The notes under the pieces were generated by a model. The model was given only the letters and a program-made list of their open reading frames with translations. It made no database searches and was not told where the DNA came from. The position numbers and the translations under genes are program-made. This document shows, in pieces, positions 1 to 64,000 of a stretch of DNA of 64,000 nt. Each line of letters begins with the position of its first letter. Positions within the stretch are counted from its first letter, which is position 1. Source of the stretch: Bacteroidota bacterium (GTDB taxonomy: Bacteria; Bacteroidota; JABWAT01); contig JABWAT010000005.1 in NCBI GenBank assembly GCA_013360915.1, positions 62,001 through 126,000 of the forward strand, given 5' to 3'.

Positions 1-1242
1 AGCCTGGTAAAAGGTCAGGATGGTGAGGTGCTCTATCTGCAGGGAACGATTAAAGATATCACCGAACAGCGCCGGTTTCAGCAGCAGTTGTTTCAATCAC
101 AGAAGATGGAATCGATCGGGCAGCTTGCCGGCGGGATGGCTCATGATTTTAATAACATCCTGTCAGGAATCATGGGCTATGCCAGTTTTATCCGCAATCA
201 AATGGATCCTGACCATCCGCAATTCCGGTACGTGTCGGCCATCGAACAGGCTGCAAACCGCGCAGCCGACCTGATTTCTCAGCTGCTTGCATTTGCCCGC
301 GGTACCAGTGCCAATAAAATTCCGACACAGATCAACAAAATAATTTCGGATACGCTTCATATTATAGAACGAACCTTCGAAAAACAGGTTACTATCCGGA
401 CTGATTTTGACGCGGATTTACCGCTGATCATGGGAGATCCTGTTCAGCTACAGCAGGTTTTTCTGAATCTGTGTGTGAATGCAAGAGATGCCGTCCGGGG
501 AAAAGGAACCATTGTAATCACCACACTCCGCAAAACCATTTTTGCCGATCCTCAGATCCCGGAAGTCAACCCCGGAGAATATGTCATCATTACCGTAACC
601 GACAATGGAATGGGAATGACAGAGGATGTCAGGAAACGGATTTTCGAACCGTTTTTCACCACCAAGGAAGTCGGAAAAGGAACGGGCCTGGGCCTGGCCA
701 TGGCCTATGGCGTGGTGAAGAGTCACTCCGGATTTATTCAGGTTCGTTCGGCTCCCGGCGAGGGATCGACCTTTTCGGTATTTCTGCCTGCCCATGTGGC
801 CGGGGGAAATGAACCGGCCGATTCAGTTGAGGTGCAGACACAGAATACTCAGGCTGTTCATGACGGATCAGGAGCCAGCATTCTGGTGGTGGATGACGAT
901 CCTTCCATCCGTGGTCTTATTTCGGATATCCTCACCCACTACCACTACCATATCCTTCATGCAGGAAACGGACTGGAAGCCATTCAGATGATGGACCAGC
1001 ACGGATCGGGAATCCGGTTGATCATTCTCGATATTATGATGCCGCAGATGAATGGAGTGGAGGGTTACTTTGAAATTATTCAGAAGTTTCCCGACGTGAA
1101 AGTCATTTTCTCGAGCGGATACTCACAAACCGATCTGCTGGATGGAATCCTGAAGGAGAAAAGTGTCCGATTTCTCCCGAAACCGTATCATGTCAAGGAC
1201 TTGCTTGATATGGTCAACAGCATGATGGAATCCCCTTCATAG
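1..1242 (+). CDS. Hybrid sensor histidine kinase with C-terminal receiver (5' end outside window)
   Basis: The reading frame is open from base 1, so the N-terminus lies upstream. The first visible residues ([12 protein letters not shown]) are the C-terminal cap of a PAS domain. A HisKA region follows with the phosphoacceptor in [13 protein letters not shown] (His codon 142-144). The HATPase has an N box ([10 protein letters not shown]), a G1 box (DNGMGM), an F box (EPFFTTK) and a G2 box ([10 protein letters not shown]). A linker leads to a complete receiver (VVDDDPSIR, phosphoacceptor in ILDIMMP, SSGY switch, PKPYH lysine). This is the usual soluble PAS-HisKA-HATPase-REC design; the signal sensed is not visible. 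The TAG stop lies inside the 3' end of the convergent DJ-1/PfpI gene, a 6-bp tail overlap. Family assignment is secure, the biological role is unknown. Confidence 0.93.
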
Positions 1243-1752
1243 TTTCAGATACCGGATGATTTCACGGCAAAAGGCCGGTAAATCATCGGGCCGTCGGGAG
1301 GTGATGAAATTACGGTCCACCACCACTTCCTCATCGACCCATTCACAACCCGCATTGATCAGGTCATCCATAATTCCCGGAGTTGAGGTAACCCGGTACC
1401 CTCTGACAATTCCCGCTGAAATGGGAATCCACCCGGCATGGCAGATAAAAGCAATCAGCTTTCCGGAGTCATGCATGTGTCGTGTGATGGCTTTTACTTT
1501 GGGTGAGCGACGAAGCTGATCCGGGGCGAATCCACCCGGGATGACCAGCGCATCGAAGTCATCAGGATTCACCGATGGAATGGACACATCGGACCTGCAC
1601 GGATAGCCGTGTTTACCCTCGTAAACATGCCTGGCCTCAGGTCCGGCAACCACCACCTCAGCGTGGGCTTCGATGAGTCTCAATTTCGGATACCAGAGCT
1701 CAAGATCTTCATAAACATGGTCAACCAGCATCAGAACCCGCAGTTTTTTCAT
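1237..1752 (-). CDS. DJ-1/PfpI family protein (glutamine amidotransferase-like)
   Basis: About 171 residues, the full length of a single-domain PfpI/YhbO/DJ-1 protein. The nucleophile elbow is AFICHAGW with Cys104, and the partner acid is probably Glu15 in DHVYEDLEL. LVIPGGFAPDQLR and VTSTPGIMDDL are the other conserved loops. Members act as deglycases, chaperones or hydratases in stress responses; which applies here cannot be told. A longer start at 1764 exists, but its first codons contain a GGAGG (1758-1762) that sits 5 nt before the ATG at 1752, so 1752 is preferred. The gene converges on the hybrid kinase and is divergent from the double-receiver protein, with about 110 bp between the two starts. 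Confidence 0.88.
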   Translation of the reverse strand: MKKLRVLMLVDHVYEDLELWYPKLRLIEAHAEVVVAGPEARHVYEGKHGYPCRSDVSIPSVNPDDFDALVIPGGFAPDQLRRSPKVKAITRHMHDSGKLIAFICHAGWIPISAGIVRGYRVTSTPGIMDDLINAGCEWVDEEVVVDRNFITSRRPDDLPAFCREIIRYLKL

Positions 1753-1865
1753 GGTTTCCTCCATTTTTCCTGCAAAACAAATCCCCGATCATGTTCATTC
1801 CTGAATCAGATGACAATCGGGAAAAAATTACCTATATTCCCAAGAGATAACCAATACAGGGCTTC

Positions 1866-2810
1866 ATGTCAAGACTTTCGGTTCTTTTTGTGGATGATGA
1901 GGAAGCGGTCTGCTCGACGTTTCAGAGCATTTTCAGCCGTTTCTACCGGGTTCACATTGCCAGCAACGGACAGGAAGCACTTGGAATCCTTTCCACCACA
2001 CCGGTTCACGTGATCGTCACCGATCAGAAAATGCCGGGCATGAGCGGGACCGACCTGCTGAAAATTTCGAAAGAAAAGTATCCCGAAACCGTCCGCATTC
2101 TGGTCACCGGTTATGCCGATCTTGATGCAGTCATCGAAACCATTAACAGCGGTGATATTTTCCGGTTTATTTCGAAACCGTGGAAAGTAGACAAACTAAA
2201 AGAAACCATCGACCTCGCTGGCCAGGTTTACCAGCAGGTGCAACTCGCCCGATCCAAATCTGATTCTGCAAGATCCGCTCCTTCCGGCGGACCCATTCGC
2301 CAGAAACCTCACCTGTTGTTTGTTGATGGCAGTGAAGCGCAGTTACACTCCTTTTCAGAAACATTCAGCGCCAGTTTTACTGTACACACTGCAAACTCTG
2401 CCGAGCGTGCCTATCAGGTGCTGAGATCAAATCCGGTGGCAGTGGTCATTTCGGAAGCAAGAATTGGCGAGACCGATGGCATTGATTTTATTTCGGTTAT
2501 CCGGGATGATTTCCCTTCTGTGGTGCCGGTTCTTCTTACTGAAATAAAAGACATCGACCTTGCCGTCCGGTTGATCAATCAGGGCCGGATACACCGGTAT
2601 TTTATTAAACCGTACCGCAAGGAAGTGTTTGTTCAGGAAATTGAGAAAGCGGTTTCCCTCTACCAGCAAAACCAGGCAAAACCAGAATTGAATATCAGAA
2701 AAATTGAAAGTGATATCCTCAATACGGAAACTGACCAGCCCAAATCAGAAAGCCTTGCTGACTCCCTTAAAAACACACGGAACCGTCTGCAGCGCCGTCT
2801 TGGATATTAA
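1866..2810 (+). CDS. Tandem two-receiver response regulator, second receiver degenerate
   Basis: 314 residues with no recognisable output domain. Receiver 1 (about residues 4-120) is canonical: acidic pocket DDEE, phosphoacceptor Asp53 in VTDQKMPGMSG, Thr81 in VTGYAD and Lys104 in ISKPW; the KPW form is common in receivers attached to HD-GYP or cyclase outputs. Receiver 2 (about 148-265) keeps the fold, with Asp154, Thr225 and Lys248 (FIKPY), but the phosphoacceptor position is Glu197 (VISEARIG), so it cannot be phosphorylated in the normal way and may mimic the phosphorylated state. A polar tail of about 45 residues follows. It stands alone near a hybrid kinase gene, a possible but unproven phosphodonor. 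Inference: an adaptor or phosphate-sink protein. Confidence 0.85.
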   Translation: MSRLSVLFVDDEEAVCSTFQSIFSRFYRVHIASNGQEALGILSTTPVHVIVTDQKMPGMSGTDLLKISKEKYPETVRILVTGYADLDAVIETINSGDIFRFISKPWKVDKLKETIDLAGQVYQQVQLARSKSDSARSAPSGGPIRQKPHLLFVDGSEAQLHSFSETFSASFTVHTANSAERAYQVLRSNPVAVVISEARIGETDGIDFISVIRDDFPSVVPVLLTEIKDIDLAVRLINQGRIHRYFIKPYRKEVFVQEIEKAVSLYQQNQAKPELNIRKIESDILNTETDQPKSESLADSLKNTRNRLQRRLGY

Positions 2811-3067
2811 TTAAACTGCGGTTGGCCATTCTCCTCTGAACGTCATTCGATCCTGATCTGTTTCTCTCCAAACCGCGGCCCTTGTTCCTTCCTTTTCCTT
2901 TTTTCACTGCAGTGGTTGTTTGTCCGACATCCCTTTTTCCATCATTTAATTATGATCATCCGCCTGAATACCAGTGGATTTTCTGAAATCAGAACGTGAT
3001 TTACCGCATCATTCCTCAGATTTGCAGTGAAAAGGCAAGTATTTTAAATCTATTTTTCCTGAGGGTA
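2811..3067. other. Gene-free stretch upstream of the polyphosphate operon
   Basis: No credible ORF, RNA gene or strong terminator is visible. The region becomes increasingly AT-rich toward 3050-3150, where a promoter-like box is annotated separately. A short inverted repeat (ATATCC at 3204-3209 with GGATAT at 3217-3222) lies further down, in the leader of the next gene. Confidence 0.5.
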
Positions 3068-3099
3068 TTGAATTTGAAACAATTTATATTTTATTTTTG
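3068..3099 (+). promoter_or_regulatory. Candidate Bacteroidota-type promoter of the sixA-ppk-ppx operon
   Basis: TTGA (3068-3071), 20 bp, then TATTTTTG (3092-3099), an exact match to TAnnTTTG. It would give a leader of about 160 nt before the start at 3270. Nearby TTGACT...TATAAA has only 14 bp spacing and is less convincing. Confidence 0.4.
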
Positions 3100-3269
3100 T
3101 TGAAGAAATAGTTGACTTTAAATCAGATTTTTATAAAAGTCAGTTCAGAAAAAATAAAATCCGTCCCCAACCGGAAAAAGAAAAGAGACTGTTTGTCCAT
3201 TAATATCCGTCAGAAGGATATCTCTGTCAGCCAAAAGACAGCATCACTTACCGGACCACACCAGCCCAT

Positions 3270-4283
3270 ATGAAACCTCTGTCCCCAACGGAATTTCAGA
3301 TCATCCTGATCCGCCACTCAAAAGCAGAATCGGATGAACTGGTTTTTTCTGACCGGGAACGTCGGTTAACAAAATCAGGCAGAAAGGATGCAGAAAAATC
3401 GGGTGACTACCTGGCATCATTGTCCATTTCGCCCGACCTGATTCTCACCAGCCCTGCACAGCGTGCCATTGAAACAGCCCAACGCATCAGCACTTCAATT
3501 TCCTACCCCGAAGAAAAAATCAGGATTTCAGAGGTATTGTACTCTGGCGATGCCGGGTTACAGATTAATCTGATCAGGCAAACCAGATCAGAAATCAGAC
3601 AGTTAATCATCATTGGTCACAATCCGATGATCAGTGATCTGCTGACCTGGTTGACCGGATCATCCGGCTGGTCACTTCCGACCAGCGGAATCACGGGAAT
3701 CCGGTTTGAAAGTTCAGACTGGAATTCCATCCAACCCGGCTCAGGAACGATTGTATTTGTTCACACCCCCTCCGATAAAGTCAAGCACCTTCCCGAGTTC
3801 GCGCCAGCGAAGTCCCGCATCGAGCACCTGCTGTTCGAGACCCTGTATTCACTAACCAAACACATAGGAGAGTCATCCATGTCCAAGATCGAAAAAGAGG
3901 TAAAGAGCCTTACCGATCAGTTCCTCAAAAAGGTTCTGAAAGCTGTTAAAGATGCCGAGAAAAAGGCAACAGCGGCCCCTAAAAAACGCGGACGCAAACC
4001 AGCTGCCAAGGCTGCAAAACCTGCTGCTGATGCTGCTCCCAAAAAACGCGGACGTAAACCAGCTGCTAAAGCTGCAAAACCAGCCGTTGCAAAAGCCCCG
4101 GCGAAACGCGGACGTAAACCGGCTGCCAAGGCTGCAAAACCAGCCGTTGCAAAGGCACCTGCTAAACGTGGTCCGAAGCCAGCAGCTAAAAAGGCAGTAA
4201 CCAAAACCGGAGCCAAACGCGGTCGTAAACCGAAAGTGGCACCGGCTCCTGCACCTGCCGCAACCCCAGCACCGCAGGTCTGA
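3270..4283 (+). CDS. SixA-type phosphohistidine phosphatase joined to a histone H1-like Lys/Pro/Ala tail
   Basis: 337 residues in two parts. Residues 9-165 form a histidine-phosphatase domain of the SixA branch: catalytic IILIRHSKAE, LTKSGRKDAE, LTSPAQRAIETA and the second His in IIIGHNPMIS. From about residue 204 a short helical segment (MSKIEKEVKSLTDQFLKK) leads to a basic tail with RGRKP-type motifs, three of them at an exact 60-bp period (3987, 4047, 4107), then RGPKP at 4167 and RGRKP at 4218, resembling AlgP, H1-like and AT-hook tails. An internal ATG at 3879, in frame, has its own AGGAGAG Shine-Dalgarno at 3865-3871, so the tail may also be made as a separate protein of about 134 residues. 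The stop overlaps the ppk ATG (TGATG). SixA proteins are known beside polyphosphate genes; the fusion to an H1-like tail is unusual. Confidence 0.85.
   Translation: MKPLSPTEFQIILIRHSKAESDELVFSDRERRLTKSGRKDAEKSGDYLASLSISPDLILTSPAQRAIETAQRISTSISYPEEKIRISEVLYSGDAGLQINLIRQTRSEIRQLIIIGHNPMISDLLTWLTGSSGWSLPTSGITGIRFESSDWNSIQPGSGTIVFVHTPSDKVKHLPEFAPAKSRIEHLLFETLYSLTKHIGESSMSKIEKEVKSLTDQFLKKVLKAVKDAEKKATAAPKKRGRKPAAKAAKPAADAAPKKRGRKPAAKAAKPAVAKAPAKRGRKPAAKAAKPAVAKAPAKRGPKPAAKKAVTKTGAKRGRKPKVAPAPAPAATPAPQV
3879..4283 (+). CDS. Probable internal-start product: H1-like basic protein nested in the sixA frame
   Basis: The ATG at 3879 is preceded by AGGAGAG with 7 nt spacing, a better ribosome site than that of the long ORF. 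The product would be about 134 residues: an amphipathic N-terminal helix followed by Lys/Ala/Pro repeats, the usual layout of stand-alone bacterial H1-like and AlgP-like proteins. Expected properties are DNA or polyphosphate binding through the Lys-rich tail. Whether the cell makes the fusion, the short form or both cannot be read from sequence; a lost stop between two once-separate genes would look the same. Confidence 0.5.
   Translation: MSKIEKEVKSLTDQFLKKVLKAVKDAEKKATAAPKKRGRKPAAKAAKPAADAAPKKRGRKPAAKAAKPAVAKAPAKRGRKPAAKAAKPAVAKAPAKRGPKPAAKKAVTKTGAKRGRKPKVAPAPAPAATPAPQV
3981..4240 (+). repeat. 60-bp tandem repeats coding for RGRKP(A)AKAAKPA units
   Basis: CGC/CGT codons opening the RGRKP or RGPKP core fall at 3987, 4047, 4107 and 4167 (period 60 bp, 20 residues), then at 4218 (51 bp later). 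Copies differ mainly at third codon positions, so the repeat is kept at protein level and is not a fresh duplication. Confidence 0.85.
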
Positions 4284-6382
4284 TGCCAACAGTCAACAAC
4301 CTGTTTAAAGAACGGGAAATCAGTTGGCTGTCTTTTAACGAACGGGTCCTCCAGGAAGCGGAGGACCCTTCCGTTCCGCTGATTGAACGTTTAAAATTCC
4401 TTGGAATCTTTTCATCCAATCTCGATGAGTTTTACCGCGTTCGTGTTGCCGTTCTGAAACGCATGTCCAAGCTATCCAACCGATACACAAAAATGGTTGG
4501 GAAAAAGCCCGAAGTGGTCCTTGATGAAATTCAACAGATCATGTTCAGGCAAAACAAAAAGTTTAATGCCATCTATGCCGATATCCTTCAGGGACTTTCA
4601 CGGCATCATATTCATATTATCAATGAAACACAGCTGAATCACGATCAGAGCCAGTTTGTCCAGCAGTATTTCCGAAGCGAAGTACACCCCACCCTGGTCC
4701 CGATCATGATTGATGACATCAAAGAATTTCCGTATCTGAAAGACCGGTCCATCTATCTGGCGGTCATTCTTTCCTCGCACCGGAAGCACAACAAAAACCG
4801 GTTTGCTCTCATTGAGGTTCCTTCACAGCTTCCCCGGTTTATTGTCCTGCCCGATTCCTCTCAGCGTACCTCGATTATTCTGCTCGATGATATCATCCGG
4901 TATTGTCTGCATGATATATTTTTCATTTTCGGATTCAACCACTACTCTGCCTACACAGTTAAAATGACCCGGGATGCAGAATTGGATCTCGATAACGATG
5001 CGGTTGCCAGTTATGTGGAAAAGCTGGAGAAAAGTCTCAAACAACGTCAGAAAGGAAATCCGGTCCGGTTTATTTACGATGAAACCATGCCGGAAGAACT
5101 GCTGAATTATTTCGTCAAGCGTTTGCATCTGAATAAAAAGGATACCGTCATCCCAGGGGGCCGTTATCACAATTTTAAAGATTTTATCCGCTTCCCCAAG
5201 GTGGGTCCTTCAGAACTCAGATATCACTATCCGCCGGTTTTAAAACACCGCGATCTGCCGCATGGGGTTTCGGTAATTGAAACCATCAGGCGCAAAGATC
5301 TTGTCCTGCATTTTCCCTATCAGTCCTTCGATCATGTGATTGACCTGCTCAGAGAAGCCGCGATCGACCCGAATGTAACCTCCATTAAAATGACGCTTTA
5401 CCGGGTGGCCAGTAAATCAAATGTGGTCAATGCTCTCATCAACGCTGTCAAAAACGGAAAACGGGTGGTGGTGGTCATGGAGCTTCAGGCCCGGTTCGAT
5501 GAGGAAGCCAATATTTACTGGTCGAACCGGCTGGTTGAAGAAGGAGCCAAGGTAATTCACGGGTTCCGTAGCACTGATTCAGATCCGCGCGACAATTCAT
5601 ACAAAGTCCACTCGAAACTTCTGCTGATCACCCGGCAGGAAGGACGGCATGTAAAACGATTTGCCGCTATTTCAACAGGTAATTATAATGAAGACACCGC
5701 ACGGATTTATACCGATAAATGCCTGCTGACCTCTCATAAAGGAATTACCGAAGAAGTGTCCCAGTTGTTCGAGGCCTTTGAAGACCACATCAAGCTGTTT
5801 AAAATCCGTTACAAACATCTTGCGGTCAGCCCGTACAACATGCGGTCCACCTTTGTGAAACTCATTAAATCTGAAATCAGAAATCACCAGGAAGGAAAAC
5901 CGGCCTACATCATTCTGAAGGTGAACAACCTGGTTGACAAGGATGTGGTAATTCTTCTTAACGAGGCGGTTAAGACAGGAGTGAAAGTAAATCTGATCAT
6001 CCGGGGAACCTGTTCACTGGTCCCAGCCGAAAAAACCGACACCTCCGATTTCGAAGCCATCAGTATTGTTGATAAATTTCTCGAACACAGCCGGGTTTAT
6101 TTCTTCTGCAACAACAATGATCCGGTCTGTTACATCAGTTCGGCTGATCTGATGACCCGAAATCTCGATCAGCGGATTGAAGTGGCGGTTCCTATCTATG
6201 ACAAATCCCTTCAGGAGGAACTCCGCACCATCATTGACCTGCAGCTTGCCGATACGGTTAAAGCGCGTTTGCTCGATATTCACCAATCCAATATTTACAA
6301 AGAAACGCCGGCAGGAGAGAAGCCAATACGGTCTCAGGTATCCATTTACGACTATCTGAAAACCTTATCTGCCGCTGACTGA
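4283..6382 (+). CDS. ppk1: Polyphosphate kinase 1
   Basis: 699 residues, normal length for PPK1, which reversibly transfers the gamma-phosphate of ATP onto polyphosphate. Domain order is standard: N domain (EISWLSFNERVLQEA, GIFSSNLDEFYRVRV), middle domain, C1 (IRRKDLVLHFPYQSFDHV; MTLYRVASKS) and C2. The phosphorylated histidine is His443 in YKVHSKLLLI, and STGNYNEDTARIYTD is the second active-site signature. Translation is coupled to the SixA/H1-like gene through TGATG at 4281-4285, and ppx begins one base after the stop, so the three genes form one operon for polyphosphate synthesis, breakdown and probably signalling or binding. Confidence 0.97.
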   Translation: MPTVNNLFKEREISWLSFNERVLQEAEDPSVPLIERLKFLGIFSSNLDEFYRVRVAVLKRMSKLSNRYTKMVGKKPEVVLDEIQQIMFRQNKKFNAIYADILQGLSRHHIHIINETQLNHDQSQFVQQYFRSEVHPTLVPIMIDDIKEFPYLKDRSIYLAVILSSHRKHNKNRFALIEVPSQLPRFIVLPDSSQRTSIILLDDIIRYCLHDIFFIFGFNHYSAYTVKMTRDAELDLDNDAVASYVEKLEKSLKQRQKGNPVRFIYDETMPEELLNYFVKRLHLNKKDTVIPGGRYHNFKDFIRFPKVGPSELRYHYPPVLKHRDLPHGVSVIETIRRKDLVLHFPYQSFDHVIDLLREAAIDPNVTSIKMTLYRVASKSNVVNALINAVKNGKRVVVVMELQARFDEEANIYWSNRLVEEGAKVIHGFRSTDSDPRDNSYKVHSKLLLITRQEGRHVKRFAAISTGNYNEDTARIYTDKCLLTSHKGITEEVSQLFEAFEDHIKLFKIRYKHLAVSPYNMRSTFVKLIKSEIRNHQEGKPAYIILKVNNLVDKDVVILLNEAVKTGVKVNLIIRGTCSLVPAEKTDTSDFEAISIVDKFLEHSRVYFFCNNNDPVCYISSADLMTRNLDQRIEVAVPIYDKSLQEELRTIIDLQLADTVKARLLDIHQSNIYKETPAGEKPIRSQVSIYDYLKTLSAAD

Positions 6383-6383
6383 T

Positions 6384-7337
6384 ATGGCCCGGTCGCTTTT
6401 TTCTCTGCCCGCTCCCGAAGAATGGCCTTCCGTTCCGGGTTCTGAGCCCCTTCGTTTTGCGGCCATTGACATCGGTTCCAATGCAGTCAGGCTGTTATTT
6501 GCCCACGTATACGAAAATCCCGATCAATCCATTGATGTCAAAAAGGTCAATCTCGTCAGAATGCCTCTGCGCCTCGGTGATGATGCCTTTACGAAAGGCA
6601 AGCTTTCAGAGGACCGGGAAATGGCCCTGACCAATACCATGCTGGCCTTTTCTTATCTGATCAGAGTGTTCGATCCGATAGCCACCAAAGCCTGCGCAAC
6701 CTCTGCCATGCGTGAAGCACGCAACGGACTGGAAATTGCCATGCGGATAAGAGAAAAAACCGGAATCGGTATTGAGATCATCGATGGAAAGACCGAAGCA
6801 GATTACATTTTTTCGAACCACATTGCCGAAGCCCTTCCCGGTGACCGGGCGTATCTCTACATTGATGTCGGCGGCGGAAGCACCGAACTGACCCTGTTCG
6901 GAAATGGAGTCAAGTTTACCTCTGAATCGTTTAATATCGGAACCATCCGCCTGATCGATGAACGGGTATCTGATGAAGAATGGACCCGGTTGAAAAACTG
7001 GGTCACGCGGCAAACGGGACTGTTCAGCAAGGTGACTGCCATTGGCTCGGGCGGAAACATTAACAAAATCCACCGGCTGGCCGGACGGTCAGACGGGGAG
7101 TCCCTGTCCTTTAAAAAATTCAGGGAAACTGCTTCCTGGCTGTCTGGCTTTTCGACTCAGGACCTGATCAGGAAACTAGGCCTCAAGCCAGACCGCGCCG
7201 ACGTGGTGCTTCCTGCAAGTGACATTTATCTTTCCATCATGAAGTGGGGATCCATCAAAGAAATCCTGGTGCCTCAGATCGGACTTTCTGATGGATTGAT
7301 TCACGTGTTGTATGAAGAATGGAAGACCCGAAGCTGA
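6384..7337 (+). CDS. ppx: Exopolyphosphatase / guanosine pentaphosphatase family (Ppx/GppA)
   Basis: 317 residues: the two-lobed ASKHA Ppx/GppA core only, without the C-terminal HD-like domain of the E. coli enzyme. Visible motifs are AAIDIGSNAVRLLF (phosphate loop 1), YIDVGGGSTELTLF (loop 2) and AIGSGGNINKIHRL. The enzyme removes terminal phosphates from polyphosphate and/or hydrolyses pppGpp; short forms do either. It starts one base after the ppk1 stop, so it belongs to the same operon and opposes Ppk. No terminator hairpin is obvious after the stop. Confidence 0.93.
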   Translation: MARSLFSLPAPEEWPSVPGSEPLRFAAIDIGSNAVRLLFAHVYENPDQSIDVKKVNLVRMPLRLGDDAFTKGKLSEDREMALTNTMLAFSYLIRVFDPIATKACATSAMREARNGLEIAMRIREKTGIGIEIIDGKTEADYIFSNHIAEALPGDRAYLYIDVGGGSTELTLFGNGVKFTSESFNIGTIRLIDERVSDEEWTRLKNWVTRQTGLFSKVTAIGSGGNINKIHRLAGRSDGESLSFKKFRETASWLSGFSTQDLIRKLGLKPDRADVVLPASDIYLSIMKWGSIKEILVPQIGLSDGLIHVLYEEWKTRS

Positions 7338-7340
7338 TCC

Positions 7341-7430
7341 TCACATCCAACGGACCAGTGAACCAATCACAAAGACTGTAAAAAATACCGACACTGTGAA
7401 GACTCTGATCAGGGTAGTGAGTGTCTGCAT
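7341..7430 (-). CDS. Candidate 29-residue single-helix membrane peptide
   Basis: A short ORF with a good ribosome site: GGAG (7436-7439) sits 5 nt before ATG 7430. It codes for 29 residues that are almost all hydrophobic or Thr/Ser from position 3 to 25 (for example RVFTVSVFFTVFVIGSLV) and end in Arg-Trp-Met, as expected for a one-pass micro-protein. It is divergent from sbtA. No family is recognised; chance ORFs of this size are common, but the combination of ribosome site and uninterrupted helix is worth recording. Confidence 0.35.
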   Translation of the reverse strand: MQTLTTLIRVFTVSVFFTVFVIGSLVRWM

Positions 7431-7442
7431 ATTGGCTCCGTT

Positions 7443-7473
7443 TTAGTTCCGCCCATCCTTCCTGCTATCTTTA
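7443..7473 (+). promoter_or_regulatory. Candidate promoter of the sbtAB-TRAP operon
   Basis: TTAG (7443-7446), 19 bp, TATCTTTA (7466-7473): one mismatch in each Bacteroidota box. The implied leader before sbtA is about 80 nt. Confidence 0.4.
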
Positions 7474-7561
7474 TGCCAATTCAGCCAGCCTGCCAGGATT
7501 CCATCAAAAACACAGGGTTGGTCCGATGACTGTAATCAATCGTTGACAAGGGGTGTATCCG

Positions 7562-8545
7562 ATGCCAGACATACAGATCATTCTGAACAACCTGGTCAGC
7601 CCACCCATTCTCTTTTTCTTTCTGGGTGCTCTGGCGGCTGTTGTGCGGTCCGACCTGGATATTCCGGCACCGATACCTAAACTGCTCAGTATCTATCTGC
7701 TGATTGCCATCGGCCTGAAGGGCGGCTATTCTCTTTCTGCAACGGGCCTCAGCGGACAGATTGTTACAGAACTGGCTCTGGCGGTCGCATTGGCGGCTTG
7801 CATTCCCCTCGTTGCCTGGTTCATCATCAGGCGATGGGTTTCACCTGCCAACGGCGCAGCCATTGCAGGAACCTACGGCTCGGTCAGCGCAGTCACCTTC
7901 ATTACCGCCATTTCCTTTCTTTCGACCCAGCAGATGGTACCAGACGGACATTGGGTTGCGGCACTGGCTCTGATGGAAAGCCCGGCCATTATCATAGCAG
8001 TTATTCTTTTCAGACGCTCTCAGAGAGGAACCGCCGATCCCGCCGGTTTTGGCTGGGGTCACCTGATTAAGGATGCTTTTCTAAACAGCTCCGTTTTTAT
8101 TCTGCTGGGAAGTCTGGCGGTTGGTGCTCTGACCGGCGAGAAGGGAAAAACCATGACAGAACCATTTACGGGTGGCTTGTTTTATGGGATTCTGATGCTG
8201 TTTCTTCTCGATATGGGATTGGTTGCGGCCCGGCGTCTGCTTGAAGGAAAAAGGCCTGGGTTTGCCCTGATCGGCTTCTCGCTGTGGTTCCCGGTTCTGG
8301 CCGCTTGTCTGGCCATCTCCATTTCCGCAATGCTGAATCTGTCGATTCCATCTGCCTTTCTCCTCACAGTTTTAAGCGCTAGCGCCAGTTATATTGCTGT
8401 TCCCGCTGCCCTGAGGCTGGCGATTCCCGAAGCCAACCCCGGATTGTATGTGACCATGTCACTGGCCATCACCTTCCCCTTCAACATTATCGTTGGAATT
8501 CCTCTATACCTCACCGTTATTCAAGCCATCTGGAGGTACTTATGA
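7562..8545 (+). CDS. sbtA: SbtA-family sodium-dependent bicarbonate transporter
   Basis: About 327 residues with ten or so hydrophobic segments. The N-terminal FFFLGALAAVVRSDLDIP, the KLLSIYLLIAIGLKGG segment and the ANGAAIAGTYGSVSAVTF region are hallmarks of SbtA (formerly DUF897), the Na+/HCO3- symporter best known from cyanobacteria; homologues occur widely in heterotrophs. The ATG at 7562 is preferred to the GTG at 7553, because AAGGGG ends at 7553 and leaves correct spacing only for the ATG. The stop overlaps the start of the PII-like sbtB (ATGA, 8542-8545), the classic SbtA-SbtB pairing. The substrate is inferred from family; a related carboxylate is possible. Confidence 0.9.
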   Translation: MPDIQIILNNLVSPPILFFFLGALAAVVRSDLDIPAPIPKLLSIYLLIAIGLKGGYSLSATGLSGQIVTELALAVALAACIPLVAWFIIRRWVSPANGAAIAGTYGSVSAVTFITAISFLSTQQMVPDGHWVAALALMESPAIIIAVILFRRSQRGTADPAGFGWGHLIKDAFLNSSVFILLGSLAVGALTGEKGKTMTEPFTGGLFYGILMLFLLDMGLVAARRLLEGKRPGFALIGFSLWFPVLAACLAISISAMLNLSIPSAFLLTVLSASASYIAVPAALRLAIPEANPGLYVTMSLAITFPFNIIVGIPLYLTVIQAIWRYL

Positions 8546-8844
8546 AACCAGTCAAACGGGTCGAAATCATTATCGGATCGGTAATTATGCCGGTTCTGAT
8601 CAGAAACCTCTCTGCGGCCGGGTTTCATCAGTACACTCATATCCGTCATGCAAATGGAAGGGGGTCCCTGTTTGACCGCACCGCTGACGATGTGACCGAT
8701 GTTTTTGCAGTTGATGTTCTGATTCTTGCCATTGATTCCACCTCCCTTCCCGATCTGACCGCCGCGATTGGTCCCATGATTGAATCCTACGGCGGAATCT
8801 GTCTGGTATCGGATTCCATGATATTGGAACAAAGCACCCAATGA
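8542..8844 (+). CDS. sbtB: SbtB-like PII-family regulator
   Basis: 100 residues with the ferredoxin-like alternation of PII proteins. It aligns with cyanobacterial SbtB along its length: a first beta strand and helix (KRVEIIIGSVIMPVLIRNL), GFHQYTHIRHANGRGS at the T-loop base where cyanobacterial SbtB has GYTVMNTGGKGSR, and a final YGGICLVSDSMIL. The C-terminal Cys-containing extension of some SbtB proteins is absent. SbtB binds adenine nucleotides (AMP, ADP, cAMP, c-di-AMP) and gates SbtA. The start overlaps the sbtA stop and the stop overlaps the dctQ start, each by ATGA, so all three are translationally coupled. Confidence 0.85.
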   Translation: MKPVKRVEIIIGSVIMPVLIRNLSAAGFHQYTHIRHANGRGSLFDRTADDVTDVFAVDVLILAIDSTSLPDLTAAIGPMIESYGGICLVSDSMILEQSTQ

Positions 8845-9365
8845 ACCGGTTACTCCTCCTATCGGACCGGTTGGACCGGTTCACAAACCGGGCAGGACTG
8901 CTGACCATCTGGTTGTCCCTGTTTCTGGTCATTGTCATTATTGCCGATGTGATCATCCGGTACCTGACCTCACAAACTGCGGCCTGGATTCCCGAACTGG
9001 AATGGCATCTCTTCGCCCTTTTGTTTCTCCTCGGTGCCGGTTACACCCATCAGGCGGACCGCCATGTCAGGGTCGATATCTTTTATTCCGGTTTATCACC
9101 GAGAAAAAAAGCACTGGTGAATACGCTCGGCACTTTTCTCCTCCTGCTTCCCTTTTGTGTGCTGGTTGTGGTCACTTCCATTCCCTTTATTCATGCCAGC
9201 TGGTCACTGGGTGAAACGTCTCCCGACCCCGGCGGCTTACCCGCACGCTGGCTGATCAAATCGGCTATTCCGGCCGGATTCATGCTCCTGTTCATCGCCG
9301 GGCTTTCATCCGGACTCAGAAGCCTGTACACACTCCTTACCGGAAAGGCTGCACATGATCATTGA
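8841..9365 (+). CDS. dctQ: TRAP transporter small permease (DctQ type)
   Basis: 174 residues with four predicted membrane helices, the DctQ pattern: an N-terminal amphipathic segment, IWLSLFLVIVIIADVIIRYL, then WIPELEWHLFALLFLLGAGY with the conserved E-W in helix 2, an RHVRVDIFYSGLSPRKKA cytoplasmic loop, and two more helices. DctQ pairs with DctM to form the sodium-driven membrane unit of TRAP uptake systems. It overlaps sbtB by 4 bp and dctM by 11 bp. The matching solute-binding protein is probably the convergent lipoprotein at 11188-12294. Confidence 0.92.
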   Translation: MNRLLLLSDRLDRFTNRAGLLTIWLSLFLVIVIIADVIIRYLTSQTAAWIPELEWHLFALLFLLGAGYTHQADRHVRVDIFYSGLSPRKKALVNTLGTFLLLLPFCVLVVVTSIPFIHASWSLGETSPDPGGLPARWLIKSAIPAGFMLLFIAGLSSGLRSLYTLLTGKAAHDH

Positions 9366-10677
9366 ACTGAACCCGATGATTTTGTTTGTCTTTCTGATTC
9401 TGCTGCTCATGCTGGGGTACCCGGTCGCCTTCTCGCTGGGCGGACTCAGCCTGATCGTTGGCGCACTTACCTTTGGGGTCGATTTTTTTAACCTGCTCCC
9501 CCTGAGGGTCTGGGGAATCATGACCAATTACGTCATGCTGGCCGTTCCCCTCTTTGTCTTCATGGGGGTTATGCTGGAAAAATCCGGACTGGCCAATGAC
9601 CTGCTTGAAACCATGGCGCTTCTGTTTGGAAAACTGAAAGGCGGACTGGCCATTTCCGTTCTGTTTGTGGGGCTTCTGCTGGCTGCCTCAACCGGCATTG
9701 TGGGTGCCACCGTTGTGACCATGGGTCTGCTCAGCCTTCCCACCATGCTGAAACGGGGATACAAACCAGAACTGGCCACAGGAACCATTGTTTCTGCCGG
9801 AACCCTTGGTCAGATCATTCCGCCGAGCATTGTGCTGGTCCTGCTTGGCAGTGTTCTGAATGTATCGATTGGTGACCTGTTCATCGGAGCACTCATTCCG
9901 GGAATGCTCATTGTGGGCCTTTACTTTATTCTGATTCTGATCATTGCCCATATCAAGCCGGAATGGGCACCCGCCATGCCATCCGACGAACTGGCCGCCT
10001 TTGAAGCATCCGGCAAATGGAAACGCGTGGGTAAATCGCTGGCTGCACCCATCGGTTTGATGGTGGCCGTTCTGGGCTCGATTTTTACCGGAATTGCCTC
10101 ACCCACCGAGGCGGCGGCCGTTGGCGCAGCCGGTGCAACGCTGATGACCTGGTCACAGGGCAAACTGAACCGGGACACACTCCTTGCGGTCATGAAGGAA
10201 ACCACCTGGCTGACCTCCATGGTCATGATTATTCTGGTCGGCGCCACTGCCTTCGGGCTGGTCTTCCGTGGGGCCGGCGGCGATCTGTATCTGGCCGGAC
10301 TGATTTCCCATTTCGATTTGTCACCCCATCACTTTCTGCTGATCGTTATGATCACGGTGTTTATTGCAGGATTTTTTATCGACTTTATCGAAATCTGTTT
10401 TATCATTGTGCCGGTGGTGACACCCCTTTTCATTCAGATGGGTATTGATCTGACCTGGATCGGGATATTACTGGCTGTCAATCTGCAAACCTCGTTTCTG
10501 ACCCCGCCTTTCGGCTTTGCCCTTTTTTACCTGAAGGGGGTGGCTCCTCCCGGCATCACCACCGGACATCTTTACAGGGGGATCATCCCTTTTATCGCCA
10601 TTCAGTTGCTGGTCTTGTTACTGGTGGCACTTTTTCCTGAACTGAGCCTGTCTCTGGTTCACTGGATAGGAGGCTGA
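9355..10677 (+). CDS. dctM: TRAP transporter large permease (DctM type)
   Basis: 440 residues, twelve or more hydrophobic segments, normal length for DctM. Family landmarks include MLGYPVAFSLGGLSLIVG, VPLFVFMGVMLEKSG, the ASTGIVGATVVTMGLLSLP helix hairpin, AGTLGQIIPPSIVLVLLG, IASPTEAAAVGAAGA and QTSFLTPPFGFALFYLKG. It forms the ion-coupled translocation pathway for a carboxylate-type solute delivered by a periplasmic binding protein. It begins inside dctQ and ends one base before the GNAT gene, and belongs to the sbtA-led operon. Confidence 0.95.
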   Translation: MIIELNPMILFVFLILLLMLGYPVAFSLGGLSLIVGALTFGVDFFNLLPLRVWGIMTNYVMLAVPLFVFMGVMLEKSGLANDLLETMALLFGKLKGGLAISVLFVGLLLAASTGIVGATVVTMGLLSLPTMLKRGYKPELATGTIVSAGTLGQIIPPSIVLVLLGSVLNVSIGDLFIGALIPGMLIVGLYFILILIIAHIKPEWAPAMPSDELAAFEASGKWKRVGKSLAAPIGLMVAVLGSIFTGIASPTEAAAVGAAGATLMTWSQGKLNRDTLLAVMKETTWLTSMVMIILVGATAFGLVFRGAGGDLYLAGLISHFDLSPHHFLLIVMITVFIAGFFIDFIEICFIIVPVVTPLFIQMGIDLTWIGILLAVNLQTSFLTPPFGFALFYLKGVAPPGITTGHLYRGIIPFIAIQLLVLLLVALFPELSLSLVHWIGG

Positions 10678-10678
10678 C

Positions 10679-11194
10679 ATGTGGAAACTCGAAACTCCGA
10701 GGTTGCTGCTCCGTGAACTCACGGTAAACGATGCAGAGAACCTGTTCAGTTTAAATGCCGACCCAGAGGTGATAAAATGGACCGGCGACGAGACTTTTCC
10801 ATCGGTTGAGGCGGCCCGGGCCTTTCTCGAATCCTACACAGCCTATCAGGAAACGGGCATGGGTCGGTGGGCCGTTGAACTGAAGGAAACCGGGGAATTC
10901 ATCGGTTGGTGCGGACTGAAGGTGCATACAGACAGTGGTGCCGTGGATCTCGGGTTCCGTCTTAAACAATCCGTCTGGAACCATGGACTGGCTACCGAGG
11001 CAGCCAAAGCCTGCCTGGACTATGGGTTCAATCACCTGGGATTGCTGATTATTATCGGAAGGGTTCATCCCGGCAATGCTGCCAGCAAACGGGTACTCGA
11101 AAAATGCGGTCTGACCTTTTGGGAAAAAGGCTTCGACCATGAAACAGACATTGATATTTACCGGATCATCAACCTGACCGGAATGATTCACTGA
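10679..11194 (+). CDS. GNAT acetyltransferase, RimJ/RimL-like
   Basis: 171 residues of the RimJ/RimL branch: the opening LETPRLLLRELTVNDAENLF, the W-T/F-P region, FIGWCGLKV on strand 4 and an acetyl-CoA loop variant around QSVWNHGLATEAAKACLDYG, ending with HPGNAASKRVLEKCGLTF. Such enzymes acetylate protein N-termini or small amines with acetyl-CoA; the target is not predictable. The ATG lies one base after the dctM stop and uses the GGAGG embedded in the end of dctM, so it is the last gene of the sbtA-sbtB-dctQM operon. Its 3' end overlaps the convergent dctP-like gene by 7 bp. Confidence 0.88.
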   Translation: MWKLETPRLLLRELTVNDAENLFSLNADPEVIKWTGDETFPSVEAARAFLESYTAYQETGMGRWAVELKETGEFIGWCGLKVHTDSGAVDLGFRLKQSVWNHGLATEAAKACLDYGFNHLGLLIIIGRVHPGNAASKRVLEKCGLTFWEKGFDHETDIDIYRIINLTGMIH

Positions 11195-12294
11195 CGACCG
11201 ATCTGCAGATAATAGGGAATTTCGGACATCTCGGACCAGGAGACCGATTTTTCCTGAAAACTCCGGTACGATTCATACACCTTTGCCGCTTCAGGATCGG
11301 TTTTTACCAGGTTTTCCAGCACCAGTTTTGTTTGTAACCGCAGCGCCGTCATCACGTCCTCGGGAAACGGAAGAATCTCAACAGATCCTTCCTGACGGAT
11401 CTTTTCCAGATAGTCACGGTTTCGCGCTTCGAACCGGGTCAGCATGTAGTCATTCAGATTGGCAGCCGCACTGCGGATAATGGCCTGCAGATCGGGCGGA
11501 AGGCCATCCCAGGCCGTTTTATTAATCATCAATTCCAGCGTGGGTCCCGGTTCATGCCAGCCAGGATAGTAATAGTAACGAGCAATGCGGTGAAAGCCCA
11601 TCAGGTAATCATGATACGGACCGATCCATTCGGCAGCATCGATCACCCCGCGTTCCAGATTCGTATAAAGTTCACTTCCCGGAACCAGAACCGCGGTCGC
11701 TCCCAATCCTGAAATGACCTTTCCGCCAAGCCCCGGCATCCTGATTTTCAGACCTTTCAGATCATTCACGGTCCGGATCGGCTTGTTAAACCAGCCTCCC
11801 ATCTGAACACCCGTGTTTCCTGCCGGAAAAGGAACCAGATGATACCGGGCATAGAGGTCGGTCCACAATTTCAATCCGCCCCCTTCAGTCAGCCAGGTAT
11901 TCATTTGCTGGGCATTCATTCCGAAGGGAACCGTGCAGAAAAACTGAGCGGCCGGTACCTTTCCGGCCCAGTAATAGGAGGCACCATGACCCATTTCGGC
12001 CGTTCCCAGGCTGACTGCATCAAAAATTTCCAGAGCGGGAACCAACTCACCGGCCCCGAACACCTGAATGGTCATTCTTCCGCCCGACATCGCAGCAACC
12101 TGTCTGGCAAATTCATCAAGTCCTTCACCCATGATCGGGAAGTGAGGAGGCCATGTGGTGACCAGACGCCAGTGCCAGGTCTTCCCGGAAACCACCTGTC
12201 CGTTTTCAGCCGACTGAAACCTGATTTTACAGGAAGAAAACACACCCAGGGCAACCAGACCGGTCACCAGTAAAATGAGAAGTCGTTTAAGCAT
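11188..12294 (-). CDS. dctP: TRAP-type solute-binding lipoprotein (DctP/TakP-like)
   Basis: 368 residues with a lipoprotein signal (hydrophobic core, then VFSSC lipobox), so it is probably membrane-anchored, not free in the periplasm. The mature part opens with WHWRLVTTWPPHFPI and carries FARQVAAMSGGRMTIQVF, ADMG-like AEMGHGASYYWAGK, LKGLKIRMPGLGG with the conserved substrate-binding Arg, and AAEWIGPYHDYLMGF, which places it in the TakP/DctP group that binds 2-oxoacids or lactate-type ligands. It faces the dctQM genes tail to tail, an unusual split of a TRAP system, and is cotranscribed with the LysE-type exporter 3 bp upstream. Confidence 0.92.
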   Translation of the reverse strand: MLKRLLILLVTGLVALGVFSSCKIRFQSAENGQVVSGKTWHWRLVTTWPPHFPIMGEGLDEFARQVAAMSGGRMTIQVFGAGELVPALEIFDAVSLGTAEMGHGASYYWAGKVPAAQFFCTVPFGMNAQQMNTWLTEGGGLKLWTDLYARYHLVPFPAGNTGVQMGGWFNKPIRTVNDLKGLKIRMPGLGGKVISGLGATAVLVPGSELYTNLERGVIDAAEWIGPYHDYLMGFHRIARYYYYPGWHEPGPTLELMINKTAWDGLPPDLQAIIRSAAANLNDYMLTRFEARNRDYLEKIRQEGSVEILPFPEDVMTALRLQTKLVLENLVKTDPEAAKVYESYRSFQEKSVSWSEMSEIPYYLQIGRQ

Positions 12295-12297
12295 ATT

Positions 12298-12933
12298 TCA
12301 GAACCGGAAAAAAGCTGAAATGATAATGGAAATACCAAAAATGGACAGAATGATGCCGCTGATCTGGTTCAGCCGGCGAAGGGTATCCAGGTTGATGCGG
12401 GTCCGCAAATGACTGATCAGCTGGCTGAATCCGAGCCAGAAGGAAATGGCCCCGGTAAAAACACCCCCGACCAGCAAGGCCACATTCACCGGGGAATGAC
12501 TGATCGAATCGATCCCCAGAGCGGCAAAAATAGCCAGAAAACTGAAGATCATAACCGGGTTGGTAAAGGCAAGAATGAAGGCATATAAAAAGGACCGTTT
12601 GATACCAGACTCACGGGTGGTATCGTCCTGAACATTCAGTGGAATACGTGCATGCGTAAATAACACCCGCGTTCCGAAAATGACCAGAAAGGTTCCGCCA
12701 GCCAGACTCATCTGAAAAGAGTAAGCCAGCAGAAGATCGGCAATGAACTGCAATCCGACCGCCGCAATCAGACAGTAGATGCTATCCGCTGTGGCTGCGC
12801 CAAAACCGGTCATCACACCGTGAAAGGGACCTTTCAGCAGGATCCGCCTGATTCCCACCACACTGATGGGACCAACCGGCAGACTGACAAACAGACCAAT
12901 AAGCAGGCCTTTAAGAAAAACAGTTAGTTCCAA
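12298..12933 (-). CDS. LysE/RhtB family exporter
   Basis: 211 residues, six hydrophobic segments. The LysE signature is clear at the N-terminus (LLIGLFVSLPVGPISVVGIR) with the GFGAATADSIYCLIAAVGL segment and the FLYAFILAFTNPVMIFSF helix that carries the conserved N-P. Family members export amino acids or related small metabolites. The best start is TTG at 12933; no ATG fits without losing helix 1. It ends 3 bp before the dctP-like gene, so uptake protein and exporter share a transcript. Substrate unknown. Confidence 0.87.
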   Translation of the reverse strand: MELTVFLKGLLIGLFVSLPVGPISVVGIRRILLKGPFHGVMTGFGAATADSIYCLIAAVGLQFIADLLLAYSFQMSLAGGTFLVIFGTRVLFTHARIPLNVQDDTTRESGIKRSFLYAFILAFTNPVMIFSFLAIFAALGIDSISHSPVNVALLVGGVFTGAISFWLGFSQLISHLRTRINLDTLRRLNQISGIILSIFGISIIISAFFRF

Positions 12934-13018
12934 TGGGTCTTTTTTCTGTATCCAATCCTTTAATATAAGTGAGGATCGGATGAAAAAAAACCAAAATCAG
13001 TCGGAAAGGCTTCCCCCT

Positions 13019-14065
13019 TCAGGTCGATGGGATCTGGTTCAGCTGATAGACAAAATAGTCATCGCGGATCCCCTTCAGTTTAGCCCGGTATTTAAAAATG
13101 GCCGGCATGCCTCTGAGCCGCTGTCTGGAACGGGGGTCATCAAAGACCGATTTGGAAATAAAAACATCTCCTCCTTTGCTCAGACCCTGCACCCGTGCAG
13201 CCACATTGACCGTCCCGCCGAAATAGTCGATCCGGTTGTTAAGGTTTACCACCAGGGCCGGGCCATTGTGCAACCCCATTTTAACCACCAGCGGAGTCGG
13301 GGACTTCTGAGAGGCAAAGTGATTCTGAATATCGATGGCCGCATTCACACCGTCCTCAATTTTGGGAAATATGGCCATGACGGCATCGCCGATGGTTTTC
13401 ACGATGGTGCCATTGTTGTTTTCAATCAACAGATCCATGATGTTAAAATGACTTCTCACCAGCCGGTAAGCATTCAGATCGCCGATCGATTCATACAATT
13501 CGGTTGATTTTTTCAGGTCGGTAAATAAAACCGTCACACTCTTGATTTTAAGTCCCGCATCTTCGGCAACCACCTGCCCTGAAAAATGACGTCTGAAATA
13601 GCTGTTGGTCAGCAAATCCTTGGCTGAAAGTCCGGCCACCTGTGAGATTCTTGCCAGATCGGCTGGACGGTCGGCCAGATTATCAGAAACCGACAGATGG
13701 ACTTCCAGATTATCATCCACCGACACCTCAAAGGATACGTTACAACCGGGGCAGGATCCGGTTTCATGAACATGTCCGAGAGAGCGGGTATGATGGGTTA
13801 CTCCTTTGCACATACCGCAAACGGCATTCCACTCCAGATCGAGAATGCCATGCCGGACCGCTCTCAGCAAGTAAGTGGTTACCGAGTAGGAAGGTAACCC
13901 GAGCACCTGCCTGATTTCATCCGGATTCACCGGAAACAGGGATTCAGCCGGTGCCTGTCGCAGATAGTCCCCGAAACGCTGAACCACTGCTGGCTGGCAC
14001 CCTTCCTCTGCGGCCATCTGTTTTAATTTATCGGCAAGGTAAAGATCGGCTCCGGATGCTAACAT
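13019..14065 (-). CDS. Soluble class III adenylate/guanylate cyclase with zinc-ribbon module
   Basis: 348 residues, no membrane segment. The N-terminal half (1-170) holds a helical region and a CxxC...CxxC pair (CGMCKGVTH and CPGCNVSF), most likely a zinc ribbon. The cyclase homology domain starts near residue 180: VTVLFTDLKKSTELYESIGD with the first metal Asp, IVKTIGDAVMAIF with the second, and DYFGGTVNVAARVQGL with the transition-state Asn/Arg. All metal and catalytic residues are present, so it should be active; cAMP is the likely product but is not proven by sequence. It is the first gene read leftward from the uppP divergence and lies 85 bp from the LysE-type gene. Confidence 0.9.
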   Translation of the reverse strand: MLASGADLYLADKLKQMAAEEGCQPAVVQRFGDYLRQAPAESLFPVNPDEIRQVLGLPSYSVTTYLLRAVRHGILDLEWNAVCGMCKGVTHHTRSLGHVHETGSCPGCNVSFEVSVDDNLEVHLSVSDNLADRPADLARISQVAGLSAKDLLTNSYFRRHFSGQVVAEDAGLKIKSVTVLFTDLKKSTELYESIGDLNAYRLVRSHFNIMDLLIENNNGTIVKTIGDAVMAIFPKIEDGVNAAIDIQNHFASQKSPTPLVVKMGLHNGPALVVNLNNRIDYFGGTVNVAARVQGLSKGGDVFISKSVFDDPRSRQRLRGMPAIFKYRAKLKGIRDDYFVYQLNQIPST

Positions 14066-14122
14066 GTGGTTGATTCCTTTTTATCACTTAGTCGCCAGGA
14101 TGACTCAAACCTTACCATCTTT

Positions 14123-14153
14123 TTTCATCAGGTTCAGTCGGTCCGTATTTTCG
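14123..14153 (+). promoter_or_regulatory. Candidate promoter of uppP
   Basis: TTTC (14123-14126), 19 bp, TATTTTCG (14146-14153): one mismatch in each box of the Bacteroidota consensus. The start codon lies 23 nt further with AGGAAGGAAAG as ribosome site. Confidence 0.4.
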
Positions 14154-14176
14154 CAGGTCACAGGAAGGAAAGTTAA

Positions 14177-15016
14177 ATGAGCGATTGGTCAGCTGCAATT
14201 ATTTTGGGAATTGTGGAAGGGTTAACCGAGTTTATTCCGGTTTCTTCCACCGGGCACCTGATTCTGACCCACCACCTCCTGTTTGGTGGCGAGGAAATGA
14301 CCGGATTCTGGGCCACATTTGAAGTCGCCATTCAACTGGGCGCTATCCTGGCCGTTGTGGTTCTCTACTGGTCCCGTTTTATGGAATTGCTCGGAATCTC
14401 AAGACCGTCAGGAACGCCTTTCCCTGCAGTCCGTTCCTTGTTTTTACCCGATCAGCGTCTCGGACTTCTTCATATTCTTTTTGCCATCTTCCCTGCCCTT
14501 GTGGCTGGGTTTCTGCTTCATGGTTTTATCAAATCGGAATTGTTTTCGGCCGGAACAGTGGTCATTGGCCTCATTGCCGGTGGCCTGGTAATGGTTGCCC
14601 TTCCCTACATCGTACCCAAACCAAAGACCGAGTCGCTTGATTCGATCTCCCTGAAGCAGGCTTTTCTGATCGGATTGGGCCAATGCCTGTCCCTCTGGCC
14701 AGGCGTTTCGCGGTCGGGCGCCACCATTATCACCGGAATTTTCTCTGGTCTCGGGCAGAAAACAGCCGCCGAGTTTTCATTTATTGTGGCCGTACCCGTC
14801 ATGATGGCCGCCACTGGTTATGACCTGCTGAAATCATGGTCACTGATCACTTCAGACACCTTTGTCACCCTCACCATCGGATTTGTGGTCTCCTTTCTGG
14901 TGGCCATCGCAGCCATTAAGGGATTCCTTTCCCTGCTTTCCAGAATCGGTCTTCCGGCCTTTGGCTGGTACCGGATAGTGGCCGGATTGGCCTTTGGCTG
15001 GTTTTTCCTCTGGTGA
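14177..15016 (+). CDS. uppP: Undecaprenyl-diphosphate phosphatase (BacA/UppP)
   Basis: 279 residues, usual length, with eight hydrophobic segments. Both inverted active-site repeats are intact: EGLTEFIPVSSTGHLIL near residues 14-30 and LWPGVSRSGATIITG near residue 180. The enzyme dephosphorylates undecaprenyl diphosphate at the membrane, regenerating the lipid carrier for peptidoglycan and other polymers. A strong AGGAAGGAAAG ribosome site precedes the ATG. It is a single gene, divergent from the zinc-ribbon cyclase. Confidence 0.97.
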   Translation: MSDWSAAIILGIVEGLTEFIPVSSTGHLILTHHLLFGGEEMTGFWATFEVAIQLGAILAVVVLYWSRFMELLGISRPSGTPFPAVRSLFLPDQRLGLLHILFAIFPALVAGFLLHGFIKSELFSAGTVVIGLIAGGLVMVALPYIVPKPKTESLDSISLKQAFLIGLGQCLSLWPGVSRSGATIITGIFSGLGQKTAAEFSFIVAVPVMMAATGYDLLKSWSLITSDTFVTLTIGFVVSFLVAIAAIKGFLSLLSRIGLPAFGWYRIVAGLAFGWFFLW

Positions 15017-15303
15017 CCACTCTGGTCAACAGTGAACAAATTTTTAGACAGTCCGGTTTGCGGCCGTGCTGTGAAAAACCAGCATTCGTTTCTCTCATTC
15101 AACCAGAACACGCAGGCACCTTCGACACTTCAGGTGATTTTGCTCACAGCAGACCAGATCCTGCTATAAATCAGGATCATTGAGAAAAAAAATGCCACCT
15201 TTTTATTCAATGACCGACTAAATGGTCTGATTTTTGCTATGATTGTACCCGGTTGGGTTTCCAACTATGGTTTCATTAAACACTCAAACTCAGGATACTA
15301 CCC

Positions 15304-15543
15304 ATGAAAAAATTGACTCTCGTTCTTGCTGCTCTGTCACTCGTTGCAGTTGCTTGCGGTCCTAAAGGTCCTTCACCCGAAGAAGTTGCAAAGCGCATTG
15401 CTGATTCTACCCGCGTTGCTGATTCCGTAGCTGCTGTTAAGGCTGCTGAAGAAGCTGCTGCTGCCCGCGCTGCTTTCGTAGCTGATTCTACCCGCGTTGC
15501 TGACTCCGTTGCAGCTGCTGCCAAGACCAAGAAGAAGAAATAA
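15304..15543 (+). CDS. Small Ala-rich lipoprotein with two ADSTRVADSVAA repeats
   Basis: 79 residues. A lipoprotein signal (MKKLTLVLAALSLVAVACG, Cys19) is followed by GPKGPSPEEVAKR and a helical stretch that repeats ADSTRVADSVAA twice, 27 residues apart, ending in a Lys run (KTKKKK). The DNA copies at 15400-15420 and 15481-15501 are identical over at least 21 bp, so the repeat is recent or under codon constraint. Size, Ala-rich helix and terminal lysines recall Lpp-type outer-membrane lipoproteins, but there is no sequence signature to prove that role. It has AGGA 8 nt before the ATG and two strong hairpins behind it, the layout of a short, abundant monocistronic mRNA. Confidence 0.85.
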   Translation: MKKLTLVLAALSLVAVACGPKGPSPEEVAKRIADSTRVADSVAAVKAAEEAAAARAAFVADSTRVADSVAAAAKTKKKK

Positions 15544-15556
15544 TTTCTGACCTGGC

Positions 15557-15580
15557 AGGGATCAGGTTTTCCTGATCCCT
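15557..15580 (+). terminator. 10-bp perfect hairpin after the small lipoprotein
   Basis: AGGGATCAGG, TTTT loop, CCTGATCCCT, 14 bp after the stop codon. No long T run follows; it may protect the 3' end, with the next hairpin doing the termination. Confidence 0.55.
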
Positions 15581-15585
15581 TATAC

Positions 15586-15615
15586 AAAAAAGCCCGGCTC
15601 TGGCCGGGCTTTTTT
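15586..15615. terminator. Bidirectional intrinsic terminator between the lipoprotein and hom
   Basis: A 13-bp stem (15586-15598 with 15603-15615) whose core is GCCCGGC/GCCGGGC, flanked by six A on the left and six T on the right, so it can end transcription from both the lipoprotein (+) and the metY-metX-hom operon (-), whose last stop is 4 bp away. Confidence 0.9.
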
Positions 15616-15619
15616 GTTT

Positions 15620-16834
15620 TCAGACAGCAAGAGCAAGCCGTTGGGTAAGATGGGATTCGATAAAGAGCTGGGAAGGCAGTTTAACTGCAAGCGCCAGATC
15701 GGTCTGAAGTGACATGAGAACCGACAGAGAAATGGACCGGACCACGTACTGATCGTTTCCGATCGGCCGGAAAACCACCTGTTCCTTCTTAAGCCGGCTG
15801 ATTACCTGTTTTTCCTTTCCGGAAGCTACCCGAAGATAGACCTGACCGAGCGGCTGTGCATGTCGGATGGTCCAGTCCACCGACTCATCAACGTCGGGTA
15901 ACCGGTGATCGATGGCTATCAGATCGGCCAGAACAGAACAGGCGGTCGGATGTCCGCCAGCACCCTTTCCAACCAGCAATTGACCGCCGGAATACTCGGT
16001 ATCCACCAGAATGGCATTAAACTCATCCTGAACACGGATAAACGGATGGGTGTCTTCGATCAGTGTGGGGATCACCAGCGACGACAAGGTATCTCCTTCC
16101 CTGCAAATCGTCGCCAGATATTTGATTCTTCCGTAACGGGTGAGAAACCGGTCCGGATCCGAAAATCCCATCAGTGAAAGAACCGGAATTTCACCAGGCA
16201 CCAGACGGCAGCCAAAGGCATGCCAGGCAATGATGGTCAGCTTCTGCTGAATGTCCCAGCCTTTCAGGTCAAAGGAAGGGTCCGCCTCTAAAAACCCCTT
16301 GTCCCGGGCTTCCTGAAGGATGTCATCCACTGACCGGTTGGGTTGCGAAGAAAGGGCGGTGAGAATAAAGTTGGTCGAACCATTCAGGATGCCGGTCACC
16401 GAGCGGATCTGATGATGCCGCAGACTGCAATTCAAGGCAGAAAGAATCGGGATGGATCCGCCTACGCTGGCTTCATACAACAACTGAACTCCCTGCTCTG
16501 CAGCCAGCTTCCTCAGTTCATTTCCATGGTAGGCAATGAGATATTTATTGGCCGTCACCACCGATTTTTTATGCAGCAGGGCCTGCCGGATAAAATCATA
16601 GGCTGGCTGAATGCCCCCGATCACCTCGACGATGACCTCGATTTCCGAATCCCAGATCAGACTATCCAGTGAGGTGGTAAAGGGAATATCCGTTTCCGGA
16701 TGCCGGTCTGGATGTTTAATGGCCACCGCTTTTACATAAAACTGTTTCCGGTGGACCGTGGTTAATTGCTCATACACATGGCGGCCTACCACTCCGAAGC
16801 CAGCCAATCCGATACATTTCCGTTGGTTTTTCAT
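15620..16834 (-). CDS. hom: Homoserine dehydrogenase
   Basis: 404 residues. An NAD(P)-binding fold opens at IGLAGFGVVGRHVYEQL, followed by VVTANKYLIAYHG, the catalytic-domain signature SVTGILNGSTNFIL and the substrate region FLEADPSFDLKGWDIQQKL with the conserved Asp and Lys. About 70 residues at the end resemble a small, diverged ACT-like regulatory domain. The enzyme reduces aspartate semialdehyde to homoserine, the substrate of MetX encoded 21 bp upstream. It is the third gene of the SAM-riboswitch operon, so homoserine supply is tied to methionine demand. An aspartokinase fusion, as in E. coli ThrA, is not present. Confidence 0.95.
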   Translation of the reverse strand: MKNQRKCIGLAGFGVVGRHVYEQLTTVHRKQFYVKAVAIKHPDRHPETDIPFTTSLDSLIWDSEIEVIVEVIGGIQPAYDFIRQALLHKKSVVTANKYLIAYHGNELRKLAAEQGVQLLYEASVGGSIPILSALNCSLRHHQIRSVTGILNGSTNFILTALSSQPNRSVDDILQEARDKGFLEADPSFDLKGWDIQQKLTIIAWHAFGCRLVPGEIPVLSLMGFSDPDRFLTRYGRIKYLATICREGDTLSSLVIPTLIEDTHPFIRVQDEFNAILVDTEYSGGQLLVGKGAGGHPTACSVLADLIAIDHRLPDVDESVDWTIRHAQPLGQVYLRVASGKEKQVISRLKKEQVVFRPIGNDQYVVRSISLSVLMSLQTDLALAVKLPSQLFIESHLTQRLALAV

Positions 16835-16855
16835 GGTTTTTAAATTTCTATACTT

Positions 16856-19248
<2,393 letters not shown>

Positions 19249-19264
19249 TCAGTGCAGCGCTCTC

Positions 19265-19371
19265 CTTATCTGTCCCCGGCTATATTAACCCGGGCAGGAA
19301 TTGGCACCGGTTCGGTTTCCCGCCGGTTGTCATGGCTTCATCGGGCCTGTCCCTCAGCCATTCTTGATAAG
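19265..19371 (-). promoter_or_regulatory. SAM-I (S-box) riboswitch aptamer
   Basis: Read on the minus strand, P1 is CTTATC (19371-19366) paired with GATAAG (19270-19265). Between them are the conserved S-box segments in order: TGGCTGAGGGACAGGCCC, GATGAAGCCA, TGACAACC, an ACCGG/CCGGT P3 stem, GGTGCCAATTCC, and a P4 stem CCCGG/CCGGG before AGATAAG. The order and the near-perfect match to the SAM-I consensus make the call secure. Binding of S-adenosylmethionine should shut down metY-metX-hom. Confidence 0.95.
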
Positions 19372-19397
19372 AAAAGGATCTTGTGAAAGAACTGGCT

Positions 19398-19429
19398 CAA
19401 AGATAAGCCGAAGAATATTCGCCTGTCAA
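19398..19429 (-). promoter_or_regulatory. Promoter of the SAM riboswitch operon
   Basis: On the minus strand TTGACA (19429-19424) is followed after 18 bp by TATCTTTG (19405-19398), an exact TAnnTTTG; the overlapping hexamer TTATCT gives 17 bp spacing. Transcription would begin just before riboswitch P1, as expected. Confidence 0.7.
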
Positions 19430-19439
19430 GGCACTATTC

Positions 19440-19718
19440 TCACCTTTGACGGACTTTTAGGAGACATTGGCTTGTTTATTCCGTATCTTATACTGAATAA
19501 ATAAGAAATAGCCAACTAACTACCTGCAAGCGGGCAGGTCATAAGATTTTTTTCACCCAAAAGCCGTGTTTCACAAAATCTTACAGATTCATTGGTTTAA
19601 CTAACAATCAGAAAAGTCTGAGAATTAAAAAAGGACAGAAGAGAAAGCCTGATCAACTTCCCTTGTGTCCTTTCTCACCACCCGATATGGGCTCCGGAGC
19701 ATGATCTGCCCGAAGGAA
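19440..19718. other. Gene-free stretch between the metY promoter and the T9SS gene terminator
   Basis: No coding capacity that I trust. On the minus strand, 19619-19677 can fold in two exclusive ways: AAAGGACA (19673-19666) with TGTCCTTT (19637-19630), followed by a T run, or GAGAAAG with CTTTCTC using the same AAAG. This may be a second terminator or a switch; see findings. Confidence 0.4.
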
Positions 19719-19745
19719 AACAGCCGGTTGCAGGCACCGGCTGTT
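19719..19745 (-). terminator. Hairpin terminator after the T9SS cargo gene
   Basis: AACAGCCGG and CCGGCTGTT (19745-19737 with 19727-19719) form a 9-bp GC-rich stem with a 9-nt loop, followed on the minus strand by TTCCTTC. It lies 21 bp after the stop at 19767. Confidence 0.7.
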
Positions 19746-19766
19746 CTGTAGTTGGAAATCTGTCCT

Positions 19767-22700
19767 TTACTTCAGTAGCTGAAGTTTCCCGGTTTTGACC
19801 TCACCCGCTGTTTCCAGCCGGTAGAAGTACGTCCCAGAGGACAGGTTGCTGCCATTGAAGGGGAAGGAGTGACGACCAGCTCCCAGTTCTCCACTGACCA
19901 GTTCACTTACCTGCTGACCCAGCAGATTGTAAACAGCCAGGCGGACGGTTTGCGGTGCCTTCAGACTGATCTCGAAGGTGGTCACCGGATTGAACGGATT
20001 CGGGTAGAGTCGGATGCCCTCTTTCAATTCATCCAACTGCGTTACCGGGTTCTCTTCCGGAGAGTCCTTCTGCAACCCCTCCTCCCAAACCGAATAGACT
20101 TCGAATCCCCAAATGGAAACTGCCGGATCGGCGAGCCGGAAACGAAGCAGATCGCCGGTTTGCAGATCGGTAAAACTGGCCACACCCAACACCTTCCACG
20201 AAGCAGCCGCATACGCGGCGATGGAGGCTCCATCCCGGATTACATCCACCGACAGGGGAACAGCCAGACTATCGGGCTGGCGAACCAACACCCCGTTTAC
20301 CGAGGGCTCTCTCACTTCGATCACTGCCAGATTCTCACCCGTTTCCAGTGAATCGACCGATTCAACCCGACTACCGGAAAAATCCAGAATCGCCCCGCCG
20401 CTCACACCCGATTTAAGCGTGTAATACCGGTAAGCACGCACATCAACTGAAAAATCACCCGCTTTCGTAAGAGACCCGCTGCCCGAATAATACTGAATTG
20501 TGGCAGGGGTGGTCGTACTGCGGACCACCATGGCTTTCCGGATGCCGGCTGGCACCTGTGCACTTACCCAGGAACCGGCGGAAGTGGGAGCAATGGTTGT
20601 TATCGATGACCCACCATCGGCCTTCACCCGGGTGCTGGTTCCCGAATTGGTCATGTGAACCTGATAGACCGGTGAACCAAATGAAGCGGTGTTCTGAACC
20701 ATAATGGCCGGTGAAACCGTATTTGTGTACACTTTCGCAACCGTTGGCAGGCTGTTGCCTGAATAGGTGGGTTTTGTATAAATGTTGGTATTATAGCTGG
20801 TAGTGGGATAGTTCACCTGGGCAGTAGCAACCAAAGCGAAACTGGCACTGGTTTCGTTGGAAGCACCAGACAGGGACAGATAGGTGTAATCATTGGGGGC
20901 GGTTGCCAGGACCCGTTTTGTGGTCGTTAAGTAGTCATATTCCACAATCCGGTGCCCTGCTGCATAGCCGGTGCCCAGATAGTACAGTGCCAGACGGGCT
21001 GGTTGACTATAGGCGGCCGGATAGGAAATGAGTACCGGGTATTTGTCATTAACTGACGAAGAAATGACCAAACTCATATCCCACATTTGCCCGCCAGTTA
21101 CATAAGGTTGACCCGCTGCAATCTCAGGTAAACTTACACCATTTCCATCTAACCAAAGTTGACCCGTCAATATACCGCTGTTTGTTCCCTCAAAGGCCCA
21201 GGTAAGAATGACATCATCTCCTTCCCTTGAAAGCCACACCACCGGCCGGGCGTCTGACCTCGCGTCTTCTCCCACCAATTGGGTCAGTGAGAGATGATTG
21301 GACGCATTCCTGACTGATGGTTGGTTGGTCCACTCCCATCCCCAATAGTCGGACCCACCCTGGTTGGTTAGCGATTGCAGGTGAACATCATAGACCCCAC
21401 CGGCCGTATCAACCCACGCTGCAACTGCAATGGGTTTGTTGTAATAATAAATCGTATTACTGAGCGACGGATTTTTTCCCCCTATGCTGGTACTCAGTTG
21501 TTTTTCCTGTGACCAATTTGCGCCATTGTCACCGGTTGAGGCAATCCAGCATTTACCCATGGATTCGTAAACCATGAGATTATTCGTATAAACGCCCATA
21601 TTGGTTAACCGGTATTGGTTTTTTGAATCGGTGTTTTGCGGGACGCCTGTTCGCAGGTGACCTTTGTAGTTGGCGGTGACAACTGCATTGGCAGCATCAA
21701 AACGGACAGGAGTTTCCAAGCTTGTCCTATTGTAGAAATAACTGCCAGTTCCATCCCAATTGGAAAAGTAACCTTCCAATCCATTTGATGAAATCAAATC
21801 ATTCGTTTTTACTTTATAATGTGCAAACCCAGGGTTTGACTCAAAATATGAAACACCCTTAAACAAGCCACCATATTCAGTATCAATTCCTGTTCCCGGG
21901 GTAAAGGGTCTCAGATAGGAATCCCAGTTCCACGGGCGGATTCCGTTTACCACCTTCCATGGGTCCTTAAATTGAATTCCCATATCCGTTTGTAAAACAC
22001 CATCAATGGCAACAAACATGGTCTGTGAATAAATTGGATGATGTTTGGCATGTATATTTGAAACCACTGGTGTTGTAGCATTTGTTTCCAATTCAAAGAA
22101 TCTTTGAAAATCAGCAAATGCCCCATCCCAATTCTGGTGATCAGAAAGGACGCCGGAAACAATACCCTTAGGGACATTGGTGGCTATTTTGATCGTCTTA
22201 TCAATCGGCACAATATATTTCTGCCCAGAAATATCACTACCTGTTAAAATACCATTTTGAGAAATATTGAATGTTGAACCGGCAATATGTGTTTCCACTG
22301 TTCCATTCACCAGATCATTAAATGGCCGGATATTTTTTACCGGACTGTTATGAATAATCAGGTTTTGAGTGGCTGTGCCCTTAATAAATGAGAAGGTAAG
22401 TTGTTCTGTAGTATCTGACCCCATTGTAATTTTATCAAAAGCAGCGGTATCACTAGAAGCAGACCGGATTAAAACGTTACTTGCCTCTATTTGAATCGGA
22501 CTGTTTTCTTTAAAATATCTTGTAAATGATGATTGTGTATATGGAAAATACTGTGAATTCAACTTAAATGCGTTTATATCCGTTGTGAAGAAATTGTAGG
22601 TTGTTTTTTTAATATCTACGACCAGCTTATAGGTAATATAGTACTCAATAGAAATGTTCACAGGTGATAAGTTGATCCCATTACTTGCATTACTTTCATC

Positions 22701-23195
22701 AATATTCATAATACCCATCACTATTTCCGGATTGGAAATCCCCTCAAACAGATTTAGTATTCCCGACGGAATCGAACTCCTTTCAAGAATCAATTCATTT
22801 GTTGAAGAAACAGTGGCTAATGTACTAAAGGAGGCAATTTCATTATACCACGCCTTGTAGTCCCCAAGTGAATTGGAATTATTGCTTATTTTTACTAATG
22901 CCTTTTTACTTGACGTAACATTACTTAACTTTATTTTTATCCGAAGTATTTCAATACTTGTACTTGTTGAAGTGCCTGAAAACACAAACAATGCGGTATG
23001 AAGCCTACGGGTGTACTCATATGGATCTTTTCCAACAAATCCTTGCCAATTAGGTTGGCCTTCAATTAAATAGGTGGTATCTTTCTTTGAAATGGTGTGA
23101 AATTCGTTCGAGAGGTTAATTGTTCGGAGCGTTTGCCCATACCCCACACCTTGTATTAGCAGGAAAAGAGTGAGGATGAATTTGCCGGTTTTCAT
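19767..23195 (-). CDS. Large secreted protein with type IX secretion sorting domain
   Basis: About 1142 residues from the ATG at 23195, which has AGGAGA 5 nt upstream; a longer start at 23219 lacks a ribosome site. A signal peptide (KTGKFILTLFLLIQGVGYGQ) is followed by roughly 400 Asn/Ser/Thr-rich residues without recognised domains, then a BNR/sialidase-like section (residues about 430-780) with repeats such as CWIASTGDNGANWSQE, then a beta-rich region. The last 80 residues are a Por/T9SS C-terminal domain (YPNPFNPVTTFEISL, YNLLGQQVSEL, SGTYFYRLETAGEVKTGKLQ). The protein should cross the outer membrane by T9SS and be released or surface-attached. The N-terminal half is visibly AT-richer than the C-terminal part, hinting at domain shuffling. 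Function unknown. Confidence 0.88.
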   Translation of the reverse strand: MKTGKFILTLFLLIQGVGYGQTLRTINLSNEFHTISKKDTTYLIEGQPNWQGFVGKDPYEYTRRLHTALFVFSGTSTSTSIEILRIKIKLSNVTSSKKALVKISNNSNSLGDYKAWYNEIASFSTLATVSSTNELILERSSIPSGILNLFEGISNPEIVMGIMNIDESNASNGINLSPVNISIEYYITYKLVVDIKKTTYNFFTTDINAFKLNSQYFPYTQSSFTRYFKENSPIQIEASNVLIRSASSDTAAFDKITMGSDTTEQLTFSFIKGTATQNLIIHNSPVKNIRPFNDLVNGTVETHIAGSTFNISQNGILTGSDISGQKYIVPIDKTIKIATNVPKGIVSGVLSDHQNWDGAFADFQRFFELETNATTPVVSNIHAKHHPIYSQTMFVAIDGVLQTDMGIQFKDPWKVVNGIRPWNWDSYLRPFTPGTGIDTEYGGLFKGVSYFESNPGFAHYKVKTNDLISSNGLEGYFSNWDGTGSYFYNRTSLETPVRFDAANAVVTANYKGHLRTGVPQNTDSKNQYRLTNMGVYTNNLMVYESMGKCWIASTGDNGANWSQEKQLSTSIGGKNPSLSNTIYYYNKPIAVAAWVDTAGGVYDVHLQSLTNQGGSDYWGWEWTNQPSVRNASNHLSLTQLVGEDARSDARPVVWLSREGDDVILTWAFEGTNSGILTGQLWLDGNGVSLPEIAAGQPYVTGGQMWDMSLVISSSVNDKYPVLISYPAAYSQPARLALYYLGTGYAAGHRIVEYDYLTTTKRVLATAPNDYTYLSLSGASNETSASFALVATAQVNYPTTSYNTNIYTKPTYSGNSLPTVAKVYTNTVSPAIMVQNTASFGSPVYQVHMTNSGTSTRVKADGGSSITTIAPTSAGSWVSAQVPAGIRKAMVVRSTTTPATIQYYSGSGSLTKAGDFSVDVRAYRYYTLKSGVSGGAILDFSGSRVESVDSLETGENLAVIEVREPSVNGVLVRQPDSLAVPLSVDVIRDGASIAAYAAASWKVLGVASFTDLQTGDLLRFRLADPAVSIWGFEVYSVWEEGLQKDSPEENPVTQLDELKEGIRLYPNPFNPVTTFEISLKAPQTVRLAVYNLLGQQVSELVSGELGAGRHSFPFNGSNLSSGTYFYRLETAGEVKTGKLQLLK

Positions 23196-23282
23196 AATTG
23201 TCTCCTGAAAGTTATGCACCGGAAAATATTCCGTGATCAGGTTACTGGATTTGCACTCGGGTATCCTGTTTCAAACACGGTG

Positions 23283-23307
23283 GGGGTGGTGTCCGGTACA
23301 CCACCCC
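23283..23307 (-). terminator. 10-bp perfect hairpin between two surface-protein genes
   Basis: GGGGTGGTGT and ACACCACCCC enclose CCGGT. It lies 6 bp after the stop of the lipoprotein gene on the minus strand. No T run follows on that strand (one follows on the plus strand), so it may act as a 3'-end stabiliser as well as a terminator. Confidence 0.5.
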
Positions 23308-23312
23308 GGTTT

Positions 23313-24383
23313 TTAAAATCTTTTTGCCATATACACTCTTGGTGGAATCAGATTGCTGTTGTTTCCGCACCCCCCAATCAAATTCCCCCTAACGGTAAAC
23401 GCCTCCTGCCCTTCACCGTTGACAGTAAAGGTTTTCCATGTTTTACCGTTAAAGTGAGCAAAACTTTGGGTATTCCAATCACCGAGATAGAGATCATTCG
23501 GGGCATTGCCTCTCACCCAATAGAAATAATACCCCGACTCCACATGATTTAGAATTGTTGAATAGGTTAGAGGAGCCGTACTATTAACTTCTAATGTGAA
23601 TCCCTGAATTAATAGATACAAGGGGGATTTTATTGATGGCTTGTAAACAGAAATATATCCAAACGGAAACCTGCTTTCTCCCTTTGGATTATTGTCAACC
23701 ATCCTAAAATTATTATTTCTATACTCGCCAAATGCAAATGCAGTTGAAGATTTATCATCACTGGTAATCCAAACAGACTCCTCATCTCCCCATATATCAA
23801 CAAAATCATTGGTCACACCGGTCGGAATGGATCTGAAACTTACTCCATCATAGTGGGTAAATGCACCACCATAACCTGTAAAATATATATCCGTTTCCGA
23901 ACGTGCCCAACAGTAATTCACAGGAGATTTTGCATTTTTATATGAATCCTTTCCGTTTTTTCTAAAAACACATTCTGCTCCAATAGAAAGAAACAGTAAG
24001 GAACTCTCCCCAATTTTCCTGATTTGTTTAATTGGAGACTGCTGAAAATCTTTGCTCTGATCATTTATTTGGAAATTTACCTTTTCAAAGGTCCACTTAA
24101 CACCATTCCACACCGCCAGATTATACCGCTCACTTATTGAGAGATCATTTGGATTCGGATATACAAAAAATTCACCCCCGACATAGGCCTCCGTTTCACT
24201 GACGATCTCTATACTGATTGCAGTTGAGAATATTCCACCCAGCGTATCCACCCGCCAGATAAAATGATGGCTCGTCGTATCCGGTCCCGGGTCGGGTTTG
24301 GGTTCTGTGGGATGCTCGCAGGAAAAAAGGTAAAGTAATAACAGAGCTGCTGGTATCTTCATTAATCGGGTATTTGGGATCAT
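23313..24383 (-). CDS. Lipoprotein of unknown function, beta-propeller-like
   Basis: About 356 residues from the ATG at 24383 (preceded by AAAGGAAA); an in-frame extension upstream runs into a 13-A homopolymer and is unlikely. A lipoprotein signal ends at LLYLFSCEHPTEP, and a Pro/Asp linker follows. The rest is beta-rich with short recurring units (DIYFTGYGGAFTHYDG, VWITSDDKSSTAFAFG, DLYLGDWNTQSFAHFNG) in the style of propeller proteins that recur in Ignavibacteria-like genomes. No catalytic motif is visible. It is AT-rich like the first half of the T9SS gene 118 bp downstream, with which it may be coordinated. Confidence 0.7.
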   Translation of the reverse strand: MIPNTRLMKIPAALLLLYLFSCEHPTEPKPDPGPDTTSHHFIWRVDTLGGIFSTAISIEIVSETEAYVGGEFFVYPNPNDLSISERYNLAVWNGVKWTFEKVNFQINDQSKDFQQSPIKQIRKIGESSLLFLSIGAECVFRKNGKDSYKNAKSPVNYCWARSETDIYFTGYGGAFTHYDGVSFRSIPTGVTNDFVDIWGDEESVWITSDDKSSTAFAFGEYRNNNFRMVDNNPKGESRFPFGYISVYKPSIKSPLYLLIQGFTLEVNSTAPLTYSTILNHVESGYYFYWVRGNAPNDLYLGDWNTQSFAHFNGKTWKTFTVNGEGQEAFTVRGNLIGGCGNNSNLIPPRVYMAKRF

Positions 24384-24510
24384 GGGTTTCCTTTGACGCC
24401 TTAAAGATGTTACAATCAAAAAAAAAAAAAGCAACTTCAATTAAGGGAAATTCAGAGGACAAGGGGGTGTTTTTGTGAGAAATGTCACAAAAAGTAAGGA
24501 AATCAAGGCA

Positions 24511-24646
24511 TTTCAACGCAATGACGCAAAGAATTCGCAAAAGACGCTGAGATTTCTGTATTGAAAACATTAAAACCTTGCGTCCTCTTGTATTTAACCT
24601 TTGCGCTTTCTGCGTTAAAACGCATTTAAACGCAAAGGACGCGGTT
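24511..24646. repeat. Degenerate GCAAAGACGC-type intergenic repeat with nested inverted repeats
   Basis: The stretch 24514-24548 contains AACGCAATGACGCAAAGAA and TCGCAAAAGACGC, direct copies of a CGCAAAGACGC-like word. Further on, CCTTTGCG (24598-24605) pairs with CGCAAAGG (24631-24638), enclosing TGCGTT-AA-AACGCA (24611-24624). Similar words are scattered between genes in many unrelated bacterial genomes. No ORF in it is credible; it occupies the gap between the divergent lipoprotein and helicase genes. Confidence 0.7.
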
Positions 24647-24726
24647 ATAGTCGGGTTCCTGCTACCAAACCGGCCGGCACCACACTCGTGGGTGTTTCCC
24701 TTCCCCAGCCATTTTCATAACCCTCA

Positions 24727-24758
24727 TTAGGAAAGCAGGACCTGATCACCTATCTTTG
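24727..24758 (+). promoter_or_regulatory. Candidate promoter of the DEAD-box helicase gene
   Basis: TTAG (24727-24730), 20 bp, TATCTTTG (24751-24758), an exact TAnnTTTG. It implies a leader of about 110 nt, of the kind often seen on cold-induced helicase mRNAs. Confidence 0.55.
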
Positions 24759-24876
24759 CACCCTTCACAGGCTACGAATTCTTTTTCCTCTTGATTTCAC
24801 ACCGGTTTCCCGGTTTTTTGGTTGGGGCAGGAATAACGGGTTCCGGCCTACACTTTAAACCAATGGGAAACATCGC

Positions 24877-26712
24877 ATGTCTTCTTTTCAAGCCTTTGGC
24901 CTTGATCAGGCCGTTTTACAGGCCATCACCGAAATGGGGTTTCAAACCCCGACACCTATTCAGGAAACCGTTATTCCGCGTCTGCTTGCCGGCAGCGAGG
25001 ATATCATCGGTCTGGCTCAGACCGGAACCGGTAAAACCGCAGCCTTCGGTCTGCCAATCATTCATCATCTCGATGCAAAGAGCCGGCATCCGCAGGCCCT
25101 GATCTTAAGTCCGACCCGTGAGTTGGCTCTGCAGATCACCCGCGATCTGGAAAACTTTTCGAAATACTCCACCGGTGTCTCCGTTCTGGCCGTTTACGGC
25201 GGGGCCTCCATGGAAAAACAAGCCCGTGCCATTCACAGCGGCGTCAACGTGCTGGTTGCCACCCCGGGCCGTTTGGTCGACTTTATCAACCGTGGCATCA
25301 TCAAACTCGGTTCTTTGCGGATTCTGGTTCTCGACGAAGCAGATGAAATGCTCAACATGGGCTTCAAGGAAGAACTCGATGCCATTCTGTCGGCTATTCC
25401 TGCCGGTCGGCAAACCCTTCTTTTCTCGGCAACCATGCCTCCCGATGTGGCCCGGATCGCCAAAAATTATATGAAAGAACCGGTGACGGTTTCTGCCGGC
25501 AAAGTCAATACAGGCAATGCAGCCATTGAGCACCTGAGCCATCTTACCCACGAAAAAGACCGCTATGAAGTTCTGAAACGGATCTGTGATGCCAATCCCG
25601 ATATCTACGGAATCGTTTTCTGCCGCACCAAGGTTGAAACCCAGGCCATTGCCGATAAACTGATGCGGGATAAATACCCGGCCGAATCACTTCATGGCGA
25701 TTTATCACAGGTTCAGCGGGACTATGTGATGGGCAAATTCCGTGACCGTCACATCCGTATTCTGGTGGCGACCGACGTGGCCGCCCGTGGTCTCGATGTT
25801 CACAGCCTCACTCACGTGATTCACTACAACCTGCCAGACGATCTGGAAGTGTACACTCACCGTGCCGGCCGTACCGGTCGTGCGGGAAAAACCGGTATTT
25901 CGGTTTCGATCGTGAATTTCCGCGAAAAGGGCAAACTGAAATTCCTCGAGCGGTCTCTGAAAATTCAGATTCCGATGAAACCCATTCCCACCGGCTATGA
26001 TATCTGTCTGAATCAGCTCCACTCGGTGATTGATAAAATTCATCAGGCTGAAATCCGTGAAGATCAGATTTCACGGTTTATGCCCGAACTGGAAGATAAA
26101 CTGATGCATCTGGACCGCGAAACCCTTCTGAAAAAGGTCCTCTCGCTGGAATTCAACCGGTTTAACGATTACTACGCTTCCATGCCCGATCTGAATGTTC
26201 ACGACTCTCAGGATCGTCGTCCTGCCGCAGGACCCGGTGGATTCGGAAAAGACCGTTACCGCGAAGGCGAACGGTCAGGAAGCCGGGATGGATTCCGTGA
26301 GGGATCAAGGGACCGTCACCGGGAAGGTTCCCGCGACCGGGTCCGGGAAGGTGAACACAGCCGTCCGCGTGAAGGAGACCGTGAGCGCCGTAAACCTGCA
26401 GGAGATGTGGAATTCACCCGCTTTTTCATCAACATCGGAAAAGTGGACGGACTCGACCCCCGTACGCTGATGGGAATCATCAGCGAGGCCACCCGCAAAC
26501 GGAATATTGAAATCGGAAAGATTGATCTGGGAAAAACCCATACCTTTTTCGAAGCCGATGCCGCGTTCAGGGACCGGATTCTGACCAGTTTCCAGGGAGC
26601 CGATTTTCAGGGAAGACCTGTTACGGTTGAAGAAGCCCAGGATAAGAAACCAGCGCCTCCCCGCAGTGGTGGTGGCGGAGACCGTCCGTTTAAAAAACGC
26701 CGGTTTAACTGA
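24877..26712 (+). CDS. deaD: DEAD-box RNA helicase (DeaD/CsdA-like)
   Basis: 611 residues. The helicase core has all motifs: Q motif GFQTPTPIQE, motif I AQTGTGKTAAFG, PTRELALQI, TPGRL, DEAD box VLDEADEMLNMGF, SAT, IVFCRTKVET, DVAARGLD and HRAGRTGRAGK. After a dimerisation-like segment (about 375-440) comes an Arg/Asp/Glu/Gly-rich linker (about residues 445-510) made of REGSRDR/REGDRER repeats. The C-terminus (about 513-590) is a DbpA-type RNA-binding domain (FTRFFINIGKVDGLDPRTLM). Such enzymes act in ribosome assembly and mRNA decay, especially in the cold. The symbol follows the closest well-known family; csdA is an equivalent name. Confidence 0.94.
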   Translation: MSSFQAFGLDQAVLQAITEMGFQTPTPIQETVIPRLLAGSEDIIGLAQTGTGKTAAFGLPIIHHLDAKSRHPQALILSPTRELALQITRDLENFSKYSTGVSVLAVYGGASMEKQARAIHSGVNVLVATPGRLVDFINRGIIKLGSLRILVLDEADEMLNMGFKEELDAILSAIPAGRQTLLFSATMPPDVARIAKNYMKEPVTVSAGKVNTGNAAIEHLSHLTHEKDRYEVLKRICDANPDIYGIVFCRTKVETQAIADKLMRDKYPAESLHGDLSQVQRDYVMGKFRDRHIRILVATDVAARGLDVHSLTHVIHYNLPDDLEVYTHRAGRTGRAGKTGISVSIVNFREKGKLKFLERSLKIQIPMKPIPTGYDICLNQLHSVIDKIHQAEIREDQISRFMPELEDKLMHLDRETLLKKVLSLEFNRFNDYYASMPDLNVHDSQDRRPAAGPGGFGKDRYREGERSGSRDGFREGSRDRHREGSRDRVREGEHSRPREGDRERRKPAGDVEFTRFFINIGKVDGLDPRTLMGIISEATRKRNIEIGKIDLGKTHTFFEADAAFRDRILTSFQGADFQGRPVTVEEAQDKKPAPPRSGGGGDRPFKKRRFN

Positions 26713-26726
26713 GTAAAATAAGAGTG

Positions 26727-26762
26727 ATGGCTGTTACCAGTTTAAGGGGTAACAGCCATTTC
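26727..26762. terminator. 12-bp hairpin terminator shared by helicase and amidohydrolase genes
   Basis: ATGGCTGTTACC (26727-26738) is complementary to GGTAACAGCCAT (26748-26759), followed by TTTCTT on the plus strand. Its right arm codes for the last residues of the convergent amidohydrolase. Confidence 0.75.
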
Positions 26763-27671
26763 TTCCTTCACCGGCAGGCCCAGCAGCCAACGTGCATTGT
26801 TGCACATGACATCATGAATTTCCTCACGGGTAAATCCGGCCGCTGCCATGGCCTTTAACTGGCTTTCCAGCACATCCTTCCGGTATCCACGCGGAAACGT
26901 TCCGCTGTCGGTACCAAAAAACATCCGCTTCGCCCCGAACACATGCCGCGTTTTTCTGAATATCTGAGCAAGATCCATATCGGTTGACTGATACTCGATC
27001 CACCGGTTTGAACTGCTGGTGTCCACACAGATATTGGGTGAATTGGCTCCCAGCATCAGCGTTTCCCTGAAAAATCCGTTTCCGAAATGAGGGACGATAA
27101 ACGGTATGCCCGGGTACCGGTCGGCCACTTCGATCAGGTTAATCGGATTCGAGAACTGCCCGCCATACGTCCTTGGCAATCCCGCCAAATCACGCAGTCT
27201 GATTTTCAGAATACCGAAGTGAATCGTCACCACAAATCCCAACCGCTCAATGTCATTGAATACTGCATCCAGCGCAGGATCCTGAGGCAGGTAACGGTGC
27301 AGAACCGGAAACAAAACCAACCCCTTAAAACCCATGCTGTGTAATTTATCGAGGGATTCCGAGGCATTTTCCACCAGCGGATTGAACATGGCGAATCCGG
27401 AAAACCGATTGTTATCGGGAAGCAACCGGGCCAGAGTGGGAATTTCATCGGCCGAACTGGCAAACAGCACCATGTGATCGACCAGGTGGGTATCCATCTG
27501 CTGCATAATCAGATTCAAATGGTCCTGGGGGTTTTCGGGTGGCAACTCAATTCCATCTTCTGACATCCGGCGGATGAAATAGGCCCGGTTATCAGACAAC
27601 GGACTTTGCCGGAGCAGTCCTTCAAAGTAGTCCCGGCTGAAAAAATGTGAGTGGAAATCAACGATTTTCAT
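26742..27671 (-). CDS. Amidohydrolase of the TIM-barrel (amidohydrolase 2) family
   Basis: 309 residues. The metal-binding HxH opens the protein (IVDFHSHFF), later His residues lie in VTIHFGI and PFIVPHFGNGF, and the last metal Asp is probably in MFFGTDSGTFPRGYRKDVL, a layout shared with 2-pyrone-4,6-dicarboxylate hydrolases and ACMS decarboxylase-like enzymes. The substrate cannot be named. A strong AGGAGAGG ribosome site precedes the ATG. It is divergent from the FAD oxidoreductase gene, 130 bp away, and converges on the helicase gene, sharing its terminator. Confidence 0.88.
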   Translation of the reverse strand: MKIVDFHSHFFSRDYFEGLLRQSPLSDNRAYFIRRMSEDGIELPPENPQDHLNLIMQQMDTHLVDHMVLFASSADEIPTLARLLPDNNRFSGFAMFNPLVENASESLDKLHSMGFKGLVLFPVLHRYLPQDPALDAVFNDIERLGFVVTIHFGILKIRLRDLAGLPRTYGGQFSNPINLIEVADRYPGIPFIVPHFGNGFFRETLMLGANSPNICVDTSSSNRWIEYQSTDMDLAQIFRKTRHVFGAKRMFFGTDSGTFPRGYRKDVLESQLKAMAAAGFTREEIHDVMCNNARWLLGLPVKEEMAVTP

Positions 27672-27766
27672 GGTGACCTCTCCTGTTTCCTGTCGATGGT
27701 GAATTTACACAATTTCCGACCATCCCGTCTGTATTTCCGGGCACTTTTAATTAAAATTTCATCTGG

Positions 27767-27797
27767 TTGATTCATGATGGTTTCCCCTTTACCTTTT
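27767..27797 (+). promoter_or_regulatory. Candidate promoter giving a leaderless mRNA for the FAD oxidoreductase
   Basis: TTGA (27767-27770), 19 bp, TACCTTTT (27790-27797), one mismatch in each box, only 4 nt before the ATG at 27802. No Shine-Dalgarno is present. Confidence 0.4.
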
Positions 27798-27801
27798 CAA
27801 G

Positions 27802-28929
27802 ATGAAAACACCTTTTTCCTACTGGGAAGATCAATTTTTTGCACGCTCCTGGGATGTGATCATCATTGGCGCCGGTCTCATCGGGATGCAGTCTGCCCGG
27901 TTTCTCCTGCGTAACCACCCTTCACTGAAAGTGCTCATCCTCGAACGGGGATACCTGCCGCATGGCGCCAGCACCCGGAATGCCGGTTTTGCCTGTTTCG
28001 GAAGTCTTTCCGAACTGATCGCCCATGAAGAAAAGGAAGGAACCGGACCCATGATGGATCTGGTCAGGAAGCGGTATAACGGATTGAAACTTCTGCGCCA
28101 AACCGTACCCGATGACCTCATGAATTATGAAGAGCTGGGTGGTTATGAACTGTTCACTTCCGCCGATTCGGAAGCATGGTCAGACTGCCAGAAACAGCTT
28201 ACGCGGTATAATGACCTGATGAAGCCACTCACCGGACTTCCCGCCACCTACCGGCTGGTAACAGAGCAAGCATCCTCATTCGGATTCAATGGTGTTACCG
28301 GACTGATTCAGAACCAGGCCGAGGGACAACTGGATACCGGAAAACTGATGCACTTTCTGTGGATGGAAACCACCCGGTCCGGGGCCATGATTCTGGGTGG
28401 TGCACCGGTTCAATCAGTCCAATCTGGTGTGGTCACTCTGTCGGATGGGGGCCGGTTTTATGCAGGAACCATTCTGGTCACCACCAATGCCTTCACCAGA
28501 CAGCTACTTCCCAGCCTTGATGTGGTTCCGGGACGCGGACAGGTCCTGGTCACCGATCCCATTCCCGGCCTGAAGGTCCGCGGAGCCTTTCATTATGAGG
28601 ATGGATATTACTATTTCAGGGATGTGGGGGGCCGGCTGCTCCTGGGCGGCGGCAGAAATCTGGATTTCAAAGCAGAAGAAACCACCGACTTTGCGCTGAC
28701 CGATCTGGTTCAGAACCGGTTAAAACACCTGCTGAAATCGGTCATCCTTCCAGGGAAGGAAGTGACCATCGGGTATCAATGGTCAGGCATCATGGCATTT
28801 GGTGCCGAAAAAGCACCCATTATTGCGGAAGTGGACCGGAATGTGTGGGTGGCCGTCAGGATGTCGGGAATGGGCGTGGCCATCGGCACTGGTGTTGCCA
28901 AAGAGGTGACTGACCTGATGAAGGTCTGA
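27802..28929 (+). CDS. FAD-dependent oxidoreductase of the DAO family
   Basis: 375 residues with an N-terminal Rossmann FAD site (WDVIIIGAGLIGMQSARFL, then VLILERGYLPHGASTRNAGF, where the G-A-S-T-R-N-A-G segment is typical of glycine oxidase, sarcosine oxidase and DadA-like enzymes). The C-terminal part has YYYFRDVGGRLLLGGGRNL and the second FAD contact WVAVRMSGMGVAIG. It should oxidise an amine or amino acid using FAD; the substrate is unknown. It stands alone, divergent from the amidohydrolase, and its stop is 2 bp from the 3' end of the convergent lipoprotein gene. Confidence 0.9.
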   Translation: MKTPFSYWEDQFFARSWDVIIIGAGLIGMQSARFLLRNHPSLKVLILERGYLPHGASTRNAGFACFGSLSELIAHEEKEGTGPMMDLVRKRYNGLKLLRQTVPDDLMNYEELGGYELFTSADSEAWSDCQKQLTRYNDLMKPLTGLPATYRLVTEQASSFGFNGVTGLIQNQAEGQLDTGKLMHFLWMETTRSGAMILGGAPVQSVQSGVVTLSDGGRFYAGTILVTTNAFTRQLLPSLDVVPGRGQVLVTDPIPGLKVRGAFHYEDGYYYFRDVGGRLLLGGGRNLDFKAEETTDFALTDLVQNRLKHLLKSVILPGKEVTIGYQWSGIMAFGAEKAPIIAEVDRNVWVAVRMSGMGVAIGTGVAKEVTDLMKV

Positions 28930-28931
28930 AA

Positions 28932-30584
28932 TTACCGCCGGTCCAGACGGATATCTTCCACCATCCAACGCGCGCGGACCCGAACGGTATCTGAATAAAA
29001 ATACCTGAATTCGGCCGGCTTCCATGGCAGAGGTTCGCCGGAATCCCACAACCGATTCTGATTCTGATCATCAAACCCTGACAGAACATATCTGCCGCCC
29101 GGCAATCCGTTCACCTGAAAAGAGCCGGTCGTGAGTGCAATTTTCCTGACTGGTTTTCCGGTCTGTGCATCGATGACCACCAGCATTCCTTTCCCTTCAC
29201 CCGGGACCACACCTTTCAAACCGCCCGTTTCTTCCGGATCCACCGTCCGGAATCCGAATTCAACCGTATCGGCCGCTGTTTTCAGCCATCCGGTGATCTG
29301 AAATCCCTGAGGCCAAACCGGTGAAGGATGAATCATGAGCTGGTGCGGATGAATCTGGCGAATGGATGATTTTAACAACCGGGGGGACGGTCGCTGGGAT
29401 TTTGACGGATACCCGGTGACCCGGAGAGAATCCACGTTGGCAACCGGGCGGCGGAAAGTCAGAATCACCGGTTCCTGCGATCCGACCCAGGCCAGGGTAT
29501 CGGCAGGGAAAACGGAGAACAAGCTTTTGGGAGGAGCCGGTACCGAAGCGATGGAAAACTGAAAGGTATCACCAGCCGACCGGTTCAACCGTTCATCGGA
29601 CATTCCCCGCTGAACCAGGGTGTAGGAGGTTTCCCTCAGGCTATCCGTAATCAGCAAAAACTGATCCTGTCTTCCCGGCATGATCAGCCAGGAATGGACC
29701 CGGAAGGACCGTTTCTCTTCATCCATCAGCGAAAACCGGATGGAATCAGGATCGGAATCGGCGGATTCATTCATGGTCACTTTCAGCATTACCGGCGATT
29801 CGGGAACCACGCCCTGCATGACCGGTGAAAACTGATCGACCACCTGAACATAAAACGAGTAAGTGGTATCAGGCGATGGCACGGCGCGGATAACCGGAGA
29901 CCTTCCGACACCGATACCCTCGGTTTTGGCATCCCACCGGTCGTTCCTGAACTGGTCGGTAATGACAAAGAGCCGATACTCTCCCTCTTTCAGGTAGGTA
30001 AGTTCAAACCGGCCATCAGCACCCGTCTGAGTCACATAATCGGCCGTATCAGCCGAGGGATCGGGTTCCGGTTTAATCAGCCGGTTATAGGCAAGAACCA
30101 ACGCACCGCTGACGGGTTTTTCATTGGCCGCCGACCAGGCCTGTCCCCTGATTCGTGAGGAATCAATGGTTTCGCCCGTGGAAAAGGCCAGTTGTACCGA
30201 TTGGGCCATGGGGTTGCCTGCACGATAATCTTTTGCCCCGGTTCCAAGGGTAACCACATAGGTGACCCCATCTCTGAGGGGCTTTTTAAACCGCAGATCC
30301 ATGTCGCGGCCACTCCAGGTCAATTCAAAATCCTGACCCACAGAGGGTGAAATAAACAGCGCATTCCGTACGGAGTTTTTATCCATGTATTCGGAAAAAC
30401 GGAAACCGATGCGGTCCGAGGTGAAACGGGTGGTTCCCGACAAAATGGTGGTGGCTTCGATGGTTGGCGCTTCGGTATCCACCGGCCCGCCGCCGGGGTA
30501 TTGCTGGTTGGCGCACGAGGCCAGTCCGGCCAGGGAAGACAGACCAAACAGGAGAGGAAGGAAGGACCGGAACGTGACTTTCAT
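28932..30584 (-). CDS. Bacteroidota-type Ig-like (Big_5) lipoprotein
   Basis: About 550 residues from the ATG at 30584, which opens a lipoprotein signal (FRSFLPLLFGLSSLAGLASC). The mature start NQQYPGGGPVDTEAPTI is the well-known GGP-D-x-PP type opening of a Bacteroidota lipoprotein family with an SbsA-like Ig domain (FTSDRIGFRFSEYMDKNSV). A carboxypeptidase-regulatory-like domain follows (IRGQAWSAANEKPVSGALVL), then more Ig-like modules and a final GLPGGRYVLSGFDDQNQNR repeat-type unit. It is probably exposed in the periplasm or on the surface and structural, not enzymatic. It is the last gene of the tsaD operon, 4 bp after ubiX. Confidence 0.85.
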   Translation of the reverse strand: MKVTFRSFLPLLFGLSSLAGLASCANQQYPGGGPVDTEAPTIEATTILSGTTRFTSDRIGFRFSEYMDKNSVRNALFISPSVGQDFELTWSGRDMDLRFKKPLRDGVTYVVTLGTGAKDYRAGNPMAQSVQLAFSTGETIDSSRIRGQAWSAANEKPVSGALVLAYNRLIKPEPDPSADTADYVTQTGADGRFELTYLKEGEYRLFVITDQFRNDRWDAKTEGIGVGRSPVIRAVPSPDTTYSFYVQVVDQFSPVMQGVVPESPVMLKVTMNESADSDPDSIRFSLMDEEKRSFRVHSWLIMPGRQDQFLLITDSLRETSYTLVQRGMSDERLNRSAGDTFQFSIASVPAPPKSLFSVFPADTLAWVGSQEPVILTFRRPVANVDSLRVTGYPSKSQRPSPRLLKSSIRQIHPHQLMIHPSPVWPQGFQITGWLKTAADTVEFGFRTVDPEETGGLKGVVPGEGKGMLVVIDAQTGKPVRKIALTTGSFQVNGLPGGRYVLSGFDDQNQNRLWDSGEPLPWKPAEFRYFYSDTVRVRARWMVEDIRLDRR

Positions 30585-30588
30585 GACT

Positions 30589-31206
30589 TCAGTTTCCTTT
30601 CCATCCGGGGTATAACGACTGTTCCTCACCCAGCAGAGACAGCACCCTGCCCGCAATAAAATCGGCCAGATCATCAATGGTTTTGGGTTGCTGATAAAAG
30701 GCCGGCATGGCCGGGAGAACGATTCCGCCCGCTTCGGTCAGGGCCGTCATGGCCTTCAGATGAATGAGATTCAGAGGTGTTTCCCTCGGAACTACGATCA
30801 GGCGCCGGCGTTCTTTCAAGGTCACATCGGCAGCGCGTTCAATCAGATTGGATGAAAAACCGTTGGCAATTCCGGCCAGGGTTTTCATGGAGCAAGGGAT
30901 CACAACCATGCCCCTGATGGTAAAAGAGCCACTGGCAATGGCAGCCGCCTGATTTTTCACTGCATATTCGGTGATTTGACCCAGATGGTCCGGAATGGCA
31001 TATAACTGTCTGATCTGCTCACCCATGGGTTGCCTGAAATCGAAACTGGTTCCCATCTCCTCATTGATCACCACCCGTGCATAATCAGACAGAACCAGAT
31101 GCACATGAAAATCCTTCATCAGCAACGCCCGGATCATCCGCATGGCATAAATGGATCCCGAGGCCCCGGTCACCGCCACGATTACCGAATCACGATCCTT
31201 GTTCAC
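30589..31206 (-). CDS. ubiX: Flavin prenyltransferase (UbiX)
   Basis: 205 residues, standard for UbiX/Pad1. FMN-binding VAVTGASGSIYAMRMIRAL opens the protein; VIPCSMKTLAGIANGFSSNL and LIVVPRETPLNLIHLKAM form the prenyl phosphate and flavin site. The enzyme makes prenylated FMN, the cofactor of UbiD-type decarboxylases used in quinone synthesis and aromatic acid breakdown. No ubiD lies in this window. The start is GTG at 31206, overlapping the mltG stop (GTGA), so translation is coupled. Confidence 0.95.
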   Translation of the reverse strand: MNKDRDSVIVAVTGASGSIYAMRMIRALLMKDFHVHLVLSDYARVVINEEMGTSFDFRQPMGEQIRQLYAIPDHLGQITEYAVKNQAAAIASGSFTIRGMVVIPCSMKTLAGIANGFSSNLIERAADVTLKERRRLIVVPRETPLNLIHLKAMTALTEAGGIVLPAMPAFYQQPKTIDDLADFIAGRVLSLLGEEQSLYPGWKGN

Positions 31207-32234
31207 TGTTTTTTCCTCAGTTCTTTCCGGCGGGGAGCCATGATTTTATCATAACGGTCCTTGGCAACTGCGTGCTCCGACAAGGTTCTGGTAAAGACAT
31301 GACCCCCATGACCATCGGCCACCATAAAAATGAAATCATGACGGTCCGGATTCAGTGCAGCCACGATGGCATCGCGACCCGGGTTATTTACCGGTCCTGG
31401 TGGCAACCCCCTGTACTTGTATGTGTTGTATGGAGAATCCACTTCCAGATCCTTGTAGAGAACCCGTCTGGGACCATTCTTAATCAGATACTGGATGGTT
31501 GGATCGGCCTGCAGCTGCATGTTTCTTTTAATCCGGTTCCAGTACAATCCCGAAATAATGGTTCGCTCGTGAGGAAGACGGGCTTCCCCTTCCACAATGC
31601 TTGCCATGGTCAGGGCCTGATGCCGGGTGATTTTCATCCGGGTCAGGGCCTCGGTTAACGTTGAATCTTCCCAAACCTTCAGTGCAGCTTCAACCAGTGA
31701 AGTAAAAACCTCTGAGGCAGAAACACCCAACTGATACTCATGGGTTTCGGGGAGCAGATATCCTTCGAAAGTAGGAGCCGGAATTCCGTAGCGTTTCAGA
31801 AGGTCCCTGTCAGAAAACAGTTGCATGAATTCAAGGGAATCAATGCCCAGGCGTTTTTTCAGCAATCCGGCCATCCGTCGGGCAGTCAGACCCTCCGGAA
31901 TGGTGACCTGACGGGTGATTACTTCTCCTTCAGCAAACCGGTTTAACAGATCCAGCACCGTCAGGTTGTCTGGAATGGTGTAAAAACCGGCCCTGATATC
32001 TTCGGTTCGGCCGGTCAGCCGGGCAGCAATGACAAATGCCTGGGCGTGACGAATGTATCCCTGGCGGTACAGGTCACGGGCGACCTGCCGCAAGGTCATC
32101 CCCTTTTCTATCCTGAAATACGCTTCTTCCGGCGTGGATTTTCCGGTCATGTTTACCGGACCGGTAAGCAAGAAGAAACCGGTGATTCCCAGAACAAGAC
32201 CTGCTCCCGCTACCCACAACAAGGGTCGGATCAT
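31203..32234 (-). CDS. mltG: Endolytic murein transglycosylase MltG
   Basis: 343 residues with one N-terminal membrane helix (LLWVAGAGLVLGITGFFLL), a LysM-like region (FRIEKGMTLRQVARDLY) and the YceG/MltG catalytic domain. The catalytic Glu is Glu215 in TMASIVEGEARLP, and SPYNTYKYRGLPPGPVNNPG is the second family signature. It cleaves nascent glycan strands in the periplasm and sets their length. Its start overlaps the chorismate mutase stop (ATGA) and its stop overlaps ubiX. Confidence 0.96.
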   Translation of the reverse strand: MIRPLLWVAGAGLVLGITGFFLLTGPVNMTGKSTPEEAYFRIEKGMTLRQVARDLYRQGYIRHAQAFVIAARLTGRTEDIRAGFYTIPDNLTVLDLLNRFAEGEVITRQVTIPEGLTARRMAGLLKKRLGIDSLEFMQLFSDRDLLKRYGIPAPTFEGYLLPETHEYQLGVSASEVFTSLVEAALKVWEDSTLTEALTRMKITRHQALTMASIVEGEARLPHERTIISGLYWNRIKRNMQLQADPTIQYLIKNGPRRVLYKDLEVDSPYNTYKYRGLPPGPVNNPGRDAIVAALNPDRHDFIFMVADGHGGHVFTRTLSEHAVAKDRYDKIMAPRRKELRKKQ

Positions 32235-32527
32235 GAACGGTCTTCCTTTGCTTTTTCGACGTGCTCACGTTCGAGGCGTCTGGTTTCATCAATGATCCGT
32301 TCAAACAGCCGCCGGATGGCATCTTCAGGCAAGGGTCCCGGATTGTGACCGGTTACATTCTTCATTACCTCGGTTTCGCGCTGCGGATTGTAAACAGGCA
32401 GCTTCAGGCGTTTTTTCACTTCGCCAATCTGGTTGGCTAACTGCGCCCGTTCGTTCAGAATCCTGACCAGTTGCCGGTCCAATTCGTCAATCTGCTGACG
32501 CAGAGCATCCATTTCATCAGAACTCAT
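32231..32527 (-). CDS. aroQ: Chorismate mutase, AroQ type
   Basis: About 98 residues from the ATG at 32527 (a GTG at 32536 is also in frame). It is a single AroQ helical domain: MDALRQQIDELDRQLVRILNERAQLANQIGEVKK with the substrate-binding Arg and Lys positions, then YNPQRETEVMKNV and a final RRLFERIIDETRRLER. It converts chorismate to prephenate on the way to Phe and Tyr. No fused prephenate dehydratase or DAHP synthase is attached. The gene begins inside trpA, an 11-bp overlap, linking the Trp and Phe/Tyr branches on one mRNA. Confidence 0.92.
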   Translation of the reverse strand: MSSDEMDALRQQIDELDRQLVRILNERAQLANQIGEVKKRLKLPVYNPQRETEVMKNVTGHNPGPLPEDAIRRLFERIIDETRRLEREHVEKAKEDRS

Positions 32528-33305
32528 TGGCAACACCGGCTAAGGGAGCAAACCAGTTCAATCCGCGCTGAGCTGCTTTTTCTGCCGTAGTCTCAGCACC
32601 CAGTTCTTTAATCAGGGCACTTCCAATCACGGCGCCTTTGGCCTCACTCAGCACGGCTCTGACATCCTGTGCCGACCGGATTCCGAATCCGACCACAAAT
32701 GGTTTTGGGTGGTGTTGCCGTACCTGATTCAGAGTCGTCTTCATGAACCCGGCATCGAGTACCTGATTACCGGTCACTCCGTTCATACTCACGCAATAGG
32801 AAAACAAATGACTGGCCTCCGATATTTTTGAAATCCGTTCGGGGCGTGTGGTGGGAGCCACCAGAAAAATCATGGCCAATCCGAATTCATCGGCCAGTTT
32901 AAGAAACGGTTCTGCCTCATCCTGGGGAATATCTGGAATAATCAGTCCCTGAACGTTGGCAGCCGCCGCTTTTTCGAAAAACAATCGTGTTCCCATCCGC
33001 AGAATCGGATTCACATATCCCATCAGGACCACGGCGATTTTAGTGTTTTCATACGTCCATCGGGCCAGTTCCAGCACACGATCCAGGTTCACGCCATTGG
33101 CCAGTGCAACCATGGAACTTTGCTGAATCGTGGGTCCATCGGCCAGCGGATCGGAAAACGGAATTCCCAATTCGATGATGCGGACCCCCTGACGTTCCAG
33201 GCCGGCGATCAGTAATTCGGTTGTTCCCTTTACCGGGTAGTCTGGTGTGATGTAGGGAATGACCACTTTTTCAGCAGTCGAAAAATTAGAGGTAAGTCGT
33301 TTCAT
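32517..33305 (-). CDS. trpA: Tryptophan synthase alpha chain
   Basis: 262 residues, normal length. The catalytic Glu lies in RIIELGIPFSDPLADGPTIQQ, the second catalytic Asp region is VQGLIIPDIPQDEAEPF, and the phosphate loop includes FVVGFGIRSAQDV and GAVIGSALIKEL. TrpA cleaves indole-3-glycerol phosphate and passes indole to TrpB. No trpB or other trp gene is present here; trpA sits between tsaD (1-bp gap) and aroQ, so it has been separated from the classical trp operon, at least within this window. Confidence 0.96.
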   Translation of the reverse strand: MKRLTSNFSTAEKVVIPYITPDYPVKGTTELLIAGLERQGVRIIELGIPFSDPLADGPTIQQSSMVALANGVNLDRVLELARWTYENTKIAVVLMGYVNPILRMGTRLFFEKAAAANVQGLIIPDIPQDEAEPFLKLADEFGLAMIFLVAPTTRPERISKISEASHLFSYCVSMNGVTGNQVLDAGFMKTTLNQVRQHHPKPFVVGFGIRSAQDVRAVLSEAKGAVIGSALIKELGAETTAEKAAQRGLNWFAPLAGVANEF

Positions 33306-33306
33306 A

Positions 33307-34305
33307 TCAGTGTATGGCCAGCGTTGGTTTGGGTGTTAATTGGTAATGAGGCGCAGCAAAGGCGGGGCCTTTCATCAGGGCCAGCAAAGCAACCATGGCT
33401 GCATTATCGGTGCTTAACAGCGGAGTTGGCAGATAAAGCCTGAGGTGGTGTTGCTTCTCTGCATCAGAAAACCGTTTCCGCAGTTCTGAATTGGCCGAGA
33501 CACCTCCGGCCACCACCACTGTTTTAATTCCGGTTTCTCTGACTGCCTTCAGTGTTTTCGATACCAGCACACTGGTAATGGCTGCCTGAACCGATGCACA
33601 CAGATCGGGAAGATGCTGGCGTGCCGTTTCCTGGTTGGATTTCAGATATTGAATCACAGCCGTTTTCAGTCCTGAAAAGGAGAAATCAAAATCATCACTG
33701 TTGATCATCGGCCGGGGAAAGGTGACCCAGTCGGAAGAACCGGTGACCGCCAAACGATCCACCACCGGACCACCCGGATAACCCAGACCAAGCACTTTTG
33801 CAATTTTATCAAACGCTTCACCTGCAGCATCGTCACGGGTTTGTCCCAGTAACTCATACCGGAATCCCTCCCGGGCCACCACCAGTGAGGTGTGTCCGCC
33901 AGACACAATCAATCCGATGAAGGGGAAAGGAGGTGGTTCATTTCCGGGGAACGACGCATATAAATGACTTTCAATGTGATTAACCGGAATGACCGGTATT
34001 CCCAATGAAAAGGCCAGGGATTTGGCCATGGAAACGCCGACAAGCAGCGGACCCATCAATCCGGGTCCCTCTGTTACAGCAATGGCATCGAGCTGCTGAA
34101 GGGTCACCCCGGACTCATCCAGGGCCGCACGGATCAGTTCAGGCATCAGCCTAAGATGGGCCCGGGCCGAAATTTCGGGGACCACACCACCAAACTGCCG
34201 GTGCATCCATTGTGAAGAAATGACATTGGATAGGATCCGTCCGCCATCCACCACCGCCACACTCGTTTCATCGCAGGACGATTCTACACCTAAAATGATT
34301 TTCAT
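33307..34305 (-). CDS. tsaD: tRNA N6-threonylcarbamoyladenosine synthase subunit TsaD
   Basis: About 332 residues from the ATG at 34305 (MKIILGVESSCDETSVAVVD), the classic TsaD opening; an in-frame extension to 34362 adds nothing conserved. Metal-binding His residues are in PVNHIESHLYA, and VSGGHTSLVV and VAGGVSANSELR complete the ASKHA site. TsaD makes the t6A37 modification of ANN-decoding tRNAs together with TsaB and TsaE. It is the first gene of a six-gene operon. No Shine-Dalgarno precedes the ATG, and a promoter box ends only 8 nt upstream, suggesting a leaderless transcript. Confidence 0.96.
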   Translation of the reverse strand: MKIILGVESSCDETSVAVVDGGRILSNVISSQWMHRQFGGVVPEISARAHLRLMPELIRAALDESGVTLQQLDAIAVTEGPGLMGPLLVGVSMAKSLAFSLGIPVIPVNHIESHLYASFPGNEPPPFPFIGLIVSGGHTSLVVAREGFRYELLGQTRDDAAGEAFDKIAKVLGLGYPGGPVVDRLAVTGSSDWVTFPRPMINSDDFDFSFSGLKTAVIQYLKSNQETARQHLPDLCASVQAAITSVLVSKTLKAVRETGIKTVVVAGGVSANSELRKRFSDAEKQHHLRLYLPTPLLSTDNAAMVALLALMKGPAFAAPHYQLTPKPTLAIH

Positions 34306-34313
34306 GAAGGGGC

Positions 34314-34345
34314 TAAAGATAACCCCCGGCAAAAACGCTTTCAAA
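34314..34345 (-). promoter_or_regulatory. Promoter of the tsaD operon
   Basis: On the minus strand TTTG (34345-34342), 20 bp, TATCTTTA (34321-34314). The box ends 8 nt before the tsaD ATG, so the 5' leader would be 0-4 nt. Confidence 0.55.
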
Positions 34346-34396
34346 AAAACACCGTCTTCCACCCGTTAATCACCTGAATTTTTGATGATATCCGGT

Positions 34397-34404
34397 TACT
34401 TTTG
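34397..34404 (+). promoter_or_regulatory. TAnnTTTG box upstream of the GyrI-like gene
   Basis: TACTTTTG is an exact match to the -7 consensus, 22 nt before the GTG start at 34427. No clear TTTG lies at the right distance upstream, so the call is tentative. Confidence 0.35.
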
Positions 34405-34426
34405 CCCTAAAAAGAGGAGATGTCCT

Positions 34427-35017
34427 GTGAAACTGATTCTCGCCATTGCCGGAATTCTGCTGGCTGCCCTGTTTACCGTGCTGATTCACTATGGCCTGTT
34501 TGCCGACATGACACTGACAGAGAAAACCAGTGACCCCATCTATCTCGTCTATGAAAGTCACCTTGGTGATTATTCAAAAACCCCGCAGGTCATAAACAAA
34601 GTCTTCTTTACCCTGCTCATGATCGACAGTATCAAAACCAACAGAGGTTTTGGAATCTATTTTGATAATCCCGAATTCACACCGAAAGAAAAACTCCGTT
34701 GGGTGGCTGGTTCCATTCTGGAGGAAAAAGATTCTTCCCTCATTCCGCTCATCCGCGAGAAATTCAATGTAATCCGGCTGGAAAGCGAGCCAATTGCCGA
34801 AACAACCTTTGAGTATAAGGGCCGGCTTTCAGTCATTATGGGAATTTACAAAGCCTATCCCGTGATCGGCACCTACATCAGAGAACGCGAACTGGGCAGT
34901 CTGGCCACCATGGAAATCTATGATCAGCCGGGCAAGGTCATCCGTTACCGCATTCTGAAATCGACCCGGTTTGAACAATTTTCCCCGGTCAATCCCTGGC
35001 CAACCGAATTGAAATAA
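34427..35017 (+). CDS. Membrane-anchored GyrI-like small-molecule-binding domain protein
   Basis: About 196 residues from the GTG at 34427, chosen because AAAGAGGAG (34411-34419) gives correct spacing; an ATG at 34382 does not. One N-terminal membrane helix (LILAIAGILLAALFTVLIHY) is followed by a domain resembling the GyrI/SOUL-type effector-binding fold: IYLVYESHLGDYSKTPQVI, GFGIYFDNPEF and LRWVAGSIL, a pattern shared with TEX264-like proteins. Ligand unknown. The stop is directly followed by the ATG of the AlkB-type monooxygenase (TAAATG), so the two are expressed together and may act on the same hydrophobic compounds. Confidence 0.75.
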   Translation: MKLILAIAGILLAALFTVLIHYGLFADMTLTEKTSDPIYLVYESHLGDYSKTPQVINKVFFTLLMIDSIKTNRGFGIYFDNPEFTPKEKLRWVAGSILEEKDSSLIPLIREKFNVIRLESEPIAETTFEYKGRLSVIMGIYKAYPVIGTYIRERELGSLATMEIYDQPGKVIRYRILKSTRFEQFSPVNPWPTELK

Positions 35018-36094
35018 ATGGTTCTTTCGGTGTTGAGACCCATTCGGTACTTTCTTGTTTTTTCGGTTCCTGCACTGGCCGGATGGTCGTTCTTTCAGGC
35101 CGGAATTCTGACGCTGATTCCGGTTTTCTATGCTTTCGGATTCATTCCCCTGATTGAACTGGGCATGAAACCAGATACCACCAACCACCGCCCGGATGAT
35201 GAGCCGCTGCTGACCGGCAGGAAGTTGTATACATGGGCATTGTATCTGGTGGTGCCGGTTCAGGTGGGCCTGATGATCCTTTTTCTGTACCAGATCACCC
35301 AGGCTGACTCTGCGCTTTCCTGGATCGGACACACCCTTTCCATGGGATTGCTTTGCGGAATTTTCGGAATCAATGTTGCTCACGAACTGGGGCACCGGAC
35401 CCGTGTTTTCGATCAGGTAATGGCGGGGATTCTGCTGGCAACTTCGCTCTACATGCACTTCACTCTTGAGCATAACCGGGGTCACCACCGTCGGGTTGCA
35501 ACACCGGCCGATCCGGCTACCGCACGAAAAAACGAAACGGTTTTCCGGTTTTGGATCCGGTCCGTAACCGGAAACTGGCTGTCTGCCTGGAATCTCGAAA
35601 AGCGCCGTCTTGAAAAATCAGGAGAACCGGTGCTGTCGGCTCAGAACCAGATGATCCGATCGCTGATGATTCAAACCGGTTTATTGGTGATGGTGGGTGC
35701 TGCGTGGGGGTGGGAAGGTTTAGTTGGGTTCTCGGTGGCCGCTTTTGTTGGGATTCTGCTGCTGGAAACGGTGAATTACATTGAACATTACGGATTGCTG
35801 AGACGTCAGCTTCCCGATGGAAACTGGGAGCGGGTCCGGCCGGTTCACTCCTGGAATTCCGACCATCTGCCCGGCCGTCTTCTGTTATTTGAGCTATCGA
35901 GACATTCCGATCATCATTATCTGGCCAGCCGGCCCTATCAGATTCTCAGACATTTCGATGAGTCGCCGCAATTGCCCACCGGCTATCCAGGCATGATGCT
36001 TCTCAGTCTGGTGCCACCGCTGTGGTTCCGGGTTATGAATCCGCTGATCCCCGAAGACAATCAGTTGCCGGTTTCGTCGAGTCCCAGCGCCTGA
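35018..36094 (+). CDS. alkB: AlkB-type integral-membrane di-iron monooxygenase
   Basis: 358 residues with about six hydrophobic segments. All histidine boxes are present: INVAHELGHR (box 1, His122-His126), LEHNRGHHRRVATPADPATA (box 2, from Glu151), NYIEHYGLLR (the HYG box) and LSRHSDHHYLASRPYQ (box 3). This full set is characteristic of alkane 1-monooxygenases and their xylene-monooxygenase relatives, which hydroxylate terminal methyl groups using rubredoxin. No rubredoxin or rubredoxin reductase lies nearby. The 3' end overlaps the convergent TPR lipoprotein gene by 34 bp. Substrate range is inferred from family only. Confidence 0.92.
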   Translation: MVLSVLRPIRYFLVFSVPALAGWSFFQAGILTLIPVFYAFGFIPLIELGMKPDTTNHRPDDEPLLTGRKLYTWALYLVVPVQVGLMILFLYQITQADSALSWIGHTLSMGLLCGIFGINVAHELGHRTRVFDQVMAGILLATSLYMHFTLEHNRGHHRRVATPADPATARKNETVFRFWIRSVTGNWLSAWNLEKRRLEKSGEPVLSAQNQMIRSLMIQTGLLVMVGAAWGWEGLVGFSVAAFVGILLLETVNYIEHYGLLRRQLPDGNWERVRPVHSWNSDHLPGRLLLFELSRHSDHHYLASRPYQILRHFDESPQLPTGYPGMMLLSLVPPLWFRVMNPLIPEDNQLPVSSSPSA

Positions 36095-36834
36095 ATTTTA
36101 TCGGATGAACGCTGAAGGTACAAGGTGGTGTCTTTGTAACCCATGTCCTCGAGATTACTGAGCAGTTCGTATGCCTTCATGTAATCTTTCTTTTCATAGG
36201 CTTCCACGCCCTTGCGGTACAACGCTTCCTTGTCCTCCGATTTAACCGGTTTGCTCACCGGCCTTTGAAGAGAGGCCAGGCCTTTCAGCGCCTGCTCATT
36301 GGTCGGATCGAAGGCTAGAACCCGGTTATAACTTCTTTTTGCAGCCACCTGATCACCTGATGCGGCCGATTTCCGGGCCAGATCCAGATTGGTTTGCAAC
36401 CGTTTCTGAATTTCAGTCGAATTCGAATCGAGGAAAGCCTTCGCTTCAGCATTTCCCGGTTCAAGCAGCAGAACCTGTTTGTAATACCCGGCTGCTGTGA
36501 AAATGTTTTTCTTTTCCCGCGCCTTAACTGCCAGTTCGAGCCGTTCAGTGCGGTAAGATTCCACAAACTCATTGGCTTCCACCAGTTTCAGCCGCGCAGC
36601 ATCATGTCCCAGGTTCTCAAAAATCCATTTCCATTCTTCAGTCGCCTGCCTGATCAGACCTGCATCGAGTTTTTGTTTCCCTTCTGCAAATCGTTTGCCT
36701 GCCCGTTCCATCGAAACGGCAATTTTCTGTTCACGGGTGAACTGCTTTCCCCATTGTTCATCCAGAGAGGAACACCCGGTTCCCGCAAAACCGATCAGAA
36801 CAACCAGAGAAAAAAGACCATTAATTTTGTTCAT
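36061..36834 (-). CDS. TPR-repeat lipoprotein
   Basis: About 257 residues from the ATG at 36834, which opens a lipoprotein signal (KINGLFSLVVLIGFAGTGCSS). The mature part is all-helical with several tetratricopeptide-like units: AAGYYKQVLLLEPGNAEAKA, AKRSYNRVLAFDPTNEQALK and YRKGVEAYEKKDYMKAYELL. It is probably a periplasmic scaffold. The start overlaps the end of the membrane adenylate cyclase gene by 14 bp, so the two are coupled and the lipoprotein may be a partner of the cyclase sensor domain (inference). Confidence 0.85.
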   Translation of the reverse strand: MNKINGLFSLVVLIGFAGTGCSSLDEQWGKQFTREQKIAVSMERAGKRFAEGKQKLDAGLIRQATEEWKWIFENLGHDAARLKLVEANEFVESYRTERLELAVKAREKKNIFTAAGYYKQVLLLEPGNAEAKAFLDSNSTEIQKRLQTNLDLARKSAASGDQVAAKRSYNRVLAFDPTNEQALKGLASLQRPVSKPVKSEDKEALYRKGVEAYEKKDYMKAYELLSNLEDMGYKDTTLYLQRSSDKIQALGLDETGN

Positions 36835-38263
36835 GCTGCACCTTGTAAAGAACAAGTTGTTCTTTTTTGTTTTTCATCGGAACCGAAAACGGTTCTCCCA
36901 ACCGGAAGGCGGTCACGTCGATTGATTTCCTGACCACTTCCGAAATTAATATTTCACCGGCTGCCGCAGCCGAGCACATTCTGGCACTGGTATTGACGGT
37001 ATCACCAATCGAGGTATAATCCATCCGGTCACGACTTCCGATATTTCCCGAAACCACTTCACCCGAATGAATACCAATTCCGATCCGCAATTCCTTGTAA
37101 ACCGAATCAGAGTCGGCCAGTTCTTTCATGGCCTGCTGAATACCGATGGCCGCAGTGACTGCTCTCGATTCCTTGCCGTCACCTTTAAAGACGGCCATGA
37201 CCTCATCTCCCACAAATTTATCAATGTCACCCTGATGCTCGCGGATGATTTCGACCTGGCGGTTCAGAAGGTCATTCAGGTAACGGACCACCCGATCCGG
37301 ATCGCTTTTCTCAGAAAAGGCCGTGAAACCACGGATGTCTGAAAAGAAGAAACAAAGTTCACTCCGCTGACCGCCAAGCTGCTGATCGATCGGATTCTGT
37401 TTCCGGATGGCCTCAATGGTTGATTCAGACACATACTTCGACATCATGAGCCGTTCTTTTACCGCCTGTGTCATGGTATTAAAAGACCGGGTCAGCTCAC
37501 CCAACTCATCATTGCCCTTCACCGGTACTTCCGGAAACTCTCCCGCTTCAATCTGCCGGGTAGCCGCATGAAGCAATTTGATACGGCGGACCAGTACCAT
37601 CGTGACCCCGATGACAATCAGAACCGAAATCAGAAAGGCAATGGTCCCGGTCAGGTACGTTTGTTTCTGCTTGGCGGCAATCAGGTCATTAATGGGCTTC
37701 AGAGAATATGACAGCTGGATGTAACCGAGAAACACTGTCTTTACAGCGGTCTCATAATCAATCTTTTTGGTCAGGTAAACGAGATCACCGGTCACGAAGG
37801 GTTTTCTCGACTTTCCCTCGAATTCCTTCAGCTCAATTTCTGAAATGCGGTCACCGGTATCGCGGGTTCCGCTTGTATCGGCTTCGAGGTAAATTTCACC
37901 GTTGCCTTTAATTACCCGGATTCGTTCAAGACCAGGAATTCCCGACCGGATCAGATCATCCAGACTGGCTTTCAGCGCCAGCTTGTCTGCTTCACCCACC
38001 GACAAGGCTTCTGCAGCATTCGGGGCAATGGTATTAAAAATGGCTGTAAACTGCTGATGGGAAAGGCGCTCAAGATCCCGCTTTTCTTCTTCGAACAGAT
38101 TCGAAACCATCGAATACAGGACAGTTAGAAAGATTCCGCCAAAAATCAGGGAATATTTGATATGCAGACTGATCCGGACCCCGGAACCCAGGTTAGGTTC
38201 GTTCGTCGGTTCTGTTTCCGGCTGGGATGGCAGGTCTGTTTTCGGTTCTGGTGCTGGTTTCAT
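36821..38263 (-). CDS. Membrane class III adenylate/guanylate cyclase with HAMP domain
   Basis: 480 residues: a Pro/Glu-rich cytoplasmic N-tail, membrane helix 1 (about 37-57), an extracytoplasmic sensor of about 145 residues, helix 2 (about 205-225), HAMP (about 226-280) and a cyclase domain (about 300-465). The metal aspartates are Asp309 (CFFFSDIRGFT) and Asp353 (IDKFVGDEVMAVF). MDYTSIGDTVNTSARM carries substrate-specifying Asp and transition-state Asn/Arg, consistent with ATP use. The design couples a periplasmic signal to cyclic nucleotide production. The downstream TPR lipoprotein overlaps its 3' end. It is the second cyclase in the window (the other is soluble, near 13-14 kb). Confidence 0.93.
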   Translation of the reverse strand: MKPAPEPKTDLPSQPETEPTNEPNLGSGVRISLHIKYSLIFGGIFLTVLYSMVSNLFEEEKRDLERLSHQQFTAIFNTIAPNAAEALSVGEADKLALKASLDDLIRSGIPGLERIRVIKGNGEIYLEADTSGTRDTGDRISEIELKEFEGKSRKPFVTGDLVYLTKKIDYETAVKTVFLGYIQLSYSLKPINDLIAAKQKQTYLTGTIAFLISVLIVIGVTMVLVRRIKLLHAATRQIEAGEFPEVPVKGNDELGELTRSFNTMTQAVKERLMMSKYVSESTIEAIRKQNPIDQQLGGQRSELCFFFSDIRGFTAFSEKSDPDRVVRYLNDLLNRQVEIIREHQGDIDKFVGDEVMAVFKGDGKESRAVTAAIGIQQAMKELADSDSVYKELRIGIGIHSGEVVSGNIGSRDRMDYTSIGDTVNTSARMCSAAAAGEILISEVVRKSIDVTAFRLGEPFSVPMKNKKEQLVLYKVQHEQN

Positions 38264-38286
38264 GTTTCCCGTTATAAAGAAAGCGA

Positions 38287-38318
38287 CAAAAGTAGCAGAA
38301 ATGGTGTTAAAATGGAAA
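38287..38318 (-). promoter_or_regulatory. Promoter of the cyclase-TPR operon
   Basis: On the minus strand TTTC (38318-38315), 20 bp, TACTTTTG (38294-38287), an exact TAnnTTTG, about 24 nt before the cyclase ATG at 38263. Confidence 0.55.
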
Positions 38319-38357
38319 ATAGTAACCCGATGAATGAACCAAACCCGTGAGGCTGGT

Positions 38358-38393
38358 CAAAAACAAAAACGGCCGCCAGACCGGCAGCCGTTT
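38358..38393 (-). terminator. Terminator of the tRNA-Arg transcript
   Basis: AAACGGC (38393-38387 read on the minus strand as AAACGGC) pairs with GCCGTTT (38373-38367), with inner GCCGG/GGCGGC-type pairing, and is followed on the minus strand by TTTTTGTTTTT. Confidence 0.8.
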
Positions 38394-38428
38394 CGTCATA
38401 ACCACTTGTTTTTTTATGGTTTATGTAG

Positions 38429-38502
38429 TACTCTCGAGAGGATTCGAACCTCTGGCCTTTTGCTCCGGAGGCAAACGCTCTATCCAGCTGAGCTACGAGA
38501 GC
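38429..38502 (-). tRNA. tRNA-Arg(CCG)
   Basis: A 74-nt cloverleaf on the minus strand: acceptor GCTCTCG with CGAGAGT, D arm GCTC/GAGC, anticodon stem TTTGC/GCAAA around loop CTCCGGA (anticodon CCG, reading codon CGG), variable loop AGGCC, and T arm AGAGG-TTCGAAT-CCTCT. Discriminator A; CCA is not encoded, so it must be added by nucleotidyltransferase. Confidence 0.96.
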
Positions 38503-38514
38503 AGAATGGGATTG

Positions 38515-38546
38515 CAAAGATAGCACCGGATATGAACACTTTCAAA
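38515..38546 (-). promoter_or_regulatory. Consensus promoter of tRNA-Arg, inside the start of the divergent gene
   Basis: On the minus strand TTTG (38546-38543), 20 bp, TATCTTTG (38522-38515): a full match to both Bacteroidota boxes. The tRNA 5' end lies 13 nt downstream. The upstream box falls within the first codons of the DUF4159 gene. Confidence 0.7.
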
Positions 38547-39209
38547 ACACTGCCGATTCATTTTTTCGCGCTTCTGACCGGAATCAGTCTGATCTGTGCA
38601 CCCATGGCGGGTTTTTCACAGATCCGGGTGGGGTTGCTGAAATACGGTGGCGGAGGGGATTGGTATGCAAATCCGACCAGTCTGCCCAATCTGGTTCAGT
38701 TTGCACGCGACCAGGCCCGGCTGAATCTTTCACCCCGCGTCGAATCGGTCGATCCGTTGTCACCCACGCTTTACACCTTTCAGGTTCTGCATACCACCGG
38801 ACACGGAAACATTTCCTTTTCAGATACAGAAAGGGAGGCGCTCCGCCGGTACCTTCTGAATGGCGGATTTCTCCATGTGGATGATAACTACGGAATGGCT
38901 CCCTATTTCAGAAAGGAAATTTCAAAACTGTTTCCCGACCGGGAACTGGTTCCGGTACCTGCCTCGTACGGTCTTTTCTCTGCGTGGTTTGCCTTCCCTT
39001 CCGGACTCCCGAAGATTCATGAGCATGACGGCAAGGCGCCTGAAGCATGGGGAATATTTGAAGGGAACCGGCTGGTGCTTTTATTCACCACCGAATGCGA
39101 CCTGGGAGATGGATGGGAAGATCCCGAGGTTCACCAGAATCCGCCCGATAAACGACTGGCCGCCCTCCGGATGGGAACCAATATTCTGGTCTGGGCGCTG
39201 AGTCAGTAA
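38532..39209 (+). CDS. DUF4159-family secreted protein
   Basis: About 225 residues from the ATG at 38532; in-frame codons upstream run through the tRNA gene antisense and are not used. A signal peptide (HFFALLTGISLICAPMAGFSQ) precedes the DUF4159 domain: IRVGLLKYGGGGDWYANPTS, LHTTGHGNISFSDTEREALR, RRYLLNGGFLHVDDNYGM and CDLGDGWEDPEVHQNP. The fold resembles a class I glutamine amidotransferase/ThuA-like domain without a clear nucleophile. Function is unknown, but the family recurs in Bacteroidota and related phyla next to DUF4175 genes, exactly as here (12-bp gap). It probably acts in the periplasm. Confidence 0.88.
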   Translation: MNTFKTLPIHFFALLTGISLICAPMAGFSQIRVGLLKYGGGGDWYANPTSLPNLVQFARDQARLNLSPRVESVDPLSPTLYTFQVLHTTGHGNISFSDTEREALRRYLLNGGFLHVDDNYGMAPYFRKEISKLFPDRELVPVPASYGLFSAWFAFPSGLPKIHEHDGKAPEAWGIFEGNRLVLLFTTECDLGDGWEDPEVHQNPPDKRLAALRMGTNILVWALSQ

Positions 39210-39221
39210 AGACGGACCACC

Positions 39222-42200
39222 ATGACCCGCTTTCCCATTCCCGGCTATCTGCGTCGGTTCATTTTCCGGACTGCACTGGTAAGAACCTACCGGCTGGCAG
39301 CCTATACCCTTTTTGCGTGGCTGATCCTCATTGTTGCAGCTGTTCTCTTTCTGAACGATCAGCTTTCCGATCTGACAGTCCGGTACACACTTGGCGGACT
39401 GGTTCTGATTTCGGGACTTGCAGGAGTGACCGCCAATCTGGTCCGGTTATTCTCCTTGCTCCATCAGGATCTGAAACACCTTTCGCCTTTGCGCCTGGAA
39501 TGGCTTCTTGCCCGTTTTACCAGTGTCGGTGAGGACGACCGGTTCCGGTTTCTGAACCGGTTCTTTCTGTCCCCGGCCGACTGTCCCGATCCGCACTTTC
39601 CGTTTATCCGCCCGGCCAAACCAGATATATTCCGGTTTTTGTTACCGGGGGCTGCCCTGATCTTTCTTGCCATGCTTCCCTGGCTTGCACCTGCCGGCTG
39701 GAATGACCTCTGGTTCCCCTGGAAACCCAGCACCCATCTTTCCCGGCTGAAAATGGATGTGATTCCCGGATCAACCGCTCTTGAACGCGGAGACAGCCTT
39801 CAGATCAGAGTCCGGTATACCGGATCCCCCGGACCACTCAATCTGCAGATCCGGTTCGAAGACGGGCAGGTTCTGACCGAGAAGAGTCCAAACAACCGCG
39901 ATCTGGTCTTTATCCGACCCAACCTGCAGCAATCGGTTGTTTATTCGGTTGGGAATGCCTGGTTTCAGTCCGAAAGTTACACCATCCGTTTACTGGACCG
40001 GCCTTTTGTTTCCGGTTGGAAACTGACCGTTCATCCGCCCCGGTATACCCAGGGTCGATCTTTTGTTCATCCCCAGTCCGATGGAAACCGGCTTCAGATA
40101 CCCGAAGGAAGCCTGGTTACCCTTCAGGCCAGATTTACCGGTGATATCGATTCGGGCATGGTGAAAGGCTGGCCCGGAAATCCGGTTTTCCGTTCAGGTG
40201 ATATTTCCACCAATGCCACTTTATTTCATCCTGCACAGTTCAGGTTTCTGCTGACCGATATTCACCATCTGTCCAACCGGGATACAGCCCGGATCGAGAT
40301 CGGATTGATTCCGGATGAACCTCCGGTCATTCAGGCTGCTCCGCTGCATGCGCTCACGACCCGGGATTTCCGGATTCCCCTGGTGGTCCGCCTTGCTGAT
40401 GATTATGGACTGAACCGGCTTATTGCAGAATACCGGATCCGGTCCGTGCTCGATCTGATGGAACCGGACTGGATCAGGCAGGACCTGCAGGTGTTTTCAT
40501 CTGCCGGTCAGCAATTTTACGAGGGTTTACCCGTTTGGCAGGTTCCGGGGCAATCGGTCTTTCCCGGCGATGTGATTGAGTTCAGGCTGGGAGTCACCGA
40601 CCATTATCCCCGGATTCCGGGCGGCCATCTGGTCTGGACCGATGTTTTTACCATCAAAACACCCGGAACGGAAGAAGCCTTTGCCCAGGCCGATTCACTC
40701 AGCAACCAACTTACCGAAACCATGGAGGAACTCAGGGCCGAGGCAAAGGAACTCGAGAAAAAGGCCAAACAAGTGGCTGATGATATCAAGCGTCGGTCTG
40801 GTTCTCTCAATTTTACCGAGCAAAACCGGTTGAATGATCTGGCCAGTGAACAGAAAAAACTCGATGAAAAAATGGAGAATCTGAAACAACAGGCCGATGA
40901 TCAGTTTACTCAGCTGAATCAATCTCAGGTGCTTCCTCCCGAAACCCTTCAGAAATATCTCGAACTTCAGAAGTTACTGGAGGAAACCGATAACACCAGA
41001 CTTCGCGACATGCTGGAGCAGCTATCGAAACAGTTGAACACGCTCGACCGGCGTGATGTGATCAATGCACTGCAATCGGTTGAAATGACAGCTGAGGCCA
41101 TCGACAAACAGCTCGATAAATCCATCCAGACCGTTAAACAATTGCAGCTCGAACAGAAATTCGAAGAGTTTACCCAGAAAAGTCTCGAAACAGCCATGGA
41201 GCAACAATCCATCCGGAATGAACAGTCCAAACCTGAGGCCAACGAGGACAAACTGGCCTTGCGGCAGGACCTTCAGACCTCCCGGATCGAAGACCTTGAA
41301 CGGACATTGGATGAACTGACCAAACAAGCCAGGGAATTGAAGGAATCCTCTACCCAAACCTCAAAAATGGATCAGGCCCGGCAACAGATGAAACAACAGG
41401 ACATGACCAACCTGAGCCGTCAAACCGCGGAATCCATTAAAAAGGGTGACGAAGAACAGGCAGCCGAGCAGAGCAAAAAACTTTCGGAGCAATTGCAGTC
41501 ACTCAATCAGCAGGCGACCGACATTCAGAAATCGTTTAAGAAGAATCAGAACATGGTGGTTCTTGAGAAATTGCGTCGTTTGCTGACTCAGGCAACCCAA
41601 TGGTCCGAACTGGCCGGACAGAAACCTCCCGCTTCTGATGTAAAAAAATGGGGAGCCTCCTTTTCTGATCAGTTGCTTCAATCATTGAAACCTTTTCAGG
41701 ATTCTTCCCGTGCAATTTCAGCAATGGAACCGCAATTGGGTCTCTTACTCGACCGTGATCTGGAATCGGCCGCCAATCAGCTGGCCAATGCCCGCGATCA
41801 GTATGTGAACAACCAGGTATCGGCAGGGGAACAAAACCGGGCCGGGGCCCGTGTCACCATGAATGGAATGGTATACCGCCTTTTAACCATGATGAATACA
41901 CAGAGTGGAAATCAGGGAGGCGCCAGTCCGGATAGTCGTGAAAAAGGGTTTTTTGAAGAAATGCGGGAATTGGCCAACCGGCAGCAACAGTTGAATCAGC
42001 AGGTTTTAAATGAGAGCGGTCAGTCTTCCAGCAGTGGTCCTGGCAAAGAAAGACTGGCTCAAATGGCCGCCCAGCAACAACTGATACGGCAGCAACTGTC
42101 AGAACTGATGAAACAATCGGGCGGGCAGCAGCAGGGCCTGTCGGGATCCATGTCAGCGGTGGAAAAAGAGATGGAGGCCGTTGCAGAAGATCTGATGAAG

Positions 42201-42491
42201 GGAATTGACAGTAAACTGGTTGAACGGCAGCAAAAGATTCTGAGCCGCATGCTCGATTCACAAAAAAGCACCATTGAGCGGGAGTTCGAGGAAAGACGGG
42301 AAAGTCAGTCGGCCAAACAGACCAACCGGATGCGCGATTTCACCTTAAAAACCGGATCGGTTTCCCCCGATCAAAGAGGAAAAATCCTGCGAAACCTGGA
42401 CCGGTATCAGGAATCTTACCGGAAGCTACTCATAGATTACTACACCCTCCCTGACCTCAAACGACCCGATGCTGCTGTACCTAATCGGTAG
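39222..42491 (+). CDS. DUF4175-family membrane protein with long coiled coil
   Basis: 1089 residues. Two N-terminal membrane helices (about 25-45 and 54-75) and a third near 134-155 anchor the protein. An Ig-like, beta-rich periplasmic region (about 170-480) with VHPPRYTQGRSFVHPQSDG is followed by several hundred residues of Gln/Glu/Lys-rich coiled coil (about 485-830), and the C-terminus is Gln/Ser/Met-rich (for example QQQLIRQQLSELMKQSGGQQ). This matches DUF4175 proteins. Together with the DUF4159 gene it forms a two-gene unit of unknown function; a structural envelope role is a reasonable guess. The last 66 bp overlap the convergent lipoprotein gene. Confidence 0.87.
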   Translation: MTRFPIPGYLRRFIFRTALVRTYRLAAYTLFAWLILIVAAVLFLNDQLSDLTVRYTLGGLVLISGLAGVTANLVRLFSLLHQDLKHLSPLRLEWLLARFTSVGEDDRFRFLNRFFLSPADCPDPHFPFIRPAKPDIFRFLLPGAALIFLAMLPWLAPAGWNDLWFPWKPSTHLSRLKMDVIPGSTALERGDSLQIRVRYTGSPGPLNLQIRFEDGQVLTEKSPNNRDLVFIRPNLQQSVVYSVGNAWFQSESYTIRLLDRPFVSGWKLTVHPPRYTQGRSFVHPQSDGNRLQIPEGSLVTLQARFTGDIDSGMVKGWPGNPVFRSGDISTNATLFHPAQFRFLLTDIHHLSNRDTARIEIGLIPDEPPVIQAAPLHALTTRDFRIPLVVRLADDYGLNRLIAEYRIRSVLDLMEPDWIRQDLQVFSSAGQQFYEGLPVWQVPGQSVFPGDVIEFRLGVTDHYPRIPGGHLVWTDVFTIKTPGTEEAFAQADSLSNQLTETMEELRAEAKELEKKAKQVADDIKRRSGSLNFTEQNRLNDLASEQKKLDEKMENLKQQADDQFTQLNQSQVLPPETLQKYLELQKLLEETDNTRLRDMLEQLSKQLNTLDRRDVINALQSVEMTAEAIDKQLDKSIQTVKQLQLEQKFEEFTQKSLETAMEQQSIRNEQSKPEANEDKLALRQDLQTSRIEDLERTLDELTKQARELKESSTQTSKMDQARQQMKQQDMTNLSRQTAESIKKGDEEQAAEQSKKLSEQLQSLNQQATDIQKSFKKNQNMVVLEKLRRLLTQATQWSELAGQKPPASDVKKWGASFSDQLLQSLKPFQDSSRAISAMEPQLGLLLDRDLESAANQLANARDQYVNNQVSAGEQNRAGARVTMNGMVYRLLTMMNTQSGNQGGASPDSREKGFFEEMRELANRQQQLNQQVLNESGQSSSSGPGKERLAQMAAQQQLIRQQLSELMKQSGGQQQGLSGSMSAVEKEMEAVAEDLMKGIDSKLVERQQKILSRMLDSQKSTIEREFEERRESQSAKQTNRMRDFTLKTGSVSPDQRGKILRNLDRYQESYRKLLIDYYTLPDLKRPDAAVPNR

Positions 42492-43361
42492 TTTCAGGTA
42501 GTCGGCAGTCGGATACCGGTCCATCGGACAGCTGATCAGACTGGAAATTACCGCAGAAGGAAGGCCCGGCTGATGAACCAACAGGTTTGGAAGGACATAG
42601 TACTCTCCTTTTGAGATATTGGTTGGCGCCACAAATGGCACGTAAGAAGTGATCGGAAACTGAAACAAATTGGTGTAGGTTTTTCCTGCCCCACCAAAAA
42701 AATCATCCCACCTCGAAAAGCCGTTGTTTTTTATCCGCTCCACTCCGTTCGAATTTTTCTGCAGAACCATCCCAAATGCAATCTTATTTTGCGGCGAAAT
42801 GGGTATCCTGAGAGAAATCCCTTCACTGCCCTGAAGAAACCGGGCCGTCACAACCATATTGGCGGTATCACGGTTATTAAAGACATTGTATCCGATTCCA
42901 TTTTCCTTCTCGCGGAACAATTCATCTTTGATCATGATGACCGGTGGGTACATGACCGTGCTCAGTTCAACAAGTTTGGCCATGGTCCGGTTGCGTTTTA
43001 ATGAACCATCGGCGGCAAGATCCTGTTGCGGAAGAGGAATCTGGCCATTAATTAATTGAACAATGGCAGAATCATACTTAAAGGTGGAATTATAAAAATA
43101 GAGTGCGTAGGATCCCGCCTGCGTTGATGTGCCACCAATGGGAATGGTCAGACGGAATCTCCCCGACTCATCAGTCCGCGTTGAGATATCAAATCCGGTC
43201 AGATAGACATACGTGTTTTCATGGGAAGGCTCCCCTGCCAGCAGAATCTGTCCGGTCAGCGTGGTTCCATCATTCCTTGAAGAGCGGTCGCTTCCATCAA
43301 GGAAACTGTCGGTACAACCGCCTAAAAGTCCGATTAATCCGAAAACAATGATGGGTCTCAT
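42426..43361 (-). CDS. Lipoprotein coupled to a TonB receptor
   Basis: 311 residues. A short lipoprotein signal (IIVFGLIGLLGGC) is followed by a carboxypeptidase-regulatory-like/transthyretin-like unit (TLTGQILLAGEPSHENTYVY, DESGRFRLTIPIGG). The remainder is not recognised. The ATG overlaps the stop of the TonB-dependent receptor gene (TGATG at 43363-43359), so it is probably the outer-membrane surface partner of that receptor. The 3' end overlaps the DUF4175 gene by 66 bp in antiparallel orientation. What it binds is unknown; it is not a SusD-type helical protein by sequence. Confidence 0.78.
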   Translation of the reverse strand: MRPIIVFGLIGLLGGCTDSFLDGSDRSSRNDGTTLTGQILLAGEPSHENTYVYLTGFDISTRTDESGRFRLTIPIGGTSTQAGSYALYFYNSTFKYDSAIVQLINGQIPLPQQDLAADGSLKRNRTMAKLVELSTVMYPPVIMIKDELFREKENGIGYNVFNNRDTANMVVTARFLQGSEGISLRIPISPQNKIAFGMVLQKNSNGVERIKNNGFSRWDDFFGGAGKTYTNLFQFPITSYVPFVAPTNISKGEYYVLPNLLVHQPGLPSAVISSLISCPMDRYPTADYLKLPIRYSSIGSFEVREGVVIYE

Positions 43362-45649
43362 CAGTATTGCACCGTAAAAATGATATAAAAACGCCGGTCA
43401 CGCAGAATCAGGGTTTCAAATGTTTCCGGCCTGTTCAGAATATTTCGCGCACTCAGCCCCACCGTTCCCCGGAAATCATTCCATTCGAGTTGTTTCGAGG
43501 CATGAAGATCCATGTTGTTATACGGTGGCAGTTCTATCGTCTCGAATCCGGTTCCAGCATTTCTTACCCACGCGGTCTGTTCGTTTTCATAAAACCACCT
43601 TCCCTGAACCTGATATCCGCTCTGAGTCCAGGTAAGGGCAACGGTTTGTTTCAGATCGGACTTAAACGGAAAGGCTGCCTTTTCTGAAATATCATAAAGA
43701 GACAATCCCAAATCGACTGAAAGCCGGTTCCGGAAAAAGAAAAGGGATAAAGTCTGGTCCGTGCCGGTTATTTCAGCCAGATCCACATTATCAAACAACA
43801 GAACCGGTGAGGATGGGTCGGCCAGGTTGCGGAATTTGTTCTGGTAGTACGTTCTGAAAAAGGATGACTGCAACTGCCATCCTGAATACCGGTCGTTATC
43901 CGGATACTCCCGGGCTATCAGAAATCCAGCATCCATTCCCTGGATTTCTTCGGGTTCGAGATGGGTCACCGGGTCTTCGTCTGGTTTTTCGAATGGAAGA
44001 CTGATCTGGTATAACAAGCGGGGAAATTTGACTGTCCGTCCAAAGTTCAGGTACCCTTTCATGTAGTGGTGACCACGAGCCCCCTCAAAGGAGGAAGACA
44101 ATTTCAGAACACCTGCATTCCAGGTTCGGGAAAGTGATTTGTTCAGTTTGTCTTCGTTTGTTCCTTTGGTTTCCGGATCCAGATCATCCCTGACATGATC
44201 ATAACGGAATGAAGCACTGATATCGGCCATGTGTATCCAGTCTGCAGGCTGTTCAAAAGGATAGCGGATAATTACAGCTGTCCCGATTCCCTGCCTGCCG
44301 ATGGCTACCTTTTGACTGTAGGTCACAAAACCAGGTGGAGACTGCAGGTTGTCACTCGTCTGAAGCCAGGCTTTTTCCATCTGGAGGACCCCATCGAGAA
44401 ACAACCCACCAAAAGGCCGGGTTACCGTCAGCGTTGCCTGTAACGATTGATCATCCACCAGACGCTCCGTGACCTGATTGGCCACCTTCATTTTTTGTTC
44501 ATCTGTCTGATACCAATAACCAGCCATCAGACCAACCCGATCGAACCCCAGTCCGGCCGTTTCCATTGAGAGACTTAGCAGGTTAAGCCGCGTAGCCACC
44601 ACTTCACCGCTGCGCTCATTTTCATACTTGTTTGATCCGGTTTGTGTAAAAACCGACACGTCCTTCACCACTCCATCCGGATTCTCATAACCAGCCATCC
44701 CAGAATAAACCTGATCTGAGTTCTGCAACTGGTAAACCACCTTATCAGACTCGTACTCCCGGCGATAGGCTCCCATACCGGCAGATACAGAACCATACCA
44801 GGGACCCGAGGTCCGGTGTAGCTGGAAGGTCCAGTCTCCGTTCCGTTCCGGTCCCAGCAATTGCCTGAATTTGACCGAATAATCCCGGTGCTTTCGGGGA
44901 ACAATATTAATCACCCCACTGAATGCATCCGGACTGTAACTGCTTGTCAGTGCTCCTTTTATGATTTCGAGCTGTTCCACATCCGCAAGGTCAATGGTTG
45001 AAACATCGGCCTGCCAGGTGAGATTGCCATTCAGACGCAAGCCATGATGAATAATCGTCACGTCATCCGGATTGCCACCACGAAGACTGATGGTTTTTCT
45101 GCCGCTGACCAGTTCCGTGGTCTGGATGGAATGATCGGTCGAAAGAATATCGCCGGTATCGAGAAATCCTTTCACTTCAAACTGACGGACGGGCATAACC
45201 GCAATGGCAAGTGGGATGTCCTTCACGGTAAGTCCCGATTCGCGTCGTCCCACCACCTCTACTTCATTGAACTGAATCAGTCTTGACCGCAGATCCACAT
45301 CCGGATTCTGAAGCAGGGCTCCGATGGTGACCGTTTTCTTCTCGTACCCGATGTGGCTTAAGACCACCGACAGGCTGGTATCGGCCGTCTGAAGCTGAAG
45401 CACATACTTTCCATAGATATCACTTACCGTACCCACCCCGAGTGCCGGTACATAGAAATTCACGTAGGGAATCAACGTTCGCTGGTTAACATCGCGGCAT
45501 TTCCCCTCCAGTATCAGCGACTGACCGTGTGAAACAGACACCATGAACAGTCCAAGCACCATCCATCCGGCCTGCCTTCCAATCCGCAACCACGAAACAT
45601 GAATGAATTTTAATTTCAAAAGATTGACTCCCAATGTGGAATTACTCAA
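43361..45649 (-). CDS. TonB-dependent outer-membrane receptor
   Basis: 762 residues. A signal peptide core (GWMVLGLFMVSVSHGQ) is followed by a carboxypeptidase-regulatory-like domain (LEGKCRDVNQRTLIPYVNFY, SHIGYEKKTVTI), a plug (ILSTDHSIQTTELVSGRKTI; SLRGGNPDDVTIIHHGLRLN; IEIIKGALTSSYSPDAFSGV-like segment) and a long beta barrel ending in an aromatic strand (FYIIFTVQY). The start is uncertain: TTG at 45649 is the longest option, and an ATG 29 codons in would shorten the signal sequence. The imported ligand is not evident. It is divergent from an ECF sigma gene, a common regulatory pairing for TonB receptors, and coupled to the lipoprotein behind it. Confidence 0.9.
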   Translation of the reverse strand: MSNSTLGVNLLKLKFIHVSWLRIGRQAGWMVLGLFMVSVSHGQSLILEGKCRDVNQRTLIPYVNFYVPALGVGTVSDIYGKYVLQLQTADTSLSVVLSHIGYEKKTVTIGALLQNPDVDLRSRLIQFNEVEVVGRRESGLTVKDIPLAIAVMPVRQFEVKGFLDTGDILSTDHSIQTTELVSGRKTISLRGGNPDDVTIIHHGLRLNGNLTWQADVSTIDLADVEQLEIIKGALTSSYSPDAFSGVINIVPRKHRDYSVKFRQLLGPERNGDWTFQLHRTSGPWYGSVSAGMGAYRREYESDKVVYQLQNSDQVYSGMAGYENPDGVVKDVSVFTQTGSNKYENERSGEVVATRLNLLSLSMETAGLGFDRVGLMAGYWYQTDEQKMKVANQVTERLVDDQSLQATLTVTRPFGGLFLDGVLQMEKAWLQTSDNLQSPPGFVTYSQKVAIGRQGIGTAVIIRYPFEQPADWIHMADISASFRYDHVRDDLDPETKGTNEDKLNKSLSRTWNAGVLKLSSSFEGARGHHYMKGYLNFGRTVKFPRLLYQISLPFEKPDEDPVTHLEPEEIQGMDAGFLIAREYPDNDRYSGWQLQSSFFRTYYQNKFRNLADPSSPVLLFDNVDLAEITGTDQTLSLFFFRNRLSVDLGLSLYDISEKAAFPFKSDLKQTVALTWTQSGYQVQGRWFYENEQTAWVRNAGTGFETIELPPYNNMDLHASKQLEWNDFRGTVGLSARNILNRPETFETLILRDRRFYIIFTVQY

Positions 45650-45655
45650 CTTTGT
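45624..45655 (+). promoter_or_regulatory. Possible promoter of the ECF sigma operon
   Basis: TTGA (45624-45627), 20 bp, CAACTTTG (45648-45655), one mismatch to TAnnTTTG. It overlaps the first codons of the divergent TonB receptor gene. Confidence 0.3.
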
Positions 45656-45693
45656 TATGAACGATTTGCACGATTTAGACGATAAGGACTTTT

Positions 45694-46284
45694 ATGGCAC
45701 CGCTTCTGAAATCAATGATGATTGAAAAGGCCGACAATCCGCATCTTGAGTTTGAACGCGAAATCAGGCCACACCTTTCAGTTTTGTACAATTATTCCCT
45801 TCGGATGACTGGCAATCCTGAAGACGCAGAAGATCTGGTTCAGGAATCCCTGATGAAAGCATTCCGCTTTTTTCACTCCTTCGAAAAGGGAACAAACTGC
45901 AAGGCGTGGTTGTTCAGAATTACGAAAAATACGTTCATTAATCAATATCGTAAGACCAGCAAGGAACCTGGTAAGGTTGATTATGACGAGATCAAGGAAT
46001 TTTTCAACTCGGTAAAAGATGACCGGTTCGAAATGCTTGATCTGGAAAATGAATTGTACAGTGATCTGCTGGATGACACGCTCACCCGTGCACTTCAGCA
46101 GCTTCCGCCCGATTTCAGAACTGTGGTTATTCTCTGTGACCTCCAGAGCATGACCTACGAGGAAATCGCTGATATGATCGGTTGCCCGGTTGGGACCGTT
46201 CGCAGCCGTCTTCACAGAGGGCGTCATCTGCTCAAAACGATTTTAAGTGACTATGCTGCATCGCGGGGATTTCATGCAGCGTGA
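45694..46284 (+). CDS. ECF-type RNA polymerase sigma factor
   Basis: 196 residues, two-domain ECF sigma. Region 2 contains YNYSLRMTGNPEDAEDLVQE and FRITKNTFINQYRK; region 4 contains LPPDFRTVVILCDLQSMTYE and the helix-turn-helix EIADMIGCPVGTVRSRLHRG. TAAGGA 7 nt before the ATG is the ribosome site. It is followed, in the same reading frame and after a single TGA, by a zinc-finger anti-sigma factor, the usual ECF/anti-sigma pair; the H-x3-C-x2-C partner recalls SigR/RsrA-type redox systems. The divergent TonB receptor and the convergent kinase are possible targets or neighbours only. Confidence 0.93.
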   Translation: MAPLLKSMMIEKADNPHLEFEREIRPHLSVLYNYSLRMTGNPEDAEDLVQESLMKAFRFFHSFEKGTNCKAWLFRITKNTFINQYRKTSKEPGKVDYDEIKEFFNSVKDDRFEMLDLENELYSDLLDDTLTRALQQLPPDFRTVVILCDLQSMTYEEIADMIGCPVGTVRSRLHRGRHLLKTILSDYAASRGFHAA

Positions 46285-46296
46285 AAGGACATTGCC

Positions 46297-46668
46297 ATCA
46301 GCCAGTTTCACCACTCTTCACTTTCCTGCCGGGAGGCACTTGACCTGATTACTCCCGGAGTGGATAACCGGCTTGGTAAGGATGAATGGAATGCCTTACA
46401 GGCCCATCTGATGGTTTGTCCCCCTTGTCAGGCCGCTTGGGAAGAAGAGGAACAGGTTAAAAAAGTTCTGAAAACCTGGTGCAAGCCAAAACCCGTCCCG
46501 GCCTCACTCGAGGCCTCCATTCATCAATGGCTGAACGATCCCTCCGTTACACAAAACAGCGAACAGGCCGACTGTGCCCAGTTCCGTGACACCATGAAAA
46601 CCAGGCTGATGTGGGTAGGAGCCATCCTACTGACGTTGATTCTCATTCTCCAGTTTTTTCCGGACTGA
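46297..46668 (+). CDS. Zinc-finger (zf-HC2) anti-sigma factor, non-canonical start
   Basis: The conserved zf-HC2 domain begins at LSCREALDLITPG, goes through NALQAHLMVCPPCQAAWEEE (H-x3-C-x2-C) and is followed by a short linker and one C-terminal membrane helix (MWVGAILLTLILILQFF). The only standard start codon in frame is GTG at 46360, which would cut off the first conserved Cys and 20 domain residues. Upstream of it the frame is open back to the sigma stop, but offers only ATT (46291) or ATC (46297); AAAGGA (46284-46289) is ideally spaced for ATC. I annotate from 46297 (about 123 residues). Readthrough of the sigma TGA or a sequence error are alternatives. The 3' end overlaps the convergent kinase by 26 bp. 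Confidence 0.7.
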   Translation: MSQFHHSSLSCREALDLITPGVDNRLGKDEWNALQAHLMVCPPCQAAWEEEEQVKKVLKTWCKPKPVPASLEASIHQWLNDPSVTQNSEQADCAQFRDTMKTRLMWVGAILLTLILILQFFPD

Positions 46669-47848
46669 TCGTCAGCACCAACCGGATGGTGGTCCCGATT
46701 CCTTCTGCTGTCTGAAACACCGAAATTTTCCCACCGTGATAGGTTTCAATGATCCGGCGCGTGAGGCTGAGTCCCATTCCCCATCCTCGTGGTTTTGTTG
46801 TAAACCCTGGCCTGAAAATGTTTCGGGCCTGCTGCCTGCTCATCCCCTTCCCATTGTCGGTCACATCAATTATGGCACGGTTCTGATCGGCCATCAGATT
46901 GATCTGTATCCGTGAAGCACCGGCATCTGCAGCGTTCTTAAGGACATTTTCAAGAGCCCACTGAAACAGCAGACGATTGACCCTGACCACCGGAGAGGTC
47001 TGACCGCTGATCTCAAGAATCACTCCCCCTTCAGCAGATTTCGGCAGCCGTTTTTGCAGATAGGCCACTGCCATCCGGATTTCATCCATTAATGGAACAG
47101 GGGTCAGAACCGGTTTACTGCCGATTTTGGAAAACCGGTCGGTAACCATCAGCAACCGATCGATATCGGTTTGCATATCCTTTAGAACCTGGTTGGCTTC
47201 TTCGGTTTTCAGAGAGCCCTTCAGCACCTCCATCCAGGCTAATAATCCCGAGAGCGGTGTGCCGAGCTGGTGAGCCGTCTCCTTGCTCATGCCAACCCAT
47301 ACAGAACTCTGCTCCTGTTTACGGATAAGACTGAATGCCAGATAGCCAAGTAAGATGAGAATGGTCACCGAGGTAATCTGAACGTAAGGGAACCAGATCA
47401 GTTCCTCAACCAGGTCAGAATGGCCGAAGTGAATCCGTTGAAGAATCACCACAGAATCCAGTTTAACATCAATGGGCGGATTGATTTTATCGAATCGGAC
47501 GATCAGGTCCCGCAGGTACTGATCGGACTGAAGTGAATCAAGAGTCGCAGGTACGGTTATATTCCGGTAAAAACCAGGGATCGGGTCATTTTCTGCGGTG
47601 GTAACAATGATGGGGAAATCGATGGTCGACACGATTTCTTCGAAGATGAAGGTCAGGTCAGTGGTTCCGGACTGATCGGACACCAGATTTTCAAGTGCCC
47701 GGGCCCAGATGCCGGCCACCTGCCGCTGTCTTTTTTCAAGCTGGTTCACCAGCGAGGAGGTGTACCAAACCGTGGCAAGGGCAAACCCGATGGCAACAAC
47801 CACCAGGCCGGCTTTGATCAGTGATGAGTAGCGGAGAATGGTCCGCAT
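46643..47848 (-). CDS. Membrane sensor histidine kinase
   Basis: 401 residues. Helix 1 (about 13-33) and helix 2 (about 156-175) flank a periplasmic sensor of about 120 residues with no recognised fold. The His box is MSKETAHQLGTPLSGLLAWM (His193), a variant typical of Bacteroidota kinases, and the HATPase domain has VLKNAADAGASRI, VTDNGKGMS, FRPGFTTKPRGWGMGLSL. No response regulator is adjacent. The start lies 17 bp after the purA stop, so it is probably cotranscribed with purA. Confidence 0.92.
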   Translation of the reverse strand: MRTILRYSSLIKAGLVVVAIGFALATVWYTSSLVNQLEKRQRQVAGIWARALENLVSDQSGTTDLTFIFEEIVSTIDFPIIVTTAENDPIPGFYRNITVPATLDSLQSDQYLRDLIVRFDKINPPIDVKLDSVVILQRIHFGHSDLVEELIWFPYVQITSVTILILLGYLAFSLIRKQEQSSVWVGMSKETAHQLGTPLSGLLAWMEVLKGSLKTEEANQVLKDMQTDIDRLLMVTDRFSKIGSKPVLTPVPLMDEIRMAVAYLQKRLPKSAEGGVILEISGQTSPVVRVNRLLFQWALENVLKNAADAGASRIQINLMADQNRAIIDVTDNGKGMSRQQARNIFRPGFTTKPRGWGMGLSLTRRIIETYHGGKISVFQTAEGIGTTIRLVLTISPEKTGE

Positions 47849-47865
47849 GAAACCGGCTGGCCTTC

Positions 47866-49140
47866 TTAGAGAATCAGAGTGGATTCCCGTTTGGGTCCGA
47901 TTGAGAAGAATTTCACTTTCACACCGGTTTCCTTTTCTATGAAATCAACATAGGATTTACAGGTGTCCGGAATGGATGACCAGCTGGTTGCCTGGCAAAT
48001 ATCGGTTTTCCATCCTTTGAAATATTTCACAACGGGTTTGCAACGGGAAAGATCCTCATGCCGAAGCGGGAATTCATGGATCAGCTGACCATCCAGTTCA
48101 TAAGCCGTACAGACTCCGATTTCATCGAGATCATTGAGCACATCGATCTTGGTCAGGGCCATTTCATTGATTCCATTGATCATGAATGAATAACGCAGGG
48201 CAACCAAATCGAGCCATCCGCAACGGCGGGGCCGGCCGGTAGTGGCTCCGAACTCATGTCCGGTTTTCCTGATGTACTCTCCGGTTTCATTCAAAAGCTC
48301 ACTGGGGAAAGCGCCATTTCCAACCCGGGTGGTATAGGCTTTCACAACGCCAATCACGCGTTGAATGGTGGTCGGATTCAGACCGAGCCCGGTGGCAGCA
48401 CCCCCTGTGGTCGGATTTGAAGCCGTCACAAACGGGTAGGTGCCATGGTCAATATCAAGCAAGGCACCCTGTGCCCCTTCCACCAGAACCGTTGCGCCCG
48501 ACCTGATCTCGCGATCGAGGAAGTAAGCCCCATTAACCACATACGGCTTCATTTTCTCAATGGCAGCAAATACCGGTTCATAATCGACATCCAGAATGGT
48601 GGGATCGGCTTTGAAACTGTGCTCGATCAGCACCTTTTTTTCCTGAATGGCCTTGGTCACCTTTGCCCTGAGTCCGGGCATATCGGCCAGATCGGCAACC
48701 CGTATTCCGTTCCGCATGTATTTATCCACATAAGAAGGCCCGATTCCACGCCCGGTTGTACCGATCTTATCGGCACCCTTGCTGGTTTCCCGGATGGTAT
48801 CCAACACTTTGTGGTAGGGGAAAATCAGGTGCGCTCCTCCCGAAATAAACAACCGTCCGGAAAGGTCAATGCCAAGCCGCGACACCATTTCAAGTTCTTC
48901 CTGCAACGCCAGCGGATCAATCACCACTCCATTTCCGATCAGACAGCGGGTTCCTTCATGAAAAACCCCCGAAGGCAGCAGGTGAAGAACAAAGGTCTGA
49001 GTTCCGAAGGAAATGGTATGACCGGCATTGGCCCCGCCCTGATAGCGAGCCACAACCTGACAATCCTTCGAGAGCAGGTCCACAATTTTTCCTTTTCCTT
49101 CGTCGCCCCATTGGGCACCAACCACCACGACAACTGGCAT
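47866..49140 (-). CDS. purA: Adenylosuccinate synthetase
   Basis: 424 residues, normal length. The GTP loop VVVGAQWGDEGKGKIVDLL opens the protein; GGANAGHTI, GTTGRGIGPSYVDK, GAQGALLDIDHGTYPFVTAS and GFGAT-type GHEFGATTGRPRRCGW with the catalytic region are all present. The enzyme joins IMP and aspartate using GTP, the first committed step to AMP. A hairpin with a T run ends about 20 nt upstream of its ribosome site, so its expression may depend on readthrough or on an internal promoter. The sensor kinase gene follows after 17 bp. Confidence 0.97.
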   Translation of the reverse strand: MPVVVVVGAQWGDEGKGKIVDLLSKDCQVVARYQGGANAGHTISFGTQTFVLHLLPSGVFHEGTRCLIGNGVVIDPLALQEELEMVSRLGIDLSGRLFISGGAHLIFPYHKVLDTIRETSKGADKIGTTGRGIGPSYVDKYMRNGIRVADLADMPGLRAKVTKAIQEKKVLIEHSFKADPTILDVDYEPVFAAIEKMKPYVVNGAYFLDREIRSGATVLVEGAQGALLDIDHGTYPFVTASNPTTGGAATGLGLNPTTIQRVIGVVKAYTTRVGNGAFPSELLNETGEYIRKTGHEFGATTGRPRRCGWLDLVALRYSFMINGINEMALTKIDVLNDLDEIGVCTAYELDGQLIHEFPLRHEDLSRCKPVVKYFKGWKTDICQATSWSSIPDTCKSYVDFIEKETGVKVKFFSIGPKRESTLIL

Positions 49141-49158
49141 ATTGATTTTACTTTCTCT

Positions 49159-49204
49159 TTAAAATAAAAAACTCCGGTTCACCCTTCTGAAGGATGCCGG
49201 AGTT
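49159..49204 (-). terminator. Terminator between the STAS gene and purA
   Basis: On the minus strand AACTCCGG (49204-49197) pairs with CCGGAGTT (49177-49170), with inner pairing CCTTC/GAAGG, followed by TTTTTATTTT. It lies 21 bp after the STAS stop and about 30 nt before the purA ATG. Confidence 0.85.
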
Positions 49205-49225
49205 AAACTGGATTTCAGACTGATT

Positions 49226-49567
49226 TCAGAAACTGTCAATGGCCTCTTCCACCGACTTGTGAGTCGTGAACACGGTAGACAGTTTGGTAATAACCAGAAG
49301 GCTTTGAATTCGTTCGGCCGGGTTTGCCAGTTTCAGCTGACCGCCGGCATTTCTCACGGTGGTGAGACCACCGATGAGCATTCCCAATCCGGAGGAATTC
49401 ATAAAATTCACCCCACTCAGATCCAGAACCACCTTGACCTGGCCATTTCTAACCAGTTGATGGAGTCTGTCATTGAGTTCGGTGGCATCCGGTCCGCCAA
49501 GCACGTCCCCTTTCAGTTGCAGAACCGTGACCGGTCCGACTTCGGTTTCTCTGGCGATCAGCGACAT
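49226..49567 (-). CDS. STAS-domain anti-sigma factor antagonist (SpoIIAA-like)
   Basis: About 113 residues from the ATG at 49567, which has GGGGGAACC upstream; a longer in-frame start at 49615 lies inside secF. It is a single STAS domain: VTVLQLKGDVLGGPDATELN, VVLDLSGVNFMNSSGLGML with the phosphorylatable Ser (58 or 59), and a C-terminal VFTTHKSVEEAIDSF. Such proteins switch partner anti-sigma/kinase proteins by reversible Ser phosphorylation. The start is 14 bp after the secF stop, so it shares the secDF transcript, a pairing with no obvious functional reason. No RsbW-type kinase or PP2C phosphatase is nearby. Confidence 0.9.
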   Translation of the reverse strand: MSLIARETEVGPVTVLQLKGDVLGGPDATELNDRLHQLVRNGQVKVVLDLSGVNFMNSSGLGMLIGGLTTVRNAGGQLKLANPAERIQSLLVITKLSTVFTTHKSVEEAIDSF

Positions 49568-49581
49568 GGTTGGTTCCCCCG

Positions 49582-50496
49582 TCAGGATTTGGCTTTTTCG
49601 ATTCTGTTTACCCACTCCAGAACAATCGGAGAGGCCACAAAAATCGATGAATATGTTCCGATAATAATACCAAGAATCATGGCAAATGCAAATGGCCGGG
49701 TGGTCTCTCCACCAAAAATGTAGAGAATCACCATAACGATCATCGTGGTGAAAGAGGTCATGAAGGTCCGGCTAAGGGTGGAATTTACCGATTTGTTAAT
49801 CACTTCCTCGAGTGTTTCACCCTTGAAAATTTTCCTGAATTCACGAACCCGGTCGAACACAATCACGGTATCATTGAGTGAGTAACCCACAATGGTCAGG
49901 AAGGCAGCAATGATGGTCTGATCAATTTCGAGATTCAATCCCGGGAACAAGCCATACAACAGACTGAACAGGCCGAGTACAACCACCACATCGTGGAATG
50001 TTGCAAAGATGGCAGCCACAGCAAATTTGAATTCGAACCGGATGGAGATATAGGCCAGAATAAGAAGCAGGGACCCCAGAATGGCATAGACGGCCCCGGC
50101 TTTCATGTCCTCGGCGATTTTAGGACCGATGACGTCGTTCCGGTCAATGGTGGCCGGATTATCAGGAAGTATTTCCTTCAGGCCACCCATTACTGCCTCT
50201 TCAAGGGCGGTGGTTTCCATTTCCACATCGGTACGAACCAGAATTTCGGTATCGGCACCAAACCGTTTGATTTCGGCTTTCACGCCAGCAAAATCCATAG
50301 CACGGCGGACTTCAGAAACTTCAACAGCAGAGGTAAACCGTAGCTGAATCTCGGTTCCACCCTTAAAATCGATGCCATATTGCAATCCCCTGATCAGGAT
50401 GCTGAGCAGAGCTACCAGCAGAAGAACAGCGGTAACCACATAACCCACTTTTCTGGCAGCCACAAAGTCATAGTTGGTGTTTTGAAAAAAGCGCAT
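49582..50496 (-). CDS. secF: Protein translocase subunit SecF
   Basis: 304 residues, six membrane helices with one large periplasmic loop. It opens with the SecF N-terminal helix and GLQYGIDFKGGTEIQLRF, then has VGPKIAEDM-like VIGPKIAEDMKAGAVYAILG, IVGYSLNDTVIVFDRVREF and NKSVNSTLSRTFMTSFTT. SecD and SecF use the proton gradient to help pull secreted proteins across the inner membrane. It lies 27 bp after secD on the same transcript, with the STAS gene after it. Confidence 0.97.
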   Translation of the reverse strand: MRFFQNTNYDFVAARKVGYVVTAVLLLVALLSILIRGLQYGIDFKGGTEIQLRFTSAVEVSEVRRAMDFAGVKAEIKRFGADTEILVRTDVEMETTALEEAVMGGLKEILPDNPATIDRNDVIGPKIAEDMKAGAVYAILGSLLLILAYISIRFEFKFAVAAIFATFHDVVVVLGLFSLLYGLFPGLNLEIDQTIIAAFLTIVGYSLNDTVIVFDRVREFRKIFKGETLEEVINKSVNSTLSRTFMTSFTTMIVMVILYIFGGETTRPFAFAMILGIIIGTYSSIFVASPIVLEWVNRIEKAKS

Positions 50497-50523
50497 GATA
50501 AAACTCCTGAGTCGTTCTAAACC

Positions 50524-52395
50524 TTACCCGATACGCAGTTTGGCATTCGGGCGGTGAATTAAATAGTCGATGGCCAGACGTGACACAAACACAGCTGTAA
50601 ACAGGGAGGTCACAATACCGATCATCAGGGTCAGAGCAAAACCTTTGATGGGACCAATTCCGAAGGCATACAGAATTACACCGGTAAAGAAGGTGGTGAG
50701 ATTTGAGTCAAAAATGGCCGTCCATGCGCGGGAGAACCCGGCTTCAACGGTGGCTTTAAGAGTTTTTCCTGAAATCAACTCTTCCCGAATCCGTTCGAAA
50801 ATCAGAACGTTGGCATCCACGGCCATCCCGATTGTCAGAATCATACCGGCAATACCTGGCAGGGTCAGAGTCCCCTTAAAGGCAGCCAACACACCAAGGA
50901 TGATCGTGAGGTTCAGAATCAGAGCCAGATTGGCAATCAAACCAGCTGTATTGTAATAAACGACCATGATGATTGCTACAATCAGAAAGGCCCACAAGGC
51001 AGAGATGAGACCCATTCTGATGGAATCGGCGCCCAATGAAGGTCCGACACTCCGCTCCTGAACAATTGCAATGGGAGCGGGAAGCGCACCGGCCTTCAGA
51101 ACGTTTTCAAGGTCCTTTCCTTCTTCCATGTTTTCCAGGCCCTCGATCGAACTGTTTCCGCCGGTGATTTTGGTATTCACACGCGGAGCAGAGAAAACGG
51201 TGTTATCGAGAACAATGGCAATTTGCTTGCCAACATTGGCACCGGTCAGAATGGACCATTCTCTTGCACCATCGGCATCCATCCGCATGGTTACTTCGGG
51301 CAGATTCGACATCGGGCTGATGGTGGCACGGGCTTCTTCAATAGACCCACCACCCATGGCAGCTTCCCGTTCAAGAGCATAGAGTGCATAAACTTTCACA
51401 TCATTGCTGACTGCAATGGGTTTTGCTCCCCAGTGGAAAGAAATGTCACCGGGAATGAACTCCTGCATATCCGGGCGGTTGAGGAACCGGTCGATGACTT
51501 CGCGGTCATATTCCATGGCAGCCCCGATGGCGCCATAACCAATATTTCCGACCTGCATACGGGCAAACAGAGGATTCTTTTTCTGATCAGCAGCATCGGC
51601 TCCGGTTTTATCTTCCCCGGCCTGAGCAGCCAATGAGGTGGTATCCACTTTGGTTTCCGGACCTTTCACCAGATCCACCGAAGCGGAATCGCTGACCACA
51701 TATTCAGCGGCCAACCGGTCATTGATCGTTTTGAGTGCATTGAAAGCGCGTGTTTCATCGGCCATCAGTTTGAATTCAAGCTTGGCCGTTGATTTCAGAA
51801 GGCGGCGAACCCGTTTCTCATCGGTCACTCCGGGTAATTCCACAATAATCCGGCGGGCCCCCTGAAGGGTGATGGAAGGTTCCGAAACCCCATACTGATC
51901 GACCCGGGCACGGATAATCTGAAGGGCACGCTGAACAGCCTCGGTTTGCTGGTCCGTCAGGTAGGTGCCGATTTCACTGTTGTTATCCTGAATGTTCCCA
52001 TAATAGCGCGATAAACGCACATCGGCTTTATCTGCTTCTTCTACCAGAACAGATGCAGGGTCTTCTCCGGATTTGTCGGTGCGGGCCACTGTTACTTTCA
52101 ACAGCGAGTCAATGGTGGCATCCTTGGTCTTGGCCAGATTCTCGATCAGTTCGATCAGATCCACTTCCAGAACCACATACATTCCGCCCTGAAGATCCAG
52201 CCCCAGCTTCAGCCGGTTATCCTCAATCGACTCGATTTCCTTCCGGTTCTGCTCAACGTAAGCAAGGGAATCTTCGGTATTCAGTGATTTCAGCTTATTC
52301 TGCAGATCATAATTCTGCCAGGTCGGGAATAAAAAGTATAAAATCAGGCCGAGTACAATTGCCACGCCGGCCAGTTTAAAAGTATTGTTACCCAT
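50524..52395 (-). CDS. secD: Protein translocase subunit SecD
   Basis: 623 residues. N-terminal helix, LGLDLQGGMYVVLEVDL at the head of the first periplasmic domain, RARVDQYGVSEPSITLQGAR and RIIVELPGV in P1 base, and a C-terminal six-helix unit with GSVGP-type RSVGPSLGADSIRMGL, AVDANVLIFERIREEL and ILYAFGIGPIKGFALTL. A moderately long insertion is present around residues 215-300. SecD is fused to SecF in some Bacteroidota; here they remain separate genes. Confidence 0.97.
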   Translation of the reverse strand: MGNNTFKLAGVAIVLGLILYFLFPTWQNYDLQNKLKSLNTEDSLAYVEQNRKEIESIEDNRLKLGLDLQGGMYVVLEVDLIELIENLAKTKDATIDSLLKVTVARTDKSGEDPASVLVEEADKADVRLSRYYGNIQDNNSEIGTYLTDQQTEAVQRALQIIRARVDQYGVSEPSITLQGARRIIVELPGVTDEKRVRRLLKSTAKLEFKLMADETRAFNALKTINDRLAAEYVVSDSASVDLVKGPETKVDTTSLAAQAGEDKTGADAADQKKNPLFARMQVGNIGYGAIGAAMEYDREVIDRFLNRPDMQEFIPGDISFHWGAKPIAVSNDVKVYALYALEREAAMGGGSIEEARATISPMSNLPEVTMRMDADGAREWSILTGANVGKQIAIVLDNTVFSAPRVNTKITGGNSSIEGLENMEEGKDLENVLKAGALPAPIAIVQERSVGPSLGADSIRMGLISALWAFLIVAIIMVVYYNTAGLIANLALILNLTIILGVLAAFKGTLTLPGIAGMILTIGMAVDANVLIFERIREELISGKTLKATVEAGFSRAWTAIFDSNLTTFFTGVILYAFGIGPIKGFALTLMIGIVTSLFTAVFVSRLAIDYLIHRPNAKLRIG

Positions 52396-52450
52396 CAGTC
52401 GCTAAACCTCCAGTCGCTCAGGACTTGCAGTTGATTTAAAAAAAGAACAT

Positions 52451-52481
52451 CAAAGATATTTTTACAGGCTTTTAAAGTCAA
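52451..52481 (-). promoter_or_regulatory. Promoter of the secD-secF-STAS operon
   Basis: On the minus strand TTGA (52481-52478), 19 bp, TATCTTTG (52458-52451), an exact TAnnTTTG, about 55 nt before the secD ATG. Confidence 0.6.
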
Positions 52482-52539
52482 TGAAACCGGCCGATATGCC
52501 AAGCTGAACCCTTCTGGTTAAAGACAAAAATGACGGAAA

Positions 52540-52569
52540 TTTGAAATTCCGGTTCCTGAAGTATCTTTA
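52540..52569 (+). promoter_or_regulatory. Promoter of the large hybrid sensor, probably leaderless
   Basis: TTTG (52540-52543), 18 bp, TATCTTTA (52562-52569), ending 8 nt before the ATG at 52578. No Shine-Dalgarno is present. Confidence 0.5.
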
Positions 52570-52577
52570 TAATAGTA

Positions 52578-55500
52578 ATGGAAGCTCAGACCTCTGACAA
52601 TCGAACCGTTGTGAAGCACTTTACCCCAGGCAATCAGGATATACCACTGGTCTCTTCCTGCAATACTTGTGTCCCTTTCATCACCCCTGCACCCGTTTTA
52701 AAGGAATCCTTCCAACCATTTTCCATCTTCAGAATCCGGTTGTTCTTTTTATCCTTGCTGTTTTTCTGGGTGATTCTTTCCGGCTACACCGCTGCCGTGG
52801 CCGATGGCAACAGAGGGTATACCATCCGGGCCTACGGCCGCGGGAACACCGATATCCCTACCAATCTGACCAAGGCCATCACTCAGGACAAAGATGGGAT
52901 GATCTGGGTTGGCAGTGATAATGGCCTCATTCTGTTCAACGGCAGCGAATTCAGGACCATTACCGACGGGCTTCCCAGCTTCCTCATCAAACGGTTTTAT
53001 CATTCCCCCTCTTTTGCCTATCCGTTAATCATCACCGACCGCGGAATTGTTGAAGTCCAATCCACCGATCCGGTTTCTGTCCGTACGATCATTTCAGGGC
53101 ACAATCTGGTGACCGACTCGACCATGTTTTACGCCAAGAGTATCTATGAACAAAAGCCCGGTCACTATTTTCTTGGCGAACCCGGCTCGGTTCTGCGCAT
53201 AGTTAACGGCCGCTTTACCCGGTATGATTTCGAGGAAAAATACCGCGCAGATGATTTCTTCAGATCTTTCCAGTTTACCACGCTGAATGACTCGACCCTG
53301 CTGGTCACCTCCCAGCGTGGCTATGTGTTCCGTTTTGATGAGCCCACCAATCGATTTGTTCTCATGCCCATCACCGGCTCATTCAATATCAACCGGATCG
53401 ATGCGCTGATCACACTTCCCGATGGCCGGTTGCTGGCCGGGACCGATTCCGGTGTATATGAACTCCGACCCGACGCCTCCCTGTCAACGGTTTCTCTCCA
53501 TCTGGTCGCTGAAGTGACTGGTGTTTCTTCACTGGTACTGAAGGATGACATGCTTTTTATCGGTACCTGGCGGAATGGATGCAGTATCATGCCAATCGAC
53601 AAACCCGATGGCCTCAGGCGGCTCACCGATCTTCCGTTCCGTGTGATCACCGATATATTCGCCGGCGCAGACGGAACCGTCTGGCTTTCCTCGGATGAAG
53701 GCTTTGCCTTTATCCGTGAACCCCTGTTTTCGTCCTTTGAACTCCCGGTTCCCACTCTGTTTATTCAGCAGATACAACCCCTGCCCGATGGTTCGGTGCT
53801 TGCCACCGAGGGAAATTACGTTTTCCATGTCACCCTCGATGGGGATGAACCCCGGTTCAGACAACTGTATGCCGCCCGGTCCAGCCTGATCATGTCGATT
53901 CATGGTACACCCGACCGGTTTTACCTGGGCTTCAAAGATGGTTTCATTGAGGTGGTTGAAAAGGGGAAACGGATCAGAACGTATCAGCTGCTCAGAGGGC
54001 GCGAATCGAACCGGATTGTTCAGTCCATGGACCGGTCACCCGGCGATACACTTTTCTTTCAATCGGTCGGTTTAGCTGGTTTTGGAATGATTCTTCCCGA
54101 CGGGACACTGAGGGAAATCACTTCACCCGACCTGACCACTATCAGCTTTGCAGCCATCGCATTCGATCCGGTCCGTAAGAAGGTTTATCTGGGAGGCACC
54201 ACTTTTGAAACCCTTCTTTATGAATATGATCTGCAGACAGGGGCCTTTCATTCACTGAACCTATGGGACCACCCGATGTCGGCGGAAAACATGGGGGTCA
54301 ATACCATTACCATCAGCCGCGAAGGAACTGTGCTGCTCGGAACATCGCGGGGCATCGCAGAATACGATGGTTCCTCCCTGCGTCTACGATCCGGTTTTGA
54401 TGAAACTCTGAATGTGCGCTCCTTGTATGATGACCCGGCCGGCGGACTCTGGATCGGACATGAACACGGTCTCATCTACCAGACTTCCGGTGAAAACATC
54501 CGGTTCGATACCAACGATGGCATGGGAAATATCACCGTTTCCTTCAGATCCATTGTTAAAACACCCGACAACCGATTGTGGGTGGGAACCGCTGCTGGTA
54601 TCAGCTTTTTCAGAACTCCCGAAGCCATCCGGCTTTCAAGATCCAGAACCCCGCAGATCCTGAACCTGAAAGTCAACGAAGACCGGATCACCACGATTCC
54701 TGATAATGGGCTGACCATCAACTCAGGCTCTGGCATCGAATTGTCTGTTTCGGCATTCATGTTTCCCACCGAAACCGTCCGCTACCAGATGCTTGTGGCC
54801 GGTCGCGATTCCATCCAGCGCGACTGGAGAACCCAATCGACCTTCTTTATTCCCAACCTGACCCGGGGCACTTATCAGATTCATGTCTGGGCCCGTCAGA
54901 ACGGATTTCTTTCCAGCGAACCGCTGATTCTGACCATCCGGGTGCTTCCGGCCTGGTATCAGACCTGGTGGGCCATCAGTTTGCTGGTGGTGTTTCTTTT
55001 CTCGGCCTTCATATCGGTTTCCTACTGGCGACGCAATGTCCTTGAGAAACGACGGACCGAAACCGAACTGCGGAAAAGTGAACAACAGAACCGGGAGCTG
55101 ATCGAAGCACTCCCCGATTTCTGGCTGAGGTTGTCTGGAAAACTCGAGGTGATTGATTTTCATCATGGTACCGCCCAGTTGCCATTTTTCACCATCGGTC
55201 AGCTCGAAAGACATCAGACCATCTGGCAACTGTTTCCGCCTTCTATTTCCCGGCCTTTGACCGATTGCATAAACCGGACCCGCGAAACCGGTGATTCCGG
55301 CACCGTTATTGTTTCGGTGGATGATCAGGATGGTCAACTCGATTTTGAAGCCCGGTGTCTGGCCCTTGGCAGCCGGGAAGTCATTCTCATCTTCCGTGAT
55401 TTTTCAAAGGAAAAACAGATTGAGCGGGAGATCATTCATGCAAGAGAAACCGCTATCGAAGTCAGCCGCCTGAAAACCGAGTTTCTGGCCACCATGTCTC

Positions 55501-56897
55501 ATGAGATCAGAACTCCAATGAACGCCGTCATCGGTATGACCAGCCTGCTGCAGAAAACCGTTCTTTCTCAGGAACAGGAAGAATACATCAGAACCTTAAG
55601 AGAAAGCAGTGACTCGCTGTTACGGATCATCAATGAGATTCTGGATTTTTCAAAGATCGAGTCAGGAAAACTCGAGGTTGATATACGGCCTTTCCGCATA
55701 TCAACCGCCACCGAGGCCGTTCTGAACATGTTTTATGCCCGGGCACTCGATAAGGGACTTCACCTCCAGGTCATTTATCACCGGCAAACCCCGGCCGATG
55801 TCATCGGGGACGAATCGCGTTACCGACAGATTCTGAGCAACCTCATCGACAATGCCATCAAATTCACGCCCTCCGGCGGAATCCTTGTCAACATCAAACC
55901 GGTTGAAAAAGAGGACCGGTCATATGTCGAGATTCATATCCGCGATACCGGCATTGGAATTCCTCCGGACAGAATGGACCGTTTGTTCAATGCCTTCAGT
56001 CAGCTGGATGCCTCGGTGACCCGCAAATACGGTGGCAGCGGTCTTGGCCTGGCCATTTCGAAAAAACTGGCCGAGCTGATGGATGGAAATATCTCGGTGG
56101 ACCGCCGGCAATCTCATGGAAGCCGGTTCAGAGTACTCATACCGACCACCGCCGTGGAAGGTACCCTCTCCGAAGACATCCGCCAGATGACCATCCGACC
56201 CGTTACCATCTGCCATCCCGACCGCGTGATCAGATGGATGCTCAGGGAATTCTTCAGAGAGCTGGAAATTCCGGTACAGAGTTACCGGAAACCCGATGAG
56301 GTCCCCCAGTCTTCAATGCTCGTGATCACCCATGCAGAACTGGCCCGACAATTTACCCACCCCAAACAACAGGTTGTGGTTCTGGGTCCCTGCACCGATC
56401 AGGCGATGAATGGTAAGGCCTACTCTGGAATTGCCGGAATTGATTTTCTGAGATTTCTGTTCACCGTCATGGAAAAGGAGCAGAAACCGGTGAGCGAGCA
56501 ACCAGTTCGGCTAGCGGATAAATATCCTATGAATATTCTGGTTGCAGAGGACAATCCGGTTAATCAATTATTGATGAAACGTTTACTGGGAAAACTGGGC
56601 TATGAAATCACCATGGCTGCTGATGGTCAGGAAGCCGTGAATTCGCTGCAAAACACCCAGACCGACATCATTTTCATGGATGTTCAGATGCCTGTCATGG
56701 ACGGACTCGAAGCGACTTCCCTGATCCGGACCCAATCAGGTACCGGCAAACGACCCATTATCATTGCTCTCACAGCCAACGCCCTTGAATCGGACCGGGA
56801 GGCATGCCTGAATGCTGGAATGGATGACTACCTGTCTAAACCGGTCACCATCACCGATATAGAACGGATAATCAGAAAATGGGCCGGGTCGGTCTGA
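52578..56897 (+). CDS. Hybrid one-protein two-component sensor (propeller, Y_Y_Y, HisKA, HATPase, pseudo-receiver, receiver)
   Basis: 1439 residues. A membrane helix near 50-72 acts as signal anchor. Two-component regulator propeller repeats span about 80-690 ([35 protein letters not shown]), then a Y_Y_Y domain (about 700-790) and membrane helix 2 (about 797-820). Inside the cell come a PAS-like region (about 840-960), HisKA with His975 ([18 protein letters not shown]), HATPase ([33 protein letters not shown]), a degenerate receiver-like domain (about 1213-1305) without an acidic pocket, and a complete receiver with Asp1368 ([13 protein letters not shown]). There is no DNA-binding domain, so an unlinked output is needed. 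It resembles BarA-type hybrids with a Bacteroidota-style periplasmic sensor. Confidence 0.93.
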
Positions 56898-58156
56898 AAT
56901 CTCACTGGTTCAGAGTGAGTCTCTGGCTGCTGAGCGGAGTCCTTCTTTTATCCTGCGAAAGAGATGAACTGGACCGTTCCGATCTGGACCTTCAGATTCA
57001 GATTGTTTCACCCGATCCTTCTCTGGTAGTCACCGCCGATACGCTCAGAGTCCGCCTCAAACTGATTCCGGATGACAGTCTCCGGTTTGATGAATTGACC
57101 ATTGATGGAATCCGTCCGGTATTTAAAGATGGGGGATATGAATGCCTCCTCAATCTTTCCGGCAGAGGCAAACGGATTCCGGTACCCATTAAAATCCGGG
57201 TGGATGGGCAGGTTCGCTACACCGACTCCCTTCGATTGGTGAAATTCACTTGGCAATCGCCCGTTCTGGCGGGCCACCTGACTCAACCCAGGGCCAACCA
57301 CGCCACCATTCTTCATTCCAATGACCGGCTGCTTACCAGTGGGGGCGTATCCGGCTATTATGACCCTGCCCTGAAAAGCACCGAGTATTTTTCACTTCTC
57401 AGCGGCTCAAGTGATTCCTTGCCGTCCTGGAACCTTCTTCATGCCCGCGCGGGCCATGCCATGGTGTCGGTGGCCCGGGAATCCTTCATGGTTTTGGGAG
57501 GGATGACTTCCTTCCGGCCCGGTCAGGCGGGAAACAACCTTCTTCCCACCGAATTGGTTTATCAATTCCTTCATACGGTACTCGATACCAGCGATCTGAC
57601 TGCAGATTTTGCCTGGTCTCAATCGGGCTCTGTGTTACTGACTCATGGTGGCTGGAATTCCGATTATACCGGACGGTTTGTAATTGACTCCCATTCCATT
57701 ACACGGACTTCCTGGAAAAGAACCGGCTACCAACTGGCACTTCATTCCCTGACACCCATGACAGCCACCCCCGGTTTATGGTTTCTGGCCTCAGGTGATT
57801 TTTCGTGGAATTACCCGCTGATGTATTCCTTTTACCTCGGCGAGGATAACGGAGCACTGTACCCGTCCGACCTGTTTTTCCGGATTATCCGCCTGGACCA
57901 TACCGCCACCGCGCTGCCGGGAAACTTTATTCTGATTGCAGGCGGACTTCAGAACCCCGGACCAGAGGAGCGCCTGGTGGAGGAAATTGAATTGAGTGAC
58001 CTGAACCGGGGTCGTAGCTACCGGCTACCCGGCAAATTATTGACTGCACGGGCAGCCCATACCGCCGTGGCAGCAGGATCGTTTGTATATTTTCTGGGAG
58101 GACTGGATGCCAACCGGCAAGTCCTTTCATCCATCGAAAAAATGGCACTGGAGTAA
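56879..58156 (+). CDS. Kelch-like lipoprotein
   Basis: 425 residues. A lipoprotein signal ends at LLSGVLLLSCERDELD. An Ig-like N-domain (about 35-120) is followed by five or six kelch-type blades: LTQPRANHATILHSNDRLLT, LHARAGHAMVSVARESFMVL-GG, LLTARAAHTAVAAGSFVYFL-GG. Propellers of this sort bind ligands or proteins at the cell surface; the target is unknown. The gene starts 19 bp inside the hybrid sensor gene in another frame, so it is translationally coupled and may be a periplasmic partner of that sensor (inference). It is followed after 2 bp by a small coiled protein gene. Confidence 0.82.
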   Translation: MGRVGLKSHWFRVSLWLLSGVLLLSCERDELDRSDLDLQIQIVSPDPSLVVTADTLRVRLKLIPDDSLRFDELTIDGIRPVFKDGGYECLLNLSGRGKRIPVPIKIRVDGQVRYTDSLRLVKFTWQSPVLAGHLTQPRANHATILHSNDRLLTSGGVSGYYDPALKSTEYFSLLSGSSDSLPSWNLLHARAGHAMVSVARESFMVLGGMTSFRPGQAGNNLLPTELVYQFLHTVLDTSDLTADFAWSQSGSVLLTHGGWNSDYTGRFVIDSHSITRTSWKRTGYQLALHSLTPMTATPGLWFLASGDFSWNYPLMYSFYLGEDNGALYPSDLFFRIIRLDHTATALPGNFILIAGGLQNPGPEERLVEEIELSDLNRGRSYRLPGKLLTARAAHTAVAAGSFVYFLGGLDANRQVLSSIEKMALE

Positions 58157-58158
58157 TC

Positions 58159-58419
58159 ATGGACCAACCACCGAAAGTCGACCCATCCGTTGAAAAGGAA
58201 TTTTTACAGATCGTGAAGGAAAAGTATGGCGGGAATCTGGAACTGGCCGTCAACCGGGCTTTTCAGTTGTTTGTCATGATCGAAAAGCAGACCGATGGCA
58301 TGAAAATCATGATGGATAAGATCTCAGCCATCCGAAGTCAGATCACCGACCTGAATTCGGAAGCTGCAAAGGCCCTGCAGGATATCAACGAGATTAAAAA
58401 ACGGGCAAAAGAAACCTGA
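58159..58419 (+). CDS. Small helical protein of unknown function
   Basis: 86 residues, charged and largely helical, with no signal peptide or membrane segment. The N-terminal part (VEKEFLQIVKEKYGGNLELA) resembles a small dimerisation motif seen in ribbon-helix-helix-like or kinase-tethering proteins, and the C-terminal half (DKISAIRSQITDLNSEAAKA) predicts as a coiled coil. No family is recognised. It starts 2 bp after the kelch lipoprotein stop and ends 12 bp from the convergent pyruvate kinase, closing the three-gene hybrid-sensor operon. Confidence 0.7.
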   Translation: MDQPPKVDPSVEKEFLQIVKEKYGGNLELAVNRAFQLFVMIEKQTDGMKIMMDKISAIRSQITDLNSEAAKALQDINEIKKRAKET

Positions 58420-58431
58420 TGGCTGTCAGCT

Positions 58432-59871
58432 TCAGATTTCTTCAATCCGCATCATGTTTGTGCTGCGCCGTTTGGTAAAAGGAAGACCGGCCGTGATAAT
58501 AATGCGGTTCCCCTGACGAACCACATTCTGCTCGAGTAGGATTTTGCGCATGTCATCCACGGCATCATCCACATTGTCCTTGAAATCATTGATCAGGTAA
58601 CCCTGAACACCCCAAACCAGACACAGTTTCCTTAGAGAAACTTCGCGGGCTGTCACTGCGATAATGGGCTTTCTCGGGCGGAATTTCGAGATCATGACCG
58701 CCGTAGAACCCGATTGAGTCATACAGACAATGGCCGTTGCGTTCACCATATTGGCCGCAGTGGTGGCAGCCAGACCGGTTGCCAGCGGAGTTGAGTAAAC
58801 AATATTCTTGGGTTTGTAATCGCCATCCTGACCGTTACTGAGGGCATAACTTTCGATGATCGAAATGATTTTGGCCATGGTCTGGACCGAATCAACCGGG
58901 AAGGCCCCAGCTGCCGTTTCTGCCGACAACATAACCGCATCGGTACCATCCAGAATGGCGTTGGCCACATCACTGGCTTCCGCACGGGTCGGTCGCGGAT
59001 TGTGAATCATTGACTCGAGCATCTGGGTGGCCGTAATAACCGGAACCCCCTTCTGATTGCACATTTTGATAATCTTCTTCTGAACCGGAGGCACGTCTTC
59101 GGTGTTCAGCTCCACTCCAAGATCACCCCGAGCAACCATAATGGCATCGGCCACATCGGTAATGGCATCGAGGGAATTCACGGCCGATGGTTTTTCGATT
59201 TTAGCAACCACCGGTGTGGAGCAACCTGCTTCCGAAATGATCCGTTTCAGCTGCAGCACGTCATCGGCCCGCTGAACAAAGGACAGGGCGATGTAATCCA
59301 CATCGTGCTTCAGTCCGAAATGAACATCCTGAATGTCTTTTTCTGAAAGAGCCGGCACACTCATCAGAACGTCGGGAAGGTTAATCCCTTTCCGGTCCTT
59401 GAGTATCCCGCCGAAAACAACTTCGGTTATGACATCACGCTCGGTCTTTTCGACCACTTTCAGGCGCAGCAATCCATCATCAAGCAGAATGATGTCGTTA
59501 ACATTCACATCGTTAACGATGCTTTTATAGGACGTGGAAACCCGTTCATCATTACCCACAATGTCATCAACGGTAATGGTAAAACGCTGACCGTTGGTCA
59601 AAGAGGTTTTTCCATGCTGGAAGGTACCAACCCTGATTTTCGGACCCTGCAAATCCTGCAGAATGGCAATCGGCTTATCGATGTCCTTCGACACACGCCT
59701 GATCAGGTTGATACGTGCAAGATGATCCTCGTAAGAGCCATGGGAAAAATTTAGTCTGGCTACATCCATTCCGGCCAGCGCCAGGTCCCGGATGGTTTCG
59801 TAGGTGTTTGAGGACGGTCCAAGCGTGCAAACGATCTTGGCACGGCGTGAATTGAGGTTAATGATACTCAA
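58432..59871 (-). CDS. pyk: Pyruvate kinase
   Basis: 479 residues, the usual bacterial length. Motifs include KIVCTLGPSSNTYETI, MDVARLNFSHGSYEDH, ILQDLQGPKIRVG, the active-site segment VVAKIEKPSAVNSLDAI with the catalytic Lys, MVARGDLGVELNTEDV and ATQMLESMIHNPRPTRAE. The C-terminal allosteric domain is present (TQSGSTAVMISKFRPRKPII). It converts phosphoenolpyruvate and ADP to pyruvate and ATP. It is monocistronic with its own promoter and lies between two signalling operons. Confidence 0.98.
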   Translation of the reverse strand: MSIINLNSRRAKIVCTLGPSSNTYETIRDLALAGMDVARLNFSHGSYEDHLARINLIRRVSKDIDKPIAILQDLQGPKIRVGTFQHGKTSLTNGQRFTITVDDIVGNDERVSTSYKSIVNDVNVNDIILLDDGLLRLKVVEKTERDVITEVVFGGILKDRKGINLPDVLMSVPALSEKDIQDVHFGLKHDVDYIALSFVQRADDVLQLKRIISEAGCSTPVVAKIEKPSAVNSLDAITDVADAIMVARGDLGVELNTEDVPPVQKKIIKMCNQKGVPVITATQMLESMIHNPRPTRAEASDVANAILDGTDAVMLSAETAAGAFPVDSVQTMAKIISIIESYALSNGQDGDYKPKNIVYSTPLATGLAATTAANMVNATAIVCMTQSGSTAVMISKFRPRKPIIAVTAREVSLRKLCLVWGVQGYLINDFKDNVDDAVDDMRKILLEQNVVRQGNRIIITAGLPFTKRRSTNMMRIEEI

Positions 59872-59905
59872 GTCGAATGGTCTCCGGTACGTGGAAAAGT
59901 GGCGT

Positions 59906-59937
59906 CAAAGGTAAAAGCCACAACGGTGACTTTCAAG
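59906..59937 (-). promoter_or_regulatory. Promoter of pyk
   Basis: On the minus strand CTTG (59937-59934), 20 bp, TACCTTTG (59913-59906), an exact TAnnTTTG, about 34 nt before the start codon. Confidence 0.55.
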
Positions 59938-59974
59938 TGCAAGGCAAAAAGGTAAAGTAAAGACAAAATTGTAC

Positions 59975-60382
59975 TTAACTTGTTAAGCTAAGATGGTCAT
60001 CGACCAATTTCCGGAGGTCCGGGGAGGAAATGGGTTTGGCAAGCATCCCCAGTGCACCATCACTGATGGCTTTATCCATTCGGCGGCCAATATCACCATC
60101 ACTGGCAAAACCGGTAATGAAGAAGGTTTTGACGGGTTGATTGTTATTCAGCTTTTTCATTTCATAAAAAGCTTCAATGCCATCCATCACCGGCATTTTC
60201 ACATCCATCAGAACGAAATCAGGTTTGACCAGGCGGGCATTTTCCACCGCTCTGGATCCATCTTCCGACTTGATTATCTGCAGGGCACCCGACCGGATGG
60301 AATCCCGGAAATAAATTTTGAGAATGGTCTCAAAAATATCCCGGATTCCTTCTTCATCATCGACGATAAAGATGGTCTTCAT
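59975..60382 (-). CDS. Single-domain response regulator
   Basis: 135 residues: one receiver with nothing attached. The acidic pocket is IVDDEEGIRD, the phosphoacceptor lies in FVLMDVKMPVMDGIEA, the switch Thr is in TFFITGFASD and the Lys in GMLAKPISSPD. An insertion (DSIRSGALQIIKSEDGS) lengthens the loop after helix 1. The ATG overlaps the stop of the upstream propeller sensor (ATGA, 60379-60382), so the pair is made together. With no output domain it should act by protein-protein contact or as a phosphorelay step. Confidence 0.93.
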   Translation of the reverse strand: MKTIFIVDDEEGIRDIFETILKIYFRDSIRSGALQIIKSEDGSRAVENARLVKPDFVLMDVKMPVMDGIEAFYEMKKLNNNQPVKTFFITGFASDGDIGRRMDKAISDGALGMLAKPISSPDLRKLVDDHLSLTS

Positions 60383-63078
60383 GGTTCATTCTCTCCGGTC
60401 AAATCGATCATGGTCTGATCTTTGGTGTACTTTTTCGTCTTAAATTTAGCATCATTCAATAGTTGTTCCAACTTCGCCATTAATTTTTTCATCCGGCCAA
60501 TCCCTTCTCCGGCCCGGGCAAGCGGAACTCCGACTTCCCCCGGTCCCTCATCCTTTACCATATCGATGATTTCCAGATTGCCGCTCACGATCTGGAGTGG
60601 CTGCCTGAGCTCATGCAGAACTCCGATGGTAATCTGCCTCAGCAATTCTACCCGCTCCCGCTCCTGTTGTTCCCTCCGGAATTCACGGTAGCGACCCAGG
60701 GCGTACAAACCAGCCCCCAGACCTGCAAGAACCAACAGACTGAACCACCAGGTGCGGTAAAAAGGAGGAACCACCCGGATGGCAATGGAAAGGGTGTCCG
60801 TCGACAAGCGCCCATCCGAATTGGTTCCCTGAACCAGCAATTGGTAGTCACCGGGGTCCAGATTGGTATATGTGATATAACGGCGGCTGGTCAGGGCGGA
60901 CCACTCCTCATCGAACCCCTCCAGCATAAACCGGTAACGGTTCTTATCTGGATTGGTGTAGTCCAGCGAGGCGAATTCCAGAGAAAAAAGATTCTGACGG
61001 AATTTCAATCGGATGGAGGTCAGAAAGGGCGCAGATAGCGCACCGGCCACCGGTTGATTCATAATAGAGAAATCGGTGAGAACAAGCGGGGGAGCAAACT
61101 GATTGTCAGTCACTTCACCGGGAATGAACCAGTTAAATCCTTCGATCCCGCCCACATAAAACCGTTCCGAGGCATCACGGAACCAGGATCCGCCGTTGAA
61201 TTCCTTACTCTGAAGCCCGTCTGACTCATCAAAACTTCTCATGGACCCTGTTTCCGGATGGTAACGTACCAACCCGGAATTGGTTGGCATCCAGAGAAAT
61301 CCGGCCCGGTCGGGCAGAATGCCATAAATATACCCGTTTGGCAACCCATCCTTTTCGGTGATCCGGGTAAACGACCGGGTCTCCGGATGAAACCGGTTCA
61401 ATCCGGCCGTGGTCCCCACCCACAGCGTGTTGGTAACATCCCTGCTGAGGCTTCTTATGTAGGAATCACTTAAACTGGTGGTATCATCGGGTTCCCGGGT
61501 ATAAAGATGGGTCACCCCGCTCGATACCTGATAATGATAAAGCCCGCGGAGGGTCCCCACCCAGACCCATTGGTTGGTGTCTGGCAGAATGGCACGGATA
61601 CTGGCCGTCTGCAGCCCTGCAGGAAGGTTTTCCGGACGAACAAACCGATCGGATCCCATCCGACGAATCCACAATCCGTTTCCAATGGTTCCTGCCCAGA
61701 TGTCGCCCGAAGCTGTTCTGTTCAGAACACGGATGTCATCAGCTGGACCTGTCTGGGACCCCGATAAACGCAGCACCACTGTATCCACCTGACCGCTGGT
61801 TGCGAAACGGATCAGCCCCGATGAACTTCCCGCCCAGACACCCGATGAATCGGCCAGGAGTGACAGGATAAACCCATTGGGTAAACGGGGTTCACTGATC
61901 CTGCTGATGATTTTTTTCAGCTGATGCCGGCCGTCATATACCGAAATACCTCCGCCATAAGTTCCTACCCATAAATCGTCGGGTGATACACGGGCAAAGG
62001 ACATGATGCTGCTGACGGGACCCTCCTTCCCGCCCAGATTGAACTTCACAGGCTTCAGATCCGCTTTAAAAAGTCCACCGGTTTCGGTTCCTACCCATAA
62101 ATTCCCTGACCGGTCCTCTGAAAGTGACAGAATAATCATCTGATCAGTCACCGATCCGCGCCCGGTAAGCAAACGGATGGGAATCAGCTCGTTCTGTTCC
62201 GGAAGATACCGCCAGAGTCCATTTCCGTACGTTCCCACCCAGACCGAACCACGGGTGTCGGTCAGCATGGCCCAGACAGACAGATCCTTTCCGCCAGCAG
62301 GCATTCCTCTGAACCGGATTCGTTCAAATAGTCCTGTTTCGGGGTTGAATCGCTGCAATCCAGCCTGATAAGTACCAACCAGAAGCTGGTCACCGGGCAA
62401 TGGTAACAGGGACTGAATCCGGTCAGAGGCCAGTGAATCAGGATGTCCCGACTGACGGAATTGCCGAAGCGGAACTCCATTCGCGGAAACATGGATCAGA
62501 CCACTTCCGAACGTACCAACCCAATAACTGCCGTCACTGGTGTGAATCACCTCCCTCACCCGCCGGTAAACCACGCCATTTAACGAGTCCGGCCATTTAG
62601 TCACCTCACCCCGGCCAGGATGGATGACGGCCAGTCCGGCATCATCAAATCCGACCAGAACCTGGTCACCGGTTTCCTTCAGAACCCTCACCTGCCGGCC
62701 CGGAAGCACCCGCAATCCTGAACCCTCAGCCGACCATAAACGGGTCCGGCCGGCCTTCCAGTCCACTTCATCGAGCCCCTGTCCGTGATACCCAACCCAC
62801 AGACGCCCGCCGTGGTCTTCCAGCAAGGCCTGAATCTGATTATCTGCCAGGTCCACAGCTCCTGAATGGTGCTTTCGGATGGGCGTAAAACCATAGCCGT
62901 TGAACAGATTTAAACCATCCCGGGTGGCCACCCACATCAATCCGTTTGCGGATTGCCTGATCGCCGTGACAGAGTTCTGACTGAGGCCATCAGACACGGA
63001 ATAATTGTGAAACACCAATTCCTGTGCAGAAAGCAACAGAGGAAAGAAAAGCAGAAAAAAATGGGGGACTGATTTCAT
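60379..63078 (-). CDS. Propeller/Y_Y_Y sensor with a His-box dimerisation helix but no ATPase domain
   Basis: 899 residues. A signal peptide (HFFLLFFPLLLSAQE) is followed by propeller repeats over about 25-660 (ANGLMWVATRDGLNLFNGY, TNTLWVGTTAGLNRFHPET), a Y_Y_Y domain (about 670-770) and one membrane helix (about 775-795). The cytoplasmic tail has a HisKA-like helix with ITIGVLHELRQPLQIVSGNL (His822) but ends only 77 residues later (KYTKDQTMIDLTGENEP) at a genuine stop: no N, G1, F or G2 box follows. Phosphorylation would have to come from another kinase, or the protein signals by dimer geometry to the coupled receiver. No frameshift remnant of an ATPase domain is seen downstream, because the next gene is the receiver itself. 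Confidence 0.9.
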   Translation of the reverse strand: MKSVPHFFLLFFPLLLSAQELVFHNYSVSDGLSQNSVTAIRQSANGLMWVATRDGLNLFNGYGFTPIRKHHSGAVDLADNQIQALLEDHGGRLWVGYHGQGLDEVDWKAGRTRLWSAEGSGLRVLPGRQVRVLKETGDQVLVGFDDAGLAVIHPGRGEVTKWPDSLNGVVYRRVREVIHTSDGSYWVGTFGSGLIHVSANGVPLRQFRQSGHPDSLASDRIQSLLPLPGDQLLVGTYQAGLQRFNPETGLFERIRFRGMPAGGKDLSVWAMLTDTRGSVWVGTYGNGLWRYLPEQNELIPIRLLTGRGSVTDQMIILSLSEDRSGNLWVGTETGGLFKADLKPVKFNLGGKEGPVSSIMSFARVSPDDLWVGTYGGGISVYDGRHQLKKIISRISEPRLPNGFILSLLADSSGVWAGSSSGLIRFATSGQVDTVVLRLSGSQTGPADDIRVLNRTASGDIWAGTIGNGLWIRRMGSDRFVRPENLPAGLQTASIRAILPDTNQWVWVGTLRGLYHYQVSSGVTHLYTREPDDTTSLSDSYIRSLSRDVTNTLWVGTTAGLNRFHPETRSFTRITEKDGLPNGYIYGILPDRAGFLWMPTNSGLVRYHPETGSMRSFDESDGLQSKEFNGGSWFRDASERFYVGGIEGFNWFIPGEVTDNQFAPPLVLTDFSIMNQPVAGALSAPFLTSIRLKFRQNLFSLEFASLDYTNPDKNRYRFMLEGFDEEWSALTSRRYITYTNLDPGDYQLLVQGTNSDGRLSTDTLSIAIRVVPPFYRTWWFSLLVLAGLGAGLYALGRYREFRREQQERERVELLRQITIGVLHELRQPLQIVSGNLEIIDMVKDEGPGEVGVPLARAGEGIGRMKKLMAKLEQLLNDAKFKTKKYTKDQTMIDLTGENEP

Positions 63079-63082
63079 TTTT

Positions 63083-63090
63083 CAAAAATA
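63083..63090 (-). promoter_or_regulatory. TAnnTTTG box directly before the propeller sensor start
   Basis: TATTTTTG on the minus strand, an exact match, ends 4 nt before the ATG at 63078 with no Shine-Dalgarno between. No good TTTG box was found at the expected distance. Confidence 0.35.
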
Positions 63091-63245
63091 CTCGATTTCA
63101 AAATGGGTTCTTGCATACCCGCCCGATATTAATAACCGATTAAGAAAACCGGTTCCACTTTCCCGAAATTCAAATACACCCTGCCCAGCCTGCAAACAGA
63201 GGAGATTTTAATCCTTATATTTACGAAAACTTTTTGGAGGTCGTA

Positions 63246-64000
63246 ATGGACAGAATTACTGCGGTGATCCTTGGTGGTGGAGCCGGAAAACGTTTGTTTC
63301 CACTGACCAGCAGCCGGGCCAAACCGGCCGTTCCGATCGGAGGAAAATTCCGGCTGATCGACATCCCGGTTTCAAACTGCATCCACAGTAATATCCGCCA
63401 GATCTTTGTTCTGACCCAGTACAATTCTGAGTCCCTCAACCGGCACCTGACCCAGACCTACCATTTCGGGAACTTTTCGAACGAATTTGTTCAGATTCTG
63501 GCAGCCCAGCAAACCATGAAATCAACCAACTGGTATCAGGGAACGGCCGATGCAGTCCGGCAGAACCTCAATTATATCTCAAACATTGAGAATCCCTATA
63601 CCCTGATCCTTGCGGGCGATCAGCTGTACCATATGAATTTCAGGAAGGTCCTCGATCACCACCTTAAAATGAAATCTGACCTGACCATTTGTGTCCTTCC
63701 GGTCAGCCGTGATCAGGCTCGTGGTTTCGGAATTCTTCAAACCAGCAAATCGGGCCGGATCACACGTTTTTACGAAAAACCCACCGATGAAGCACTTCTC
63801 GACAAACTGCGGTTATCAAACGAGGATATCCGTCAGGTTGGCATTGAACCCCATGGCCGGAATTACATGGCCAGCATGGGGATTTATCTGTTCAACACCG
63901 ATACCATGAATGAACTGCTTAAAGGAACCAGTCACGAGGATTTTGGCAAGGAAGTGATTCCGGAAGCCATCAAGCACAAACGCGTTCACGCCTACTTTTT
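63246..64000 (+). CDS. glgC: Glucose-1-phosphate adenylyltransferase (3' end outside window)
   Basis: The frame is open from the ATG at 63246 to the window end (at least 251 residues). GGAGG at 63236-63240 is the ribosome site and TATATTTA (63216-63223) a possible -7 box. Signatures: AVILGGGAGKRLFPLTSSRA (nucleotide loop), AKPAVPIGGKFRLIDIPVSN, WYQGTADAVRQNL and ILAGDQLYHMNF. The ADP-glucose pyrophosphorylase makes ADP-glucose for glycogen synthesis; the C-terminal beta-helix with its allosteric site lies outside. It is divergent from the propeller sensor. Thymidylyl- or cytidylyltransferase alternatives are unlikely given these motifs. Confidence 0.95.
   Translation, partial: MDRITAVILGGGAGKRLFPLTSSRAKPAVPIGGKFRLIDIPVSNCIHSNIRQIFVLTQYNSESLNRHLTQTYHFGNFSNEFVQILAAQQTMKSTNWYQGTADAVRQNLNYISNIENPYTLILAGDQLYHMNFRKVLDHHLKMKSDLTICVLPVSRDQARGFGILQTSKSGRITRFYEKPTDEALLDKLRLSNEDIRQVGIEPHGRNYMASMGIYLFNTDTMNELLKGTSHEDFGKEVIPEAIKHKRVHAYF

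Follow-up and report, generated by a model that had tools for sequence, protein, structure and literature searches.

The C-terminal half of the sensor protein P0001, which is encoded beside a lone receiver (P0002) in the genome of a Bacteroidota bacterium, is a module that consists of a DHp helical hairpin and a conserved tail and has no ATPase domain. P0001 is not a broken gene. Judging from sequence relatives in this and other phyla, the module is old and widespread, and the ATPase-less state belongs to the module itself.

An Intact Gene for a Sensor without an ATPase Domain

The following features were delineated in the window, that is, the whole stretch of 64,000 nucleotides that was analysed.

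60379–63078, (−) strand: P0001, ATPase-less sensor of 899 aa, with orthologues in all three other genomes of the order
61009–63006, (−) strand: extracytoplasmic two-component regulator propeller of P0001, residues about 25–690 (Reg_prop, 4.8e-38)
60772–60963, (−) strand: Y_Y_Y domain of P0001, residues 706–769 (Pfam, 9.4e-20)
60691–60753, (−) strand: membrane-spanning helix of P0001, residues about 776–796 (assigned from sequence)
60448–60672, (−) strand: DHp helical hairpin of P0001, residues 803–877 (partial HisKA match)
60613–60615, (−) strand: His822, first residue of the H-box HELRQPL (Glu at +1, Gln at +4)
60382–60447, (−) strand: conserved C-terminal tail of P0001, KFKTKKYTKDQTMIDLTGENEP, residues 878–899
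60379–60382, (−) strand: ATGA overlap of the P0001 stop with the P0002 start, conserved in four of four genomes
59975–60382, (−) strand: P0002, lone receiver of 135 aa (Response_reg, 3.4e-17)
52578–56897, (+) strand: P0003, neighbouring complete hybrid propeller kinase, a candidate trans kinase outside the unit

P0001 has a signal-like N-terminus, and in an AlphaFold2 model its membrane helix runs unbroken into DHp helix 1. An earlier note, made from the letters of this DNA alone, had claimed that His822 and the dimerisation helix are present and that the protein ends 77 residues past His822 at a stop overlapping the receiver start as ATGA; both claims hold, with an H-box that reads HELRQPL and two DHp helices predicted at a pLDDT mostly above 80. 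The HisKA match in Pfam (residues 819–870) scores 18.1 bits, under the cut-off of 26.9; we regard it as genuine though weak. P0001 therefore has the DHp helix with a phospho-acceptor His of an orthodox HisKA kinase, but no HATPase_c CA domain (N, G1, F, and G2 boxes) on the same chain, and with its N-terminal sensor, C-terminal DHp with His, and absent HATPase it fits the "HisKA, no HATPase" class.

Pfam detected no HATPase_c domain in P0001, and a six-frame search reading through stops detected none from C5:118150 to the end of the window. Genome-wide, such a search located 66 HATPase_c places, none of which is in or beside P0001, the nearest being inside P0003. A frameshift that hides an ATPase domain is therefore excluded. 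Our comparison set comprised the host genome and three other genomes of its order, and all three of the others encode the same truncated protein with the same end point, the ATGA overlap, and the receiver, and the neighbours glgC (before) and pyk (after) are common to all four; because of this shared arrangement we see neither a frameshift nor decay at the locus. Identity between genera is 39–40% in the propeller, 63–71% in DHp helix 1, and 81% in the last 22 residues, and in the closest pair the DHp plus tail has a dN of 0.033 and a dS of 0.85 (dN/dS about 0.04), indicative of purifying selection. With the three matching genomes, these values mean that the truncated form is no product of chance. 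Although the HisKA score lies under the Pfam cut-off, it is hardly credible that P0001 is a degenerate or mis-assembled kinase, either a pseudogene or the product of a sequencing frameshift, given one end point in four conserved loci, purifying selection, and no ATPase domain in any frame; we rejected this reading. Two findings that the earlier note had set against its own account were looked for, and neither appeared: the six-frame search revealed no ATPase domain behind a frameshift, and none of the three other genomes encodes a complete kinase in this place. Its view that no ATPase domain lies nearby and that His822 is phosphorylated either in trans or not at all is thus borne out, the domain being truly absent.

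A Spo0F-Like Receiver Partner

P0002 is a receiver only, with an acidic pair, Asp60, Thr90, and Lys116, together with Lys62 at D+2 and Met113 in place of the switch aromatic (Tyr in CheY). Its orthologues are 74–78% identical, and the next best matches fall below 40%. Among solved proteins, Spo0F is the nearest to match P0002 over its full length, and it likewise has Lys at D+2 and no switch aromatic. Spo0F-type receivers are phosphate shuttles with slow self-dephosphorylation. The features of P0002 therefore fit a phosphate shuttle, and that it may be a slow-dephosphorylating one is, by this analogy, a lead.

A Family of Tail-Bearing DHp Modules

The tail of P0001, which the earlier note does not mention, comprises 22 residues with the pattern Y-x5-M-I-D-L and is disordered in the AlphaFold2 monomer model (pLDDT less than 50). 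The host genome encodes a second copy of the module in a 518-aa 7TMR-DISM receptor (L001:6307–7863), also without a CA domain, whose last 97 residues, after the His, match P0001 at 36%. Both proteins are present in four of four genomes of the order; inspection of the neighbourhood of the 7TM paralogue revealed no receiver gene beside it. Searches of the phylum and of GTDB genomes yielded about 60 distinct relatives of the module, in this and other phyla, in which it is fused to receivers, GAF/PAS, or membrane sensors and the CA domain is absent. Most are receiver-DHp proteins of 220–250 aa, and proteins with GAF/PAS sensors occur in MAGs labelled Myxococcales, Deferribacteres, Thermodesulfobacteriota, and Deltaproteobacteria. 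In Pfam and NCBIfam the module has only weak HisKA-type matches and no specific name.

P0001 shares the defining feature of this family, a DHp followed by a Y...[MI][IVL]D[LI] tail at the end of the chain. A leave-family-out HMM, built from 56 members with the own family excluded, aligns residues 806–894 of P0001, as well as the 7TM receptor, through its last (tail) columns. Only 4 of the 172 HMM matches in proteins that continue past the module, mostly complete kinases, reach the tail columns, and when the module profile is aligned to 113 complete kinases, the match breaks off at column 75 of 91 and does not extend into the tail. The tail is therefore particular to the ATPase-less family. An origin of the tail as a leftover first strand of the CA domain was suspected because complete kinases often have V-D-L/I at this place, but the same alignment to the 113 kinases gave it no support.

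Across 63 distinct modules the H-box Pro and Leu are kept in 62 and 61, respectively, the tail Tyr in 61, the Met/Ile in all 63, and the tail Asp in 60 of 62, whereas the His is kept in 52 (83%) and the following Glu in 50. At 97% the tail Tyr and Asp surpass the His (83%) in conservation. The tail percentages are to be read as upper bounds because the collection was gathered partly by tail similarity, but the comparison keeps its value, the query having also contained the His-bearing helix. The His is absent and the tail kept in 11 of the 63 modules; His phosphorylation is thus not indispensable for the module to function, and ten of the 11 retain the receiver Asp. This observation, the tail Tyr and Asp ranking with the H-box PL as the most conserved positions, and the disorder of the tail on its own in the monomer model would all suit a phosphorylation-independent adaptor, in which hairpin and tail bind a partner under sensor control and the His is a relic. 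However, the His-less modules are alike in the tail and look like one receiver-fused branch, and the His, the Glu at +1, and the Gln at +4 are invariant in the sensor-fused modules, as they are in the own family (eight of eight, both branches). For P0001 we consider such an adaptor quite unlikely.

About 50 relatives carry receiver and ATPase-less DHp on a single chain, with the receiver Asp kept in 50 of 52; because of these fusions and of the overlapping genes in the four genomes studied here, we conclude that the two go together. Of 46 receiver-DHp fusions, 25 begin no more than 200 bases downstream of a same-strand gene for a complete kinase, and the two genes often overlap by 4 bases; a kinase so placed is a natural source of phosphate.

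Several loci of relatives have recurrent arrangements. Four His-less receiver-DHp-tail genes (L056:6555–7229, L058:5969–6658, L151:4004–4687, and L161:3567–4472) lie just upstream of short genes that we take to be TPM-like, and in some loci they are preceded by a complete kinase or by what is presumably a LemA-like gene; the arrangement amounts to a conserved operon. At L160, L162, L164, L166–L170, L172–L176, L178, L180, and L181 a large hybrid kinase is followed by a receiver-DHp-tail protein and, in most of these loci, by a convergently encoded REC/CA protein and a roughly 450-aa receiver protein, which looks like one conserved phosphorelay locus across a bacterial family. At L051:7183–7917, L147, and L148 the receiver-DHp-tail gene sits between an FtsA/FtsZ-like pair, which it follows directly, and a sigma-54-type response regulator, these names being given by sequence impression.

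Origin of P0001

The sensor region of P0001 matches complete propeller kinases on other contigs at 334 and 329 bits, and P0003 at 52.8 bits. Its DHp is closest to that of the ATPase-less 7TM paralogue (75.9 bits, or 57.8 without the tail), with 26 bits to the closest propeller kinase paralogue. Because the propeller resembles complete kinases and the DHp resembles the ATPase-less paralogue, P0001 looks like a domain swap, and on these scores the simplest history looks like the joining of a propeller sensor to an already ATPase-less module. The suggestion in the earlier note that the two propeller sensors of the window share an origin, with later domain loss, had to be abandoned, P0003 being distant (52.8 against 334 bits) and the DHp grouping with the 7TM receptor.

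Among the closest sensor paralogues of P0001 are proteins encoded in tandem at L187 (G000:C2:440500–450500), where propeller proteins of 1120 and 1217 aa adjoin a 416-aa kinase. The window also encodes, between P0003 and pyk (56879–58156), a 425-aa lipoprotein-like protein with Kelch-like repeats; in genome G003 a similar protein adjoins the hybrid kinase.

Proposed Mechanism and Alternatives

We tentatively favour the reading that the P0001 sensor controls whether His822 and P0002 exchange phosphoryl groups in trans, and that its tail docks a partner. The output of P0001 would be a stand-alone DHp module unable to use ATP itself. Signals sensed by the propeller would alter the DHp helices and thereby control phosphoryl exchange between His822 and Asp60 of P0002. 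The phosphoryl group would be supplied by a different histidine kinase in the cell, most likely by way of P0002~P, and the pair would then work like MrrA-PhyK, SdrG-PhyT, or Spo0F-Spo0B. The Y...MIDL tail would be a short docking motif that holds the partner, most simply a receiver. Observation covers the anatomy, conservation, family, operon, and receiver features; which way phosphate flows, which kinase supplies it, and what the tail does are inferred.

Receiver-fed exchange is placed first because of the conserved partnership with a receiver and the Spo0F-like features of P0002, and experiments have established that a sensor protein can serve as a phosphotransferase while having no autokinase activity (PMC5964349; PMC5898713). 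Docking is the natural hypothesis for the tail because it is disordered yet best conserved and because there is a precedent in WalK of Streptococcus, whose disordered C-terminal tail binds its regulator, a receiver (PMC9087282); by this analogy the tail of P0001 probably docks a partner. Two observations speak against a relay: a downstream output regulator did not come to light, and the 7TM paralogue, the genome's other ATPase-less sensor, has no adjoining receiver.

In HisKA domains the Glu beside the His is required for kinase activity only, and a T/N at His+4 for phosphatase activity only (PMC3510030). The Glu and Gln of the own-family modules therefore favour phosphoryl chemistry on the His and speak somewhat against a pure phosphatase. 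A sensor-gated phosphatase, whose DHp would only strip phosphate from P0002~P made by other kinases, finds precedents in EnvZ, whose DHp without the CA domain retains phosphatase activity (Zhu 2000, as cited in PMC3510030 and PMC7005713), in HK853, which retains it when the CA domain is removed (PMC7005713), and in a proposal for archaeal HisKA-only proteins (PMC5847659). In the own-family modules, however, position +4 is Gln rather than T/N in eight of eight cases, although Gln is a possible substitute, and the kinase-only Glu is retained; we rate this activity as improbable for P0001.

The strict Glu also argues for autokinase chemistry in trans over a relay, Glu being kinase-only and PhyT having an HRxxN box. 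In such a split kinase P0001 would form heterodimers with a second kinase, either P0003 or a propeller paralogue, whose CA domain would phosphorylate His822 directly; P0001 would then pass the phosphate to P0002. Glu823 is invariant and of the kinase-only type (PMC3510030), the DHp and CA of EnvZ function as separate chains (PMC3591291), the genome has propeller kinases with related sensor regions, and P0003 is close by in four of four genomes. But the proximity of P0003 reflects general synteny, and because other neighbours are equally conserved it is not specific evidence for the role as trans kinase that the earlier note had suggested; the DHp of P0001 is distant from those of P0003 and the propeller paralogues, so that heterodimers are not obvious; and a CA-only partner gene was rejected, the three short stand-alone HATPase genes checked in the genome all being HATPase_c_2 (anti-sigma type), unlike kinase CA domains. 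On balance a split kinase seems unlikely. Similarly doubtful is the broader proposal that the tail-bearing DHp is a separate class of sensor output, in which the tail would dock a receiver or other partner, His phosphorylation would be optional, kinase function would have been lost for good, and the module would have spread by shuffling onto propeller, 7TM, GAF/PAS, and receiver inputs.

Relation to Known Systems

HisKA proteins without an ATPase domain made up 1556 of 42417 (3.7%) in one count (Amin et al. 2013, PMC3591291), and in Galperin et al. 2018 (PMC5847659) "HisKA, no HATPase" is a listed group in archaea whose REC-HisKA forms are called never studied experimentally. Like P0001, such proteins have a sensor and a C-terminal DHp with His and no recognisable HATPase, and REC-HisKA forms occur among them; however, the class is set by domain absence and consists mostly of archaeal or database counts, and the available text of both reports describes no shared tail, receiver partner, or module family. 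These two class-level reports were the only ones found in the open literature searched, which yielded no account of the tail, of its conservation beyond that of the His, or of such sensor-receiver pairs. "HisKA without HATPase" is a known but uncharacterised class, and the tail-bearing family is defined here.

A functional likeness would be to PhyK/LovK-MrrA of Caulobacter and PhyT-SdrG of Sphingomonas, in which a membrane sensor serves as histidine phosphotransferase together with a single-domain receiver that gets its phosphate from other kinases. These sensors keep an intact or degenerate CA domain and serve the alphaproteobacterial general stress response at phyR loci, whereas P0001 has no CA domain, lies at a different locus, and has HELRQPL where PhyT has an HRxxN box. 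In Spo0B-Spo0F of Bacillus a DHp acts as phosphotransferase, and P0002 is closest to Spo0F over its full length, but Spo0B is soluble, has a CA-like remnant, and has no detectable sequence similarity to P0001. Bacteroidetes-type propeller hybrid sensors (Reg_prop-Y_Y_Y-kinase-regulator) share the extracytoplasmic sensor and transmembrane layout of P0001, which differs from them in having no CA, receiver, or DNA-binding domains and a DHp from another family. CheA3-CheA4 of Rhodobacter, an established split kinase with phospho-acceptor and ATPase on separate chains (PMC3591291), uses a CheA-type P1 rather than a DHp, and for P0001 no CA-only partner was found among the three short HATPase genes checked.

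ATPase-less HisKA proteins are usually annotated as kinases, and hardly any have been studied. Through the P0001 locus, one such protein now has a family signature, an evolutionary history, and a conserved partner encoded by a single gene, and the role of a kinase half without its ATPase can be put to a direct test using two small proteins and a set of point mutants.
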